Source: Acidimicrobiaceae bacterium
Lineage (GTDB): Bacteria; Actinomycetota; Acidimicrobiia; Acidimicrobiales; Poriferisodalaceae
DNA: 64,000 bases
Direction of reading: 5' to 3'
NCBI GenBank assembly: GCA_905182565.1
Contig: CAJJCB010000023.1
Span: forward strand, 1-64,000
The notes beneath the pieces are model-generated. The model was not told the origin of the DNA. It did not search any database and worked only from the letters and a program-made list of their open reading frames with translations. How positions within the stretch are numbered: position 1 is the first letter of the stretch; each line of letters opens with the position of its first letter. Positions 1 to 64,000 of the stretch are shown one piece after another. A program made the position numbers and the translations under genes.

Positions 1-1030
1 CCATTTGTGTTGCAAGAGAGAATGTGTGAGTATCTCCATGACTGTGCTCTGTGCCGTAACAATACGCACCGACTAACTCAGTTTCACGATGCCAAAGGCC
101 TGTGAGGTTCATTTCAACCTCGTTTGGCATACCTAGGAGAACGACTCGCCCTCTTGGACGGGTAAATCCGATGGCATCAGTTATAGATTTAGAAGAACCG
201 ACAGCGTCAATGGTGACGTCAACGCCTGAACCCAGAGTTGAACCAATAACTCTAGTCCCCGCTAAACGTCTTATTGAACGGCCTAACTCATCTGGGACAA
301 CAGTTAAATCTGCGCCGAGCATCTGAGCAATTTTATGCTGATGGGGATAACGGGCGGCAACGATAATAGTATTCACTTTTGTAAATTGACGTAAGGCAGC
401 CACAGCAAGCAAACCCATAGTTCCAGCACCGATTACAGCAACTGTTGCACCATCAGGTACATCGCCACGTAAAACAGCGTGAATGGCTGCTGCTGCAGGC
501 TCAACCATGACAGCTGACTCATCAGTCAGTTTCTCATCGATTACATGCAGCTGTGATTGATGGGCCGCAAAAACTTCTGACCAGCCGCCCCCGGTACTTG
601 AACATGAACCGGTTTGAAGTCCTGGCTCCAGATTTCCTGAGATGAGATGCCCGTAATCATTACCGTCGGCTTGTGCAGCACCGGGCCAAGCTGGAACCTC
701 GCCTCGAGTTTCAGGGCCAAGAACAGGTTCTAAAATAACTCTAGTTCCATCAGGTCTTTCGCCAACTACTTCATGACCTGGGACAAATGGAAAAGAAGCA
801 AGCGACTCGAAGTATCGTGAAGCCTGACCATCAACAGTGGCCAAATCTGAACCGCAAATACCAGCTAAACGAACCTTTACGTGCTCCCACCCAGGTCCAG
901 GAAGTGCCGGCGGCTCAGTTTGAATGAGTTTGAGCGGCCCTAAAGAAGCACCTGCACCAGGTTTCAAACGTGAGGCAACCATCGCCGTCGCGTACCGAGC
1001 TTCTTTACGAGAAAAAAGTAAAGCATCCAT
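1..1030 (-). CDS. zinc-type medium-chain dehydrogenase (MDR family), 3' end outside window
   Basis: NAD(P)-dependent alcohol/polyol-type dehydrogenase. About 343 residues are visible, read by translating the minus strand, and the frame stays open to the left edge. It shows the catalytic-zinc cysteine in GICGSDL, the GHE motif (PGHEVVGE), a conserved VEPAAAAIHA helix, and a Rossmann loop with VAVIGAGTMG. The usual four-cysteine structural-zinc lobe between the GHE motif and the Rossmann fold is absent. The ATG overlaps the stop of the M23 gene by one base (TAATG), so the two are probably translationally coupled. Substrate cannot be deduced; threonine, sorbitol or glucose dehydrogenase-like enzymes are possible. 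Confidence 0.85.
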   Translation of the reverse strand, partial: MDALLFSRKEARYATAMVASRLKPGAGASLGPLKLIQTEPPALPGPGWEHVKVRLAGICGSDLATVDGQASRYFESLASFPFVPGHEVVGERPDGTRVILEPVLGPETRGEVPAWPGAAQADGNDYGHLISGNLEPGLQTGSCSSTGGGWSEVFAAHQSQLHVIDEKLTDESAVMVEPAAAAIHAVLRGDVPDGATVAVIGAGTMGLLAVAALRQFTKVNTIIVAARYPHQHKIAQMLGADLTVVPDELGRSIRRLAGTRVIGSTLGSGVDVTIDAVGSSKSITDAIGFTRPRGRVVLLGMPNEVEMNLTGLWHRETELVGAYCYGTEHSHGDTHTFSLATQM

Positions 1031-2193
1031 TAGTAAGGAAGGTAGTTCTTTGGGTCACGTATTACATTATTTATACGAACTTCGAAATGTAAATGTGGTC
1101 CAGTTGAAAGGCCAGAAGAACCAACTTCGCCAATGGTCTGGCCTTGTTGGACTTTCTCACCCGAACGAACTTTTCTACTATTTAGATGCGCATACAGAGT
1201 TGTAAAACCATCTCCATGATTGATGACTATGTAACGTCCGAACCCTTTGGAATAAGAAGCTGTTTCAACGACACCCGAATGGGCAGCCCAAACTGGATCA
1301 TTGTATGTGGCATCAAAATCTACACCTTCATGTCGCCTTGACTGGCGTAAAATTGGGTGCCACCGCCAACCATAACCAGATGTGATTGGGCTAGAAGATG
1401 GGAGAATCATACTGTAAGGAGAAATTTGATCCTGACTGTAGAAAACTTTACGTGCTTGGAGCGCAGCTAGCTCAGCTCGGAGTGCACGTATGGTATCAAC
1501 AAGACCCTCTTCGACGTCGTCCATTTCTTCTAGCTGCTCAGATAGAGCATACATATCGGCACGGAGTCGGCTCCGTTCACCTGCTTGGTTTTTTTGTGTC
1601 CGTTCAAGCTCAGCCAAAATGTCTACAAGAGCAGATGAGTCAGCCGACGACTTTGCTGTACCTGAGTCGATAATTGGTAAATCACCCCAACCAAATTTCA
1701 TTTCCAATGTTGGATCCTGAGGAAATATTTCAGAGTTAGTCTTCGTTGCTAAAAGTAAAAGCGCTTCTCGATCTATACCTGAGGAGTCTTGAAGAGCGGC
1801 GTCTCCTTGTGATGACCTAGACAGGGAATTTACATAATTCGTTACGGCTTGATCAACCGCTTTTTTGAGAACTAATTGAGAATACTCTCTACCTATTGTT
1901 GCCTGATCAGCGAGATTCGTGAATTGTGAAAACACTCGCCGAGCATCGGATTCAAGTTCAGTAAAGCGTTCCATTTGTTCATCTATTTTCGCATCAATTA
2001 TAAGTAAGTGATCCACAAAATATTTGTCATCTAACTCAAGTGAAGCTAACTCTTCCTCTAAGCCAACAGAAAAATCAATAGGAGGACCTAAAAGCGAAAT
2101 GTCGAAGAAATCTGGTGTTACAGCTAATGCATGCGTCGAAGTTCCTAGTATCAAAGCAACCGTTATCAAGAGTTTTGTAGCAACGCGAGCCAT
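1030..2193 (-). CDS. secreted M23 family metallopeptidase with N-terminal coiled coil
   Basis: Predicted cell-wall hydrolase or hydrolase activator, 387 aa. An N-terminal hydrophobic signal (about residues 6-25) is followed by a long charged, helical region (about 40-260) typical of EnvC/NlpD-like coiled coils. The LytM/M23 domain lies in the last ~120 residues. Zinc-ligand motifs are visible: HEGVDFD (HxxxD) and GPHLHFEV (HxH). Both ligand sets are intact, so it may be an active endopeptidase rather than a degenerate activator. It acts outside the membrane on peptidoglycan. It lies 76 bases after thrS on the same strand and is coupled to the dehydrogenase downstream. Confidence 0.9.
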   Translation of the reverse strand: MARVATKLLITVALILGTSTHALAVTPDFFDISLLGPPIDFSVGLEEELASLELDDKYFVDHLLIIDAKIDEQMERFTELESDARRVFSQFTNLADQATIGREYSQLVLKKAVDQAVTNYVNSLSRSSQGDAALQDSSGIDREALLLLATKTNSEIFPQDPTLEMKFGWGDLPIIDSGTAKSSADSSALVDILAELERTQKNQAGERSRLRADMYALSEQLEEMDDVEEGLVDTIRALRAELAALQARKVFYSQDQISPYSMILPSSSPITSGYGWRWHPILRQSRRHEGVDFDATYNDPVWAAHSGVVETASYSKGFGRYIVINHGDGFTTLYAHLNSRKVRSGEKVQQGQTIGEVGSSGLSTGPHLHFEVRINNVIRDPKNYLPY

Positions 2194-2269
2194 ATAAATC
2201 TGCGCACTCCAATGTAGTTATACTGAACTTTTATGAGGGTACCGGCTGTGCGGTAGGAAAGACATTCAG

Positions 2270-4234
2270 CTAGGTAACCGGCGCCGTGACCTTGTTATTG
2301 ATTTCGGTGGTGATCCGTTCGATAAACGAATCGATCGTTATGTCTCTTTCGACGCTGCCACCTCGCGGGTTCACACCAGCAGTGCTGTTAGCGACGTCGT
2401 CATCGCCGACCACGAGTATGTATGGAATTTTTTCTAGCTTTCCTTTGCGTATTCGTGCACCCAACGGATCATCAGCTTCTATGACTTCAGATCGAACTCC
2501 GTTGGCTTTTAACTGTGTGACAACCGAAGCCGCATAGTCATCATGATCAGCGCGGACTCCCAGAACTTGAACTTGAGTTGGTGAAAGCCATGTAGGGAAA
2601 GCGCCATTATAATGTTCGAGCAGAACCCCAAAAAAACGTTCAATCGATCCGAAAAGAGCTCGATGCAACATGATTGGTCGGTGACGTTCTCCGTCTTGTC
2701 CGACGTAAGTCAAATCGAATCGTTCGGGAAGATTAAAGTCACATTGGATAGTTGAGAGTTGCCAGGACCGGCCGATTGCGTCTTTAACGTCAATATCAAT
2801 TTTGGGTCCATAAAAAGCCGCGTCGGCATCTTTTATCGCATATTCGAGGCCATGTCGATCAAGGGCTTCTCGAAGAGCCTCAGTGGATTTATCCCAAATT
2901 GCGTCGTCCCCAACATATTTTTCGGGGTCTTTAGTTGACAGGTTGAAAGTGAAGTCCTCGAAACCGAAAGCGCGAAGAACTGAGAGTACGAAGTCAAGCA
3001 GCGAAGTAATTTCATCTAAAAGCTGCTCTGACGCTACGTATAGATGACTGTCATCTTGGGTGAACCCCCTGATACGCATCAAGCCATGTAAGGTCCCGGA
3101 ACGTTCGTAGCGGTATACGGTACCGAGCTCAAAAAGACGTAAGGGGAGCTCTTTGTAGCTTCGTTGACCGTGTCCGAAAATAAGACAGTGCATCGGACAA
3201 TTCATAGGCTTCGGGTAGTACGTCCCATTGTCCATTTCCATGGCTGGGTACATGCCGTCAGCGTAGAAATCTAGATGTCCCGAAGTTTGGAATAGCCGTT
3301 CGTTTGCGAGGTGCGGAGTGTAGACAAATTCGTAGCCGCCTTCTTCGTGGCGTTGACGACTGTAGTCTTCCATTATTTTGCGGATAGCTGCGCCCTTGGG
3401 ATGCCATACAGCTAGACCGCCGCCAAGTTCTGTCGGGAAACTCAGAAGATCGAGTTCGGTTGCTAATTTGCGATGGTCTCGTTTAGCAGCTTCTTCGAGC
3501 CGTTCTAAGTGCTGTTTCAGTTCTTTTTTAGAGGACCAAGCGGTGCCGTAGATACGTTGAAGCATTTGACGCTTCTCGTCACCTCGCCAGTACGCACCGG
3601 CGACTCTCATCAGCTTAAAGTGACCGAGGTAGCCGGTGTCGGGGACATGTGGACCGCGGCAAAGGTCCACAAAGTCGTCAGTGTTTCGGTAGGTGGTGAT
3701 AACACCACCCTCAGGGCCAGACATCGGATCATCTGCTTCACCATCTAAAATTTCGAGTTTGTAAGGATGGTTAGCGAATAGTTCATTCGCTGCAGCTCTA
3801 TCGACTTCTGATCTAATGAAAGGCTGTTTCCGTCCAACAATTTCCCTCATTTTTGATTCAATAGTAGCAAGGTCATCATCGTTGAACGTTTGATCACCGG
3901 GAAGATCAAAGTCGTAGTAAAACCCGTCTTGAATCGGAGGGCCGATAGAAAAAGTAGCTCCTGGGTACAAACTCAGCACTGCTTGTGCGAGAACGTGTGC
4001 AGTTGAGTGCCGAAGCACTTCGATGCCTTCATCAGAGTTAGGGAAAATTAAAGAGACCTGAGAGTTGTTTGGTAGAGCTGTATTTAAGTCTATTTGGATT
4101 CCATCAGCTACAGCGATTAGCGCTTCTCGGGCAGCGCGGCCGCCTATGTCTGCTGCTAGATCTGCGCCGGTTGATTTTGGTGCGAGATGTCTTTCAGATC
4201 CATCAGGTAAAATTATTACTAGATCAGAAATCAT
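2270..4234 (-). CDS. thrS: threonyl-tRNA synthetase
   Basis: Class II aminoacyl-tRNA synthetase that charges tRNA-Thr in the cytoplasm; 654 aa, the usual length. Domains in order: N-terminal TGS domain (about 1-65), the threonyl/alanyl editing domain (HSTAHVLAQAV near 75 and a CRGPH motif), the catalytic core with motif 2 (YRYERSG, HGLMRIRGFTQDD), the zinc-site cysteine in MNCPMHC, motif 3 near LHRALFGSIERFF, and a C-terminal anticodon-binding domain. It lies between a small membrane-protein gene and the M23 peptidase, all on the minus strand. No T-box leader is seen. The window also carries two tRNA-Thr genes. Confidence 0.97.
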   Translation of the reverse strand: MISDLVIILPDGSERHLAPKSTGADLAADIGGRAAREALIAVADGIQIDLNTALPNNSQVSLIFPNSDEGIEVLRHSTAHVLAQAVLSLYPGATFSIGPPIQDGFYYDFDLPGDQTFNDDDLATIESKMREIVGRKQPFIRSEVDRAAANELFANHPYKLEILDGEADDPMSGPEGGVITTYRNTDDFVDLCRGPHVPDTGYLGHFKLMRVAGAYWRGDEKRQMLQRIYGTAWSSKKELKQHLERLEEAAKRDHRKLATELDLLSFPTELGGGLAVWHPKGAAIRKIMEDYSRQRHEEGGYEFVYTPHLANERLFQTSGHLDFYADGMYPAMEMDNGTYYPKPMNCPMHCLIFGHGQRSYKELPLRLFELGTVYRYERSGTLHGLMRIRGFTQDDSHLYVASEQLLDEITSLLDFVLSVLRAFGFEDFTFNLSTKDPEKYVGDDAIWDKSTEALREALDRHGLEYAIKDADAAFYGPKIDIDVKDAIGRSWQLSTIQCDFNLPERFDLTYVGQDGERHRPIMLHRALFGSIERFFGVLLEHYNGAFPTWLSPTQVQVLGVRADHDDYAASVVTQLKANGVRSEVIEADDPLGARIRKGKLEKIPYILVVGDDDVANSTAGVNPRGGSVERDITIDSFIERITTEINNKVTAPVT

Positions 4235-4250
4235 AGTTGGTCTTGTCGTC

Positions 4251-4457
4251 TCACTTCAAAATCATGTCGGTAGTTGAAGCGTTATCGCCTCCTAAACCAA
4301 ATACTAAGTTCATAGTTAAGATGAGAAGGCCGATACCCACAAGAACCCAAATTTGGTCGCTTTTTTGGAAAGATTTGAATTTGCCCATGGGTTTCCATTG
4401 CTCGCCAGGGTCTTTGAGAGCTTGCTCATTAACTTTTCGGGTATCACCATCAGACAT
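4251..4457 (-). CDS. small single-pass membrane protein, unknown function
   Basis: 68 aa, not recognised. A hydrophilic, Lys-rich N-terminal half is followed by one strong membrane segment (IWVLVGIGLLILTMNLVF). The ATG at 4457 has a good ribosome site (GGGAG, 6 bases upstream). An in-frame TTG 12 bases earlier is less likely. It lies between dnaE and thrS in the same direction, 16 bases before thrS, so it may be cotranscribed with thrS. No catalytic motif is visible. The predicted topology has a cytoplasmic N-terminus (positive-inside rule, inference). Confidence 0.6.
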   Translation of the reverse strand: MSDGDTRKVNEQALKDPGEQWKPMGKFKSFQKSDQIWVLVGIGLLILTMNLVFGLGGDNASTTDMILK

Positions 4458-4546
4458 TTGAACTCCCAACGCACGAACTCACAGCATCGCACCTGAATCA
4501 GTGCGTCGCCAATTTCAAAGTGTATTAGATAATAAGAGCTAAATTA

Positions 4547-7500
4547 CTAAACGAGAATAGAGTCCGGACCGAGAAGTACCCGTAACTCTCCAGCTAGCCC
4601 ATTGGCCGCATCTACTCTGTACTCATCTGGGAGCTGAACCGTTTGGTTTCCAAGGCCGAGGAGGACTTGGGAATCTCCGGGGTGCGATGAAAGCAAACTT
4701 TTTAGTTCTGTGATGAGTGTGTCGTTAATAAGGTGAGATGGGACTGATATGCGTATTGGTTGCGAGCCTTTTTTTACTTGGAAATGTTGGAATCTGTTTA
4801 CAATAAATTTGGGTTCATCATCGCGTCCGTCGAGTCGGCCAGTAGCTAAAACAACCGTGTCATCTTCGAGCATCTGACCGTATTCGCTCATAGTTCTTGG
4901 GAAGACCATTACTTCGATTGAAGTTTGAAGATCTTCCAAAGTGAAGACGGCCATCAGGTCACCATTACGGGTGTATTTGCGTTGAAGGTTAGTGATAACA
5001 CCTCCTAGGACAATCATTGGATCACGGCCATCTTCTGATGGGGGCTGAGCGGTAGCATCTGCGATCGTACAATCGGTTGCTCGCCTGAGGGACGCCTCGG
5101 AGCCCATTAATGGGTGACTGGAAACGTAAAGTCCCAGCATCTCTTTCTCCCAGGTGAGCATAGTTTTTTCATCGACCTCAGTGATCGGGATCTCAATTTT
5201 TTCTGTGAAACCGCCATCGCTTGACGCGGCATCGAGTTCCCCGAACAAAGTTTGAATTCCCATGTCTGCTTCGCGACGTCGACTTACTGTTTGGTCAATG
5301 ATTTGGCTACTGACCATCATCAGCCCTTGTCTACTGTGCCCACAGGACTCGAAAGCGCCAGCTTTAGTTAGTGCTTCAATCGAACGTCGATTCAAAATTT
5401 GAGTTGGGACACGTTCACAGAAGTCATAAAAGTCTTTGTAAGGACCGTTAGCTTTGCGTTCTTCGACTATTGGAGTTACGACTCCTTCACCCACATTCCT
5501 GACCGCTGAAAGCCCGAATGGGATAACCCCATCTTTGGAAGAGAAATCTACTTCACTATTATTTATGTCTGGGATTTTGACTGTGATCCCCGCCTGGCGG
5601 CAGTCATTTAGATAAATACCTGCTTTATCAAGATTGTGTTTAACGCCGGTCAGCACAGCAGCCATAAATTCGACTCTGTAGTTAGCCTTTAAATAAGCGG
5701 TCTGATAGGAGATAAGTCCGTAACCGAACGCATGGCTTTTGTTGAACGCGTAATCTGCGAATGGTTCAATAATGTCGAAGAGTTGAGTGCCCAGCGCCTC
5801 TTCGTAACCTGACGCTACGGTACCTTCGACAAATTTCACACGGTGTTGAGCGATGAGGTCCCGCTTTTTTTTGCCGCACGCTTTCCTGAGATCGTCTGCT
5901 TCAGAAAGTGTGTAGCCAGCTATGCGTTGAGCTACCCGCATCATGGCTTCTTGGTAAATCATTAATCCGTAGGTGTCGCCGAGAATTTCTGCAAGGTCGG
6001 CGTGTGGTAGATCGATGGGCTTTCGACCATTTTTGCGATCCGCGTAATCGTTGTGCATGTTTGCAGCCATAGGGCCGGGCCGGTACAGAGCAACTAGTGC
6101 AGCTACATTGTCGAACTCTGTCGGGGCGAGGCTCCTCATTAATGCTCTCATAGGGGTTGATTCCAGTTGGAAAACGCCTAGTGAGTCACCGGCTTTGAGT
6201 AGCTGGTAGGTGCGTTCATCATCAAGGGTCACATTGTCTATGTCGACGGTTACGCCTCGGCCAGATTTTATTAGCTTCAGTGTTTCATCGATAATTGAAA
6301 GAGTTCTCAAGCCGAGGAAATCCATTTTTAGGAGCCCGAGTTCTTCAACTCCGTTCATTTCGTACTGAGTGACCACCGGCGCGTCTTCAGGTGCTACGCC
6401 TGCTTCAGGTTTTCGTTGGATCGGGAGGTAGTCAGTTAGCGGATTTTTGGTAATTACTACTGCAGCAGCGTGAATTGAGTCTCCTCGACGTAACCCTTCT
6501 AGTCCAACAGCTACATCAATAACTTTTTTTACGTCTACATCATTTTCGTACATTTGACGCAAATCGCTGGCGGCTTTAAACCCATCCGAAAATTTTTCGT
6601 GTTCATCTAAGCATGCATAAAGGGGTGTGTCTCTGCCCATAACAAGCGGTGGCATAGCCTTAGCAACTTTGTCCCCGACTACATAGGGATAACCCAGTAC
6701 TCGTGCCGCGTCACGCACCGCTGCACGAGCTTTTATTGTCGAAAATGTGATGATTTGAGCGACATGTTCTCGGCCGTAAGTTGCAGCGGTGTAGCGAATC
6801 ATTTCGTCTCTGAATCTGTCATCAAAGTCCATGTCAATATCTGGCATAGAACTACGTCCAGGATTCAAAAACCGTTCGAAAAGTAGATCGTATTTGATTG
6901 GATCTAAGTCGGTGATCCACAGCGAGTATGCAACTGCGCAACCCGCAGCCGAACCGCGTCCGGGTCCGACTCGGATGTTGTTATCGCGAGCATGTTTGAT
7001 TAGATCCCAGGTAATCAGGAAATAGGCGGAGAATCCCATGTCCGAGATGACCCGAAGTTCGTATCCGATTCGGTCAACGATGTTTTCTGGTAGCCGATCA
7101 CCCCAACGTTTTTTGGCACCCTCGAATGCTAAATGTTCTAAGTATTGGTCGTCGGTCTCAAAGCCTTCGGGGAGTGGAAAGTGGGGAAGTGATACTTTAC
7201 CGAACTCGATATTGACGTCAGAACGTTCAGCTATCCAAAGGGTGTTGTCGCAGCTTTCAGGTAGTTCATCAAACAGCTTACGCATTTCGTAGGCACTCTT
7301 CAGATAGTGCTGATCCCCATGAAATTTGAACCGGTTAGGGTCGCTCATCTGTGATGCTGTTTGCACACAAAGTAAAGCATCGTGGGCTACGGCGTCATGT
7401 TGGTGGGTGTAATGACAATCGTTTGTGGCCAACAGAGGAGCTTTGATCGCACGAGCAATTTCCAGGAGCTGAGGATTGCATTTCTTTTGTTCAGGGATCT

Positions 7501-8080
7501 CATGATCCTGAAGTTCGACAAATAAGTTATCTCTTCCAAAAATATCTTGAAGACGGGCTGCCCGGTCTAACGCTTTTTTGTAGTCACCTTGCAACAAAGC
7601 TTGTTGCACCACGCTACCGAGACATCCAGTGGTCGCTATGAGACCTTCGCTATGTTCAGAGAATAATTCCCAGTCCATCCGAGGTTTGTAGTAGTAACCC
7701 TCGAGATAAGCTCGACTAGAAAGTTTTAGAAGGTTCTTGTAGCCAGCATTATTTTCGGCCAAAAGTGTTAAGTGGTAGTAAAGTTTAGCTCCGCCTTCTG
7801 TGTCACCACCAGAGTCATCAACTTTGCGTCCTCGACGACTGGGACGCTCATCACGGCTTTCTAGAGCCATGTAGGCTTCAGTGCCAATAATGGGTTTAAT
7901 GCCCTGTTCTTTGCATGCTTTGTAGAATTCTAAGACACCGTACATGTTGCCATGATCGGTAATGCCGAGTGCTGGCTGTCCATCAGAAGCTGCTGCGCCT
8001 ACGACCTCAGATACACGGGCTGCTCCATCGAGCATCGAGTATTCAGTGTGAGTGTGGAGGTGAGCAAAAGAACGCTTCAA
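4547..8080 (-). CDS. dnaE: DNA polymerase III alpha subunit (DnaE1)
   Basis: Replicative DNA polymerase, 1177 aa, typical for actinobacterial DnaE1. It starts with a PHP domain (HLHTHTEYSMLDG, then ITDHGNMYG) whose metal-ligand histidines look intact; in mycobacteria this domain is known to proofread. The catalytic palm contains GPGRGSAAG and the PDIDMDFDD aspartates. The fingers, helix-hairpin-helix and C-terminal OB fold (YTRNGDLMAVFTLEDL) follow. I place the start at TTG 8080, because an AGGA lies 7 bases upstream and the PHP domain begins 4 residues in. The frame is open to 8197, but those extra residues look non-coding and would overlap the divergent HD gene. Confidence 0.96.
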   Translation of the reverse strand: MKRSFAHLHTHTEYSMLDGAARVSEVVGAAASDGQPALGITDHGNMYGVLEFYKACKEQGIKPIIGTEAYMALESRDERPSRRGRKVDDSGGDTEGGAKLYYHLTLLAENNAGYKNLLKLSSRAYLEGYYYKPRMDWELFSEHSEGLIATTGCLGSVVQQALLQGDYKKALDRAARLQDIFGRDNLFVELQDHEIPEQKKCNPQLLEIARAIKAPLLATNDCHYTHQHDAVAHDALLCVQTASQMSDPNRFKFHGDQHYLKSAYEMRKLFDELPESCDNTLWIAERSDVNIEFGKVSLPHFPLPEGFETDDQYLEHLAFEGAKKRWGDRLPENIVDRIGYELRVISDMGFSAYFLITWDLIKHARDNNIRVGPGRGSAAGCAVAYSLWITDLDPIKYDLLFERFLNPGRSSMPDIDMDFDDRFRDEMIRYTAATYGREHVAQIITFSTIKARAAVRDAARVLGYPYVVGDKVAKAMPPLVMGRDTPLYACLDEHEKFSDGFKAASDLRQMYENDVDVKKVIDVAVGLEGLRRGDSIHAAAVVITKNPLTDYLPIQRKPEAGVAPEDAPVVTQYEMNGVEELGLLKMDFLGLRTLSIIDETLKLIKSGRGVTVDIDNVTLDDERTYQLLKAGDSLGVFQLESTPMRALMRSLAPTEFDNVAALVALYRPGPMAANMHNDYADRKNGRKPIDLPHADLAEILGDTYGLMIYQEAMMRVAQRIAGYTLSEADDLRKACGKKKRDLIAQHRVKFVEGTVASGYEEALGTQLFDIIEPFADYAFNKSHAFGYGLISYQTAYLKANYRVEFMAAVLTGVKHNLDKAGIYLNDCRQAGITVKIPDINNSEVDFSSKDGVIPFGLSAVRNVGEGVVTPIVEERKANGPYKDFYDFCERVPTQILNRRSIEALTKAGAFESCGHSRQGLMMVSSQIIDQTVSRRREADMGIQTLFGELDAASSDGGFTEKIEIPITEVDEKTMLTWEKEMLGLYVSSHPLMGSEASLRRATDCTIADATAQPPSEDGRDPMIVLGGVITNLQRKYTRNGDLMAVFTLEDLQTSIEVMVFPRTMSEYGQMLEDDTVVLATGRLDGRDDEPKFIVNRFQHFQVKKGSQPIRISVPSHLINDTLITELKSLLSSHPGDSQVLLGLGNQTVQLPDEYRVDAANGLAGELRVLLGPDSILV

Positions 8081-8146
8081 AGTACTGATCCTGAAAGACA
8101 AGGTGGTCTTGGCGGTGCGACGTGGCACCATTGAAGAGAATCTAGT

Positions 8147-8947
8147 ATGTCTTGGAGCGCAATTAAGTCTATGAGTGCCACCCCACCTTCTAAACAACTC
8201 TCCACAGTTCTCATTAAAGATGATCCTAGCGACGGCCTATGGGACCTCGTTGACTCAGGTTGGGCTAATGAGAATTTTCCTGAACTTCCGGCGTTGAGAC
8301 TAGAACAAGACCCGATACACCGACATAAGGATGTGTTAGAGCACACGATTGCCGTTACGAGCCAAAGCCCTCCTCGGCTTCGCGTGAGGTTGGCGGCGTT
8401 ATTTCATGATGTTGGCAAACCGCGAACCAGATCGTATGAACATGGTGGTGTCACGTTCAGACATCATGAAGCAGTGGGGGCGCGTATGACAAAAAAACGT
8501 ATGCCGAAACTGGGCTTTACTGAAAATGATACGAGAGAGGTTAGCCGTCTAGTGTTCTTGTCTGGGCGGTTTAAAGGTTACGCAGATGGTTGGAGTGATA
8601 GTGCTGTTCGTAGATACGCGCGCGATGGCGGTCTGCTTCTTGGCGACTTGAATGACTTAGTTCGTAGCGATTGCACCTCACGTAACCCCCGAACAGTCGC
8701 TTCTATCAACTCGTTATTAGATGAATTAGAAACTCGAATAGCTCAATTAGCTCGAGAGGACGCCGTCAAGGCTGAGCGCGCCGAAATTTCTGGTGATGAA
8801 GTGATGAGTCATCTGGGTATAGGGCCCGGTCGGGAAGTAGGGCAAGCTATGCGCTACCTTTTGGAGTTAAAACGGGCCGAAGGAGTTTTAGGCGAGGAAG
8901 AAATACTTAAACGTCTTGATCAGTGGTGGCTAAAAAAAGAAATCTAA
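8147..8947 (+). CDS. stand-alone HD-domain protein, equivalent to C-terminal half of CCA-adding enzyme
   Basis: 266 aa. The sequence reads like the C-terminal half of actinobacterial tRNA nucleotidyltransferases (PcnA/Cca): IHRHKDVLEHT, then the HD motif LAALFHDVGKP, then FRHHEAVGARM, WSDSAVRRYARD, RSDCTSRNPR, and the usual end LDQWWLKK. The N-terminal nucleotidyltransferase domain, about 200 residues in full-length enzymes, is missing. Only 66 bases separate this gene from divergent dnaE, so no room exists for it. The HD residues are intact, so a phosphohydrolase role is plausible but unproven. The start may be ATG 8147 or ATG 8171. It could be a retained fragment or a diverged paralogue. 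Confidence 0.8.
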   Translation: MSWSAIKSMSATPPSKQLSTVLIKDDPSDGLWDLVDSGWANENFPELPALRLEQDPIHRHKDVLEHTIAVTSQSPPRLRVRLAALFHDVGKPRTRSYEHGGVTFRHHEAVGARMTKKRMPKLGFTENDTREVSRLVFLSGRFKGYADGWSDSAVRRYARDGGLLLGDLNDLVRSDCTSRNPRTVASINSLLDELETRIAQLAREDAVKAERAEISGDEVMSHLGIGPGREVGQAMRYLLELKRAEGVLGEEEILKRLDQWWLKKEI

Positions 8948-8964
8948 AAACAGATCCTAAATAA

Positions 8965-9738
8965 CTACTTTTGGCCTGCAAGCTTACGATTTTTTACCTT
9001 CGCTTTGACGTAGTCACGGTTCATAAAAGCTATGAAATCAAGACTGATTTCTTTGGGGCATGCTTCATGGCATTCACCGTGATTAGTGCAAGATCCAAAG
9101 AAGCTTTCCATTGTCTCAACCATGGTCTCGGTTCGAGCGAACCTTTGAGCTTGTCCCTGTGGAATCAAATTCAAATGACCGAGTTTTGCGGAAGTGAAAA
9201 GCTGTGCAGCCGAATTTGGGCAGGCAGCGACGCAAGCCCCACAACCAATGCAGGCCGCAGCATCGAAAGACGTGTCTGATGCTTCTTTCGGCACCGGCGT
9301 CAGGTTGGCATCTGAGGCCGCACCTGTGTTTACTGAAATGTAACCGCCAGCCTCAATTATTCGATCAAAGGCGCTTCTGTCAACAACTAGATCTTTAACT
9401 ACCGGAAATGCGCGAGCCCGGAAAGGCTCAACGGTGATGGTATCGCCGTCATCAAATTTCCGCATATGGAGCTGGCATGTCGTTGTAGCTTTTTCGTGAC
9501 CATGTGCCTGCCCATTGATCATAAGACTGCATGTGCCGCAAATACCTTCACGACAGTCGTGATCAAATTCGATTGGCACCTCACCGGTAGTAATCAGATT
9601 GTCGTTGATTACATCAAGCATTTCCAAAAATGACATGTCTTCGCTAATACCGTTGGCCTCATATGTTTCGAATTTTCCATCAACATTAGGGCCTTCTTGG
9701 CGCCAAATTTTGAGCTTTAGGTCGAGTTCTTTGCTCAC
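8965..9738 (-). CDS. sdhB: succinate dehydrogenase iron-sulfur subunit
   Basis: 257 aa. It carries electrons from the flavoprotein to the membrane subunit. The N-terminal 2Fe-2S ferredoxin domain shows [16 protein letters not shown] with a distal Cys (TTCQLH). The C-terminal domain has [15 protein letters not shown] and a second cluster motif [12 protein letters not shown] for the 4Fe-4S and 3Fe-4S centres. The start is GTG at 9738 and overlaps the sdhA stop by four bases (GTGA). The ribosome site AAAGGAGCT lies inside the sdhA end. It is the last gene of sdhCAB and converges on the HD gene, with only 17 bases between them. Confidence 0.96.
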
Positions 9739-11654
9739 TTGTAGCTCCTTTGCGTTAAGGCTACGTTGTCAAAAGTCAACTCTTCCTTATGCCTAGTTTG
9801 GATGCTGTCAGGTCCGTTCCATTCCCAAGCAGCAACGTGAGCGAAGTTTTCGTCATCACGTTGTGCCTCTCCATCTTCAGTTTGATGTTCAGATCTGAAG
9901 TGCCCTCCGCAGCTTTCTTCTCTGTCAAGAGCGTCCTTAGCCATTAGCTTCGCGAGCCCGAAGAAGTCAGCTACTCTCCCAGCTTTTTCTAAACTGGAAT
10001 TTAAGTTGGCGCCTGAACCGGGGATACAAACATTTTTCCAAAACTCTTCTTCTAAGGCCGGGATTTCGCTTAAAGCTTTTTCGAGTCCTTCTTTTGTGCG
10101 TTCCATTCCAATGTAATCCCAGACAAGATGGCCAAGCTCTCGGTGGAACCAGTCAACCGAACGGGTACCTCCAATAGAGAGAAAACGATCAGTTTGGCCT
10201 TGGACCTCTGCCTCTGCTTGAGTAAACACCGGATCATTTGTTGATATTGGGGCGTCGCCGAGCCGACCAGCTAAATCATCTCCAATAGTGTACGGCAACA
10301 CGAAGTAACCATCAGCGAGGCCTTGCATGAGCGCTGAAGCTCCTAATCGGTTTGCTCCATGGTCGGAGAAATTTGCTTCGCCAATTGCGTAACAGCCCGG
10401 AATTGAAGTCATTAAGTTGTAGTCAACCCATACTCCGCCCATTGTGTAGTGGGTAGCTGGGTAGATACGCATAGGTACTTTGTAAGGGTTTTCTCCAGTT
10501 ATGCGCTCGTACATGTCGAAGAGGTTGCCATATTTAGAGCGAACCAGATCCTCTCCATCTCGTTCGACCGCTGCCTTGAAATCAAGGAAAACACCATTTT
10601 TGAGTGGCCCAACGCCCTTACCCTGATCGACAACAGTTTTAGCGTTACGTGACGCTACGTCACGGGGAACAAGATTTCCGAAAGACGGATATTTACGCTC
10701 GAGGTAGTAATCCCTTTCACTTTCTGGGATTTCATTAGGTGAACGTGAATCGTCGAAGCCGTCCGGTACCCAAATGCGACCATCATTTCTCAGAGATTCT
10801 GACATTAAAGTCAGCTTGGACTGAAACTCATCGCTAGCTGGGATACAGGTTGGGTGGATTTGCGTGTAGCAAGGGTTAGCGAAGAAAGCGCCTTTTTTGT
10901 GTGCTCTCCAGGCCGCAGTAACGTTACAGGCCATGGCGTTAGTGGAAAGGTAATAAACGTTTCCGTAACCGCCGGTTGCTAAGACTACAGCGTGCGCTGA
11001 ATGGCTTTGAACTTGTCCGGTTACTAAATTTCGCGTCACGATACCGCAAGCGCGACCATCTTTAAGGACTACATCGAGCATCTCTGTTCGGGTGTGTAGC
11101 TCGACAGCACCAGCTGCTACCTGCTTGGCCAAAGCTTGGTAGGCGCCGAGGAGAAGCTGTTGCCCTGTTTGTCCTCGCGCATAGAAAGTTCGGCTAACTT
11201 GTGCTCCACCGAATGAACGGTTGTCTAGGAGCCCTCCATACTCTCGGGCGAATGGAACTCCCTGAGCTGCTGCTTGATCAATAATATTCACTGATTCTTG
11301 AGCAAGTCGGTGAACGTTAGCTTCGCGACTTCGGTAATCTCCGCCTTTTACAGTGTCGTAAAACAGTCTGTGAACTGAATCGCCATCGTTCTTGTAGTTC
11401 TTTGCGCCGTTAATGCCGCCTTGTGCTGCGATTGAGTGCGCTCGCCTTGGCGAATCATGGAAAGTAAATACCTTTACTTTGTAACCTAGTTCGCTCAGTG
11501 AGGCCGCTGCTGAAGCTCCTGCTAAGCCGCTACCGACAACTATTACTTCGAATTTTCGTTTGTTGTTGGGGTTTACCAAGTTCACTGAAAATTTGTGGTT
11601 ATTCCACTTGTCAGCGATTGGTCCGTCTGGAATTTTTGAGTCGAGCACGGTCAT
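9735..11654 (-). CDS. sdhA: succinate dehydrogenase flavoprotein subunit
   Basis: 639 aa. It oxidises succinate to fumarate with covalently bound FAD. It shows the FAD dinucleotide fold ([12 protein letters not shown]), the FAD-attachment region [29 protein letters not shown], the substrate-site [10 protein letters not shown], and [18 protein letters not shown]. The length and C-terminal helical domain match the long class found with a single cytochrome b subunit. I chose ATG 11654, which overlaps the sdhC stop by one base (TGATG); an in-frame ATG ten codons upstream lies inside sdhC. It acts at the inner face of the membrane in the TCA cycle. Confidence 0.96.
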
Positions 11655-12481
11655 CAATGAGCCTCCGCCTGAGTTACGAGACACTCAAGGTCTCCCGGTG
11701 GACAAACTCTGTTGTCCTCATTTATAAAGCCTATTGTCGTTAGTATCGGGAAAGTCAGATTTCCTACGAGGACAATCCCAGCTAGCGCCGTTGCAAGATT
11801 TCGACGAAGCTTGTTGTATTTAGGGTTGTTGATTCCGAGGCTTTGGAACAAACTCCAAGTGCCGTGAAAGATATGCATGACCAACGCTATGTTGGCGACG
11901 ACGTAAATAATAGCTATGAAGGTATTACTGAGACTATTAACCACATTGTGATACGGGTCACCGGCGGCCCACTCACTGCTCACTAATCCCCATGTCAGAT
12001 CTGCCAGATGAAAAATTATGTAGAGCAGAATGATTGGGCCGGTCCAACGCATTGTTCTACTTGCATAGTTAGCTGCCACGTAGTCACGTTTGGATTCATA
12101 TTTCTTGGCACCACCGATAAAGTCGGCTTTATCGCTGGCTTTGCGACTGCGTTCTTTAAGTGTGTAGGCCGAGTGGATATGCAAAACAAACATTCCTATT
12201 AGGCCTAGGCGAAGTAGCCAGAGGACAAAGGTCTTTGGTACTAGCCCGCCGCCAAGTGTGCGCAAGGATTCTGCGTACTCGTGCATTCTGGCAGGACCTT
12301 CATATATGTGAAGGTTACCGATCATGTGGACGAGGACGAATCCAAGTAAGCCAATGCCGGTTAGTGCCATCACCCACTTACGGCCGATAGCTGATTGATA
12401 AATATTCAACGGGAAGGGCATCTGCCGCTTCTGTTGGAAGATTGGTGTCGAACCGGACGGGCTCGTCGCCGTGGCTGTCAC
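11654..12481 (-). CDS. sdhC: succinate dehydrogenase cytochrome b subunit
   Basis: 275 aa membrane anchor, of the single-subunit type (about five membrane helices) that replaces separate SdhC/SdhD. Hydrophobic segments include [62 protein letters not shown] and a C-terminal helix. Histidines in the helices ([20 protein letters not shown]) are candidate haem ligands. The start is GTG 12481 with AGGAGG six bases upstream. A TTG two codons earlier touches the ribosome site and is unlikely. First gene of sdhCAB; no sdhD is present. Confidence 0.92.
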
Positions 12482-12566
12482 AGACAACCTCCTCTAGGTG
12501 AGTTCACGTGGAGTAACACCGCACAGTTCTTAGTTACTAAGCCAAGAATTGAGGCGGCGTCAAACT

Positions 12567-14780
12567 TTAACGAATAGTAACGCTGTATGTGTTGCTGACT
12601 TCAATTTGTGGCGCTTTTAGTGAAACTTTTAAATTTCCAACCCCTTGATTAACGGCGGGAAGGGTCAACGATGCGATTCGTGTAACGCTGTCAGCTTCGA
12701 AGTTTCCTTTAAAAACCCACTCGATTGGGTCAGATCCCCAGCATTCCCACGTGACGGTCACAATTGCTGAAGTAATTTTCTCTCTGAGGTCAGAAACTAC
12801 GTGAATTTCGCACGTGTGACTTCCTAATTCGAGCGATGAGCTATGTAGGTCGGCGACCACAATCACTGGCTTGCTAGCAGTTTGAAGGGCACGCCAACCT
12901 AGTTTGGGTCTGCGTCTATCATCTAAGACTGCGTAACTAACGTAAGGCATTGCATCTGCGAGCATGAACTGGCAGTAGCCACCGGTAGGCCGATACTTCA
13001 GGGTTCTGAGTATTTCTACTGTGTGGCGAATAATTTCAGCTTGACGAAGCTGTGTGGCGGTTACCCATAAGTCCCAGGTACTGAATTGGTTGAGTGGACT
13101 TGTTCTAATTAGGAGTTGAAGCTCTGCCCCGTAGGTGTTCTGGAGAATCTCGGTATTGATATTGGGAAAGTGCTCTGCACCTGCAGCCTCAGCGATTTCT
13201 AGGTTTTGTGGAACTGCTTGTGCTCCGAACTCAGACACGAACTCGACCAGTCGAGGGAATTTTGATGCGAGAGCCTCAAGATTACTTACTTCTCCGTGTT
13301 GCCATCCGAAATAGAGATGTGAGTCAGTGCCTTTTAGGTTCGAGATATTAGGAAGGACACCAGAATGAGCAACGACTGGTCGCGTCGGATCGACCTCTTT
13401 GAGCGCCTGTTTAATCCCTCGATCTAAAATGCTTCGGTTCCACGAAGGAAGTTGTTGCACCGGGTCTGTCATAGACCCGAATCGGGTGTAGGTCGCGTTT
13501 TCGATCGCTTGATGCCCTCGGATAGGTTTCGAAGGTTCGTTATGGGCGCTCCAAATCACAATTGATGGATGGTGGCCGAAGTTGTTAACCAACGAAGTGG
13601 CCTGTTGCATTGCCTGATTTCGAATTCCACGTGCATGCCCCCACTGCAGGGGGAAATCTTGCCAAAGGAGCATGCCCAATTCGTCTGCTTCGTTGTACAG
13701 ATCAGGTGAAGGAATGTGGCCATGAATCCGGATCAGATCTAAATGCGCATCTCGAGCCAACATGAGATCTCTTCTGTGATCTTCAGAAGAGATCTCAGCG
13801 AAGTGAATTGACGCTGGGCCGAGATTTGCTCCTTTAAGAAAAAGGCGTTCCCCGTTGATGGTGGCTATCCAGTTGGTCAACTGAAAAGTTCTGATTCCGA
13901 CCCGACGTGTTTGTTCATGACTGGAGACTCCATCTATTTCAATGTCGACATTAATGTCGTACAAAGGCTGAAGACCCATTGAGTGTGGCCACCAAAGCTC
14001 TGGTTCCTCGATCGCTATATGCCACTCGATTTCATTAGAAGCAGTAGCCAATATCACCGTCTGCTCATGACTCGCAGAGAGTTGCCCAGTATTGGCTTTA
14101 GAAGCTGTTGTTTTAACCATTGCCGAATGGGTGCCAGCGCTGTCAAGCTTCGCTGAACAGCGAATAATAGCGCGATCGGTATCTGCCTCGAGAACGAGAA
14201 CTTTTAGTTCTTGAAGACGAACGGCACCCGTTTGCTCAACGCGAACATCTCTCCAAATACCACCCGGGTTAAGCCCCTGAGTCGCCTGATCCCAATGTTG
14301 CAGAACGCCCGTGATATTACTTTTCTCATCCTCGTCAGAGATTTTTGTGCACGTAGCTTCAACAGCTAGAACGTGTGAGTCGCGCGCAGCTAAATGTTCG
14401 CTAATGTCAAAAACATGCGGAGCGAAATAACCCTCAGTATCGCCGAGGTATGAGCCATCTAACCAAATATCTCCTTGATAACAAAGCCCGTCAAAAACCA
14501 GCCATCGACGTGTCTCCCTTCCCGATAAGGGGCAGCTGAAATGCTTTCGATAGAGAACGGCATCAGCATCAGCAACCTCGGGAGTATCTCTCCATTGACC
14601 GGGCACTGTTGCCTTAGACCACCCTGAATCATTTAGACCTAAATCCCCAGCGGAACGGCGCGAAATCTCATCGGAGCGACTTATTTGCCACTCCCCAGAA
14701 AGTGAGAAAGATGCCTCTTGATGATTGTTACCAGTCACGTTGATGAAGACGGTAGTGGATTTAGTCCTATATCCACTCAC
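12567..14780 (-). CDS. glycoside hydrolase family 2 protein (beta-mannosidase/beta-galactosidase-like)
   Basis: 737 aa. Domains in order: N-terminal jelly-roll sugar-binding domain (to about 190; GLNPGGIWRDVRV), an immunoglobulin-like domain (about 190-310), and a TIM barrel starting near FLKGANLGPAS. The catalytic acid/base Glu is visible in IWSAHNEPSKP and the nucleophile Glu in FVSEFGAQAVP. No signal peptide is seen, so it is probably cytoplasmic and works on imported oligosaccharide. No sugar transporter or other glycosidase is nearby. It diverges from the AAA+ gene with 32 bases between the starts. An exo-beta-mannosidase-like role fits best, but galactosidase or glucosaminidase cannot be excluded. 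Confidence 0.85.
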   Translation of the reverse strand: MSGYRTKSTTVFINVTGNNHQEASFSLSGEWQISRSDEISRRSAGDLGLNDSGWSKATVPGQWRDTPEVADADAVLYRKHFSCPLSGRETRRWLVFDGLCYQGDIWLDGSYLGDTEGYFAPHVFDISEHLAARDSHVLAVEATCTKISDEDEKSNITGVLQHWDQATQGLNPGGIWRDVRVEQTGAVRLQELKVLVLEADTDRAIIRCSAKLDSAGTHSAMVKTTASKANTGQLSASHEQTVILATASNEIEWHIAIEEPELWWPHSMGLQPLYDINVDIEIDGVSSHEQTRRVGIRTFQLTNWIATINGERLFLKGANLGPASIHFAEISSEDHRRDLMLARDAHLDLIRIHGHIPSPDLYNEADELGMLLWQDFPLQWGHARGIRNQAMQQATSLVNNFGHHPSIVIWSAHNEPSKPIRGHQAIENATYTRFGSMTDPVQQLPSWNRSILDRGIKQALKEVDPTRPVVAHSGVLPNISNLKGTDSHLYFGWQHGEVSNLEALASKFPRLVEFVSEFGAQAVPQNLEIAEAAGAEHFPNINTEILQNTYGAELQLLIRTSPLNQFSTWDLWVTATQLRQAEIIRHTVEILRTLKYRPTGGYCQFMLADAMPYVSYAVLDDRRRPKLGWRALQTASKPVIVVADLHSSSLELGSHTCEIHVVSDLREKITSAIVTVTWECWGSDPIEWVFKGNFEADSVTRIASLTLPAVNQGVGNLKVSLKAPQIEVSNTYSVTIR

Positions 14781-14812
14781 ATTTTTGTTCCTACCTGAGC
14801 TAAGTTGCGGAA

Positions 14813-16213
14813 ATGACTCGTCCCCTCACCCTCGGAGAACTGCGTAAAAAAGGATGGGAATCCCGTCCAGTAAAAGAAGAAATGCGTCAAAACGCAGTCA
14901 CAAAAATTAGTGCCGGCGACCCGTTGTTTGATGGCGTCCTTGGATATGAGAATACGGTTCTGCCGCAACTTGAAAACGCTGTGCTTGCTGGTCACGACAT
15001 TGTATTTCTCGGAGAGCGAGGTCAAGCAAAAACTCGAATGATCAGATCCATGGTCAACTTGCTTGATGAGTGGATGCCTTTCATCAAAGGGTCAGAAATT
15101 TATGACGATCCTTACCAACCAGTTTCTCGGTACGCGAAAGATCTAGTTGAAGAGCTGGGCGACAAAACACCTATCGACTGGGAGCATCGAGATAACAGGT
15201 ACGGTGAAAAACTGGCCACACCAGACACTTCAATAGCTGATCTCATCGGTGAAGTTGACCCAATTAAGGTTGCGGAAGGCCGATATTTGTCTGATGAGTT
15301 GACGTTGCATTACGGGATGGTTCCAAGAACTAACCGAGGCATTTTTGCGATCAATGAGTTACCTGACCTTGCTGAAAGAATTCAGGTTGGCTTGCTGAAT
15401 GTCCTTGAGGAAAGAGATGTTCAAATAAGAGGTTATAAAGTTCGCCTGCCCTTAGATGTTGTTCTAGTAGCTTCGGCGAACCCTGAAGATTACACCAACC
15501 GTGGAAGACTAATAACGCCGCTTAAAGATCGTTTCGGAAGTCAGATTCGGACTCACTATCCGCTAGAAATTGAAACAGAAATGGAAATAGCGGAGCAAGA
15601 AGCCAGACCGTTGGAAGCTGAAAATATTTCAGTTTCGGTGCCAGAGTTCATGACTGAAATCGTTACGACATTCAGTCACATTGCCCGCTCAAGCCCTCAG
15701 GTAAACCAACGCTCAGGTGTGTCGGTGCGAATGACTGTCACAAATTATGAAACTTTGGTAGCAAATGCCGCTCGACGTGCTTTGCAACGCGGTGAGACTC
15801 ACGTAGTCCCAAGAGTAAGTGACCTAGAAGCATTAATGTCATCTTCCAGCGGCAAGATAGAAATCGAGGCGATAGAAGAAGGCAGAGATGGCCAAATAGT
15901 TGGACAAATGATCAAAGCAGCGGTTTTGGAAGTCTTCAAGGGCAGATTCTCTCCAGAAGACCTCGTTGGTGTAGTCGAAAGTTTTGATACTGGCACCATT
16001 GTCCATACTGGCGATGATCTGGGTTCCAATGACTATGCAGATTTACTAATAGGAAACCCCGCATTGGCAGTAGCTGTAAGCGAGCTAACTGATTCTTCTG
16101 AACCTGCAGAACTGGCTAGCGCAGTTGAGTTAGTTCTCGAAGGTTTACACCTATCGAAAAGATTAAACAAAGAAGCGACTGGAACTCGAGCGACTTACCG
16201 CGGCCGTGGTTGA
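14813..16213 (+). CDS. MoxR/ChlI-like AAA+ ATPase
   Basis: 466 aa, of the magnesium-chelatase-like/MoxR branch of AAA+ proteins. Walker A is GERGQAKT (about residues 67-74). The Walker B position reads IFAINELPDL, with Asn-Glu instead of Asp-Glu; I recall this variant as usual in this subfamily. Other motifs include LLNVLEERDVQIRG, VASANPEDYTNRG and a sensor/arginine region LKDRFGSQI. It pairs with the VWA protein 36 bases downstream, as ChlI pairs with ChlD. Such pairs usually act as chaperones that insert metal or assemble target complexes. No porphyrin pathway gene is nearby, so a true Mg-chelatase is unlikely. Confidence 0.88.
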   Translation: MTRPLTLGELRKKGWESRPVKEEMRQNAVTKISAGDPLFDGVLGYENTVLPQLENAVLAGHDIVFLGERGQAKTRMIRSMVNLLDEWMPFIKGSEIYDDPYQPVSRYAKDLVEELGDKTPIDWEHRDNRYGEKLATPDTSIADLIGEVDPIKVAEGRYLSDELTLHYGMVPRTNRGIFAINELPDLAERIQVGLLNVLEERDVQIRGYKVRLPLDVVLVASANPEDYTNRGRLITPLKDRFGSQIRTHYPLEIETEMEIAEQEARPLEAENISVSVPEFMTEIVTTFSHIARSSPQVNQRSGVSVRMTVTNYETLVANAARRALQRGETHVVPRVSDLEALMSSSSGKIEIEAIEEGRDGQIVGQMIKAAVLEVFKGRFSPEDLVGVVESFDTGTIVHTGDDLGSNDYADLLIGNPALAVAVSELTDSSEPAELASAVELVLEGLHLSKRLNKEATGTRATYRGRG

Positions 16214-16249
16214 TTTGAAACCCCGGAGCTCAAGATTGGATCCGCACTC

Positions 16250-18289
16250 ATGTCCATAAAGAAAAGGAAAATTAAGCGCGAGGGTGCTCGGTTCCGTTAC
16301 TCAGCTTGGGATGGAAGCCAAGCCGGCTTCGAATACGATTCCTTCGACCTTTTCAAAGACCTAACAGATGATTTGCTATATCACGGGGATCTAAACGCTG
16401 CTATGCGCAGATTAATGCAGCAAGGATTCGAAGACCGTGAAGGTAATCGGATGCAAGGTTTACGTGAGATGCTCGATCAGCTAAAAGAGCGCAGACAAGA
16501 GATGCTCGATAACTTTGATTTGGGCGGAATCTACGATGAGATATCTAACGATTTAGATGATGTAGTTAATGAGGAACGCGAGTCGCTAGAAGACTACGCG
16601 GGAGAAGCCGCTGATTCCGGAGACGAACGACGATCAGAGATAGCCCAAGAAGTCGCCCAAAATAAAAATTTACAGCTCGATATGATGCCTCCGGACTTAG
16701 CTGGCAAAGTACGTGACCTTCAAAAATACGAGTTTGTTTCGCCCGAAGCTCGCGAACAGTTTGAAGAACTTTTAGACAGATTAAAAAAAGAGATAGCCCA
16801 AAGCCAGTTTGATCAGATGGCAGGAGCTATGGGAGATATGCAGCCAGAAGATTTGTCTCGCATGAAAGACATGATGGCTGAACTTAACGAAATGCTTGAG
16901 CAGCGAGAACGAGGCGAAGACACTGATTTTGATGGTTTTATGGAACGCCACGGAGAGTTCTTCCCCGAGAATCCGGAAACCTTAGATGAACTCATCGAAA
17001 TAATGGCTGAACGAATGGCCGCTATGCAGGCGATGATGAATTCAATGACGCCAGAACAGCGTCAGCAACTTCAGGAACTGTCCAGCGCTCTAATGGATGA
17101 CATGGATCTGCAATGGCAGTCACAGCAGCTGTCGCAGAATCTACAAAACGCGTTTCCAGATATGGACTGGAATCGCAGCTATGAATTCGGAGGTGACGAG
17201 CAGATGAACATGCCCGAAGCCACCGACATGATGCAACAGCTTGGAGACCTTGATGACCTGCAGGAGATGCTGCGCAACGCCACTAACCCTGGAGCGCTGA
17301 ACGAAGTAGACCCAGACAGAGTGGAACAGCTGTTGGGAAGTGAATCGGCTGAGTCGATTCAACGACTCAGCGAAATGGCTAAAATGCTCGAAGCTAGTGG
17401 ACACGCGGAAAATAAAGAAGGCCGCTTGGAGCTAACTCCGCTGGCGCTTCGAGCAATCGGCAAAAACGCTTTAGGTGAACTTTTTAACAAGTTAATGGAT
17501 AACAAAGTTGGTTCGCATCGCGTTAACAAAATCGGTATTGGACATGAACGCGCCTACGAAACGAAACCCTATGAATTTGGAGATAATTTCAATTTAAATA
17601 TTGAGCAAACAGTTCGAAATGCTATCAGTCGGCAAGGAAGCGGTACACCGGTCAAATTAACCCCAGACGATTTCGAAGTTGAACGAACCGAATTGACAAC
17701 ACGGGCCTCAACAGTGTTGATGCTAGATCTGTCGATGTCGATGCCGATGCGCGACAATTTTTTACCAGCCAAAAAAGTTGCGAGTGCGCTTCAGTCGCTA
17801 ATCACAAGTAAGTACCCGCGTGACTACTTGGGTCTAGTTGGATTCGCTGAGTCAGCATTCGAATTTAAAGCTAGTCAACTCCCCGAAGTGTCATGGGACT
17901 ATGCCCAAGGGACGAACATGCAACACGGGTTTATGATCGCAAGACGGTTATTGAGCAAACAGTCCGGCAGTAAGCAAATAATAATGATTACTGATGGCGA
18001 ACCCACAGCGCACATTGGTCCCAACGGATACCCGTATTTCAATTATCCACCGGTTCAGGAAACTGTTGATGCAACACTGAAGGAAGTTATCAGAGCGACT
18101 CGCGAAGACATTCGTATAAACATTTTTATGCTGGACCCAAACAGCCACTTGCGGTCATTCGTTGAGAAAATGACACAAATGAATGGCGGACGCGCATTCT
18201 TTACTAACCCTCAGAATCTGGGTGACTACGTTTTGGTAGATTTTCTAGAACATCGCCGCCGCCTATCGGCATCTGGGGGACGTTTTTAA
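16250..18289 (+). CDS. VWA-domain protein, partner of the AAA+ ATPase
   Basis: 679 aa. A long acidic, Met/Gln-rich helical region (about 80-450) is followed by a von Willebrand A domain with an intact metal site: DLSMS near residue 493 (DxSxS), a GTNMQHG threonine and TDGEPTAH. No membrane segment or signal is visible, so it is cytoplasmic. The architecture resembles ChlD/CoxE-type adaptors that bridge a MoxR-type ATPase to its client. It lies 36 bases after the ATPase gene and is surely in the same operon. The client protein is unknown. Confidence 0.87.
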   Translation: MSIKKRKIKREGARFRYSAWDGSQAGFEYDSFDLFKDLTDDLLYHGDLNAAMRRLMQQGFEDREGNRMQGLREMLDQLKERRQEMLDNFDLGGIYDEISNDLDDVVNEERESLEDYAGEAADSGDERRSEIAQEVAQNKNLQLDMMPPDLAGKVRDLQKYEFVSPEAREQFEELLDRLKKEIAQSQFDQMAGAMGDMQPEDLSRMKDMMAELNEMLEQRERGEDTDFDGFMERHGEFFPENPETLDELIEIMAERMAAMQAMMNSMTPEQRQQLQELSSALMDDMDLQWQSQQLSQNLQNAFPDMDWNRSYEFGGDEQMNMPEATDMMQQLGDLDDLQEMLRNATNPGALNEVDPDRVEQLLGSESAESIQRLSEMAKMLEASGHAENKEGRLELTPLALRAIGKNALGELFNKLMDNKVGSHRVNKIGIGHERAYETKPYEFGDNFNLNIEQTVRNAISRQGSGTPVKLTPDDFEVERTELTTRASTVLMLDLSMSMPMRDNFLPAKKVASALQSLITSKYPRDYLGLVGFAESAFEFKASQLPEVSWDYAQGTNMQHGFMIARRLLSKQSGSKQIIMITDGEPTAHIGPNGYPYFNYPPVQETVDATLKEVIRATREDIRINIFMLDPNSHLRSFVEKMTQMNGGRAFFTNPQNLGDYVLVDFLEHRRRLSASGGRF

Positions 18290-18343
18290 CGTGATTTTAA
18301 AATCAAGTAATGTGACCGCCGACATGACCGGTAGCCTCTAACC

Positions 18344-18961
18344 ATGTCGCGAACAGAGATTGCGGAATCGAGAGTTCGCAAAGGCGAAAGAACTCGAAGT
18401 CGCATCCTAAACGCCGCTGCATCGGTCCTAGCTCGTGAGGGTTATGCCGCAGCCACACTCACTGAGATAGCAGCTATTGCGAAAATGCAGGCCGGAAGCC
18501 TCTACTACCATTTTGATTCCAAAGACGCTATTGTCGAGGAAGTTCTTAGGGTCGGCATAGATCATGCGCGAACTGCAATTCGAGAAGCCCTAGCAGCAGT
18601 CGGGGCAGAAGCATGTGGTCGTGAGCGGCTAAATATTTCGGTTGAAGCCTATATAAAACACATTACAAAAGATAGTGATTTTACCCACGCAAATATTCGC
18701 TGCTTCCAAGAGGCGCCGGGTTCCACTCGTGGAAATCTTGCAGTTCCTCTGCGCGAATTTGCAAACGGTTGGGTCAGTTTGATTGAAGCGGGCCAAAAAG
18801 ATCAATCTCTTCGAGGCGATATCGACGCAAGAGTTTTAGCCCGGATGATTATCTCGGCCATGAATTCAGTGAGCGGCTGGTGGACCGATGACGGCGAATT
18901 AGATATCTCCGGTGTAGCTCAAATGTATGGCAGCACTGTCATCAATGGCCTTACAAAATAA
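18344..18961 (+). CDS. TetR/AcrR family transcriptional regulator
   Basis: 205 aa. An N-terminal helix-turn-helix (about residues 15-60: RSRILNAAASVLAREGY, then TLTEIAAIAKMQAGSLYYHF) is typical of TetR. The ligand-binding C-terminal domain has no recognisable specificity. It precedes the luciferase-like oxidoreductase by 70 bases and may regulate it. The region between carries a good ribosome site for that gene, but I saw no clear operator palindrome. Confidence 0.92.
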   Translation: MSRTEIAESRVRKGERTRSRILNAAASVLAREGYAAATLTEIAAIAKMQAGSLYYHFDSKDAIVEEVLRVGIDHARTAIREALAAVGAEACGRERLNISVEAYIKHITKDSDFTHANIRCFQEAPGSTRGNLAVPLREFANGWVSLIEAGQKDQSLRGDIDARVLARMIISAMNSVSGWWTDDGELDISGVAQMYGSTVINGLTK

Positions 18962-19031
18962 ACCTGAAAAAGACGTTAGTCATCTAAAACGCTCGCCTAA
19001 TGTTTGACTGATACTTTCAATAGGAGAATAA

Positions 19032-20156
19032 GTGAAGTTTGATCTTTTTATGTACTGCACAATGGGCCGCAGAGACGAGTTGCAGTCTGGCTTAGCAGGG
19101 CTTAATAACGACTACTACCAGCGAATGTTAAGCGAAATTCGTGAAATAGCGCAGTTCGCAGATCAAAATAATTGGTACGGGATTGGTCACCCTGAGCATC
19201 ACTTACAAATCGAAGGCTTTGAAGCTTCCAACGACTTAGGCCTCATGGCCTCATGGATAGCGAACGCTACTGAGCGATTGCGAATCATCTCATGTGGTTA
19301 CGTGTCCACGACTCATAACCCTCTCCGAGTTGCGGAACAAATAGCGACGCTAGATCACATGACTGGAGGCCGTCTAGGGTTTGGAATAGTACGCGGATAC
19401 CAACACCGTTGGGTTGAGCAGTTGAAAATACGTCCAGAGCTTGCTGCTGTTGGTCATTGGAACAAAGACACTGAAACCGACGTGCTGAATCGTAGATTTT
19501 TTGAAGAGTTCGTTGAAGTAGTTCTATTGGCTTTAACCAGCAAAACTTTTAGTTACGAGGGAGAATTCTGGAAATTCCCGAACGACAACAAAAACCCCCA
19601 TTTGCACACGGTGTACTCTGAATATGGAGCCGGTGTTGAAGCTGACATGACAATTAACGAAATTGGAATTGCTCCTAGGCCTCTTCAAACACCTCATCCC
19701 CCGCTTTACGGTGGATTTACCATGTCAATGTCTACTGCTTTGTTTTGGAGTCAATATGGTGGAACTCCCATTGTTCTGAGCGACAAACTAGATTTTTGTG
19801 AAGCTCTTTGGAAAACGTATCGAGAAGAAGCTCCAAAGCATGGGATAGAGAAGCCAAGAGGCCATGAAGCTGCATGGGGCGGTATCGCTGTATGCGCCGA
19901 AACCGATGCAGAAGCAGAAGCTCAGTTTGAGGATATGGCATGGTTCTGGGAAAAATGGGCAAAACAATTTGGGCAAGGAATGCCACTTAAATTAGTGGGT
20001 AGCCCCGACACCATCAGTCGTCAAATAGATGAAGCCCATAAGGTCCTTGGGTTTGACGAAATATTTTTCTTAATTCCACAAGGGATTCATTCAAGTGATC
20101 AGATCATCTCTTCGCTCGATCTGATCACGACAAAAGTGATGCCACGGTTCAACTAA
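19032..20156 (+). CDS. LLM class flavin-dependent oxidoreductase (luciferase-like)
   Basis: 374 aa TIM-barrel monooxygenase-type enzyme. Family signs include HPEHHLQ near residue 54, LRIISCGYVSTTHNPLRVAEQIATLDHMTGGRLGFGIVRG in pieces around 85-125, and the C-terminal LVGSPDTISRQIDEA. It uses FMN or F420; the sequence does not decide which. The start is GTG 19032, with TAGGAGAA just upstream. It follows a TetR regulator and is one base away from the STAS gene. Substrate unknown. Confidence 0.88.
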   Translation: MKFDLFMYCTMGRRDELQSGLAGLNNDYYQRMLSEIREIAQFADQNNWYGIGHPEHHLQIEGFEASNDLGLMASWIANATERLRIISCGYVSTTHNPLRVAEQIATLDHMTGGRLGFGIVRGYQHRWVEQLKIRPELAAVGHWNKDTETDVLNRRFFEEFVEVVLLALTSKTFSYEGEFWKFPNDNKNPHLHTVYSEYGAGVEADMTINEIGIAPRPLQTPHPPLYGGFTMSMSTALFWSQYGGTPIVLSDKLDFCEALWKTYREEAPKHGIEKPRGHEAAWGGIAVCAETDAEAEAQFEDMAWFWEKWAKQFGQGMPLKLVGSPDTISRQIDEAHKVLGFDEIFFLIPQGIHSSDQIISSLDLITTKVMPRFN

Positions 20157-20157
20157 G

Positions 20158-20511
20158 ATGACGGCGCGTTTTAATTCCTATGAACTGCCCCGCTGGAGAG
20201 TAGTTGCTGTCAGCGGTGAGCTTGACCTAGCCAGCGCTCCAGCGTTCCGTTCGGCTGGACTAATAGCTATTAACAAAAATTCAGCTAATCCGGCAATAAT
20301 TATTGATCTCTCACGAGTTGAGTTGATGGACTCAGTTTGTCTGGGAATCCTTCTTGGATTCCGACGTCGCTGCTTAAAAAAAAGTGGAACCCTGCATCTA
20401 GTTGTCAGCGACGAGCGGATACTTCAAGTTTTTAAACTCACTGACACTTATGAGTTATTCGACACTTGGTCAACTCTTGAAGGGGCGTTAGGAACAGATT
20501 TCAAAAGCTAG
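20158..20511 (+). CDS. STAS-domain anti-sigma-factor antagonist-like protein
   Basis: 117 aa, a single STAS domain. It has VSGELDLASAPAFRSA near the start and IIDLSRVELMDSVCLGILLG around 50-70, where the phosphorylatable Ser of SpoIIAA-type proteins sits (MDSVCLG). This suggests a partner-switching role with an anti-sigma kinase. No kinase or sigma factor gene is adjacent. It begins one base after the oxidoreductase stop and is probably cotranscribed with it. Confidence 0.88.
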   Translation: MTARFNSYELPRWRVVAVSGELDLASAPAFRSAGLIAINKNSANPAIIIDLSRVELMDSVCLGILLGFRRRCLKKSGTLHLVVSDERILQVFKLTDTYELFDTWSTLEGALGTDFKS

Positions 20512-20540
20512 ATATAGCTTCTCCTCGAAATTTGAGCTGA

Positions 20541-20555
20541 AGAGGCGTAGCCTCT
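20541..20555 (+). promoter_or_regulatory. hairpin in nhaA 5' region that holds its best ribosome site
   Basis: AGAGGC-GTA-GCCTCT is a perfect 6-bp stem with a 3-base loop, ending 7 bases before the nhaA ATG. The only Shine-Dalgarno-like run near that start (AAGAGG) is the left arm, so folding would hide it. A role in translation control is inference. Confidence 0.4.
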
Positions 20556-20562
20556 ACGAACA

Positions 20563-21891
20563 ATGGCAGGTTCCGATTTTATCTTTCAGCGTCCAACGTT
20601 TGCTAGCAGCGATAATTCGTTAGCTAAGTTTGTGGCACGCCCAGTGTTGCGGTTTATCGATCGGGAAGTAGCTAGTGGGGTGTTATTACTTATCGCAACC
20701 GCAGTAGCGCTTTTCTGGGCTAATTCACCATGGGGAGCGAGCTACGAATCATTCTGGCATACCGATATAAAAATTGTTGTAGGTAGCTGGCATTTTCCGC
20801 ATATGACCGTTGGTCATTTTGTAAACGACGGGTTAATGGCATTGTTCTTTTTTGTTGTTGGGCTTGAAATCAAAAGGGAACTAGTAACTGGCCAACTCAA
20901 TACTTTACGTGCCGCTGCTCTTCCGGCCATTGCTGCAGTTGGAGGCATGATCGGCCCAGCTCTTCTTTACTTTATGCTAAACAACTCGGGCGAAGCAGCA
21001 CGTGGTTGGGGAATACCAATGGCAACCGACATTGCCTTCGCAGTGGGGATCGTTGCGTTACTAGGAGCTCGAGTCTCACCTAAATTAAAACTGTTTTTGC
21101 TTACCCTGGCCATAGTCGACGACATCGGCGCTATCGCAGTTATTGCCATTTTCTACACGACCGACCTTAGTATCAGCTGGCTAGTTATTGCCGTGGTGGG
21201 ATTAGTTGGGATAAGAGTCCTGCAGATCCTCAAAGTATGGGCTATCGCTGTGTATATTCTGCTGGGTATTTTTATCTGGTACGCGATGCTCGAATCTGGA
21301 GTGCATGCAACAATAGCGGGCGTTGCTCTTGGTCTGCTTACACCTGCCCGACCATTGTTGGCGGAACGAGACGCACAATCAATTGTTGATGCAATGCCTG
21401 ATGACGCAGGTATCGGTGAGGTGCGACATGTTTCGTTCCTCGTCCAGGAATCAGTTCCACTTACTGAACGTTTTGAGAACTTCTTACATCCCTTCACCGC
21501 CTATATGATTATCCCAATTTTTGCCTTAGCCAACGCAGGCATTGTGCTTACTAGCGAAAAAGTCAGTGCCGCAACCTCAAGTAATGTGACAATAGGAATC
21601 ATCCTCGGGCTGGTAGTTGGTAAACCTTTAGGAATAACCCTGTTCGCGTGGGTAGCTACCAAACTTGGGTTCGAACTGCCCCCAGGGATCAACTGGGTAC
21701 AGTTCATTGGAATGGGCCTGGCAGCTGGTATCGGGTTCACGGTTTCAATCTTTGTTGCTGGATTAGCTTTCCAAACAGATGCCATTACAGACCTTGGGAA
21801 AATCGGCATTCTTGCAGCGTCAGCTATTGCTGCTGTGGCTGCATTAATTATCCTATTTGTAAGCGCAGACAATGAAGAACCATCGAGCTAA
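20563..21891 (+). CDS. nhaA: Na+/H+ antiporter NhaA
   Basis: 442 aa, about 12 membrane helices. NhaA exports Na+ in exchange for protons and protects against sodium and alkaline stress. The ion-binding aspartate pair is present (AIVDDIGAIAV, about D186-D187). Other family motifs are LMALFFFVVGLEIKREL, MATDIAFAVG, LESGVHATIAGVALGLL and a C-terminal GIGFTVSIFVAGLAF. The length agrees with actinobacterial NhaA, somewhat longer than the E. coli protein. It sits between the STAS gene and a HAD hydrolase. Confidence 0.95.
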   Translation: MAGSDFIFQRPTFASSDNSLAKFVARPVLRFIDREVASGVLLLIATAVALFWANSPWGASYESFWHTDIKIVVGSWHFPHMTVGHFVNDGLMALFFFVVGLEIKRELVTGQLNTLRAAALPAIAAVGGMIGPALLYFMLNNSGEAARGWGIPMATDIAFAVGIVALLGARVSPKLKLFLLTLAIVDDIGAIAVIAIFYTTDLSISWLVIAVVGLVGIRVLQILKVWAIAVYILLGIFIWYAMLESGVHATIAGVALGLLTPARPLLAERDAQSIVDAMPDDAGIGEVRHVSFLVQESVPLTERFENFLHPFTAYMIIPIFALANAGIVLTSEKVSAATSSNVTIGIILGLVVGKPLGITLFAWVATKLGFELPPGINWVQFIGMGLAAGIGFTVSIFVAGLAFQTDAITDLGKIGILAASAIAAVAALIILFVSADNEEPSS

Positions 21892-21902
21892 CGGGCACAA
21901 TC

Positions 21903-22508
21903 ATGGTAGAAGCGATCCTTTTTGATTTTGATGGTGTGATCCGGCAATGGGATGAGCCAGCTCTATGGAACTACGAAGAAAAAGCTGGTTATCTCCCGGG
22001 AACCGTTTTCGCTGTTGCCTTCGACCCGGAGGTAAATGGCCCAGCGATTATCGGTGATTGGACTTGGAAACAGTGGAAAGACGAAACTCGTCGACGCTTA
22101 ACAGTGATCCACGGTCAAGCAATATGGCCGATCGTTGACCAATTTTTTGCTTTTGAAGGCCGAATCGATTCAGGAATGAGAGATTTACTTGGGAAACTTG
22201 AAAACCAAGTGAAGCTAGGTTTATTAACTAATAACCATGATGACTTTGAACGTTATTTGAGCGAACAGGGCCTCGAACGTTATTTTGATTTCGTCGGAAA
22301 TACGTGCAGGTTGAAAGTAGCAAAACCCGATCCAGCAGCGTACTTACTGGCCCTTAAAGCACTTAATGTGCAACCAGATGCGTGTCTTTTCGTCGATGAT
22401 CTTGAACGTAATGTGCAGGGCGCAGTCGATGTTGGGATGCGTGCTTTTCATTTCACCAGCAAAAAAGAATTGGTAGCAGAACTTAACTCACTTAAAATAT
22501 TCGTTTGA
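21903..22508 (+). CDS. HAD-family hydrolase
   Basis: 201 aa cytoplasmic phosphatase-type hydrolase. Motif I is ILFDFDGVI (residues 5-13), motif II is LGLLTNN, and the later motifs are LKVAKPDPAAYLLA and CLFVDDLERNVQGA. The small cap between motifs I and II resembles the beta-phosphoglucomutase/epoxide-hydrolase-N subgroup. Substrate cannot be assigned. It begins 11 bases after nhaA. Confidence 0.88.
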   Translation: MVEAILFDFDGVIRQWDEPALWNYEEKAGYLPGTVFAVAFDPEVNGPAIIGDWTWKQWKDETRRRLTVIHGQAIWPIVDQFFAFEGRIDSGMRDLLGKLENQVKLGLLTNNHDDFERYLSEQGLERYFDFVGNTCRLKVAKPDPAAYLLALKALNVQPDACLFVDDLERNVQGAVDVGMRAFHFTSKKELVAELNSLKIFV

Positions 22509-22650
22509 GTCACACGAATTGGTTGCCTATAGCCGTTGAGGTGCGTACCATTTTGACCTGGTGCTAAAGGCACTGCCGCTGCGTATGGCCCCTTCAGCCC
22601 AGGTCGATTTTCGTAGCTCGAACCCGTCCGGGCTGAACTGTGAGGATATC

Positions 22651-24747
22651 GTGACAGCGGTACCATATTTCGCGTTGATCGCTTCGGTTTTGGCGCTCAT
22701 GCTCGCTTACTACTTCGCCCAGGTCGTAATGAAGGCCGACGAAGGCACTGACCTTATGAAAGAGATAGGACAGGCGATCCGAGAGGGCGCCATGGCTTTT
22801 CTCCGACGTGAATACCAATGGGTCTCAGTCTTTGTTGGAGTCATGTTTGTTGTGCTCTTAGTAGTACCAATCGATGGACGACCATATGCATCTTTTGCTT
22901 ACCTGATGGGTGCAGTCCTGTCTTCTATCGCTGGCTTCATAGGCATGCGTATAGCAACAGCTGCAAACACCCGTACAGCAAACGCAGCACGCAACGGAGC
23001 AGCTGAAGCTCTTCCGCTTGCATTTAAAGGCGGCGCCGTAATGGGATTCACCGTTGCTGGTCTGGCACTATTTGGAATTACCTTCAATTACCTACTCTGG
23101 GTAACTTGGGTAGGCGTTGATAACGCTTTCCAGGTTGTCGCTGCATTCGGCCTAGGAGCAAGCTCGATAGCATTGTTCGCTCGTATAGGTGGCGGCATCT
23201 TTACCAAAGCTGCTGATGTTGGTGGCGACTTAGTAGGAAAAGTAGAAGCTGGTATACCTGAAGATGATCCTAGGAACCCGGCAACAATCGCTGACGCAGT
23301 AGGAGATAACGTTGGTGACGTAGCCGGAATGGGTGCCGATCTTTTCGAATCGTATGCTGGATCAGTCGTAGCGCCCATCGTCTTAGTGTCGCTGCTATTA
23401 CCGGGCACATTTATAAACGGGGCTGGAAAACTAGTAGCGCCTGGTGATTTAGAAGCCCTTTTGATGTATCCGATTCTTATTGGAGCCTTAGGAATGATGG
23501 CTTCAATAGTTGGTGCGCTAATGACTCGAGGCAAAGAAGGCAAAAGTCTTTCAGCTCAGTTGCATACCGGACAATACGTTGCGATGGGTTTGACAGTGGT
23601 CCTATCGATTGTTGGAACACTATGGCTGTTCAACGGTGACGTAATGGTCACAAAGCCGATCTATCTTGCACTAACTATTATTGTTGGTTTGCTTGGCGGC
23701 TGGGCAATCGGTTTCGTATCTGAATACTTCACCTCTGAACATTACAAACCAGTCAAAGGTATAGCTGAACAAGCTAAAACTGGTCCAGCGACTGTTGTCA
23801 TAGAGGGAATCGCGCAAGGCAAAATGTCGACGCTTCCATCAGTTGTGATCGTCGTTACAATGATTGGTATCTCTTACTGGTTCGGCGGCGCCGCATTCGG
23901 TCAAGCTGGAGAAACAATTGGAATCTATGGCGTGTCGCTGGCAGCCATTGGCATGTTGGCGGTCACAGGCGTAATCGTTGCAGTTGATGCGTATGGACCA
24001 ATAGCTGATAACGCTGGTGGTATCGCAGAAATGGCTGGGCTACCTTCCGACGTCCGAGAAGTAACTGACAGTTTGGACGCTTTAGGAAATACCACCGCTG
24101 CGGTAGCAAAAGGATTCGCCGTAGGTTCAGCAGCTGTGACAGCACTCGCATTATTCAAGGCTTTTGCACTAACAGCTGGAGACCAAGTCAATCTAGATAT
24201 CACTGACACAGCGGTCACAATTGGGCTCTTCCTTGGCGCAATGACTCCATTCATCTTCGCCTCATTGACAATGAGCTCTGTAGGAAGAGCTGCTCAAGCA
24301 ATGATCGTTGAAGTACGTAGACAATTCGCAGAAATACCTGGACTGCGAGAAGGCGTTGAAGGCGTAAAACCAGATAGTCGCCGCTGCGTAGATATCTCAA
24401 CACAGGCAGCATTACGAGAAATGGTAATTCCGGGCCTTCTAGCGGTTGTATTACCTCTGGCTATTGGATTTATCGACGTAAACGCTTTGGGCGGATTCTT
24501 GGCTGGAGCAGTTGTCACCGGTTTCATGATCGCTATCTACATGGCTAACTCAGGTGGCGCCTGGGATAATGCTAAAAAATACATTGAAGCCGGAGCCCAT
24601 GGTGGCAAAGGTACCGATGTGCACTCAGCAGCCGTTGTTGGAGACACAATTGGAGACCCGTTCAAAGATACGTCCGGTCCTGCAATGAACATTTTGATTA
24701 AAGTTATGACAATTGTTTCATTAGTGTTCGTGCCAGCATTTATCTAA
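22651..24747 (+). CDS. hppA: membrane-bound pyrophosphatase, ion-translocating
   Basis: 698 aa from the chosen GTG 22651, preceded by GAGGATATC. The frame is open 30 codons further upstream, but that stretch looks non-coding. About 16 membrane helices. The substrate motif DVGGDLVGKVEAG, the NPATIADAVGDNVGD block and DAYGPIADNAGGIAEMA are intact. The potassium-determining site reads GNTTAAVAK (A483 and A486), so it has Ala rather than Lys at the classical position, as in K+-dependent enzymes. It couples pyrophosphate hydrolysis to export of H+ and/or Na+; the ion is not decided by eye. Confidence 0.95.
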   Translation: MTAVPYFALIASVLALMLAYYFAQVVMKADEGTDLMKEIGQAIREGAMAFLRREYQWVSVFVGVMFVVLLVVPIDGRPYASFAYLMGAVLSSIAGFIGMRIATAANTRTANAARNGAAEALPLAFKGGAVMGFTVAGLALFGITFNYLLWVTWVGVDNAFQVVAAFGLGASSIALFARIGGGIFTKAADVGGDLVGKVEAGIPEDDPRNPATIADAVGDNVGDVAGMGADLFESYAGSVVAPIVLVSLLLPGTFINGAGKLVAPGDLEALLMYPILIGALGMMASIVGALMTRGKEGKSLSAQLHTGQYVAMGLTVVLSIVGTLWLFNGDVMVTKPIYLALTIIVGLLGGWAIGFVSEYFTSEHYKPVKGIAEQAKTGPATVVIEGIAQGKMSTLPSVVIVVTMIGISYWFGGAAFGQAGETIGIYGVSLAAIGMLAVTGVIVAVDAYGPIADNAGGIAEMAGLPSDVREVTDSLDALGNTTAAVAKGFAVGSAAVTALALFKAFALTAGDQVNLDITDTAVTIGLFLGAMTPFIFASLTMSSVGRAAQAMIVEVRRQFAEIPGLREGVEGVKPDSRRCVDISTQAALREMVIPGLLAVVLPLAIGFIDVNALGGFLAGAVVTGFMIAIYMANSGGAWDNAKKYIEAGAHGGKGTDVHSAAVVGDTIGDPFKDTSGPAMNILIKVMTIVSLVFVPAFI

Positions 24748-24773
24748 AATAAACCAAGAAACTTCTATCAGCC

Positions 24774-24823
24774 TTAGGGCCCTGGGTTAAGAATCACTTG
24801 AAGTGATTCCCTCAGGGCCCTAA
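24774..24823. terminator. nested double palindrome between hppA and the SDR gene
   Basis: Outer arms TTAGGGCCCTG and CAGGGCCCTAA (11 bp) enclose a second perfect stem, GAATCACTT-G-AAGTGATTC (9 bp, 1-base loop). They are joined by short unpaired linkers of 6 and 3 bases. The distance is 27 bases from the hppA stop. No T-run follows, so a Rho-independent terminator is not certain. It could act as a transcript-end stabiliser. Confidence 0.55.
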
Positions 24824-24853
24824 TCGCGTCCACATGTCATCTACGCTCACATT

Positions 24854-25654
24854 ATGGATGTTCTTGGGAAACGAATTCTTATAACAGGGGCCTCACGCGG
24901 CATAGGCGAATGCATGGCGCGAAGTTTTAGCCGGGCGGGAGCCCGAGTGATACTTGTCGCAAGAACAACTTCCCTTATCGAATCTCTTGCCAAGGAATTA
25001 GGGGGTTCGTATCACACTCTTGATCTTGCAAACGAGTTTGAAATTGACGGATTTATTAACCGTGTTGAGTTGCAAGATGGCCCTATTGACGTCTTAATCA
25101 ATAACGCTGGGATCGAAACTGGTTCACTGCTAGAAGAACTTCCCGAATCAGATATTTCGCAAGTAATAAAAACTAATTTACTAGGCCCTCAACTGCTAAC
25201 TCGACAGGTATTACCCGGCATGATTGCTAGAGGTTCGGGACATTTGGTTTTTACTTCTTCAATCGCTGCGATCACCCCAACCCCGGGACTCGCGGTTTAC
25301 TGCGCCTCTAAAGCTGGTCTCAGCAAGTTTGGAGAAAGCCTTAGAATAGAAATTAAAAAAACAGGTGTCGGTGTGACAGTCTTACATCTCGGACCGATCG
25401 ACACGGACATGTGGAGTCGAGTGGCTTCGAATTCAGTTTTTGAACTTGCGCAACGACGATTCAAAAATTTAAAGACTCTAAAAAGCGTTTCTCCCAACGT
25501 TATTGCAGACGATACTTTAAGAGCTGTAATTCGAAATCGTCGAGAGGTACGCCACCCCAAGCGTTTCGCAGGACTAATAGCGGTTAATGCACTACCCGGC
25601 CGGTTAACTGAAGCGTTCCTTAGCGGCATCAACTTTCGACCTAAACAAAATTAG
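24854..25654 (+). CDS. short-chain dehydrogenase/reductase
   Basis: 266 aa classical SDR. The NAD(P)-binding motif is ITGASRGIG (residues 9-17), followed by LINNAGIE, the catalytic Ser in FTSSIAAITPT and the YCASKAG tetrad Tyr/Lys. The Arg after the Rossmann strand (VARTTS) suggests NADP(H). The C-terminal part is basic and resembles SDRs acting on lipids. The stop lies at the left edge of the GlnR-like region before amt. Substrate unknown. Confidence 0.9.
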   Translation: MDVLGKRILITGASRGIGECMARSFSRAGARVILVARTTSLIESLAKELGGSYHTLDLANEFEIDGFINRVELQDGPIDVLINNAGIETGSLLEELPESDISQVIKTNLLGPQLLTRQVLPGMIARGSGHLVFTSSIAAITPTPGLAVYCASKAGLSKFGESLRIEIKKTGVGVTVLHLGPIDTDMWSRVASNSVFELAQRRFKNLKTLKSVSPNVIADDTLRAVIRNRREVRHPKRFAGLIAVNALPGRLTEAFLSGINFRPKQN

Positions 25655-25747
25655 TTACAAGGCTGTTAACAGGCCTGTAACAATCTTGAATTAGATAAGA
25701 AACAAAACGTACACAAAGCCGTAACCGGGGTGTGACTGTTAGGAAAT
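25654..25747 (+). promoter_or_regulatory. putative GlnR-type operator region upstream of amt
   Basis: This region holds several 5-mers in the spacing known for actinobacterial GlnR boxes (GTnAC-N6-GaAAC). Seen: GTAAC (25677) -N6- GAATT (25688) -N6- GAAAC (25699), and GTAAC (25721) -N6- GTGAC (25732) -N6- GAAAT (25743). At 25654-25681 there is also an imperfect 28-base dyad starting GTTACA and ending TGTAAC. Position before an ammonium transporter fits nitrogen control. No regulator is in the window, so binding is inference. Confidence 0.55.
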
Positions 25748-25794
25748 AAGGGATCAATACATTTCAACTGTCAGCCAAATACAGGAGGAATACT

Positions 25795-27180
25795 TTGAAA
25801 CGCAAGCTTTTATTAGCTGCTGCTGGAGCTGCCGGCGGCCTACTACTCTTTGCAGGTCCGGCAGGTGCAGAAGATGGTGATGCCGAAGCTGCTGCGCTAA
25901 TGGTGCAAACAGTTCTTGACAACATCTGGGTTTTCATAGCAGGTGTGCTCGTCTTCTTTATGCAAGCAGGTTTCGCGTTGCTGGAAGCAGGACAAACGCG
26001 CGCTAAGAACGTCGGAAATATTATGGCCAAAAACCTGTTTGATGCAGGACTCGGAATTTTGGTTTTCTTCCTAGTCGGTTACGGCTTTGCCTATGGCGGA
26101 GATGCTGGTAGCGGCTGGTTCATGGGATGGGGATCTTTCGCTCTAAGTGGCGCTGACCTATTCGACATGAGCGGCGGATTAAGCCCAGCTACCGATTTCT
26201 TCTTTCAGGCAGTATTCGCAGCAACAGCAGTAACAATTGCTTCGGGAGCCTTAGCTGAGCGGACCAAATTCAGCACATACCTGGTCTTCAGTTTGTTTGC
26301 GACCGCAATTATTTACCCGATAGTTGTTCATTGGACGTGGGGTGGTGGACTAATCGCCAAAATTAATATTGGCGATGCTGTATATAGCGACTTTGCTGGA
26401 TCGACGATTGTTCATAGTGTGGGAGGCTGGCTAGCGCTGGTAGGAGCGGCGGTGGTAGGACCTCGTATCGGAAAGTACGCGGCTGACGGAACGCCTCGTA
26501 CTATTCCAGGTCACAACATCACCTTGACTATTCTTGGCGTGTTTATTCTTTGGTTCGGCTGGTTTGGCTTCAACCCAGGCTCCGAACTAGCCGCAGATAG
26601 TTGGGTTATGTTCGTTGCTCTGAACACCGTTCTAGCTGCTTGTGCTGGAGTTCTTGGAGCAGCAGCTTTGGGATGGCTCAAATCGGGAAAGCCTGAAGTT
26701 GCGATGGCTGGAAATGGTGCGCTTGCAGGCCTAGTCGGTATAACCGCTGGATGCGGAACCATGACCCCGTGGGGTGCAATTGTTACTGGTTTTATTGCTG
26801 GTCTAATCGTTGTTCTCGTACTTCCGTTTGTTGAACGAGTACTGAAAATTGATGACCCAGTCGGCGCTTTTGCGGTACACGGTGCGTGCGGCATGTGGGG
26901 AACTCTCGCTATAGGACTCTTTGCCAAATACGATGATGCTTTCCTCGGGCGCGAAGACGCGGGACTTTTCTACGGTGGCGGCTTAGACCAACTCGCAGTA
27001 CAAGCTCTTATGGTGATAATCGTGGCTGCTTGGACCGTTACTACTGGCTTTATTCTATTCAAAGGCCTGAAAGCAATCATGGGTATCAGAGTTTCACCGG
27101 AAGAAGAAATGGCGGGTCTCGATGTGTCTGAGCATGGTGGGCCCGGCATGACATTCGACGATATTGTGGCTGGTGGCTGA
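25795..27180 (+). CDS. amt: ammonium transporter
   Basis: 461 aa from TTG 25795, with AGGAGGAA upstream. An N-terminal signal-like segment (LLLAAAGAAGGLLLFAG) is followed by 11 membrane helices. The pore histidines are present (VHWTWGGG and AVHGACGMWG), as is the first-helix FFMQAGFALLEAG and the NxxxKNL block (NVGNIMAKNL). It imports ammonium. No glnB/glnK follows it, unlike many bacterial amtB operons. glnD lies at the far right of the window, and GlnR-like boxes precede this gene. Confidence 0.95.
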   Translation: MKRKLLLAAAGAAGGLLLFAGPAGAEDGDAEAAALMVQTVLDNIWVFIAGVLVFFMQAGFALLEAGQTRAKNVGNIMAKNLFDAGLGILVFFLVGYGFAYGGDAGSGWFMGWGSFALSGADLFDMSGGLSPATDFFFQAVFAATAVTIASGALAERTKFSTYLVFSLFATAIIYPIVVHWTWGGGLIAKINIGDAVYSDFAGSTIVHSVGGWLALVGAAVVGPRIGKYAADGTPRTIPGHNITLTILGVFILWFGWFGFNPGSELAADSWVMFVALNTVLAACAGVLGAAALGWLKSGKPEVAMAGNGALAGLVGITAGCGTMTPWGAIVTGFIAGLIVVLVLPFVERVLKIDDPVGAFAVHGACGMWGTLAIGLFAKYDDAFLGREDAGLFYGGGLDQLAVQALMVIIVAAWTVTTGFILFKGLKAIMGIRVSPEEEMAGLDVSEHGGPGMTFDDIVAGG

Positions 27181-27230
27181 CCCGTAACAATAATTCGATT
27201 CGACGAATAATCTACCGTTGGAATGGAAGC

Positions 27231-27257
27231 GCCCCTAGTGCTGTGTGCATTAGGGGC
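27231..27257 (+). terminator. hairpin between amt and DUF368 gene
   Basis: GCCCCTAGTGC and GCATTAGGGGC form an 11-bp stem (one G-T pair) with a TGTGT loop, 50 bases after the amt stop. No T-run follows. Its position argues that DUF368 starts downstream (GTG 27280), not at ATG 27223. It may terminate or attenuate amt transcripts. Confidence 0.5.
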
Positions 27258-27279
27258 TCTCCGCGATACGGTCCCTTAT

Positions 27280-28161
27280 GTGCGAAGAACCATAACGAAA
27301 AATATTGTTAGTGGGCTCTGCATGGGAGCTGCGGACCTGGTTCCGGGCGTATCCGGTGGGACTGTTGCTCTTTTATTCGGGGTATATGAAAACCTTCTAA
27401 AACAAATCAGCAAAATATTTACGATCCTCACATTCCTCGTACGCTTTAATTTTAAGTCAGTACGTAAAGAATTAAGAAACGTCGACTGGCAGTTTTTGTT
27501 TAGTCTTGGCATCGGCATTGGTATAGCGGTCGTGACCCTAGCCACATGGCTTAGCAACCAAATCGAGGACCACCCCGTTCAACTCTCAGCTATTTTTTTT
27601 GGGCTCATAGTCGGAAGCGTTTTACTCACCAAAAGAGAGATCAAAGCTTGGGACTGCGTGAAAGCGCTTTGGTTTATATTGGGTGCCGCCGCAGCTTTTG
27701 TAGTAGTTGGATACAGCTCAGAGTCCGTGTCAGACCCTTCCTCTGTAATAGTTATTTCAGCTGGAGCCGTCGCTATATGCGCAATGATCTTGCCCGGAAT
27801 ATCGGGTTCGTTTATTCTTTTGGCGTTCGGTTTTTATGACCATCTATTGGAAGCAGTAAAAGATTTCAACGTTCCAGTGTTATTGAATTATGGAATCGGC
27901 GCCGGGATAGGTTTAGCGCTGTTCGCAAGAGGACTATCGTGGTTGCTGCGAGTTCACCGCGAAAAAACTCTTGCTTTGCTTATAGGGCTCATGGCTGGCT
28001 CATTAAGAGTCCTGTGGCCTTGGCCTAGCGGTGATATTGGTTTAGGGAACGCAGCTCTAGGAAGACCTGTTATGAGCGAGGTGCTTGGAGCTGCGACGTT
28101 ATCGATTGTTGCTCTGGCAGCGGTATTTATACTCACCACAATTTCACGCCGGTTTGAATAA
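27280..28161 (+). CDS. DUF368 family membrane protein (undecaprenyl-phosphate translocase type)
   Basis: About 293 aa from GTG 27280. The family signature GAADLVPGVSGGTVALLFG lies near the N-terminus, with a second half-repeat ICAMILPGISGSFILLAFG, and 8 or so membrane helices. DUF368 proteins (PopT) have been shown in other bacteria to help return undecaprenyl phosphate across the membrane for cell-wall synthesis. The frame is open from 27223, but the extra N-terminus would encode a strong hairpin and does not match the family. It follows amt in the same direction. Confidence 0.88.
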   Translation: MRRTITKNIVSGLCMGAADLVPGVSGGTVALLFGVYENLLKQISKIFTILTFLVRFNFKSVRKELRNVDWQFLFSLGIGIGIAVVTLATWLSNQIEDHPVQLSAIFFGLIVGSVLLTKREIKAWDCVKALWFILGAAAAFVVVGYSSESVSDPSSVIVISAGAVAICAMILPGISGSFILLAFGFYDHLLEAVKDFNVPVLLNYGIGAGIGLALFARGLSWLLRVHREKTLALLIGLMAGSLRVLWPWPSGDIGLGNAALGRPVMSEVLGAATLSIVALAAVFILTTISRRFE

Positions 28162-28283
28162 ACAGAATACCTAAAACACCGCAAACCGTCTTTAAGCCGA
28201 TACCGTCCGCGGTAACTGTCTTGCACATTTAGCACGACTTAAACTTGACAGGCCCCTAAATTAATGATCCATTCCTAAGCACT

Positions 28284-31200
28284 ATGTCCAAATCTCTTGT
28301 AATCGTCGAGTCACCGGCGAAGGCGAAAACTATTGGCGGATTCCTCGGCGATGATTACACCGTCGTCGCATCTGTTGGGCATATACGCGACTTGGCTACC
28401 AAAGCAACATTGCCCGGTGAGCTAAAAGAAAAATGGTGGGCCTTTCTGGGCGTCGATGTAGAAAGCAGTTTCAAGGCTTACTACGTTGTGAGCGATGGAG
28501 CGGCGAGCGTTGTTCGCAATCTTAAAAAAGAATTGAAACAAGCCTCGGAGCTCTATCTAGCGACAGATGAGGACCGCGAAGGCGAAGCAATAGCTTGGCA
28601 CTTGTTAGAAGAACTACAGCCAAAAACTAACCTGCCTGTAAAACGGATGGTCTTCCACGAGATAACACAAAAAGCCATAGACGAAGCACTATCTAACACT
28701 CGAAGCATCGATAACAACTTGGTCGAGGCTCAAGAAGCGCGACGTATCTTGGACCGGCTATACGGTTTCGAGGTATCAAATAAGCTCGTCACAATTGGAG
28801 GCCCAGGTACTTCTGCTGGCCCGGTTCAGAGCCCAACGACTCGCCTAGTTGTAGAACGTGAGTTGGAAAGAGCGGCCTTCATCGACGCAGGATATTGGAG
28901 TCTCGGCGTGCCATTAACGTCTTCGGTGAATGAAACTTTCAGCAGTCGCTTAGTTTCTTTAGACGGGCTTCGAATTGCCTTAACAAAAGATTTTGGTGAA
29001 GACGGAAAACTAAAAAGCACCAAAGTAGTGGCATTAACAGAAACCGATGCTGTACGTATTTCCGAAAATATCGAAGGAGTTCCTTTCACCGTCGATTCAG
29101 TAGATCATGATGCCTACCGACGAAGGCCTCAGGCACCTTTCACTACTTCAACCTTTCAGCAAGCCGCCAGTTCCAAACTAGGGTTGAACTCAAAGATAGC
29201 CATGGGAGCGGCCCAAAGCTTATATCAGCAGGGCTACATCACATACATGCGTACCGACAGCACAACGTTGTCGGACAGCGCAATGCGAGCAGCGCGAAGC
29301 GTTGCAACAGAAAAATACGGTTCAGACCACCTACCTGCTTCGCCCCGTCAGTATCAAAGCAAAGTTCAAAACGCACAAGAAGCTCACGAAGCGATACGGC
29401 CGGCAGGCGACACCTTCAAAGAACCACGACAGGTTCGCATTGAGACTAACGAAAGTTTAGCAAGAGTTTACGAATTGATTTGGCAACGAACCATTGCTTC
29501 ACAGATGACAGATACCACGGGCGAGACGGTGCGAATGCGCTTGTCTGGATCAGTGGAGGTGCCAGATGACCAGACTTCCAAAAATCTATTACTTGGTGTA
29601 AGTGGAACAGTTATTTCTCATGAAGGCTTTCGTCGTGTCTATTCAGATGATGCTGAAGGGAACTCAGCAGAAGACTCAGAAACCGTTACAGCTGAAATAG
29701 CCCTTCCAGACCTCAAAGTTGGCGATACAGCGATACCAAGTCGTGGCGTTCCGCAAGGCCGGTCCACAAAACCCCCGGCGAGATACACAGATGCATCCCT
29801 AGTCAAAAAAATGGAAGAACTCGGTATCGGTCGCCCTTCAACCTACGCATCAACTATCGAAAGAATTTTGAATAACGGATATGCCTTCAGAAAAGGAAGG
29901 GCTCTTTGCGCAACGGCAAAAGCAATAATGGTAGTGAACGTTCTCGGCCACAAGCTTCCAAAGCTAGTTGACTTTGAAGAACGCAAAAAAATGGAAGAAG
30001 ACCTCGACTCCATTTCTAACGGTCGTTTAGATCGATCAACATTTTTAAGTAATCTGTACTGGGGGCTAGGCGGTTTGAACCGAACTGAGCTCACAGACGG
30101 AAAAGACTACGAATTCCTTGATAACTCAGCAAAGTGTGGTTGCAACGCGATTAATTGTAGAACCAGAGTGATCGCTGGGGATCCCGGTCTGCATTTCAAA
30201 GCAGTAAATAACTTTGTTGATGTCCAGTGGTCAGAAAAATCCCATTATTTAGGTCGAATCCCAGAAGACTTAGTCGGTGTAGAGGGATTAGAAGCAATAG
30301 ACCCATCACTAGTAGGCGAAGTAAGGCTTGGCTATCTCAGGAGCCCGTATCTCAGAGTTGGAGATGAAGGAGCAACCACCAATATCCAACCCGATCAACC
30401 AATCGACGAATTAGACATACGTAGCGCTTGGGAGTATTTAAATAAACCTGATGCGCGGCTCCTAGGCGAAGTTCCAAATCAAATTCTGGCGCACGCAACG
30501 CCCAGTTCCTTTCCGCAACCATGGCCAGAAGAAGACTACATTTGGCCTAATCCCGGCGATGTTGGAAAGCCGGTATATGTACGACCCGGTACTTTCGGAC
30601 CGTATGTTTCATTAGGTGAGTTTGCTAAATTTCCTAAGCTTTCAACAAAAGAAGGACGTCTAATAAAACTCCCTCATCATCGAAAGCCATGCAAGGTCGC
30701 CATGGCCTATATGCGCATGCTGATTGATTCTGAATCCAACGAAGCAATCCTGGAAGTAATTAATGCCCCCAAAAGAGGAGTAGGGAAAGCTTCGTTAGAC
30801 AAACTTGTTGCGAACGCAGAAGAAAATAGCGAGAGTTTGTTACAGGCGTTTAAGAAAGCCTCAGACCTTGGAATAAAAGGAAATGCCTTAGCAGGAATTA
30901 ATGAATTTTTAGATGTTATTGCGTACCTTGATGGTTTAAAATCTGAGAGACCAGACGAGTTGGTTCGAAACATTCTACAAAAATCGGGTTACTGGGCGGA
31001 AATAGAAACTGGTGCTTCACCAGAAGCCAACATTGAGATTCTTGAAAATTTTGTTCAAGTTATCGCTGAGTTTGATTCAGCAGAAGCTGTTGTGGATGAA
31101 TTTTCTGCTTTGCAAGCGCTGAAAGATTTACCGAAACCGAAAACCTCATCGCTATTTAAATTCATGACAGTTGAAGACGTAACCCTGGAAGAAGCGCTAG

Positions 31201-31733
31201 CTCTGTTAAGCCTTCCGCGAGAAATTATTCACCCTTTTTGTGGTAACCCGATAATTATCTCCAACGGACCATTCGGCCCTTATCTGAAACACACCTGCGA
31301 CGATGGACCGAATTTAAATGATGGTCCTGATAATGGTCCAGATGAGTTAATCTCTGCAGAAGATCTGAAAATCTTTGGAAAATCTGAAACTCGCAGCCTA
31401 GATAATGAAGATCAATTACTTTCATTGACGCTTGAAGAAGCTGTAAAGAAACTTAAAGAGCCTAAAAAGTTTGGAAGAATGGCGAAAGCGCCACTTCAAG
31501 AATTTGGGAAAGATCCTGACTCAGGCAATATGGTTTCGTTAAAAGATGGAAAATTTGGACCGTACGTCACAGATGGTGAATACATGGCGTCACTTGCCTT
31601 GGGAGACATACCTGAAGACTTGACGTTCGATCGGGCACTTGAACTTTTGGCAGAAAAAAAACTAAAAGGTCCACCTAAAAAGAAGGCCTACGCAAAAAAG
31701 CGTGCCCCCAAATTTAATAAAACTAAAAAATGA
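28284..31733 (+). CDS. topA: DNA topoisomerase I with inserted UvrD/PcrA 2B-like domain
   Basis: 1149 aa, about 200 longer than the usual actinobacterial TopA. The toprim domain (VIVESPAKAKTIGGFL; ATDEDREGEAIAWHL) and the catalytic tyrosine (YMRTDS, about Y321) are intact. A CGCNAINC cluster lies near 617. C-terminal topoisomerase repeats follow: FGPYVSLGEF near 775, GPFGPYLKH and DGKFGPYVTDGEYMAS, then a Lys-rich tail. Between the second and third repeats, residues about 800-945 instead read like helicase subdomain 2B: AMAYMRML, INAPKRGVGKASLDKL, LVRNILQKSGYWAEIE, ILENFVQVIAEF. No helicase ATPase motifs are present. The enzyme relaxes negative supercoils. Confidence 0.95.
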   Translation: MSKSLVIVESPAKAKTIGGFLGDDYTVVASVGHIRDLATKATLPGELKEKWWAFLGVDVESSFKAYYVVSDGAASVVRNLKKELKQASELYLATDEDREGEAIAWHLLEELQPKTNLPVKRMVFHEITQKAIDEALSNTRSIDNNLVEAQEARRILDRLYGFEVSNKLVTIGGPGTSAGPVQSPTTRLVVERELERAAFIDAGYWSLGVPLTSSVNETFSSRLVSLDGLRIALTKDFGEDGKLKSTKVVALTETDAVRISENIEGVPFTVDSVDHDAYRRRPQAPFTTSTFQQAASSKLGLNSKIAMGAAQSLYQQGYITYMRTDSTTLSDSAMRAARSVATEKYGSDHLPASPRQYQSKVQNAQEAHEAIRPAGDTFKEPRQVRIETNESLARVYELIWQRTIASQMTDTTGETVRMRLSGSVEVPDDQTSKNLLLGVSGTVISHEGFRRVYSDDAEGNSAEDSETVTAEIALPDLKVGDTAIPSRGVPQGRSTKPPARYTDASLVKKMEELGIGRPSTYASTIERILNNGYAFRKGRALCATAKAIMVVNVLGHKLPKLVDFEERKKMEEDLDSISNGRLDRSTFLSNLYWGLGGLNRTELTDGKDYEFLDNSAKCGCNAINCRTRVIAGDPGLHFKAVNNFVDVQWSEKSHYLGRIPEDLVGVEGLEAIDPSLVGEVRLGYLRSPYLRVGDEGATTNIQPDQPIDELDIRSAWEYLNKPDARLLGEVPNQILAHATPSSFPQPWPEEDYIWPNPGDVGKPVYVRPGTFGPYVSLGEFAKFPKLSTKEGRLIKLPHHRKPCKVAMAYMRMLIDSESNEAILEVINAPKRGVGKASLDKLVANAEENSESLLQAFKKASDLGIKGNALAGINEFLDVIAYLDGLKSERPDELVRNILQKSGYWAEIETGASPEANIEILENFVQVIAEFDSAEAVVDEFSALQALKDLPKPKTSSLFKFMTVEDVTLEEALALLSLPREIIHPFCGNPIIISNGPFGPYLKHTCDDGPNLNDGPDNGPDELISAEDLKIFGKSETRSLDNEDQLLSLTLEEAVKKLKEPKKFGRMAKAPLQEFGKDPDSGNMVSLKDGKFGPYVTDGEYMASLALGDIPEDLTFDRALELLAEKKLKGPPKKKAYAKKRAPKFNKTKK

Positions 31734-31915
31734 GTTGGTAGTAAGTATTATTATCTTTTAGCCTCACCAACTAGAAAATTTCTTAGAACTGGCGTTTCGT
31801 ACAGAACTTCGTAGTCCTTAAAATGAAATTTAGTTAATGTAGTTTCTTTATTTATACTGCGGGAGTGAATACCCTTAGCTACTGAACGATTAGTTCATGC
31901 GCATCTACAATATTT

Positions 31916-33277
31916 ATGTCTGATAACTCTGCTCCTAACTCTGCCGATGGCATTAACCCCGAAAGCCCTGCGCGCTTTACTGTCTTAAGATCTCGAAGCT
32001 TTTTAAAGCTCTGGATAGCTCAAATAGTTAGCGCCTTCGGTGATTGGATTGGCTTTCTCGCAATCATTGAAGTAGCTCGACGGATCGGTGGGGACCAACC
32101 AGGCTCAGCGATTGCGCTCGTCATGTTAGCCCGCGTATTGCCTGGGTTTTTTTTAGCTTCAGTTGGTGGCCTAATTGTTGACCGACTCAACCGTAAACGC
32201 CTCCTCATCACTTGTGACATCATTCGAGCGGGCACTTTACTGACAATCCCATTTATAGAGCGCGTATGGGGTCTTGTCTTAGCATCTCTCGTTCTAGAAC
32301 TAGCGACCTCATTATGGAGTCCCTGCAAGGAAGCGATAGTCCCAAACTTAGTTCCCAAAGAGCAGTTAACCGCAGCTAACTCCTTATCGTTAGTAGCTGC
32401 CTATGGAACATTCCCCCTAGCTGCAGGCGCGTTCATTGGGCTTGCAAAGCTGGTTGAATGGTTCGGCCAAAGCGCAGTAGGACAAGTTGAATGGGCGCTA
32501 GTACTAGATGCAGCAACATTTCTTATCGCCGCTGCGTTAATAGCTACTTTGCCCATCAAACCCCACAGAAAACAACGAATTGCTAAGAAAACTAAGCTTG
32601 GTTTAGCCGAAGGATTCCAAGAACTTCGCGAAGGCTGGAACTTCATTGCGCTCAGCCCGCGAGTGCGAGCTGTTCTGGTGGGGCTGAGCACGGGGATGAT
32701 TGGTGGGGGAATGTTGATCCCCCTTGGAGCTGTGTTCAACGACGTTGTGTTGAAGGCAGGTAATGCTGGCTTCGGGACTATTTTAGTAACACTTGGTTTC
32801 GGGGTCGCGCTCGGAGTTTCAGCGCTTTCAGTCGCGCAAAGAAGACTCAATAAAGAACGCACCTTTGTGACTTCAGTGTTTGGTGCTGGCTTCGGTCTTC
32901 TCTTCGCCGTGTCTTGTTCAGATACTTTTTTAGCGCTTGCTGGAGTTTTTGTAATGGGCATCTTTGCCGGAAGCGTATATGTCTTAGGGTTCACGCTTTT
33001 ACATGAAGAAGTAGCAGAAGAATTAAGAGGTCGTGTATTTAGCGCTCTTTATACGGCAGTAAGGTTTTGTTTACTACTGTCGATTACAGCCGGAGGATTT
33101 CTCTCGGATGGCTTTAACTGGTTGTTTGGGGTGCTTTTCGAAAACAAAATTGTTGTCGGACGGTTCACAATGGAACTTCCTGGTGTCCGCGGCGCCCTAT
33201 GGCTAGCTAGCTTGCTTATCATTGGGGCAGGAGGACTTTCTCTTTTATCTCTTCGGAAAAGCCAGGAAAAAAAATAG
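31916..33277 (+). CDS. MFS transporter
   Basis: 453 aa with about 12 membrane helices. The major-facilitator loop motif is present between helices 2 and 3 (GGLIVDRLNRKRLL). The sequence resembles the MFS_3/enterobactin-exporter group (FLKLWIAQIVSAFGDWIGFLA near the start; LRGRVFSALYT late). Probably an exporter; substrate unknown. The preceding 179 bases hold no gene. The stop overlaps the tmk start by one base (TAGTG), which points to cotranscription with tmk and holB. Confidence 0.88.
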   Translation: MSDNSAPNSADGINPESPARFTVLRSRSFLKLWIAQIVSAFGDWIGFLAIIEVARRIGGDQPGSAIALVMLARVLPGFFLASVGGLIVDRLNRKRLLITCDIIRAGTLLTIPFIERVWGLVLASLVLELATSLWSPCKEAIVPNLVPKEQLTAANSLSLVAAYGTFPLAAGAFIGLAKLVEWFGQSAVGQVEWALVLDAATFLIAAALIATLPIKPHRKQRIAKKTKLGLAEGFQELREGWNFIALSPRVRAVLVGLSTGMIGGGMLIPLGAVFNDVVLKAGNAGFGTILVTLGFGVALGVSALSVAQRRLNKERTFVTSVFGAGFGLLFAVSCSDTFLALAGVFVMGIFAGSVYVLGFTLLHEEVAEELRGRVFSALYTAVRFCLLLSITAGGFLSDGFNWLFGVLFENKIVVGRFTMELPGVRGALWLASLLIIGAGGLSLLSLRKSQEKK

Positions 33278-33870
33278 TGAAACGTGGTCGGTACATCGCA
33301 TTTGAAGGCTGGGAAGCCAGCGGCAAGTCAACCCAGGCAGAGAGACTTGCAAAAAAACTCAATGCTGTTCTAACGCGCGAACCAGGTGGGACAGAACTTG
33401 GAGCTGCAATTCGTGAAATGCTGTTAGGTGACGGACCGGTCCCGTCAGCGCGATCAGAAGCTCTTTTGTTTGCAGCCGATCGAGCTCATCATGTAGACAC
33501 CATTGTCGAACCGGCTTTAGTTCTAGGTCGCGACGTAGTCACAGACAGATCTTTTGGTTCAACCTTGGCCTACCAGGGATACGGCAGAGGCCAGTCGTTA
33601 GACGACCTTCACACACTAATAGAATGGGCTAGCGGAGGTCTTCTGCCGGACATAATTATTTTGTTGCAAGTACCAGTTGAGATCTCAAATCAACGATTGG
33701 GTGCGACTAGGGACCGCATGGAACGCGAAGATGAAGGTTTCGCCCAACGTGTAATCAGTGGGTTCCAATTGTTAGCTGAGCAAGATGCTAACCGTTGGAA
33801 AACAGTTGATGCTTCAGGCTCAGTAGAAGAGATTCAGCTACTGGTCAACAAGGCGCTTGAAGAAGATTGA
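33277..33870 (+). CDS. tmk: thymidylate kinase
   Basis: 197 aa. It phosphorylates dTMP to dTDP. The P-loop is FEGWEASGKSTQ, with Trp-Glu in place of the common DGxG. The DRS motif (VVTDRSFGSTLAYQG) and REPGGTELG (a dTMP-binding segment) are present. The start is GTG 33277. It is followed directly by holB, the same tmk-holB order as in many bacteria. Confidence 0.95.
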   Translation: MKRGRYIAFEGWEASGKSTQAERLAKKLNAVLTREPGGTELGAAIREMLLGDGPVPSARSEALLFAADRAHHVDTIVEPALVLGRDVVTDRSFGSTLAYQGYGRGQSLDDLHTLIEWASGGLLPDIIILLQVPVEISNQRLGATRDRMEREDEGFAQRVISGFQLLAEQDANRWKTVDASGSVEEIQLLVNKALEED

Positions 33871-34922
33871 TGAGCAGCCTCTTCGATACTGTTATCGGCC
33901 AGGCACGAGCCGTCTCGATGCTGCAAGCTGCCCTCATTGACCCAGTACCTGCCTATCTATTCGTTGGGCCATCTGGCGCTGGCACTCGAAACGCAGCCAG
34001 ACTTTTTGCGGCTGGGCTACTGAACGATAAAAAGAATGATCAGGAACGACACCAGCGACTTGCGACAGCCGAAGAACACCCCGATTTAGTAATCGTGGAT
34101 CGTTCTGGTGCTTTCGTCACAGCCGAACAGGCCAGAGACATTGTTCGTACCGCTTTTACAAGCCCAATTGAAGGTGATCGAAAAGTAATAGTCGTAACGG
34201 ACTTGCACCTAATACGAGATGCCGGACCCATGCTGCTTAAGTCGATCGAGGAGCCTCCGCCGTCTACATTTTTTATTTTGTTGGCTGATGAAATTTCTTC
34301 CGATCTCGTAACTATTGCTTCTCGATGCCTTCAAATCGAGTTTGTTCCTATTCCTGCTGGCGAACTTGAAAAACTTCTGATTAAAGAGGGGGCAGATCCG
34401 GGTCGTGCACGGTTTGCATCACAAATTTCAGATGGTTCTATAGATAGAGCTCGAATCCTCGCTAGCGATGACGGAGCATTAAATCGGTGGAATGCGTGGA
34501 GTCAAATTCGAGAAAAACTTAACGGAAGTGGTGGTAATGCTGCTAAAGCAGCGGACCTTGTTTTAGAACTAATTGACTCATCTGCGGGCCCGATGGAAGA
34601 TAAGCACTCTGAAGAAAGATTAGCTTTGGATGAGCGCGCAGAGCGCTTTGGTGAACGTGGGCTCGGCAGAGCAATATTAGAGGATCGGCACAAACGAGAA
34701 CTTCGACGTTTGCGTACAGATGAGTTTTTGATGGGGTTTAGTGCCTTAGGAGCGGCGATAAGAGAAGAGGTTTCCGATCAAGTTATTGATAGCGAAAAAG
34801 CAATTAGATCGCTTACAGCAATACAGAAAGCGTCGCAAAATTTACGTCGTAATCCCAACGAAAAATTGATGACGCAGCACCTTATGTTGGAATTATCAGA
34901 TGGAGCCCAAGGTGGGAATTGA
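33870..34922 (+). CDS. holB: DNA polymerase III delta' subunit
   Basis: 350 aa clamp-loader subunit. AAA+ fold with a P-loop-like GPSGAGTR lacking the catalytic Lys, as often in delta', and an SRC motif (ASRCLQIEF) that gives the arginine finger. The C-terminal third is helical and charged. The ATG 33870 overlaps the tmk stop by one base; a TTG one codon earlier also fits. The last 22 bases lie over the 3' end of the oppositely oriented tRNA-Thr(CGT) gene. Confidence 0.9.
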   Translation: MSSLFDTVIGQARAVSMLQAALIDPVPAYLFVGPSGAGTRNAARLFAAGLLNDKKNDQERHQRLATAEEHPDLVIVDRSGAFVTAEQARDIVRTAFTSPIEGDRKVIVVTDLHLIRDAGPMLLKSIEEPPPSTFFILLADEISSDLVTIASRCLQIEFVPIPAGELEKLLIKEGADPGRARFASQISDGSIDRARILASDDGALNRWNAWSQIREKLNGSGGNAAKAADLVLELIDSSAGPMEDKHSEERLALDERAERFGERGLGRAILEDRHKRELRRLRTDEFLMGFSALGAAIREEVSDQVIDSEKAIRSLTAIQKASQNLRRNPNEKLMTQHLMLELSDGAQGGN

Positions 34923-34975
34923 ACCCACGACCTGCTCTTTACGAGAGAGCCGCTCTACCACTGAGCTACTCGGGC
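34901..34975 (-). tRNA. tRNA-Thr (anticodon CGT), CCA encoded
   Basis: Full cloverleaf on the minus strand: acceptor GCCCGAG pairing with CTTGGGC, D arm AGCTCAGTGGTAGAGC, anticodon arm GCTCT-CTCGTAA-AGAGC, T arm GTGGG-TTCAATT-CCCAC, discriminator T, then encoded CCA (34903-34901). Anticodon CGT reads ACG. The acceptor 3' side, CCA and part of the T arm lie inside the end of holB on the other strand. Confidence 0.96.
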
Positions 34976-35128
34976 GCTGAGCCGCTCACGATACCAGCAG
35001 ACTGTAGGAGCGGGAACCTTCTCACGACAAGATCATGAAATCAGGCTAGAATATTTTAATATTTGAGAAATTTGGCTAATAATCAAATGTGATTCGGCTA
35101 TGGAGACTGCGACAGCTAGCCTAAAGAC

Positions 35129-35263
35129 ATGGAAGCACTAGGAGCACAGATCTGGCATTTTTGGCTTGCAGTGCCACTTGCGGTGGGCGCTGTAGTTAAT
35201 GTCATTGCACTTTTGGTAGGTTACGTAACGAAAGTCGTTGCGCCCCGATACCCCAAGCGTTGA
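35129..35263 (+). CDS. 44-aa single-pass membrane protein
   Basis: A short frame from ATG 35129 to TGA 35263. It encodes a short N-terminus, one hydrophobic helix (LAVPLAVGAVVNVIALLVGYV) and a basic C-terminus (TKVVAPRYPKR). The composition is strikingly protein-like for so short a frame. The stop lies just upstream of the DUF2342 start, so it could lead that operon. The upstream sequence is AT-rich and promoter-like, with no strong ribosome site. Function unknown. Confidence 0.5.
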   Translation: MEALGAQIWHFWLAVPLAVGAVVNVIALLVGYVTKVVAPRYPKR

Positions 35264-35273
35264 ATGGACACAT

Positions 35274-36320
35274 GTGTCAGTGGACTGGGAGCTTGCTCGA
35301 CGTATAGCAGTTAAAATTGCTGGAGATGAACCCTTATCTCAATCATATTTGGGGAATTCACTCCACTCAGATTTTGCGCGGTTTACTCCGCAAGCAGAGG
35401 AGCTTGTTTCTATAGAAACTGGTTTGTATTCGAAAGATGGAAAAGCTCGAGCAAAAGTGATTGATCGTGCCGGTTGGATCGACGCCAATATCAGGTCTTT
35501 CCAACGGTTGTTACGGCCCATACTTGTTTCTGAAAATGGTGAGGGAAGCACTGAATCTCGACTCACAAAAAAAATTGCTGCTACTGAACTAGGACTAATC
35601 CTAGGTTGGATGTCTCGTCGTGTACTCGGCCAGTATGACTTACTGCTTGCCGAGGACGAAGATCGTGATGATCAGGATTACGTGTACTACGTAGGACCTA
35701 ATATTTTGTCAGTGGAAAAAAAGTTTGCCTTCCCTCCCCAGCAATTCAGGCTCTGGCTGGCGCTGCATGAACTAACACATCGGTCACAGTTCACCGGAGT
35801 TCCGTGGTTAAGACCTCATTTTTTGAGTTTAGTAAATGGAATGCTTGATGAGGTAGAACCTGATCCAGACCGTCTTAAAGATGGAATTAAATATTTGTAT
35901 GATGAGCGACGATCCGGCCGTGATCCTCTTGGAGAAGGCGGCTTAGCTGCACTGTTCGCTAGCGATAAACAACGAACCTTGCTCGAAAGCGTCGGGGGAA
36001 TGATGAGTTTAGTTGAGGGGCATGGAGATGTAACCATGACGCGCGCAGCGATCGGTTACGTAGACCATGCACCAAGATTTGCTCGTGTGCTACAAGAACG
36101 ACGAAATGGGGCGAAAGGTTTTGCGCGCATTATGCAAAAATTAATGGGTATCGAAGCCAAATTAGCTCAGTATCAACAAGGCGAAGAATTCATTGCGGCT
36201 ATCGAGTCGCAAAGAGGTAATCGAGCCGTCGACATCATTTGGACAGACGTTTCGTATTTGCCCTCACTTAAAGAAATTCGCGATCCAGAAGCATGGATGC
36301 AACGAGTGCCTGCGATTTAG
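35274..36320 (+). CDS. zinc-dependent metalloprotease-like protein (DUF2342, F420-associated family)
   Basis: 348 aa from GTG 35274, where the family-typical VDWELARR begins. An HExxH motif is clear (LHELTHRSQFTG), with a downstream acidic segment LVEGHGDV as a possible third ligand. The family is known only in actinobacteria and its distribution has been linked to coenzyme F420; activity is unproven. In mycobacteria the same family directly precedes tilS and hpt, as here. The frame is open to TTG 35238, overlapping the small membrane gene. Confidence 0.88.
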   Translation: MSVDWELARRIAVKIAGDEPLSQSYLGNSLHSDFARFTPQAEELVSIETGLYSKDGKARAKVIDRAGWIDANIRSFQRLLRPILVSENGEGSTESRLTKKIAATELGLILGWMSRRVLGQYDLLLAEDEDRDDQDYVYYVGPNILSVEKKFAFPPQQFRLWLALHELTHRSQFTGVPWLRPHFLSLVNGMLDEVEPDPDRLKDGIKYLYDERRSGRDPLGEGGLAALFASDKQRTLLESVGGMMSLVEGHGDVTMTRAAIGYVDHAPRFARVLQERRNGAKGFARIMQKLMGIEAKLAQYQQGEEFIAAIESQRGNRAVDIIWTDVSYLPSLKEIRDPEAWMQRVPAI

Positions 36321-36332
36321 GTACGTGGTGTA

Positions 36333-37232
36333 ATGAAACCTCGCTCAACGTTCCAGGACTACAGAGATAAATGCACATTCCCTAGCGAGGGAGAATTGAT
36401 TTGCGCGGTATCAGGAGGAGCCGACTCTGCAGCTCTTTTGATATTGGCAGCCGAAACTAGCTCCACGGTTAGAGCTATTCATGTGAATCATGGGCTCAGA
36501 CCAGAAGTTTCAGAAGAGGCTCAAAAAGTCGGAATGCTTGCTAACAAACTCAACGTAGGTTTTGAAGAAATAAAAATTGAATTAACCGATGGACCGAATC
36601 TGGAAGAGCGAGCTCGTGATGCCCGTTATCGGGTATTACCAAACGAAGTGCTAACAGGCCACACAGCCGATGATCAAGCTGAAACTGTTCTGTTGCAGCT
36701 AATGCGCGGAGGTTCGCTAGATGCTCTTTCAGGAATGCGACTGAGTGGTCACCCTCTGCTGAGATTGAGGAGGTGCGATACCGAAGCAATTTGCGACCTT
36801 TTTGGATACCAACCAATTTTTGATCCCAGTAACAAAAATCCTCGATTTCTTCGAAACCGGGTTCGTCATGAAATATTGCCTCTAATGGCTGATGTCGCGC
36901 AGCGAGATGTTGCACCGTTATTTGTTCGTGCTGCTGACCTAGCACGAGATGACCGCGACTTACTTGATGAATTGGCCTCCGCTATAGACCCCACCGATGT
37001 AAAGGCGCTAAATTCTGCTCCGGTGCCATTAGCTAGGCGAGCTATTCGTCAATGGCTCAGAAATGGTCACCCCCCAGATCTTGCAGCTGTTGAAAGAGTG
37101 CTTGAAGTCGCTAGAGGAAATTCGCTTGGAACGGAGATTGCTGGAGGTAAGAGAATCCGAAGAAGTAAAGGCAAATTGCATCTTTTTGAACGTATTAGCT
37201 CAGAGGGTGAAGTTTCAGAAACTAGCGACTAG
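36333..37232 (+). CDS. tilS: tRNA(Ile)-lysidine synthase
   Basis: 299 aa. It converts cytidine 34 of the tRNA-Ile CAT anticodon to lysidine with ATP, so that it reads AUA. The PP-loop is AVSGGADSAALL (about residues 23-34). GHTADDQAETVLLQLMRGG and the RFLRNRVRHEILP segment are present. The protein is short at the C-terminus but within the actinobacterial range. It lies 12 bases after DUF2342 and 11 bases before hpt. Confidence 0.94.
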   Translation: MKPRSTFQDYRDKCTFPSEGELICAVSGGADSAALLILAAETSSTVRAIHVNHGLRPEVSEEAQKVGMLANKLNVGFEEIKIELTDGPNLEERARDARYRVLPNEVLTGHTADDQAETVLLQLMRGGSLDALSGMRLSGHPLLRLRRCDTEAICDLFGYQPIFDPSNKNPRFLRNRVRHEILPLMADVAQRDVAPLFVRAADLARDDRDLLDELASAIDPTDVKALNSAPVPLARRAIRQWLRNGHPPDLAAVERVLEVARGNSLGTEIAGGKRIRRSKGKLHLFERISSEGEVSETSD

Positions 37233-37243
37233 GTTGCCTAGCC

Positions 37244-37804
37244 GTGGTCGACCATAATTTAATTCTTAACCATCCTGCTCTCAGTGAAATTCTGGTAACC
37301 CAAAAAGAGATTGAAAGTCGTGTAGCAGAAATAGGTGATCTGATCAGTAAAGATTATGAAGGTCGCGAACCGTTGTTAGTTGGTGTCCTCAAAGGTGGAG
37401 TAATTTTCACCACAGATTTATGTCGGGCAATAGACTTACCCGTTCAACTTGATTTCATGGCGGTTTCTTCATACGGAAGCAGCACAACCACTAGCGGTGT
37501 TGTCCGCATCCTTAAAGATTTAGATGCTGATATTGAAGGAAGAGATGTCATTCTCATAGAAGACATCGTAGATAGTGGTTTGACCCTCCGATATCTGCGT
37601 AAAACCTTGCTGGCAAGAAACCCAGCGAGTCTAGTGATGTGTTCTTTGTTAGTCAGAGAAGAAGCTCAAGATGATTTAGATGACCTTATAAAGTATGTAG
37701 GTTTCCAGATACCCAAAGTATGGGTAGTTGGTTACGGCCTAGATGTGGCGCAGCGGTTTCGAAACTTAAAAGATATTTGGTCCTATAACACCGAAGCCGA
37801 TTAG
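37244..37804 (+). CDS. hpt: hypoxanthine phosphoribosyltransferase
   Basis: 186 aa purine salvage enzyme that makes IMP/GMP from hypoxanthine/guanine and PRPP. The PRPP-binding motif is VILIEDIVDSGLTL, preceded by LVGVLKGGVIFTTDL and the DFMAVSSYGSST flexible loop. The C-terminal KVWVVGYGLD base-binding region is intact. The start is GTG 37244. A run of seven T follows the stop closely, but no clear stem precedes it. Confidence 0.95.
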   Translation: MVDHNLILNHPALSEILVTQKEIESRVAEIGDLISKDYEGREPLLVGVLKGGVIFTTDLCRAIDLPVQLDFMAVSSYGSSTTTSGVVRILKDLDADIEGRDVILIEDIVDSGLTLRYLRKTLLARNPASLVMCSLLVREEAQDDLDDLIKYVGFQIPKVWVVGYGLDVAQRFRNLKDIWSYNTEAD

Positions 37805-37893
37805 TAAATTTTTTTATAGGTGTAAGTGACTCAGTGGATGAGATCGCCTACTGGAAGTACGATGGTCCTTGACGTCTAAGAAAATTGGTTTCA

Positions 37894-38409
37894 ATGAAGG
37901 GAAAATGGGCTGCAGGCATTGAGCCTCGAAATTTTGCCTGGGTGATGAAAGATCAACTCGCCGTATGTGAACGACCGGGTGGATACGGCGCCAATCACCG
38001 CCGCGTTCGACGTCAAGAAGAGATTATTTGGCTGAGACAGCAGGGATTCGATATTGTCTTTTCCTTAATACCGGGTTCCCATAATTTGAATAACTACAGA
38101 GAATTAGGATTACCTTTCGCACACCGTCCATGGCCCCAGCGTGAACAATTGCAAACTTTCTTAGAAACTATTTATGGTGAGATGGACACGTTGCTGCATC
38201 GCGAAAAGAAAGTAATCATTCACGCTGAGGAACTAAGCGAACGGGTTTGCGGCATTGTTGCTGGGTATTTACTATACGCCCGGCTTGTTTCTACTGGTCC
38301 TCAGGCTTTAGCAATGGTTGAGCGCATTTTTCAGCGACATTTAGGGCCTTTCGGTCGCGAACTTGTTGAAATAAGCCTCGCTATTGAACAACCTCGTGTA
38401 GCAGACTGA
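37894..38409 (+). CDS. dual-specificity-phosphatase-like protein lacking the catalytic Cys
   Basis: 171 aa. The fold pattern matches tyrosine/dual-specificity phosphatases: ICERPG-like turn (AVCERPGGYG), a VFSLIPGS strand, FAHRPWP, and then the P-loop position VIIHAEELSERVCG followed by a hydrophobic helix. The signature HCxxGxxR is changed: Cys is Ala (A111), the Gly is Leu, but the Arg (R117) is kept. It is therefore probably inactive as a phosphatase and may bind phosphate or protein. It sits between hpt and folB, where mycobacteria carry ftsH, folE and folP. ATG 37894 chosen; TTG 37885 also fits. Confidence 0.65.
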   Translation: MKGKWAAGIEPRNFAWVMKDQLAVCERPGGYGANHRRVRRQEEIIWLRQQGFDIVFSLIPGSHNLNNYRELGLPFAHRPWPQREQLQTFLETIYGEMDTLLHREKKVIIHAEELSERVCGIVAGYLLYARLVSTGPQALAMVERIFQRHLGPFGRELVEISLAIEQPRVAD

Positions 38410-38413
38410 ATAG

Positions 38414-38794
38414 ATGAGCAAGTCTTCAGTACCAAAAGATTTTATTCAACTTCGTGGGCTAAGAGTCACTTGCATAGTTGGCGTCTTGGCAGAAGAGCGA
38501 GAGCGAGAGCAACCGTTAGAAATAGATATAGATCTTCGAGCTGATTTAGAACCGGCTGGGGTGAGTGATCGATTAGATGACACGATCAATTATGGAACTG
38601 TCGGAGAACTAGCAGCCGAAATTTGTTTGCGAGAGAAGGCTCAATTACTAGAGCGATTGGCCAACGTCATCGCAACGGAAATTTTGTCTCTCGAAGGGGT
38701 TCACGAAGTAACAATATCGATTAGGAAGTTACGGCCACCGGTGCCTGTAGATCTTCATACGTGTGGAGTGCAGATTACCCGGTCTTCCATATGA
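38414..38794 (+). CDS. folB: dihydroneopterin aldolase
   Basis: 126 aa. It cleaves dihydroneopterin to hydroxymethyl-dihydropterin in folate synthesis. Recognisable segments: LRGLRVTCIVGVLAEERE, DDTINYGTVGELA, LLERLANVIATEIL and a C-terminal VTISIRKLRPPVP. The length is typical. The stop overlaps the folK start by four bases (ATGA). It starts 4 bases after the phosphatase-like gene. Confidence 0.94.
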   Translation: MSKSSVPKDFIQLRGLRVTCIVGVLAEEREREQPLEIDIDLRADLEPAGVSDRLDDTINYGTVGELAAEICLREKAQLLERLANVIATEILSLEGVHEVTISIRKLRPPVPVDLHTCGVQITRSSI

Positions 38795-39252
38795 GCAAAG
38801 AAATAATTAGATGTTTCATAGGTCTTGGATCAAATATAGGAGACCGAAAATCTTTCCTAGAAAAGGCTGTAGCAACGATCGCTGACATCGTGAATGTCTC
38901 TAGTTTGTACGAAACAGCGCCAATTGGTGGACCGGAACAAGAACCATTCCTGAACATGGTGGTTGAGTTACAAACGTTTTTAGGTCCCTATGAAGTTCTT
39001 GAACTTTGTAGGAAGCTAGAAGCTCATGCAGACCGAGAGAGAACTATTCGATGGGGACCGAGGACTCTTGATGCGGATGTGCTTCTATACGGAAATTTAG
39101 TCCTTGACGATCTAGAACTGACTCTGCCGCATCCGCGTATGTGGAACCGTGCTTTTGTTATGTATCCCCTCGCAGAATTAGCGCCAGATCTTCTTCCTGA
39201 GGACTGGGAGGTTTCGGTTATCGGTCAGGAAGTAAAATTGATTGAGAATTGA
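38791..39252 (+). CDS. folK: 2-amino-4-hydroxy-6-hydroxymethyldihydropteridine pyrophosphokinase
   Basis: 153 aa. It transfers pyrophosphate from ATP to hydroxymethyl-dihydropterin, the step before folP. The signature WGPRTLDADVLLYG with DDLELTLPHPRM is present, as is FIGLGSNIGDRKSFLEKA at the start. I chose ATG 38791, four bases inside the folB end. An upstream in-frame GTG lies inside folB. folP itself is about 6 kb away at 44894-45757. Confidence 0.95.
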   Translation: MSKEIIRCFIGLGSNIGDRKSFLEKAVATIADIVNVSSLYETAPIGGPEQEPFLNMVVELQTFLGPYEVLELCRKLEAHADRERTIRWGPRTLDADVLLYGNLVLDDLELTLPHPRMWNRAFVMYPLAELAPDLLPEDWEVSVIGQEVKLIEN

Positions 39253-39365
39253 GTGGGAAAATAAATTTTTGAAATACCAAGTTGCATTATCGACGAGGCA
39301 AAGGCACGATCTTAAGTGAGGCAGCGCACGCTTAGCGGCATGCTGACCTTAGAAAAGGACTTGCT

Positions 39366-40163
39366 ATGCTTTTGGTGATCGACGCAGGCAACACTCAGAT
39401 GATGGTTGGCCTGTACGACCCGGCTCCTGTCGACGAACCGCAAACAGCCTCGAGTGGTTTGCTAGGGCATTGGCGAATGGCGACCAGTCCTGATCGCACC
39501 GAAGATGAAATAGGGCTAGCAATAGCTGGGTTCACCGCAGAGATAGGAATTGAGCTCGAAAACGATGTGACAGGCTTGGCTATTTCATCAGGGGTCCCAT
39601 CGGTTACTGCATCTCTTCGTCGTTTTGCTGAACGTTACTTAGATGTCTCCCCCGTAGTTCTTGGACCTGGAGTGAAATCAGGAATGCCGATTCGATATGA
39701 GGATCCGCGATCTGTTGGTGCAGACCGAATTGCCAACGCAGTAGCGGCGCTCGAACTATATGGAGCGAGCAGCGTTGTCGTAGACTTTGGAACAGCTACC
39801 ACCTTTGACGTTATCGATTCCACAGGAGCGTATTTAGGTGGAGCGATCCTACCTGGATTAGAGATAAGTCTAGAAGCACTATTCGGTCGGGCAGCGTTGC
39901 TACGAGAAGTTGACTTAACGGAACCTAAAGGTGTTATTGGCAGAAATACCCATGAATCGATTCAATCAGGAGTGATTTTTGGCAGTGCCTGTCTTGTAGA
40001 CGGGATGATCGACCGTATTGAAGAGGAAATCGGTGACGTTACAGTCATTGCTACTGGAGGGTATGCGGAACTAATTGCGCCGCATGCGCGAACAGTAGAC
40101 CATCATGAGCCATGGTTAACGTTGCATGGCTTGAGACTAGTCCACAACAAAAACGTTCTCTGA
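39366..40163 (+). CDS. coaX: type III pantothenate kinase
   Basis: 265 aa. First step of coenzyme A synthesis, phosphorylating pantothenate. Type III signs: LLVIDAGNTQMMVGLYD at the N-terminus, SVGADRIANAVAA, VVDFGTATTFDVID and GGAILPGLEISLEALF. The start has a good ribosome site (AAGGA, 8 bases upstream). It lies 6 bases before lysS, the same coaX-lysS neighbourhood as in mycobacteria. Confidence 0.95.
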   Translation: MLLVIDAGNTQMMVGLYDPAPVDEPQTASSGLLGHWRMATSPDRTEDEIGLAIAGFTAEIGIELENDVTGLAISSGVPSVTASLRRFAERYLDVSPVVLGPGVKSGMPIRYEDPRSVGADRIANAVAALELYGASSVVVDFGTATTFDVIDSTGAYLGGAILPGLEISLEALFGRAALLREVDLTEPKGVIGRNTHESIQSGVIFGSACLVDGMIDRIEEEIGDVTVIATGGYAELIAPHARTVDHHEPWLTLHGLRLVHNKNVL

Positions 40164-40169
40164 GGAACT

Positions 40170-41573
40170 ATGACCCCGATTCCATATCGATTTGACCCTG
40201 ACGCTAAGGTAAATGACCTAGTTGAGGAATTTCAGGACTTAGAGCCAGGAACCGAAACTGACCGTGTTGTCACAGTCGCTGGCAGGCTTATGTTGCGCCG
40301 GGTTCAGGGGAAATTGGCGTTTGGGACCTTAGACGATGCTTCATCTCGAATTCAACTCTTCGCACCATCTAAAAGCACCCCAGAATTCGATAGTTTTTGC
40401 AGCCTGAATTTGGGTGACTGGATCGGGATTACCGGTGTGATAATGACCACACGAAGAGGTGAGTTAAGTATTCGAGTTGATAAATGGGTGCGACTCGCAG
40501 AAGCGCGCCGCCCGTTCCCAGATAAGTGGCATGGGATAACTGATACCGACACCAGGTACCGACAGAGATATGTTGATTTGTGGGTAACCCCTGAAGCTCG
40601 CAAAGCCTTCATGATAAGAAGCAAGATGATGTCGTTGACTAGACGTTTTCTCGAAGAACGTGGATTTATAGAAGTAGAAACTCCTATTTTTCATCCGATA
40701 CCAGGTGGCGCTAATGCTCGACCTTTCACCACTCATCACAATGCGTTAGACCTCGAGCTCTATATGCGAGTGGCTCCCGAACTTTATTTAAAGCGCTTAA
40801 CAGTCGCTGGGTTTGACAAGGTTTTCGAACTAGGAAGGGTCTTTCGCAACGAGGGTGTATCGACTAGGCACAACCCCGAATTTTCTATGCTTGAGCTTTA
40901 TCAGGCCTATGCCGACTACGAAGACATCATGGATCTCGTAGAAGAATTAGTCGAGTACTTAGCAATTGAGCTAACCGGTTCAACTGTTCTGCACTTCGGT
41001 GATCAGCCACTAGATGTAGCGCGCCCTTGGAGGCGAGCCTCCATGATCGACCTTATTGAAGAAGCCACTGGAGAAACCCTCTCAGTGGAAATGCCAATTG
41101 ACGAAATTCGTAAAGTCGCCGATAAATATGGAGTTCCATATAGGGAAAGTTATGGAGTTGGAAAATTAGTATTAGAGATATACGAAAAAACCACTGAAGC
41201 AAATCTGTGGGGTCCGATTTATGTAACCGAACATCCATCTGAGGTTTCGCCATTAGCGCGTGACCACAGGGACAAACCGGGAGTAACCGAACGCTTTGAA
41301 GCAATTCTTGCTGGACGCGAATTATGCAATGCCTTTAGCGAATTAACGGACCCCGAAGAGCAACGTAGGCGTTTCGAAGCACAAGCCGCACAAAAAGCTG
41401 ATGGTGATGACGAGGCTATGACCGTAGATGAGGATTATCTCAGGGCATTAGAGTACGGCATGCCACCAACAGGTGGACTAGGCATTGGTATGGATCGCTT
41501 AGCAATGCTATTGACAGGTGTCGGAACCATTAGAGACGTAGTCTTATTTCCTACTCTGCGACCAGAAAAATAG
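40170..41573 (+). CDS. lysS: lysyl-tRNA synthetase, class II
   Basis: 467 aa. An N-terminal OB-fold anticodon-binding domain (about 35-125) leads to the class II core: motif 1 around FLEERGFIEVETPIF, motif 2 with FELGRVFRNEGVSTRHNPEF, and motif 3 GLGIGMDRLAMLL near the C-terminus. It is slightly shorter than the E. coli enzyme, with a trimmed N-terminus. It converges with the thioesterase gene, only 13 bases away, and no terminator is seen between them. Confidence 0.95.
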   Translation: MTPIPYRFDPDAKVNDLVEEFQDLEPGTETDRVVTVAGRLMLRRVQGKLAFGTLDDASSRIQLFAPSKSTPEFDSFCSLNLGDWIGITGVIMTTRRGELSIRVDKWVRLAEARRPFPDKWHGITDTDTRYRQRYVDLWVTPEARKAFMIRSKMMSLTRRFLEERGFIEVETPIFHPIPGGANARPFTTHHNALDLELYMRVAPELYLKRLTVAGFDKVFELGRVFRNEGVSTRHNPEFSMLELYQAYADYEDIMDLVEELVEYLAIELTGSTVLHFGDQPLDVARPWRRASMIDLIEEATGETLSVEMPIDEIRKVADKYGVPYRESYGVGKLVLEIYEKTTEANLWGPIYVTEHPSEVSPLARDHRDKPGVTERFEAILAGRELCNAFSELTDPEEQRRRFEAQAAQKADGDDEAMTVDEDYLRALEYGMPPTGGLGIGMDRLAMLLTGVGTIRDVVLFPTLRPEK

Positions 41574-41586
41574 AAACTGTGTTTAT

Positions 41587-42237
41587 CTAGTTCGTATCTG
41601 GAGTTTGATCTTCGCGAGCAATGAACAAACCATCGGCATCCATAAAAGTTTTATTTGATTCTTGGCCCGTAGCTTTTAAAAATATTTTTCTCCCCTCAAT
41701 TTTATCGACCCATGCTCGAAACCTCAGATCAACATTAAGTGGAGCTGGGGCCCGATAGTTCACATTGAGATAGGCCGTAAAAGCTTGCCTCCCTCGCATC
41801 CGATTCAATGCCCCCATCACTTCATCAACGATGAGCGCTTGGATACCTCCATGCACCCGCTCTGGCGGCCCGGCGAACATAGGGTCCACCGAAGTGAAAG
41901 CCATAACGCTGTCATCACTTTCTTTGAAAAACTTTAAGCCAATAGAAGAAGGATGGAAGACCCCCCCAGCAATAGAGAACGGATCGAACTCAATTTCATC
42001 TCCTGGGCTTAGATCTAATGGAGTGTGCTTTCCATTATAAATCGCTGCCAGATGGGGACGCGTCATCATGTCATCAAGCTTGTCTCTTTGACTACCGGCT
42101 ACAAATCGATCCACTAATTTGTCGAGAACAGCAGCGATTTCATTAATTTCTTCGTCTCCGAGACGAGTCCCAGCTAGACAACGATTGAGCCGTCTACTTG
42201 CACCTGCAGCCGTAGCTAGGGCATCCCAGTTGTTCAT
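41587..42237 (-). CDS. PaaI-type hotdog-fold thioesterase
   Basis: 216 aa. The C-terminal two-thirds is a hotdog domain: GPPERVHGGIQALIVDEVMGAL is the usual central helix motif, followed by AYLNVNYRAPAPLNVDLRFRAWV. It probably hydrolyses an acyl-CoA thioester. The helical N-terminal extension (about 70 residues) has no known motif. It is divergent from the acyl-CoA dehydrogenase gene next to it, which fits a role in acyl-CoA metabolism. Confidence 0.85.
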   Translation of the reverse strand: MNNWDALATAAGASRRLNRCLAGTRLGDEEINEIAAVLDKLVDRFVAGSQRDKLDDMMTRPHLAAIYNGKHTPLDLSPGDEIEFDPFSIAGGVFHPSSIGLKFFKESDDSVMAFTSVDPMFAGPPERVHGGIQALIVDEVMGALNRMRGRQAFTAYLNVNYRAPAPLNVDLRFRAWVDKIEGRKIFLKATGQESNKTFMDADGLFIAREDQTPDTN

Positions 42238-42318
42238 ACAAACGAACGTTAGCCAGATCTTGGTGGATTGACCTCGATTCGACTAGTCGAGACGCTGGAA
42301 AAACGGTACGGTCAGGCT

Positions 42319-43470
42319 ATGCGTCGTACCATTTTTAATGAAGAACACGAAATGTTTCGTTCATCTGTCCGAGCTTTCATGGAGAAGGAAATAGTTCCAA
42401 ATCACGAACAATGGGAAAAAGACGGACAAGTTGACAAGGCAATGTTTAGAAAGGCCGGCTCGCTAGGCCTTTTGGGAATGGCGGTTCCAGAAGTACATGG
42501 CGGTGGAGGAATGGAAGATTTCAGATACAACGCCGTTATTAATGAAGAAATCCAGCGAGCCGGAGTAATCGGATCTGGAATGTGTATCACGCTTCACAAT
42601 GACATTTGTTTGCCGTATTTCCTTAATTACTGCAACGAAGAGCAAGCAGATCGTTGGATGCCTGGGCTAGTGAGTGGCGACCTAATGAGTGCGATAGCTA
42701 TGACCGAGCCAAGCACCGGCTCTGATCTTGCGTCAATAACTACATCAGCTAAACGAGAAGGCGATGGCTATTTAGTTAATGGCGCAAAAACTTTTATCAC
42801 TAGTGGCATCAACAGTGATCTTGTCATAACAGCAGTGAAAACTGACCCAAATGAAAAACATAAGGGAATGACGCTAATGGTCTTGGAAAGGGGCATGGGA
42901 GGTTTCGAACGAGGCAGAAACTTAGACAAGTTAGGCATGAAGGCACAAGACACAGCTGAATTGTTCTTTGACAACGTTTTTGTACCAAAAGAAAATGTAC
43001 TTGGCGGCGAAGGCGCAGGATTTCTGAACCTGGTTAAGAACCTGCCACAGGAAAGACTTTCGATTGCGATAACAGGAGTGGCTCACGCTCAAGCAGCCTT
43101 TGACGGAGCAGTCGAATACGTTACTGAACGTAAGGTTTTTGATCAGCCAGTTAGCTCTTTTCAAAATACTCGGTTCGAGCTCGCAGAAATGAAGACAGAA
43201 TTAGATATCGCCTGGGTCTTTGTCGACCGACAAATAGAGGCGCTCAATATTGGAGAATTAACTGCAGAAGACGCCGCAGAAGCTAAATGGTGGTGCACTG
43301 AGATGCAACTCAAAGTAATTACTAGATGTTTGCAACTATTTGGTGGGTATGGATTTATGAACGAGTACCCCATAGCGCGTGCCTACGCCGATGCAAGAGT
43401 TCAAACAATATATGGTGGAACCACCGAAATAATGAAAGAAATTATTGGACGTCAGGTGGCGGGCCGGTAG
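42319..43470 (+). CDS. acyl-CoA dehydrogenase
   Basis: 383 aa from ATG 42319; an upstream TTG at 42268 would add 17 residues unlike the family. FAD enzyme of beta-oxidation or branched-chain acid breakdown. Signatures: AIAMTEPSTGSDLASI (the flavin-contact motif), DKLGMKAQDTAELFFDNVFVP, and the C-terminal QLFGGYGFMNEYPIARAYADARVQTIYGGTTEIMKEII in pieces, where the catalytic Glu region YGGTTE is typical of short/medium-chain enzymes. It precedes a 3-hydroxyacyl-CoA dehydrogenase. Confidence 0.92.
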   Translation: MRRTIFNEEHEMFRSSVRAFMEKEIVPNHEQWEKDGQVDKAMFRKAGSLGLLGMAVPEVHGGGGMEDFRYNAVINEEIQRAGVIGSGMCITLHNDICLPYFLNYCNEEQADRWMPGLVSGDLMSAIAMTEPSTGSDLASITTSAKREGDGYLVNGAKTFITSGINSDLVITAVKTDPNEKHKGMTLMVLERGMGGFERGRNLDKLGMKAQDTAELFFDNVFVPKENVLGGEGAGFLNLVKNLPQERLSIAITGVAHAQAAFDGAVEYVTERKVFDQPVSSFQNTRFELAEMKTELDIAWVFVDRQIEALNIGELTAEDAAEAKWWCTEMQLKVITRCLQLFGGYGFMNEYPIARAYADARVQTIYGGTTEIMKEIIGRQVAGR

Positions 43471-43592
43471 AGCTTTTAGTTCTGTTGCTTCTTAGTTGGG
43501 CCAAGAAACCTCACGAAGTGAGCGAATTATAGCTTAGCTAAAAAGAGGCGCGTCGATATGAACGATGTACAAAGAAGACGGGGAGTCTTTCT

Positions 43593-44876
43593 GTGTCAAG
43601 ATCAATTAAATCAGTCGCCGTAATAGGAACTGGAACCATGGGCGCCGGAATAGCTGCCGCAAGTGCTGCGGCTGGTTGTCGGGTTCTGTTGCTCGACATA
43701 ACTGAAGAAGCAGTTAATCGTGCATTGAATCAGATCAACGAGGCGGATCTTCATCTGGTCTCGACTGGAACTATTGAAAATGACTTACCCAAAATTTATG
43801 ACTATGACTGGGTATGCGAGGCCATTGTCGAAGATGTGCAAATTAAGAGATCGCTTTTTCTAAAACTTGAAAACCACCGTCGTGAAAACTCCGTAATATC
43901 ATCTAACACTTCAGGGATACCACTACGTCAGCTTTCTGACGGTATGCCCGAGAGCTTCTGTAAAGACTTCGCAATAACTCACTTCTTTAATCCAGTAAAA
44001 GTCATGAAGCTATTCGAACTGGTACCAGGCGAAGAGACGGCCCCTGATGTGATTGAGGCCTTTTCACACTTCGGATCTGAGACTCTTCAAAAAGGTGTAG
44101 TGCACGCAAAAGATACTGTGAATTTTATTGGGAACCGAATTGGGTGTTTTTTTATATTGTCCGGGTTCCACCTTGCGAAAAAATATTTAAATGATGGAAT
44201 ACGCCAGGAAACAATTGATGCAGTCCTTTCGGCTCCAGTGGGGCTACCTCCAACAGGGCTATACGGACTAGTCGACTTGATTGGTTTAGACGTGATGGAA
44301 TTAGTAGGACGGAACTTAGCTACTAATTTGCCGAAAGAAGATAAAGGCCACATATTTACAAGCTTGCCTTCCGTTGAGCAGTCGATGCATGACCGAGGAC
44401 AGCTCGGCCGTAAATCGGGCGGCGGTTTCGCTCGCCAAATAAAACTCGACGACGGTACCCGTGAAAAAGAAGTGTTTGATCTTCTCAGCGAGGAGTGGAG
44501 ACCTGCAGATACGTCAGAAGAGGTCGGGTTGTCTGCTGACTTAGGAAAGATTTTGTTCCAAGATAGTTTGCTCGGGCAGTTAGCTTGGGAAATTTTTGGT
44601 GGGACCTTGCTGTACGCAGCTGATCTAGTTCCTGAAATCGCTGATGATATTGTGAATGTAGATAACGCCATTAAGTGGGGGTTTAATTGGATCTATGGTC
44701 CTTTCGAGATGCTTGACTACCTTGGCCCAGAGCGAGTGATTGCAAGACTCGAAAGTGAGAATACGTCGCTTCCCAGGATGCTTTTGGCGCTTAAAGAATC
44801 TGGTGGTGAAAATTTTTATGACCACTCTACGAATTCATATTTGAGTGCAGAAGGAAATTATGTGCCGATTCAATAA
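43593..44876 (+). CDS. 3-hydroxyacyl-CoA dehydrogenase (free-standing)
   Basis: 427 aa from GTG 43593. It oxidises L-3-hydroxyacyl-CoA to the 3-keto form with NAD. The Rossmann motif VAVIGTGTMGAGIA is near residue 10. The family signature HFFNPVKVMKLFELVPG and the NFIGNRIGCFF segment follow, then two C-terminal helical domains (GLYGLVDLIGLDVM; KWGFNWIYGPFEMLDYLG). The enoyl-CoA hydratase half found in bifunctional FadB/FadJ is absent. It lies 122 bases after the acyl-CoA dehydrogenase and converges with folP. Confidence 0.93.
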   Translation: MSRSIKSVAVIGTGTMGAGIAAASAAAGCRVLLLDITEEAVNRALNQINEADLHLVSTGTIENDLPKIYDYDWVCEAIVEDVQIKRSLFLKLENHRRENSVISSNTSGIPLRQLSDGMPESFCKDFAITHFFNPVKVMKLFELVPGEETAPDVIEAFSHFGSETLQKGVVHAKDTVNFIGNRIGCFFILSGFHLAKKYLNDGIRQETIDAVLSAPVGLPPTGLYGLVDLIGLDVMELVGRNLATNLPKEDKGHIFTSLPSVEQSMHDRGQLGRKSGGGFARQIKLDDGTREKEVFDLLSEEWRPADTSEEVGLSADLGKILFQDSLLGQLAWEIFGGTLLYAADLVPEIADDIVNVDNAIKWGFNWIYGPFEMLDYLGPERVIARLESENTSLPRMLLALKESGGENFYDHSTNSYLSAEGNYVPIQ

Positions 44877-44893
44877 GTGCAGATTCAGTACTC

Positions 44894-45757
44894 TTAGGTA
44901 ATCGGCCTTCTGACTATTGCATCGGTTACAGCGACTACATCGCGCATCTCAAATGCATCGTGAACGCGAACAACGTCTACACCTGCACAGATTGCTTGAG
45001 CGACTGTAGCTGCAGTTCCGAAACGTCTTTCGCTTACTTTATTGCCCAGAATTGTTCCAATAGAGGACTTTCTTGAGGTCCCAATAAGTAAGGGAAGGTT
45101 CAAGGCCCAGAACTCAGGCAACCGCTGAAGTAACTCTAAATTCTGGCGAACTGACCAACCGAAACCAAATCCCGGGTCGAAAATTAGATTCCCTTTGTCA
45201 ACATGGGCATCATCACAAATTTGCAGGGTCTTTTCCAGACCTTTAACTACATCAGCTACTACATCGAAATGTTTTCGGTCCCGTTGGTTATGCATGATGA
45301 CTGCTGGGACCATCTTTTCTGCAACCAAGCTCGCCATTTCTGGATCAAGTTGGAAACCCGATATGTCATTTATGATGTTTGCGCCTGCATAAATAGCCTG
45401 TTCAGCGACGCTTGCCCAGGTCGTGTCCACCGAAATGGGCACAGAGGTCTGATTCCTGATTGCCTCGATGATTGTTACGACGTTTTCTATTTCTACCTGG
45501 ATCGGTATTACCGAAGCTCCGGGACGCGAAGAAGCTCCTCCGACGTCGATTACATCAACGCCGGCGAGTTCAAAAGACTTAGCCAAAGCTACTGCATCAT
45601 CCAGACGGTTTTTTAGGCCGTCGCCGGAGAATGAATCTTCAGTTGCGTTGATAATTCCCATAACAAAAGTTTTCGTTCCCCAAGCCCATTTAACGGAGTT
45701 AGGCAGAAATAAGTGTGGGTTTTGGTACTGACGTTGTAGTGGCCAGATCGAAGTCAC
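44894..45757 (-). CDS. folP: dihydropteroate synthase
   Basis: 287 aa. It joins the pterin from folK with p-aminobenzoate; the target of sulfonamides. Signatures: MGIINATEDSFSGDG (normally NxTPDSFxDGG; here Glu-Asp replaces Pro-Asp), DVGGASSRPGA, NDISGF, and a pterin-site FDPGFGFGWSVRQN with LIGTSRKSSIG. It is detached from folB/folK and instead precedes nothing but sits 14 bases after the polyprenyl synthase gene in the same direction. The TPD to TED change in the first loop is worth noting. Confidence 0.92.
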   Translation of the reverse strand: MTSIWPLQRQYQNPHLFLPNSVKWAWGTKTFVMGIINATEDSFSGDGLKNRLDDAVALAKSFELAGVDVIDVGGASSRPGASVIPIQVEIENVVTIIEAIRNQTSVPISVDTTWASVAEQAIYAGANIINDISGFQLDPEMASLVAEKMVPAVIMHNQRDRKHFDVVADVVKGLEKTLQICDDAHVDKGNLIFDPGFGFGWSVRQNLELLQRLPEFWALNLPLLIGTSRKSSIGTILGNKVSERRFGTAATVAQAICAGVDVVRVHDAFEMRDVVAVTDAIVRRPIT

Positions 45758-45771
45758 TGGATTTTCGCTAA

Positions 45772-46764
45772 CTAGCGATCCAACGCGGAAAGGAGATTAG
45801 CTGCAGCTGAACGTAGGCCAAGAGTGCCAATTGTGGTCGGAAACCCTGCGATAGCTTCAATAGCTTCCTGAGCATATCCTCTAGCTGTTTCGATTGAGGT
45901 TGCGATTTCTTTTCCGTTTACGACTAACGAACGGGCGAAATCTCGTTCTTCTGTGCTCAGCGGTGCTCCTAGCAGTTCTCTGACAGGATCATTTGCCTTA
46001 ATCATTCTGATAACAGGCAAGGTATAAACCCCTTCGCGTAAATCATTGCCTGATGGTTTACCTAATTCTTCATCGGTCGCAACCAAATCTAGGATGTCAT
46101 CAACTATCTGAAATGCCATCCCGTAGGCATACCCGTATTGAGTCAGTTGTTCTACGGCGGTGCGCTCACATCCTGCGACTAGCGCGCCGATCCGACACGA
46201 AGTGGCAAACAAGGCAGCAGTTTTGCCACCAATAGCTTCTAAATATCCGCTTTCACTGCGCTCTACATCATAGATCAGTTGAAGTTCCCTAACCTGACCT
46301 TCACATAGATGACCAATAGTGGCAGCTAAAAGCTCAGCCACTTCGGTTCCCAAAGATGCCGCTAATTCTGATGCTTTTGCGAGAAGGAAGTCACCAGCCA
46401 GAATTGCAACAAGATTTCCCCAACGGTTATTGACTGCTTCAATCCCGCGTCGGGTTTCTGCTTCGTCCATCACGTCGTCATGATAAAGAGAACCAAGATG
46501 CACGAGTTCAACGGCTACGCCACCTCTAATCATTTCTTCGGTGACAACATTTTCACCTGCCCCATCGTTGTTATGAGACAGCGATGCTGCAATTACCATT
46601 GCGGGCCGAAGACGTTTTCCGCCAGCCGGAATGAGATGGGACGCAACTTCAGTAAGGAAATCATCCTGTGTAGTGGCGGCGTCGCGTAAGGACGCCTCAA
46701 CTCGTTGAAGATCGCCTGTTGAATTTGGTCTGTGTTGGAGGGGACTCAGAGAAGTCACTCTCAC
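45772..46764 (-). CDS. polyprenyl diphosphate synthase (trans-isoprenyl type)
   Basis: 330 aa. It adds isopentenyl diphosphate units to an allylic primer. The first aspartate-rich motif is DDVMDEAETRRG and the second is IVDDILDLVAT; GGKRLRPAM near residue 50 is the substrate-binding loop. Residues ahead of the first motif (HLGSLYHDD) suggest a long-chain (menaquinone side-chain) product, but chain length cannot be fixed by eye. It is upstream of folP and divergent from clpC. Confidence 0.92.
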   Translation of the reverse strand: MRVTSLSPLQHRPNSTGDLQRVEASLRDAATTQDDFLTEVASHLIPAGGKRLRPAMVIAASLSHNNDGAGENVVTEEMIRGGVAVELVHLGSLYHDDVMDEAETRRGIEAVNNRWGNLVAILAGDFLLAKASELAASLGTEVAELLAATIGHLCEGQVRELQLIYDVERSESGYLEAIGGKTAALFATSCRIGALVAGCERTAVEQLTQYGYAYGMAFQIVDDILDLVATDEELGKPSGNDLREGVYTLPVIRMIKANDPVRELLGAPLSTEERDFARSLVVNGKEIATSIETARGYAQEAIEAIAGFPTTIGTLGLRSAAANLLSALDR

Positions 46765-46923
46765 AATCTAAACGACTTCGGAGTTCTGGGCGAAACGAGA
46801 GCCAACCTTTCGTGAATAATCCTCATATAGATAGTCATCTATTGTGAGACCAAGCGGTTGCCGTGGTTAGACTCAACTTCGTGTCCCATTCCCGGGGGCG
46901 CCATCAATTTCGCTGGAGGATCT

Positions 46924-49440
46924 GTGTTTGAACGCTTCACCGATAGAGCTCGACGAGTTGTCGTATTAGCTCAGGAGGAGGCTCGCCTTCTCAATCATAA
47001 TTACATTGGCACCGAACATATTCTTTTGGGCTTGATACACGAGGGGGAGGGCGTAGCTGCAAAGGCTCTCGAATCTCTAGGTATTTCGCTTGAAGCTGTC
47101 CGGAATCAAGTTGAAGAAATTATTGGACAAGGCGGCTCTTCGCCTAGTGGACATATCCCATTTACTCCACGCGCTAAAAAAGTTTTAGAGCTATCACTTC
47201 GGGAAGCTCTGCAGCTCGGCCACAATTACATTGGCACCGAACATATTCTTTTAGGGCTAATACGAGAGGGAGAAGGTGTAGCTGCTCAGGTATTAGTGAA
47301 GCTCGGAGCAGATCTCTCTCGAGTTAGGCAGCAAGTTATTCAATTGCTTTCTGGCTACTCAGGTTCAGGCGAAGGGTCAGAATCAAGCGGTGGAAAAGAA
47401 ACTGTTGGCGGTTCATCGGAAAGAGGAGAAGGTCCTCAGGGCGGCTCAGCAGTTCTTGACCAGTTCGGAATAAATCTTACTCAGAACGCGAGAGAGAAAA
47501 AGTTAGATCCAGTTATAGGACGTATGCGCGAAACAGAACGGGTAATGCAAGTTCTTTCTCGAAGAACTAAAAATAATCCGGTTCTGATTGGTGAACCGGG
47601 AGTTGGCAAGACAGCGATAGTTGAGGGGTTAGCGCAAAAAATTGTTTCGGGTGAGGTACCAGAGACGTTGCGAGACAAACAACTTTACACGCTCGACCTC
47701 GGTGCATTAGTAGCCGGCTCTCGATACAGGGGAGATTTTGAAGAGCGTCTGAAGAAAGTCCTCAAAGAAATAAAGAGTAGAGGCGACATAATACTTTTTA
47801 TTGATGAGTTACACACGCTAGTTGGTGCTGGAGCTGCAGAAGGAGCAATCGATGCAGCGTCGATTCTAAAGCCGATGCTAGCGCGCGGGGAACTGCAAAC
47901 AATTGGAGCGACCACAATTGAGGAATATCGGAAATACCTCGAAAAAGATGCTGCTCTAGAAAGACGCTTCCAGCCGATACGTGTTGAAGAACCTACTTTG
48001 GCTCACACGATCGAAATACTGAAAGGTTTACGGGAGAGGTACGAGGCTCACCACCGAGTCACTATTACTGATCAAGCACTTGTTGCTGCTGCGAACCTTG
48101 CTGATCGGTATATTGCTGATCGGCAGTTGCCAGATAAGGCAATCGATTTGATAGATGAAGCAGGCTCTAGACTCAGAATTAAGCGGATGGCTACGCCTCC
48201 CGACTACAAAGAAATAGAAAATAAGATTGCTGAAGTTGTTGAGAAGAAAAAACAATCGGTAGAAAACCAAGATTTTGAACTTGCTGGTTCTCTTCGCGAC
48301 GAGGAAAAATCTCTTCTTGACCGCCGTTCAGAAGTGATGGAACAAATCAAAGAAGATGGTATTGATTTATTCGATGAGGTAGACGAAGAAGCGGTAGCTG
48401 AGGTCCTTTCTATATGGACAGGGATACCTGTTTATAAGTTGACCGAAGAAGAAACTCAAAAGCTCTTAAAAATGGAAGATGAACTCCATAAGAGAGTAAT
48501 TGGTCAGGGAGACGCCGTTCGAGCGGTAAGCCAAGCAACTCGACGAACCCGAGCTGGCTTAAAAGATCCTAAGAGACCTGGAGGCTCATTTATTTTCCTC
48601 GGCCCTTCAGGCGTCGGAAAAACTGAGCTTGCGAAAACACTTAGCGAGTTTCTGTTTGGTGATGAGGCAGCGCTCATAAGTCTTGACATGTCTGAATATA
48701 TGGAAAAACATACAGTGAGCCGACTAGTTGGTTCTCCTCCTGGATATGTGGGCTATGAAGAAGGAGGACAGCTAACAGAAGCGGTTCGACGTAAGCCTTT
48801 TTCCGTGGTGCTGTTTGACGAGGTTGAAAAAGCTCACCCTGACGTTTTCAATACTTTGCTACAAATTCTTGAAGAAGGTCGCCTGACAGATGCACAAGGC
48901 AGGTCAGTCGATTTCCGAAACACTGTTCTCATTATGACTTCAAATTTGGGAACTGCTGATTTACGAAAAGCGAATGTTGGATTTACTAAGAATGATGAAG
49001 CCGTAAGTTACGAGCGGATGAAAGAAAAAGTAAACGACGCTTTAAAAGCCCACTTCCGGCCTGAATTTTTGAACCGAATTGATGACACAATTGTTTTCCA
49101 TGAGTTGAGCATCGAAGAGGTGACAGTAATCGTAGATTTGATGATCGCCAGAACAGCTGAGCAATTGAAAGCTCAGGGGCTCGGTCTTGAACTAACTGAC
49201 GCGGCGAAGAACTGGTTGGCCCGCAAAGGATACGACGCAACTCTTGGAGCCCGTCCCCTTAGGCGAGCCATCCAACGAAATGTCGAAGACGCTTTATCTG
49301 AGCGTATTCTGTACAAAGAATTCAATGCCGGAGAGATTATTGTCGTTGATGTTGACACAGAAACGGATGAGATTGTCTTCAGTGCTATTGAGGGATTTGA
49401 TCCAGAAGCTGTCGAGCTTGAAGAGGCTGCAGCCGACTGA
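46924..49440 (+). CDS. clpC: ATP-dependent Clp protease ATPase subunit ClpC
   Basis: 838 aa from GTG 46924 (GGAGG just upstream). Two N-terminal Clp repeats ([32 protein letters not shown]), AAA domain 1 ([26 protein letters not shown]), a central UVR/coiled-coil segment with [13 protein letters not shown], and AAA domain 2 ([25 protein letters not shown]). A C-terminal D2-small domain completes it. The VGF-type loop for ClpP docking appears as [10 protein letters not shown]. It unfolds proteins for ClpP; clpP is not in the window. Confidence 0.96.
46999..47252 (+). repeat. two identical 29-base direct copies inside clpC
   Basis: The 29 bases at 46999-47027 recur exactly at 47224-47252, a spacing of 225 bases. 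They encode the same motif, [10 protein letters not shown], in the two Clp N-terminal repeats, with identical codons throughout. The flanks have diverged. Confidence 0.85.
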
Positions 49441-49496
49441 TTGAAGGTCGTTTAAATTGGTAGTGAGCTATTGATCAGTATTGATTCTTTGAATTG

Positions 49497-50123
49497 TTAG
49501 CGGGAACGCAGATTCAGTGAGTCTCGCTGAATAATGGTGTACCGATTTCCTGAACGTTTGATCCAACCCAATCTAATAAAAGAAGCAAGTGCTTTGTTGA
49601 CGCGTTCCCTTGACGCTCCGACCATTCCAGAGAGCTCTTCTTGAGTAATCGGTAATGTGAACCTGTCGATGCCTCCCGAAAGTTCTAGAAGTCTTTTAGC
49701 GGTCCGTCCAGGAACGTCTAAAAACATTGCGTCGGCGAGCGCGCTATCAGTAATTCGAAGTCTGAGTGATAAAAGTGCAACTACTCGCCAGAGCAATTCA
49801 GGATGCTGAGAATAAAGTATATGTAATGCCGTATAGGGCACTGCCAAAACAGTGCTCGGTTCTAATGCACGCGCAGCGGCTGACCTATCGCCGTTGTCAA
49901 AAAAAGGCATTTCGCCAAAGAGATCGCCCGGCTCCATAAGAGCTAAGACTGATTCTCGCTCGTCAACGGAGTTACGTGTGATAGCTATTCTTCCCTGAAG
50001 CAAAATAAACAAAGCCGTAGCAGCATCATCTTCAGTGAAAATTTGGTCATTTCTCTCAAGCTGAAGGTTTGTAGACAACTCACCGAGTTGCTCCAACTGA
50101 TCACGATTGAGAGTGCTAAACAT
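49497..50123 (-). CDS. Crp/Fnr family transcriptional regulator
   Basis: 208 aa from ATG 50123. The N-terminal cyclic-nucleotide-binding fold shows FTEDDAATALFILLQGRIAI and LMEPGDLFGEMPFFDNGDRSAAARA, the latter being the phosphate-binding cassette. A C-terminal winged helix carries ITQEELSGMVGASRERVNKAL. No iron-sulfur cysteines of the FNR type are seen, so a cAMP-type or orphan sensor is more likely. Frames further upstream run into the divergent ispD start and are rejected. It converges with clpC. Confidence 0.9.
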   Translation of the reverse strand: MFSTLNRDQLEQLGELSTNLQLERNDQIFTEDDAATALFILLQGRIAITRNSVDERESVLALMEPGDLFGEMPFFDNGDRSAAARALEPSTVLAVPYTALHILYSQHPELLWRVVALLSLRLRITDSALADAMFLDVPGRTAKRLLELSGGIDRFTLPITQEELSGMVGASRERVNKALASFIRLGWIKRSGNRYTIIQRDSLNLRSR

Positions 50124-50172
50124 CTCAGTACTTTTCAATGTTTCGACATGGGTCACAATAAAGAGGATAGTA

Positions 50173-50874
50173 GTGCTGGACAACGCGCTGAAGAGTGCAA
50201 CAGTGTTAAGTGTGGAAAACACTTGGGCAATAGTCGTTGCTGCTGGATCAGGGACAAGGTTCGGCAGCGCTAAGCAATACGCAGATTTAGGTGGAAAGTC
50301 GGTATTGAGTAGATCTATCGCTACGGCACGTAAATCATGCGACGGAGTGGTACTTGTTGTTCGTGATATCGCTGACGGAGCTAAGTTTGGTGTGGATCTG
50401 GTGGTTCAGGGGGGCGCTACCAGAACAGAATCGGTCCGCAAAGGCTTAGCGGCTCTGCCTGTAAATACTGACATAGTAGTCATTCACGATGCAGCCAGAC
50501 CAGGAGCGCCTCACGAGCTATTTGAGTCTGTTATCAATGAAGTTGTTGGTGGTGCAGATGGATCGGTTCCTGGGCTTGCAATTGCCGATACGGTTAAGCG
50601 AGTTAGGAATCAAGGAAATGGTGTGATAGTCGAATCTACTGTTGATCGAGTCAATCTTGTTACCGTTCAAACTCCTCAAGCCTTTGGAAGAAGAATTTTT
50701 GAAGCTGCCTATCTTGCTTATGATGAGCAAAATTTAGCGTTTAGTGATGATGCAGGATTAGTAGAAAATATCGGAGGAATTGTGAAGATCATCGAAGGAG
50801 ACAAACGTGCTCATAAAATCACGACCCAAGAGGATTTGATCTATGTCGCTCAGATGATGGGCCTTGAATCATGA
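50173..50874 (+). CDS. ispD: 2-C-methyl-D-erythritol 4-phosphate cytidylyltransferase
   Basis: 233 aa from GTG 50173 (AGAGGA 5 bases upstream). MEP-pathway enzyme that activates methylerythritol phosphate with CTP. The nucleotide-binding motif VVAAGSGTRFGSAKQY, VVIHDAARPGA and a C-terminal FSDDAGLVEN block are present. Open frame further upstream overlaps the regulator on the other strand. It overlaps ispF by four bases. Confidence 0.93.
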   Translation: MLDNALKSATVLSVENTWAIVVAAGSGTRFGSAKQYADLGGKSVLSRSIATARKSCDGVVLVVRDIADGAKFGVDLVVQGGATRTESVRKGLAALPVNTDIVVIHDAARPGAPHELFESVINEVVGGADGSVPGLAIADTVKRVRNQGNGVIVESTVDRVNLVTVQTPQAFGRRIFEAAYLAYDEQNLAFSDDAGLVENIGGIVKIIEGDKRAHKITTQEDLIYVAQMMGLES

Positions 50875-51341
50875 TGCGGATTGGGCAGGGTTATGATGCG
50901 CATCGCTACGCCAACGATGACCGCACGCTTGTTCTCGGTGGTGTCAGTTTTGAAGATGAAAGAGGCTTGGAAGGTCACAGTGATGCTGATGTAGTGACCC
51001 ATGCAGTTATTGACGCGATGCTAAGTGCAGCAGGTTTAGGTGATATTGGAGAAAATTTTTCAGATAATAATCCACTTTATGCTGGAGCTGACAGTGTGGA
51101 ACTTTTAAAGAGAACAGCAAAAATGGTTGGAGATAAGGGATTTATTCTAATCAACGCTGATTGCACTGTTATTATTGACAAGCCAAATATTAGTCAGGTT
51201 AAAAGTAGTATGGAAAGTGTTCTTTCTACGGCCGCTGGAGGTCTTGTGACAGTCTGCGGTAAACGAACTGAGGGCATTGGTGCCCTCGGCAGGGGCGAAG
51301 GCGCTGTCGCTCTTGCGGTAGCTCTCTTGGGTGTCAAATGA
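50871..51341 (+). CDS. ispF: 2-C-methyl-D-erythritol 2,4-cyclodiphosphate synthase
   Basis: 156 aa. Next-but-one MEP step, forming the cyclic diphosphate. The metal-binding IGQGYDAHRY and EGHSDADVVTHAVIDAML are both intact, as are GLGDIGENFSDNNP and the C-terminal TEGIGALGRGEGAVALA. It overlaps ispD (ATGA) and rlmB (ATGA). ispE, which acts between them, is not in the window. Confidence 0.96.
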   Translation: MMRIGQGYDAHRYANDDRTLVLGGVSFEDERGLEGHSDADVVTHAVIDAMLSAAGLGDIGENFSDNNPLYAGADSVELLKRTAKMVGDKGFILINADCTVIIDKPNISQVKSSMESVLSTAAGGLVTVCGKRTEGIGALGRGEGAVALAVALLGVK

Positions 51342-52270
51342 GTGGGCGACCTAGTCACTCAGGCCGTACCCCTGCACAGGGTCGTGGGGCGCAAAAACAG
51401 ACTTCAGGTTCGCGTCGCTCAAATAGTGCTCCTGCATCAGGAAAAGGCCGAGGTAACCGGGTCGGATCCTCTTCCAATCGTTCTGATCGTGGTCAAGGAA
51501 CCTCTAAACGTCGATCAGATGATCTAGGAGCAGATCACGTAGAAGGAAGACAAGCAGTTAGAGAGTTGCTTAGGGCTGGTAAGAGACGAGTTCAAGAGGT
51601 ACTTGTCGGTGAAGAAGTCAATGATTCCGCGATTATTGCAGAAATTAATGACTTGGCGACAGACCGTAGAATTCCAGTTAAACAAGTTTCTCGGCGCAGG
51701 TTAGATGAGAGGGCATTATCTGAGGCCCATCAAGGGGTAATAGCTTTCGCGGAACCGATTAAGCCCTTGGGAATTGAAGAACTCTTGAAACCTCGAGGAT
51801 CTGAAGTTCCTTTTTTAATTGTTTTGGATGGAGTAACTGACCCAGGAAATCTTGGTGCCGTTTTACGAACAGCAGAAGTGGCTGGAGCATCTGGAGTAGT
51901 GCTACCGAGACATCGAGCAGTTCGGTTAACCCCATCAGCGGTTAAGGCTGCAGCGGGTGCAGTGGAATACCTCCGGATTGCTCTTGTCGGTGGATTACCT
52001 GCAGCGTTGGCCCAGATGAAAGAGTCAGGAATTTGGACAGTCGGCTTAGATGGAGATGGAACTGATTCGGTTCAAAACCTCGAACTTGCGACGAAACCAC
52101 TGGCGTTAGTGCTAGGTGCTGAAGGTCAGGGGCTTTCTCATCTGGTGCGTGAGCGATGCGATCAGATTGTTTCGATTCCTCAAAAAGGTCGTGTCCAGTC
52201 GCTTAATGTGGCCGCAGCAGCGGCGATTGCTATGTATGAAGTTAGGCGTCGCAGAGATCTTGATGCTTAG
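51338..52270 (+). CDS. rlmB: 23S rRNA 2'-O-ribose methyltransferase, RlmB/TrmH type
   Basis: 310 aa. An N-terminal basic, Ser/Gly/Arg-rich disordered tail (residues 1-60), then a substrate-binding domain (EGRQAVRELLRAGKRRVQEVLVG) and a SPOUT knot domain: VLDGVTDPGNLGAVLRTAEVAGASGVVLPRH in pieces, LVLGAEGQGLSHLVRERCD, and QSLNVAAAAAIAMYE. It methylates a guanosine in 23S rRNA. It lies directly before tRNA-Thr(TGT) and overlaps ispF by four bases. Confidence 0.92.
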   Translation: MSGRPSHSGRTPAQGRGAQKQTSGSRRSNSAPASGKGRGNRVGSSSNRSDRGQGTSKRRSDDLGADHVEGRQAVRELLRAGKRRVQEVLVGEEVNDSAIIAEINDLATDRRIPVKQVSRRRLDERALSEAHQGVIAFAEPIKPLGIEELLKPRGSEVPFLIVLDGVTDPGNLGAVLRTAEVAGASGVVLPRHRAVRLTPSAVKAAAGAVEYLRIALVGGLPAALAQMKESGIWTVGLDGDGTDSVQNLELATKPLALVLGAEGQGLSHLVRERCDQIVSIPQKGRVQSLNVAAAAAIAMYEVRRRRDLDA

Positions 52271-52315
52271 CAACGTCAAAACTGGTCTCCGGGGGTTTAC
52301 GATAGAAGATGTAAC

Positions 52316-52388
52316 GCCCGAGTAGCTCAATGGCTAGAGCGCCGCTCTTGTAAAGCGGAGGTTGTGGGTTCGACTCCCACCTTGGGCT
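52316..52388 (+). tRNA. tRNA-Thr (anticodon TGT)
   Basis: 73 bases. Acceptor GCCCGAG pairs with CTTGGGC, D arm AGCTCAATGGCTAGAGC, anticodon arm CCGCT-CTTGTAA-AGCGG, T arm GTGGG-TTCGACT-CCCAC, discriminator T. The 3' end is not followed by CCA. Its acceptor and T arms nearly match the other tRNA-Thr in the window. Confidence 0.97.
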
Positions 52389-52417
52389 CAAGGTCCAGTT
52401 AATCGAAAGGAAACCAC

Positions 52418-52693
52418 GTGAAAAATGGAAATTCGAGCGTATTAACTGAGCGTGAAAAAGACATTCTCGATTTTGAACAATCTTGGTGGTCGTTGTCTAT
52501 TCCCCGAGAGCAGGCGGTGCGCGAGCGTTTCCAGTTAACCGAGACGGAGTATGTTGAGCTTCTCGAACTGCTTATAGCTACTGAGGCTGCGCTGGAAGCC
52601 GAACCGTTGCTCGTGCGGCGGTTACGCCGAATGAAAGATCGCCGTCGCCAAGAACACGTGGCTAGACGCACTGCAGCCCAGGAGGTCAAATAA
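52418..52693 (+). CDS. DUF3263 family protein
   Basis: 91 aa from GTG 52418 (AAGGAAA upstream). The family motif is LTEREKDILDFEQSWWSL, followed by EQAVRERFQLTETEYVELL and a basic tail LVRRLRRMKDRRRQEH. DUF3263 proteins are typical of actinobacteria and resemble helix-turn-helix DNA-binding proteins; function is unknown. The stop overlaps the start of the LytR_C gene by one base (TAATG), so the pair is coupled. Confidence 0.88.
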   Translation: MKNGNSSVLTEREKDILDFEQSWWSLSIPREQAVRERFQLTETEYVELLELLIATEAALEAEPLLVRRLRRMKDRRRQEHVARRTAAQEVK

Positions 52694-53292
52694 TGAATGA
52701 TCTAAATAGCCGACCAAATAACGCAACAGCTATTCGCGGGGTCCTACTCGTAATCGTCGCTGTAGCTATCGGCATATTTTTGCTGCGAGGAGACAACACA
52801 CCGGTTTTGGAAGTAGAGCCAGCAGACGCTAGCCCACCTACCACCATGGCTTTGGGGGAAGTGAGTGAATCAACGGCGACCACAACTCCAAGCGATAGCT
52901 CATCAGAAGATGATTCAGAAGATACAACTGCTACAACTATCGCAGCTGCCAATAGTGATGATATGAATGGCTTTACAGCCAGGGCAAATAACGAAGTTTC
53001 TATTCAGGTGGCTAACTCAACGTCAGTGAGGGGCGCAGCTGGGAAAATGAACGATCAATTTAAAACCCTCGGATACATAACAAAAACTCCTACCAATCTT
53101 TTAGGAGCAGCTCTTGACCGCACGAGGATCTCGTATATAGCGGGAAATATGTTAGAGGCGCAAAAAATCGCTGTCGAACTAGGTCTTGACCCTAAAAATG
53201 ATGTCTTTCGAATGCCTGCGGACACTGCTGCATTCGCAACGTATGCGGAGCCGGACGTCATGATCTCGTTGGGTATAGATAAAGCGGAGTAG
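52693..53292 (+). CDS. membrane-anchored LytR C-terminal domain protein
   Basis: 199 aa. A single N-terminal membrane segment (GVLLVIVAVAIGIFLL) is followed by a Thr/Ser/Asp-rich extracytoplasmic spacer (about 35-95). The C-terminal LytR_C domain begins at VSIQVANSTSVRGAAGKM. It resembles the actinobacterial pair with DUF3263, for example upstream of sodC in mycobacteria. It is probably surface-exposed; binding partner unknown. Confidence 0.85.
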   Translation: MNDLNSRPNNATAIRGVLLVIVAVAIGIFLLRGDNTPVLEVEPADASPPTTMALGEVSESTATTTPSDSSSEDDSEDTTATTIAAANSDDMNGFTARANNEVSIQVANSTSVRGAAGKMNDQFKTLGYITKTPTNLLGAALDRTRISYIAGNMLEAQKIAVELGLDPKNDVFRMPADTAAFATYAEPDVMISLGIDKAE

Positions 53293-53304
53293 CTAAAAAG
53301 CATA

Positions 53305-54294
53305 ATGCGTGTCGTCATTTGCCCCGATAAATTTAAAGGCACTGCAACAGCCAGCGAAGTAACTGATGCCGTCGGTTCATCTCATGCTATGCAAACAGCA
53401 GAAGTCATCAAGTGCCCATTGGCTGATGGTGGTGAAGGCACCCTAGAAGCATTAGGTGGTGCGAATAGAATTTCAGAAGTAGCCGACCCGCTAGGCCGGC
53501 CTATTGCAGCGGCTTGGCGTTACGCCGCTAAGACTGCTGTTATAGAAATGTCGCGCGCAAGTGGATTACTTCTGGTCGGTGGAAAAAGCGGGAATGATCC
53601 ATTGGTGGCGAACACTCGAGGCACTGGGGAACTTATAAGCGCAGCGCGAGAAGCGGGAGCAAGACGAATCATTGTTGGAGTCGGTGGATCAGCGTCTACT
53701 GATGGGGGCTATGAAGCGTTGAGAGCAATGCAGTCAATAGCTAAATTCAGAGGCATCGAAATTGAGGTGGCTTGTGACGTGACAACTAAATTTCTTGATG
53801 CGCCGCGCGTCTTTGGTCCCCAAAAAGGAGCTAGTGCTCTGCAAGTCGATCTACTTACGAGACGCCTGAAAATGTTAGCAGACCTATACCTAGAGCAATA
53901 TGGGATCGATGTTAGGGACATGGCTCGTTCCGGCGCCGCTGGTGGGCTAGCAGGCGGGTTGGCGGCTTTCGGAGCTCAACTGGTAGATGGTTTTGGTCTA
54001 ATCGCAGATGAAGTTGAGCTTGCGGAAATGATCGAAGGTGCAGATTTAGTTATAACCGGGGAAGGACGACTAGACCAGGCGTCTTTTGAGGGGAAAGTCG
54101 TTGGCGGCGTCTACCGCATAGCACAAGAACTGAAAGTGCCCGTGCTCGCAATTGTTGGTGAAGTAGACGAAGAAATATCTGTCCCTGATTCGCTCAATAT
54201 TGTTTCTTTGGTTGAATTATATGGCTACGAAAAAGCAACTGAAGAAACTTTTCGGTGTGTTAGCGAAGCTACGAATAAGTTCGTATCTGGGTGA
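53305..54294 (+). CDS. glycerate 2-kinase/3-kinase (GlxK type)
   Basis: 329 aa. It phosphorylates glycerate with ATP. Type I glycerate kinase segments: VICPDKFKGTATASEV, CPLADGGEGTLEAL, GVGGSASTDGGYEAL, GAAGGLAGGLAAFGA and the C-terminal VITGEGRLDQASFEGKV. It probably feeds glycerate into glycolysis. It follows the LytR_C gene by 12 bases, while the groEL leader lies downstream. No partner enzymes of glyoxylate metabolism are visible. Confidence 0.93.
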   Translation: MRVVICPDKFKGTATASEVTDAVGSSHAMQTAEVIKCPLADGGEGTLEALGGANRISEVADPLGRPIAAAWRYAAKTAVIEMSRASGLLLVGGKSGNDPLVANTRGTGELISAAREAGARRIIVGVGGSASTDGGYEALRAMQSIAKFRGIEIEVACDVTTKFLDAPRVFGPQKGASALQVDLLTRRLKMLADLYLEQYGIDVRDMARSGAAGGLAGGLAAFGAQLVDGFGLIADEVELAEMIEGADLVITGEGRLDQASFEGKVVGGVYRIAQELKVPVLAIVGEVDEEISVPDSLNIVSLVELYGYEKATEETFRCVSEATNKFVSG

Positions 54295-56219
<1,925 letters not shown>

Positions 56220-56242
56220 TTAGATCTAGTTCAATGAGTAAG

Positions 56243-56278
56243 ATTGAGAGGCGCCTCAGGGCGTCTCTCAATATTTTT
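56243..56278 (+). terminator. Rho-independent terminator after groEL
   Basis: A 13-bp stem (ATTGAGAGGCGCC with GGCGTCTCTCAAT, one G-T pair) and a TCAG loop, followed by ATTTTT. It starts 24 bases after the groEL stop and isolates groEL as a single-gene unit. Confidence 0.9.
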
Positions 56279-56331
56279 ACCGAAAGAAATTTTTAGACAT
56301 AAGCTAAGCCTACTGAAAGGATCAAGCCACA

Positions 56332-56820
56332 ATGAATTCTCCGTTGCTTCATGAGCTATGCGAGCCTTTCCTCGGTCTTCTAGGCACTTGGAAAGGAACA
56401 GGCGAAGGACATTATCCGAGCATCAAATCTTTTGAGTATCTTGAAGAGGCAACCTTTGCTCATGTGGGTAAACCATTTATCTCATATGGCCAGAAGACTC
56501 GTGACTTGGTAACGAACGTCCCGCTCCATAGTGAATCTGGATACATCCGGCCTCAAGGGGAATATCTCGCAGAACTTGTTCTGGCTCAACCTTCAGGAAT
56601 TATTGAGATACACACAGGTTCGATTGAATTTACCGAAAATGCATGTGTCATCTATTTTGAGAGTATTGATGTCCGCTTAACTCCATCTGCTAAAGAAGTG
56701 ACTCAAGTAAGCAGATTAATCAAAATTGAGGGCGATACTTTAAGCTATGACGTTTCAATGGCTGCGGTGGGGGAACCCTTCCAACATCATCTGAAAGCTG
56801 TGCTTAAACGACAAACTTAA
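56332..56820 (+). CDS. nitrobindin-like FABP-family haem protein
   Basis: 162 aa beta-barrel protein of the nitrobindin (DUF1794/THAP4 C-terminal) family. The signature LLGTWKGTGEGHYP (GxWxGxG) lies near the N-terminus. Family members bind ferric haem and isomerise peroxynitrite to nitrate. A histidine near the end (FQHHLKAVL) fits the usual proximal ligand. It has its own ribosome site (AAAGGA) and follows the groEL terminator. Confidence 0.88.
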   Translation: MNSPLLHELCEPFLGLLGTWKGTGEGHYPSIKSFEYLEEATFAHVGKPFISYGQKTRDLVTNVPLHSESGYIRPQGEYLAELVLAQPSGIIEIHTGSIEFTENACVIYFESIDVRLTPSAKEVTQVSRLIKIEGDTLSYDVSMAAVGEPFQHHLKAVLKRQT

Positions 56821-56934
56821 TCAGCTTATTAGAACGTTGAGCTAGAGCAAGCTTCAATAGAATCCATTTCAAAAAAATCGTACTGAAGGTGAACTGGAGA
56901 ACTTTGCATACTTTAGGCAACGTAAGCTGGGGCT

Positions 56935-57744
56935 ATGCGTCGAGGCAGGACTGAACGGGTTTTAGTGGAACGTTATGACGAAGGCGTTCCTTCACGTTTG
57001 CCTGACGAGGTTGTTGTTGAAGAGCCTTTAGAAATTAGATTAGACGGCCATTTAGTTGCGACCACGATGCGGACGCCGGGAAATGACTACGAGCTAGCAG
57101 TAGGATTTTGTATCTCTGATGGGCTGCTCGGAGGAGCCTCGGTTCTGACCGTTCGTTATTGTGGCCAAGGACCTGCTGCTGAGTCAGAATATAATGTAGT
57201 AACAGTAGAAACAGGTGGGTTAGCTCCGATACCAGAACCCCGAATAGGTACTGTGAGTTCATCATGTGGACTCTGTGGGACTTCTGCTTTAACTGAGATT
57301 GCTACCCGCATAGCTCCGATAAATGTGGACGTTACTTTTCAAAGTTCAATGATCTGCGAATTAGTTAAGAGCGTTAGAGAAAAGCAGGAAATGTACGGCC
57401 GAACTGGTGGACTTCACGCTGCAGCGGTATTTGATGTCAACGGTGAAATCGAACTAGTGCGAGAAGATATCGGACGCCATAATGCCGTAGATAAAGTTGT
57501 GGGAAGAAGATTTCTTGACGGAATTACAAATAGCAATGAGCGTGGGCTATTTGTTACGAGTCGAGCGAGTTTTGAAATGGTTCAAAAAGCGTGGGCTGCT
57601 GGGTTCGGTATCTTGGTCGCAGCATCAGCACCTAGCGCACTTGCTATAGAAGCTGCTCGAACGTCGGGTATTACCCTTGTAGGATTTGCGCGCGAGCACT
57701 CTATGAATGTTTATTCAGGTGAGCTTCGTGACACAATCGAATAG
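56935..57744 (+). CDS. fdhD: FdhD sulfurtransferase for formate dehydrogenase
   Basis: 269 aa. It passes sulfur from a cysteine desulfurase to the molybdenum cofactor of formate dehydrogenases. The Cys pair SSCGLCG (about residues 106-112), MRTPGNDYELAVGF, GGLHAAAVFD and REDIGRHNAVDKV are all typical. No formate dehydrogenase gene is in the window, so its client lies elsewhere. It is followed 9 bases later by hemQ. Confidence 0.95.
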   Translation: MRRGRTERVLVERYDEGVPSRLPDEVVVEEPLEIRLDGHLVATTMRTPGNDYELAVGFCISDGLLGGASVLTVRYCGQGPAAESEYNVVTVETGGLAPIPEPRIGTVSSSCGLCGTSALTEIATRIAPINVDVTFQSSMICELVKSVREKQEMYGRTGGLHAAAVFDVNGEIELVREDIGRHNAVDKVVGRRFLDGITNSNERGLFVTSRASFEMVQKAWAAGFGILVAASAPSALAIEAARTSGITLVGFAREHSMNVYSGELRDTIE

Positions 57745-57753
57745 GATCCAGGT

Positions 57754-58440
57754 ATGAGTAAGCCTGAATATGTGACCACTTCGGTGGGATGGTCGGTTTT
57801 GCATTTATTTTGTAAAGTAACTCGTGAAGCAGAACGGCAAGCTGTTCTTGATGCTGTGAATTTAGGTCGCAACGATGAGCATCAAATTGTTTCTGTGGCA
57901 CTAATTGGTCACAAAGCAGATATTTGTTTTATGGCACTAGGTCCAGACCTTTGGCATTTACGGGGTTTCCAAACCGCACTGCAGAAAGCTGGCCTTTTAA
58001 TTTCTGATAGCTACGTTTCTATGACTGAAACTTCTGAGTACTCGCCTGATCTCCCAGAGGAGATGAAAACTCCAAGGCTATATCCAGAGTTACCACCAGA
58101 AGAAAAAAAAGCTTTTTGCTTTTATCCGATGTCTAAGCGTCGAGAAGCTGTTGGCAACTGGTACACGCTTCCTTACGAAAACCGAAGAGAGCTTATGTAC
58201 GAGCATGGTAAATCCGGTAGAACTTTCAAAGGGCGGATACTGCAAGTCATCAGCGGGTCAACTGGAGTTGACGATTACGAGTGGGGTGTAACTCTTTTCG
58301 GCAACTATTTGGATGATCTAAAAGAAGTTGTTTACAAGATGCGATTCGACGAAGCTTCGGCGATATATGGAGAATTTGGAACTTTTTACACGGGGCTCGT
58401 CGGTGAGACGGAGGAAGTACTTAACAGCGTAGGTTTGTGA
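57754..58440 (+). CDS. hemQ: coproheme decarboxylase HemQ (chlorite-dismutase family)
   Basis: 228 aa. Final step of the coproporphyrin-dependent haem pathway of Gram-positive and actinobacteria: two propionates of coproheme become vinyls. Signs: FYPMSKRREAVGNWYTLPYE (catalytic Tyr probably Y137), MYEHGKSGR, GSTGVDDYEWGVTLF and MRFDEASAIYGEFGTFYTG. The chlorite-splitting Arg motif is absent. The N-terminal half is the degenerate ferredoxin-like barrel of the family. Confidence 0.93.
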   Translation: MSKPEYVTTSVGWSVLHLFCKVTREAERQAVLDAVNLGRNDEHQIVSVALIGHKADICFMALGPDLWHLRGFQTALQKAGLLISDSYVSMTETSEYSPDLPEEMKTPRLYPELPPEEKKAFCFYPMSKRREAVGNWYTLPYENRRELMYEHGKSGRTFKGRILQVISGSTGVDDYEWGVTLFGNYLDDLKEVVYKMRFDEASAIYGEFGTFYTGLVGETEEVLNSVGL

Positions 58441-58724
58441 GACCTAAATTCTCTGTGAGTCAGCGCTCAAATAATGGAAACACATGATTATTGTCCTCTA
58501 TTCATACGGACCGCGTCTTGTGACAGAATTACCAAGTACATGTAGAGACAAAGTGCTTATGATCAACTTGGCTATTGAGTAGTAGCCCGCATAAGCTTTT
58601 AATGGCTGATTTAGGGAGCTATTTTCAACTTATTTTGCGAGTTTAAGCTATTTGAAGTGTATTGATGGGCTAGAGGCTGGCTTCGGACCGCTTCTCGGCA
58701 ATATCCTAGGTGTAGGAGGAATTA
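58441..58724 (+). other. 284-base gap between hemQ and acyl-CoA dehydrogenase
   Basis: No convincing gene, RNA or repeat. A 32-codon frame at 58484-58582 has no ribosome site or family likeness. The last bases hold the strong ribosome site AGGAGGAATTA for the next gene. A promoter for the acyl-CoA dehydrogenase-larE-glnD run probably lies here. Confidence 0.5.
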
Positions 58725-60521
58725 ATGTCGGAATATAGTGCGCCCCTTGAAGATATGTTATTTGTTCTAGAACATGTAGCTAACCTGCCTCTTCTGTCTA
58801 CGATGTCGGGTTTTGAACATGCTGACGTCGAAACAGTTGAAGGTATTTTAAAAGAAGCTGCTCGGTTCATGGAAGAACAATTAGCACCTCTTAATCGCGT
58901 TGGCGATGAACAAGGAGTGCACCAAATCGGAGATTCAATTATTCATCCAGATGGTTTCAAAGAGGCTTACCAGCGCTTCGTCGACGCTGGATGGAATGGG
59001 ATTGCTTTTGGAGAAGAATATGGTGGCGGTGGTTTGCCTTGGGTAGTGGGACTAGCTGTTCAAGAAATGCTGACTGCTTCAAATATGGCTTTTAGTTTGT
59101 GCCCGTTACTCACTCAAGGCGCTATAGATGCTATCTCTCATCATGCAGACGAGACCTTACAGGAAATCTATCTACCTAAAATGGTTACAGGTGAATGGAC
59201 TGGAACCATGAATCTGACGGAACCTCAGGCGGGGTCAGATGTTGGCGCGCTTATGACGCGAGCTGTCCCGAATGAAGATGGTAGCTACCGAATTTCTGGC
59301 ACTAAAATTTATATTACTTATGGCGAGCATGAATTTTCCGAAAACATAATTCATCTCGTGCTCGCCCGTGTACCGGGCGCCCCCCCGGGGACTAAAGGAA
59401 TCAGCCTATTCATAGTTCCTAAATTTTTAGTTAATGACGATGGCAGTCTTGGTGAACGAAATGATCTCCGAGTTTTGTCTAGTGAACACAAAATTGGGAT
59501 TCATGCCAGTCCGACATGTGTTATGTCTTATGGAGATAAAGACGGTGCGGTTGGTTATTTAATTGGTGAAGAAAATACTGGCATGCGAGCGATGTTTACA
59601 ATGATGAACAACGCCCGACTTTCGGTCGGGCTAGAAGGCTTAGCTTTGACTGATAGGTCCTATCAGCTAGCGAAAAAATATGCGCTGGATAGGCATCAAG
59701 GAAAAGCATTGAACAGCGAAGTTGCTACTGGTGAATCATCACCAATAGTTGACCATGTTGATGTGCGGCGAATGCTTTTAACGATGCGATCTAATAGCGA
59801 AGCGATGCGTTGCTTAATGTATGCGAACGCAGCAGCCATTGATTTTTCGAAGACGGTTGTTGATGACGAAGAAAAAAAGTCTTGGGAATCTCTTGCTGCT
59901 CTCCTGACACCAGTTTCCAAAGGATGGGGAACAGATGTAGGCGTTGAGATGACTTCTTTAGGCATTCAAGTCCACGGTGGAATGGGATATGTCGAAGAGA
60001 CCGGTGCTGCACAACATTGGCGAGATGTACGTATCGCACCGATATATGAAGGAACAAACGGCATTCAAGCAGCTGATCTCGTGTTTAGAAAATTGCCGAT
60101 GAGTGGCGGTGCCGTAGTTGAAAAGTTTGTAAAAGAAATGACAGTGCTAGCTGACGAACTAATTGCGGACCAAACACTCAAACAAATTGGTCTTAATCTG
60201 CGAACAGGCATCGCCCAGTTCGTCGACGGAGCTCAATGGTTGGGCGAACGCATTAGCAGCTCCCCTAATGATGCGGCGGCTGGGTCGGCACCGTTTTTAC
60301 GTCTTACCGGAATAGTGTTTGGCGGATACTATCTGGCGAAAAGTGCGCAAGTAGCTCAAAAGATAATCCAAGCAGGCATAGAAGATTTAGCCTTCTTCAG
60401 AGACAAAATTACAGTTGCTGAGTTCTATGCTGAACAAATTTTGCCTACTGCAACTGGACTCTTGCCTCTTGTCAAGAAGGACTCGAAACTATTTTACGCC
60501 ATAGCGTCTGACCGGTTGTAA
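58725..60521 (+). CDS. long acyl-CoA dehydrogenase (DmdC/FadE-like)
   Basis: 598 aa, longer than ordinary acyl-CoA dehydrogenases because of a C-terminal extension domain (about 460-598). Flavin-contact motif TMNLTEPQAGSDVGAL, then GTKIYITYGEHEF, GIHASPTCVM, and VHGGMGYVEETGAAQHWRDVRI with IYEGTNGIQ. The general pattern, including LIVHP-like and IIHLVLARVPG segments, matches 3-methylmercaptopropionyl-CoA dehydrogenases (DmdC) of DMSP catabolism and related long-chain enzymes. Substrate is not proven. Strong ribosome site; the stop overlaps larE by one base. Confidence 0.9.
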   Translation: MSEYSAPLEDMLFVLEHVANLPLLSTMSGFEHADVETVEGILKEAARFMEEQLAPLNRVGDEQGVHQIGDSIIHPDGFKEAYQRFVDAGWNGIAFGEEYGGGGLPWVVGLAVQEMLTASNMAFSLCPLLTQGAIDAISHHADETLQEIYLPKMVTGEWTGTMNLTEPQAGSDVGALMTRAVPNEDGSYRISGTKIYITYGEHEFSENIIHLVLARVPGAPPGTKGISLFIVPKFLVNDDGSLGERNDLRVLSSEHKIGIHASPTCVMSYGDKDGAVGYLIGEENTGMRAMFTMMNNARLSVGLEGLALTDRSYQLAKKYALDRHQGKALNSEVATGESSPIVDHVDVRRMLLTMRSNSEAMRCLMYANAAAIDFSKTVVDDEEKKSWESLAALLTPVSKGWGTDVGVEMTSLGIQVHGGMGYVEETGAAQHWRDVRIAPIYEGTNGIQAADLVFRKLPMSGGAVVEKFVKEMTVLADELIADQTLKQIGLNLRTGIAQFVDGAQWLGERISSSPNDAAAGSAPFLRLTGIVFGGYYLAKSAQVAQKIIQAGIEDLAFFRDKITVAEFYAEQILPTATGLLPLVKKDSKLFYAIASDRL

Positions 60522-61315
60522 TGAAAGCAGATCTGAAAGCCCTACGTGCTGAGTTGCTTCGGCTCGAGCGCGTAGTAGTGGCTTTCAGCGGTGGAACAGA
60601 TTCGGCTTTTTTAGCTTGGGTAGCTACGGACACACTCGGGCCTCGCAACGTTACGTGTGTTACCGCAGTGTCGCCGAGTCTTGCTGAAAGTGAACTCAAT
60701 GACTGCAGCGAGCTAGCAACAGAGTGGGGTCTCCAATGGCTGACTGTTGAAACAAATGAGATGGAAAGTGCTGCGTACAGGGTTAACGATGGTGATAGAT
60801 GTTATCACTGTAAATCTGCTCTAATGGATGTGACTGAACCAATAGCTGAAGCCGCCCAGGGCGTTGTGCTGCTTGGCGTAAATGTTGATGACTTAGGAGA
60901 TTATCGTCCAGGGCAAAAAGCGGCTGCAGAACGAGATGCACAGTTCCCCCTTGTCGTAGCGGGATATACAAAACAAGACGTGCGTGAACATAGCCGTGTT
61001 CTAGGTCTGCGCACGTGGGATAAGCCTGCTGCTGCCTGTCTAGCGTCGAGGATCCCATATGGGACAGGAGTGACAGTGTCTTTGCTACGGCGAGTAGATA
61101 GGGCCGAAAGTGCGTTGAAGCAAATGGGATTTCGTCAGCTACGGGTTCGAGATTATGACTCAATAGCCAGATTAGAATTTGAAGTCAATGATTTACCAAT
61201 AGTAATTGAACAGCGAGAAAAAATTGTTAAGTCGATGAAAAGACTGGGATATGAATACGTCACCATAGATTTAGAAGGCTTTCGTTCAGGGAATCTAAAT
61301 CAAGGTTTATTGTGA
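60521..61315 (+). CDS. larE: LarE-type ATP-dependent sulfur transferase
   Basis: 264 aa. A PP-loop (VVVAFSGGTDSAFLAW, residues 18-33) and LarE motifs: DRCYHCK (C94, C97) and ACLASRIPYG (C173). LarE adds sulfur to the nicotinate-derived nickel-pincer precursor. The CxxC plus third Cys is the set reported for LarE proteins that carry a 4Fe-4S cluster instead of sacrificing a Cys. larB and larC are absent. It overlaps both neighbours. Confidence 0.88.
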   Translation: MKADLKALRAELLRLERVVVAFSGGTDSAFLAWVATDTLGPRNVTCVTAVSPSLAESELNDCSELATEWGLQWLTVETNEMESAAYRVNDGDRCYHCKSALMDVTEPIAEAAQGVVLLGVNVDDLGDYRPGQKAAAERDAQFPLVVAGYTKQDVREHSRVLGLRTWDKPAAACLASRIPYGTGVTVSLLRRVDRAESALKQMGFRQLRVRDYDSIARLEFEVNDLPIVIEQREKIVKSMKRLGYEYVTIDLEGFRSGNLNQGLL

Positions 61316-61770
61316 CGACCTACTTGGAAGTAACGAATGAGTTGGTCCAAGCATTGGAAATAGCTTTGCCAGAGTGGGTCGTAGATTGTGTAGAAAAAGT
61401 TTCAGTAGCTTGGGAAGGTCAGACAAGCCCGGAACTTTTAGCTGAAGCCGAGCAGGCAGCTAAAAAATGTTATGACGAAGTAATGCCTGATTTACGTGCC
61501 TTATTATTGACTGATATTGATAACCAATTTGTTAGCCCTCTTAGCGTGATACGTAAAGCAGTGAGTTTCCCGACAAAAGTCCTTAGAAATAATAATGTGC
61601 CTGAAGTAATTCGTGATGAATTCGCGATTCGAAACTTTCCCACAGATGTGTATGACCTGAGCCCGGCTTCGTTCGGAGATTTGAATGCAGAACTTCAAGA
61701 ACTTGGTATCGCATGGGGAGCAGCTAAAGCTCATACTCATCTTCAACGGAGAAAACAAGGGAGCCTTTAA
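61312..61770 (+). CDS. conserved-looking hypothetical protein
   Basis: 152 aa from GTG 61312, overlapping larE by four bases (GTGA). Not recognised. It is acidic and mainly helical, with LPEWVVDCVEKVSVAWEG near the N-terminus and a segment MPDLRALLLTDIDNQFVSPLSVIRKAV in pieces about 60-90. No signal, membrane helix or metal motif. The reading frame, coupling and codon use look genuine. It precedes another unknown gene and glnD, so a role linked to nitrogen signalling or to LarE is possible, but only from context. Confidence 0.7.
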   Translation: MTTYLEVTNELVQALEIALPEWVVDCVEKVSVAWEGQTSPELLAEAEQAAKKCYDEVMPDLRALLLTDIDNQFVSPLSVIRKAVSFPTKVLRNNNVPEVIRDEFAIRNFPTDVYDLSPASFGDLNAELQELGIAWGAAKAHTHLQRRKQGSL

Positions 61771-62066
61771 TGAAGGGCGTAGTTGCGTATGTCCCAAATC
61801 TCATGGATCGAAGTCGTTTTGGCTCCTCGGTAGAATTTGTAAATAAATTGAGTTTGCTTACTGACGTGGAAGCAAATGTTTTAATAGTTGATTTGTCATC
61901 ACCAGGTGTACTTGAGTATCTGCCTGAAAGGCAATACGTAATTGGCTATGCACCTCATGTAGACGAGGCCCTATTAGGTGAAGCGTCTGTGTCTGGTTGC
62001 AATGAAGCATTAGCAAGGTCAGTTTTTTTTCGACGACTTCCAGAAATTTTGAAGACATATGAGTAA
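61770..62066 (+). CDS. small hypothetical protein upstream of glnD
   Basis: 98 aa, starting at ATG 61770 inside the previous stop (TAATG). Alternating beta strands and helices (GVVAYVPNLMDRSRFG; EANVLIVDLSSPGVLEYL; QYVIGYAPHVDEALL) resemble a CheY-like receiver or small Rossmann fold, but the phospho-acceptor pattern is not clear. No known family recognised. Its end overlaps the glnD start by eight bases. Confidence 0.7.
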   Translation: MKGVVAYVPNLMDRSRFGSSVEFVNKLSLLTDVEANVLIVDLSSPGVLEYLPERQYVIGYAPHVDEALLGEASVSGCNEALARSVFFRRLPEILKTYE

Positions 62067-64000
62067 CCAAAAAAGTTTGACTGAAAGACGCAAGAGCGTT
62101 TTGGAGAGAGAAGATCTTCGAGCATCTGTGATTCCTTCTGAGTTGTCGCGCGTTAATGATGAATGGCTTGTAGAACTATTCGATAATGCTGACGGAGAAA
62201 AAACTGGGATGGCGCTGGTGGCCGTGGGAGGCTATGGCCGACAGGAATTAGCACCAGGTAGTGATTTAGACTTAATCCTCACTTACAAAGATGGCTATGA
62301 CGCTGATTCTTTGGCAAACCAGATCTGGTACCCAATATGGGATGAAGGACTTAAGCTTGGCCATGCTGTTCGAACAGTTGAAAGAAGTCTGCGATTAGCC
62401 GAAACTGATCTTGAAACTGCAACAGCACTGTTGGACGCTCGTCACATAGCTGGTGATTCAGATATAACTGGGGAGTTGATCCAAAAGTCACGTGACCAAT
62501 GGAAAAATCAGGCAAATGTTCATCTGGCTAATTTGTCGAAAGCGGTAAAAGAAAGACACCGGTCGGCTGGAGAAGTTGCATTTTTGCTCGAACCTGATTT
62601 GAAAGCCGGACGTGGTGGACTCCGAGACATTCAGGCCATTAGGTGGCTAGCCCTTGCAGATATGGGAAGCGCAGGAAATGAAGATGATGAGCGTTTAAAA
62701 GATGCACACAGGGTTTTGCTAGAAGCACGCGTTGAGTTGCATCGGCTTACAGGTAAACGTGGAGACGTACTGTTGCTCGAAGAGCAAGATCCAGTCGCCG
62801 CTGCACTGCAATATTCTAACGGTGATGAATTAGTCGCAAGAATTGCTGCATCTGCGAGAGTTGTTGCGTATCTAAGCGATGAGGCATGGAGATTTATAGA
62901 TACGGAATCAGATCTTGAGGAAAATACTGAGCTACCAGTAGCGGGTTTGAAAATTAAGAATAATGAAATAGTTATTACGGGAGACCCTGGAACTGATCCT
63001 GTGCTCATCCTGCATGCTGCGCTTGCGGCCGCACAACGAGGTGTACCAATAGCTCGGAGTTCCTTGGAACGGCTTTCTGAGCGCCAAGGAGAGCTTCCTG
63101 ACCCATGGCCCCATGGAGCTAAAGAGCTTTTCGTTGAGCTATTGCGGAGTGGGCAACAAGCGATACCTGTTATTGAATCTCTTGATTTTTATGAGGTTTG
63201 GACCCGACTGATTCCTGAATGGGAGCCGAACCGGTCGAGGCCTCAGCGAAACGTATATCACCGATTTACAGTTGACCGGCACTTGTTAGAGACGGTTGCT
63301 GAAGCTGCGCGACTTACTCAACGAGTGCAGCGGCCAGATCTGTTGTTGATGTCAGCTCTGTTACATGATGTTGGAAAGGGATATCCGGGTGATCATTCAG
63401 AAGTTGGAATGAGGTTGATTTCAAAAATTGCTTTGAGGTGTGGCTTCCCGGAGAAAGATGTCCGAATACTTAGTCGTTTAGTTGAGCACCATTTACTTTT
63501 ACCTGATGTTGCAACCAGGCGTGATATCGATGATGAGCAAACTCTTGCTCTAGTCGCAGAAAGTGTCGAAAGCGTTGAATTTCTTGAGCTTCTCGATGCA
63601 CTAACTGAAGCTGATTCAATCGCCACGGGGCCATTAGCTTGGGGAGATTGGAAAGCTAAGTTGCTCGAATCTTTGACTAAATCAACTGCCCAATATATTT
63701 CTGGCAGCGGTATTCAGTTCTTAAACCGTCGTTCTTTCGTTACCGAAGATATCGAAATACTAATGTCTGAGGGTGGAACAAGAATAGCGGCTGAATTAGA
63801 CGTGCTTACTATTGTTGCTCCGGATGAATCAGGAGTTTTCAGTCGAGCGGCGGGCGCACTAGCGTTAAGTGGGTTGGATATTCTGCAAGCAGATGCTTAT
63901 TCAAGTGCCGCCGGTATGGCGGCATCTCAATTTCGCATAGCTAGCCCACTCGGTTCAAAAGATTGGGAACCCGTAATCGAAGATGTTAGAAGCTCGCTTG
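62059..64000 (+). CDS. glnD: [protein-PII] uridylyltransferase/uridylyl-removing enzyme, 3' end outside window
   Basis: About 647 residues visible, open to the right edge. It modifies PII in response to glutamine. The nucleotidyltransferase motif is VGGYGRQELAPGSDLDLIL (Asp about 69 and 71). The HD domain is LLHDVGKGYPGDHS (about 434-447) with EHHLLLPDVA. The first ACT domain starts near LTIVAPDESGVFSRAAGALA. The second ACT domain lies beyond the window. ATG 62059 overlaps the preceding gene out of frame, so they are coupled. Confidence 0.95.
   Translation, partial: MSNQKSLTERRKSVLEREDLRASVIPSELSRVNDEWLVELFDNADGEKTGMALVAVGGYGRQELAPGSDLDLILTYKDGYDADSLANQIWYPIWDEGLKLGHAVRTVERSLRLAETDLETATALLDARHIAGDSDITGELIQKSRDQWKNQANVHLANLSKAVKERHRSAGEVAFLLEPDLKAGRGGLRDIQAIRWLALADMGSAGNEDDERLKDAHRVLLEARVELHRLTGKRGDVLLLEEQDPVAAALQYSNGDELVARIAASARVVAYLSDEAWRFIDTESDLEENTELPVAGLKIKNNEIVITGDPGTDPVLILHAALAAAQRGVPIARSSLERLSERQGELPDPWPHGAKELFVELLRSGQQAIPVIESLDFYEVWTRLIPEWEPNRSRPQRNVYHRFTVDRHLLETVAEAARLTQRVQRPDLLLMSALLHDVGKGYPGDHSEVGMRLISKIALRCGFPEKDVRILSRLVEHHLLLPDVATRRDIDDEQTLALVAESVESVEFLELLDALTEADSIATGPLAWGDWKAKLLESLTKSTAQYISGSGIQFLNRRSFVTEDIEILMSEGGTRIAAELDVLTIVAPDESGVFSRAAGALALSGLDILQADAYSSAAGMAASQFRIASPLGSKDWEPVIEDVRSSL

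Follow-up and report, generated by a model that had tools for sequence, protein, structure and literature searches.

What is a domain of a DNA helicase doing inside a topoisomerase I, and is it really a helicase domain? The question arises from the window analysed here, a stretch of 64,000 nucleotides from an Acidimicrobiaceae bacterium (contig CAJJCB010000023.1), whose forward strand carries topA at positions 28284–31733 as one open frame coding for 1149 residues. The product matches the TopA of Mycobacterium smegmatis (6pcm) with E = 3e-176, and in the whole protein Pfam recognises Toprim, Topoisom_bac, four stretches of Toprim_C_rpt and, at residues 799–858, UvrD_C. The catalytic core (Toprim and Topoisom_bac, residues 1–594, positions 28284–30065, delimited by Pfam, by the match to PDB sequences and by alignment) has its catalytic tyrosine in ITYMRTDST, which meets the criteria of type IA enzymes. 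Judged from its sequence, the enzyme is a type IA bacterial topoisomerase I of the actinobacterial kind; that it relaxes negatively supercoiled DNA is inferred, in the absence of data on the protein. One core motif is unusual: nearly all relatives have SAGRVQS and the window enzyme has SAGPVQS (AGPVQSP at residues 178–184, positions 28815–28835), an Arg to Pro change that also occurs in three TopAs of another family, f132 (SGGPVQSPTT).

Alignment with relatives delimits an insertion of 171 residues (779–949, positions 30618–31130), located after GTFGPYVSLG and before PKPKTSSLF, that is between the second and the third C-terminal repeats. It consists of a linker of 20 residues (EFAKFPKLSTKEGRLIKLPH, positions 30618–30677), whose homologue in other insert-bearing TopAs reads RPPKMPAASSPGGQLLALPL, followed by about 148 residues (799–946, HRKPCKVAMAYMRML ... 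ALQAL, positions 30678–31121) identified by Pfam, phmmer, Foldseek and a profile of the insert family. The TopA repeats then resume (PKPKTSSLFKFM..., positions 31131–31733, from Pfam and alignment) and run to a C-terminal end of 42 residues with a short basic tail. The GC content is 0.40 in the insertion (GC3 0.32) and 0.465 in the remainder of topA (GC3 0.40). Repeated DGPN/DNGPD motifs fill a stretch between repeats 3 and 4 (about 31297–31390, residues about 1005–1036) that is specific to the window enzyme and absent from the aligned relatives.

The evidence that this segment derives from subdomain 2B of UvrD/PcrA is of several kinds. The Pfam match to UvrD_C stands at 5e-4 when the entire TopA is searched; with the segment alone it reaches 2e-5, just below the gathering cut-off. 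With phmmer, residues 800–949 match the PDB sequences of PcrA (2pjr/1pjr, E = 3e-13), Rep (1e-7) and UvrD (2e-7) collinearly over nearly the whole segment, and when the entire TopA is compared with PDB sequences, the PcrA match begins at residue 798. A profile built from the insert family finds PcrA (4e-25), Deinococcus radiodurans UvrD (4e-18) and Mycobacterium tuberculosis UvrD1 (3e-16). The AlphaFold2 model of the insert, obtained with an alignment of 15 sequences, is all-helical, with ten helices and a pLDDT of 77; a Foldseek search of the PDB with this model returns UvrD, PcrA, Rep, AddAB and AdnAB helicases exclusively in the leading 37 positions, UvrD/PcrA/Rep ranking first (TM-scores of 0.57–0.70, normalised on the query). 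No helicase ATPase domain was found by Pfam in the whole window TopA, which fulfils neither the definition of a UvrD-like helicase (Walker A/B, motifs V and VI) nor, by the same search, that of an enzyme of the reverse gyrase type, in which a helicase ATPase module is fused to a topoisomerase. As far as homology and the predicted fold can tell, residues 799–946 are thus a complete UvrD/PcrA 2B subdomain without a motor. The full-length AlphaFold2 model (13 sequences, pLDDT 45) is too poor to position 2B on the core.

These results bear out the first-pass annotation, which had proposed a UvrD/PcrA 2B-like segment at positions 30681–31120, aligned in order with 2B, placed between the second and third TopA repeats with TopA resuming at PKTSSLF, and lacking any helicase motor; its coordinates agree with those of the 2B-homologous part, to which the linker has to be added to obtain the whole insertion. 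It had also named two outcomes that would refute it, namely no UvrD/PcrA match in a Pfam or structure search, or the predicted fold of an ordinary TopA repeat, and neither was obtained.

The columns that PcrA and the inserts have in common include a PKRG[IV]G stretch and SGY. The former contains the counterpart of the GIG motif, by which 2B contacts duplex DNA in UvrD/PcrA (PMC13238157): it reads PKRGVGK in the window (positions 30768–30788, from alignment and profile), hence RGVG, and almost every copy of the insert has R-G-[IV]-G at this place. The motif is kept in the f1 group, which belongs to the family of the window genome, and in nearly all copies from families f30 and f132, the exceptions being EGLG and DGLG in two f30 copies and GVS in one copy. 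On the contrary, helicase-specific positions have drifted; for example, the KD found at the start of the 2B of PcrA is KV in nearly all inserts (residue 805). The net charge of the grafted domains ranges from −14 to +3 and is mostly −9 or higher, compared to −7 to −14 for the 2B of PcrA; with −10, the window insert is as acidic as the latter, while most other grafted domains are less so.

The survey of related TopAs that the first-pass annotation had suggested shows that 74 genomes, distributed over three families within a single order, share this insert and its position in topA: 41 of 48 in f30, 19 of 39 in f1 (where three matches are partial, interrupted by contig ends or base uncertainties) and 14 sampled genomes in f132, as counted by genome searches with the insert and its flanks, in which the other matches cover the full span. 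The seven f30 genomes without it are mostly less complete assemblies. Most of the order has no insert, and sampling 395 genomes of the class and 296 of the phylum revealed no carrier outside the three families; these searches being samples, other phyla may still contain carriers. The matches listed in a plasmid search are helicase genes. The named carriers are uncultured actinobacteria of the Acidimicrobiales type, several of them marine, including MedAcidi-G3, and come from several independent projects. In one congener of the window organism (G001), topA is split over two contigs, one of which starts near residue 955, so that its insert state is undetermined. A highly divergent insert-bearing TopA occurs in one f30 genome (L087, G455), with TYPRTDNPSL at the active-site tyrosine instead of TYMRTDSTTL.

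When 37 inserts are placed in one tree with the 2B domains of 20 PcrA sequences, a branch with 100/100 support separates the two sets; because the inserts all group apart from the helicase domains, we infer from the phylogeny that 2B was grafted into TopA a single time, in or near the ancestor of f30 and f132. When this tree is rooted on PcrA, the f30 inserts diverge first and both f1 groups are nested among them, as they are in a tree that leaves out f132. The flanking parts of the gene disagree with each other. With residues 1–776, the f1 enzymes other than the window copy form one clade with a support of 100, and a clade of insert-bearing enzymes is rejected (AU test, p 1e-6); with residues 950–1128, it is the single f1 clade that is rejected (p-AU 2e-6), while a clade of insert carriers is not (p-AU 0.48). 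The identity profiles of the main f1 group switch at residues 777/778: upstream the nearest sequences are those of insert-free sisters, downstream they are mostly from f30. This group is therefore a mosaic, with a vertically inherited backbone (1–776) and a gene end of the f30/f132 type from the insert to the C-terminus. The conflict between backbone and downstream segment, together with the position of the switch, leads us to conclude, from these alignments and trees, that there was one graft and that the insert later entered f1, at least once through recombination replacing the C-terminal third of topA. The backbone of the window TopA, also from f1, groups with f30/f132-type TopAs and is of a fast-evolving type shared with f132 and some f30 enzymes. 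Here a transfer of the whole gene is likely on phylogenetic grounds, the long branch leaving its exact placement unsure. We also considered two separate gains of the insert, since the backbone trees require two changes, and dropped this scenario: the downstream segment follows the insert and not the backbone, and the pooled C-terminal tree that had suggested two gains mixed both signals, with residues 600–776 prevailing.

The insert-bearing enzymes differ from other TopAs of the order in a second respect. Lysine tails of actinobacterial TopA confer processivity and keep the enzyme on DNA (PMC7398561). The tail has 36–81 residues with 11–30 K/R in 24 insert-free TopAs of the order, versus 20–42 residues with 3–14 K/R in the window enzyme and 36 other insert-bearing TopAs compared; the window enzyme has the upper values (42 residues, 14 K/R), the other members having 20–34 residues and 3–12 K/R, and it does not meet the criterion of a long lysine-rich tail. 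In a further insert-free set of the order nearly all tails are long, even in low-GC members, G234 (34 residues, 9 K/R) coming closest to an exception. The association counts as one event, because insert and tail lie on one transferred segment, so that we consider the link as suggestive and not as a test of function. The idea that the insert and tail loss are independent, repeated partners is weakened by this shared segment and by the short or missing tails of several families that lack the insert and belong to other orders within the class (L134, L136, L138-L140, L142, L172-L174, L180-L184). The GC content was rejected as a cause of tail loss: f30 members with high GC have short tails and insert-free members with low GC have long ones.

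What the domain does is, contrary to its identity, position and spread, not established. The repeats of mycobacterial TopA bind single-stranded DNA. The C-terminal domains of E. coli TopA also bind single strands (PMC4678816), while it is duplex DNA that the GIG face of 2B contacts in UvrD/PcrA monomers (PMC13238157). To judge from the known helicase fold, 2B is an insertion domain of subdomain 2A whose two ends emerge together, and it would therefore fit a surface loop between TopA repeats without either repeat being broken. TopA requires a single strand adjoining a duplex, and a 2B domain beside a repeat would be well placed to grip that duplex. Its conserved GIG face may add this grip next to the single strand held by the repeats and thus keep the enzyme at the single-strand/duplex junctions of underwound DNA, replacing by other means what the lysine tail does to hold the enzyme on DNA. 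We favour this reading, in which the grafted 2B is an added duplex or junction grip, with a probability of roughly one half; that the domain touches DNA and thereby influences relaxation is inferred, without biochemical data. It has to accommodate the degraded GIG of three copies, the acidity of the window insert and a tail link that amounts to one event.

The conservation of the GIG motif agrees with duplex contact and equally with a 2B–2B interface; it cannot single out DNA, as UvrD1 uses one and the same face for the two purposes (PMC13238157). It is thus possible, if tentative, that this face docks on the 2B of PcrA/UvrD, in a heterodimer, or on another partner such as RNA polymerase, for a coupled action, at R-loops for example. 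In the case of M. tuberculosis UvrD1 and of E. coli UvrD, dimers form via 2B, the GIG region being close to the interface (PMC13238157), and MutL and PriC activate monomers of the UvrD family, MutL by way of 2B (PMC13238157; PMC8318588). Crosslinks of 2B to the flap tip of the RNA polymerase beta subunit have been reported (cited in PMC8318588), and E. coli TopoI is reported to act together with transcribing RNA polymerase (PMC9352719). However, the main contact of PcrA with RNA polymerase is its Tudor domain and not 2B (PMC8318588), which makes a polymerase contact the weaker half of the functional idea of the first-pass annotation, a built-in contact to duplex or RNA polymerase. Intact PcrA with its own 2B is present in insert-bearing genomes, including that of the window, where pcrA is a separate gene, but the two 2B domains of the window genome are just 35% identical. 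The position of Cys451 of UvrD1 is occupied by K, R or another residue in most inserts; since cysteine is limited to two f30 copies, a disulfide-linked pair cannot be general. In these two copies (L070 and L072, GVGKGALEC), the cysteine aligns with the one that forms the disulfide of the UvrD1 dimer. The more specific proposal that the grafted 2B recognises the corresponding domain of the PcrA present in the same cell, making a topoisomerase I–helicase unit through a shared duplicated domain, is in our opinion quite improbable.

It is also unlikely that the grafted 2B is merely carried along, as a structural or neutral element that came in by illegitimate insertion, folds by itself and is tolerated without having any specific role. 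Its dN/dS is about twice the core value in most of the ten pairs compared, the GIG motif is degraded in a few copies, and most of the order lives without it. However, with dN/dS values of 0.08–0.24, the insert is under purifying selection; its length is nearly constant (170 or 171 residues, at an identical site, in 16 f1 copies), it is kept in f30 with non-carriers being mostly less complete, and it persisted after its transfer into f1. Last, an assembly chimera of topA and a pcrA gene, for which one could invoke the 27 contigs of the window assembly and the broken topA of the congener, one contig of which ends near the insert, is refuted by the recurrence of the same insert, as a divergent group of its own, in 74 genomes from independent projects and by an intact PcrA of the same genome, so distant from it.

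Compared to known systems, the insert resembles the 2B of UvrD, PcrA and Rep (within PF13361, UvrD_C) in sequence, predicted all-helical fold, GIG motif and complete domain boundaries; it differs in lacking the motor subdomains 1A, 1B and 2A, in sitting in a topoisomerase and in the drifted residues at the 2A/2B border. The topoisomerases I of Mycobacterium and Streptomyces share the catalytic core and the zinc-free Toprim_C_rpt repeats, whereas the insert-bearing enzymes have a domain of helicase origin separating the second repeat from the third, and their lysine tail is short or absent. Reverse gyrase also joins a type IA topoisomerase to helicase-derived sequence; it carries a whole SF2-type ATPase, while the window TopA has only a motor-less SF1A accessory domain. 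The C-terminal region of Chlamydia trachomatis TopA has likewise taken up a domain from elsewhere, but there SWIB replaces the C-terminal domain (PMC12445093), whereas 2B is inserted inside the repeat array. We found no description of a helicase 2B inside a topoisomerase in the open-access full-text literature searched, and the words helicase and UvrD do not occur in a survey devoted to the C-terminal domains of type IA enzymes (PMC9369019).

The role of 2B in UvrD-family helicases is disputed, duplex contact (now thought to be inhibitory) and dimer interface being mutually exclusive (PMC13238157). A naturally excised 2B, under selection in another DNA enzyme, allows the domain to be studied without the motor. 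Pairing with PcrA, if true, would be a bacterial helicase–topoisomerase coupling of a previously undescribed kind. The finding also means that recombination can swap, as one unit, the C-terminal region of a bacterial topoisomerase I, on which DNA holding and contacts with partners depend.
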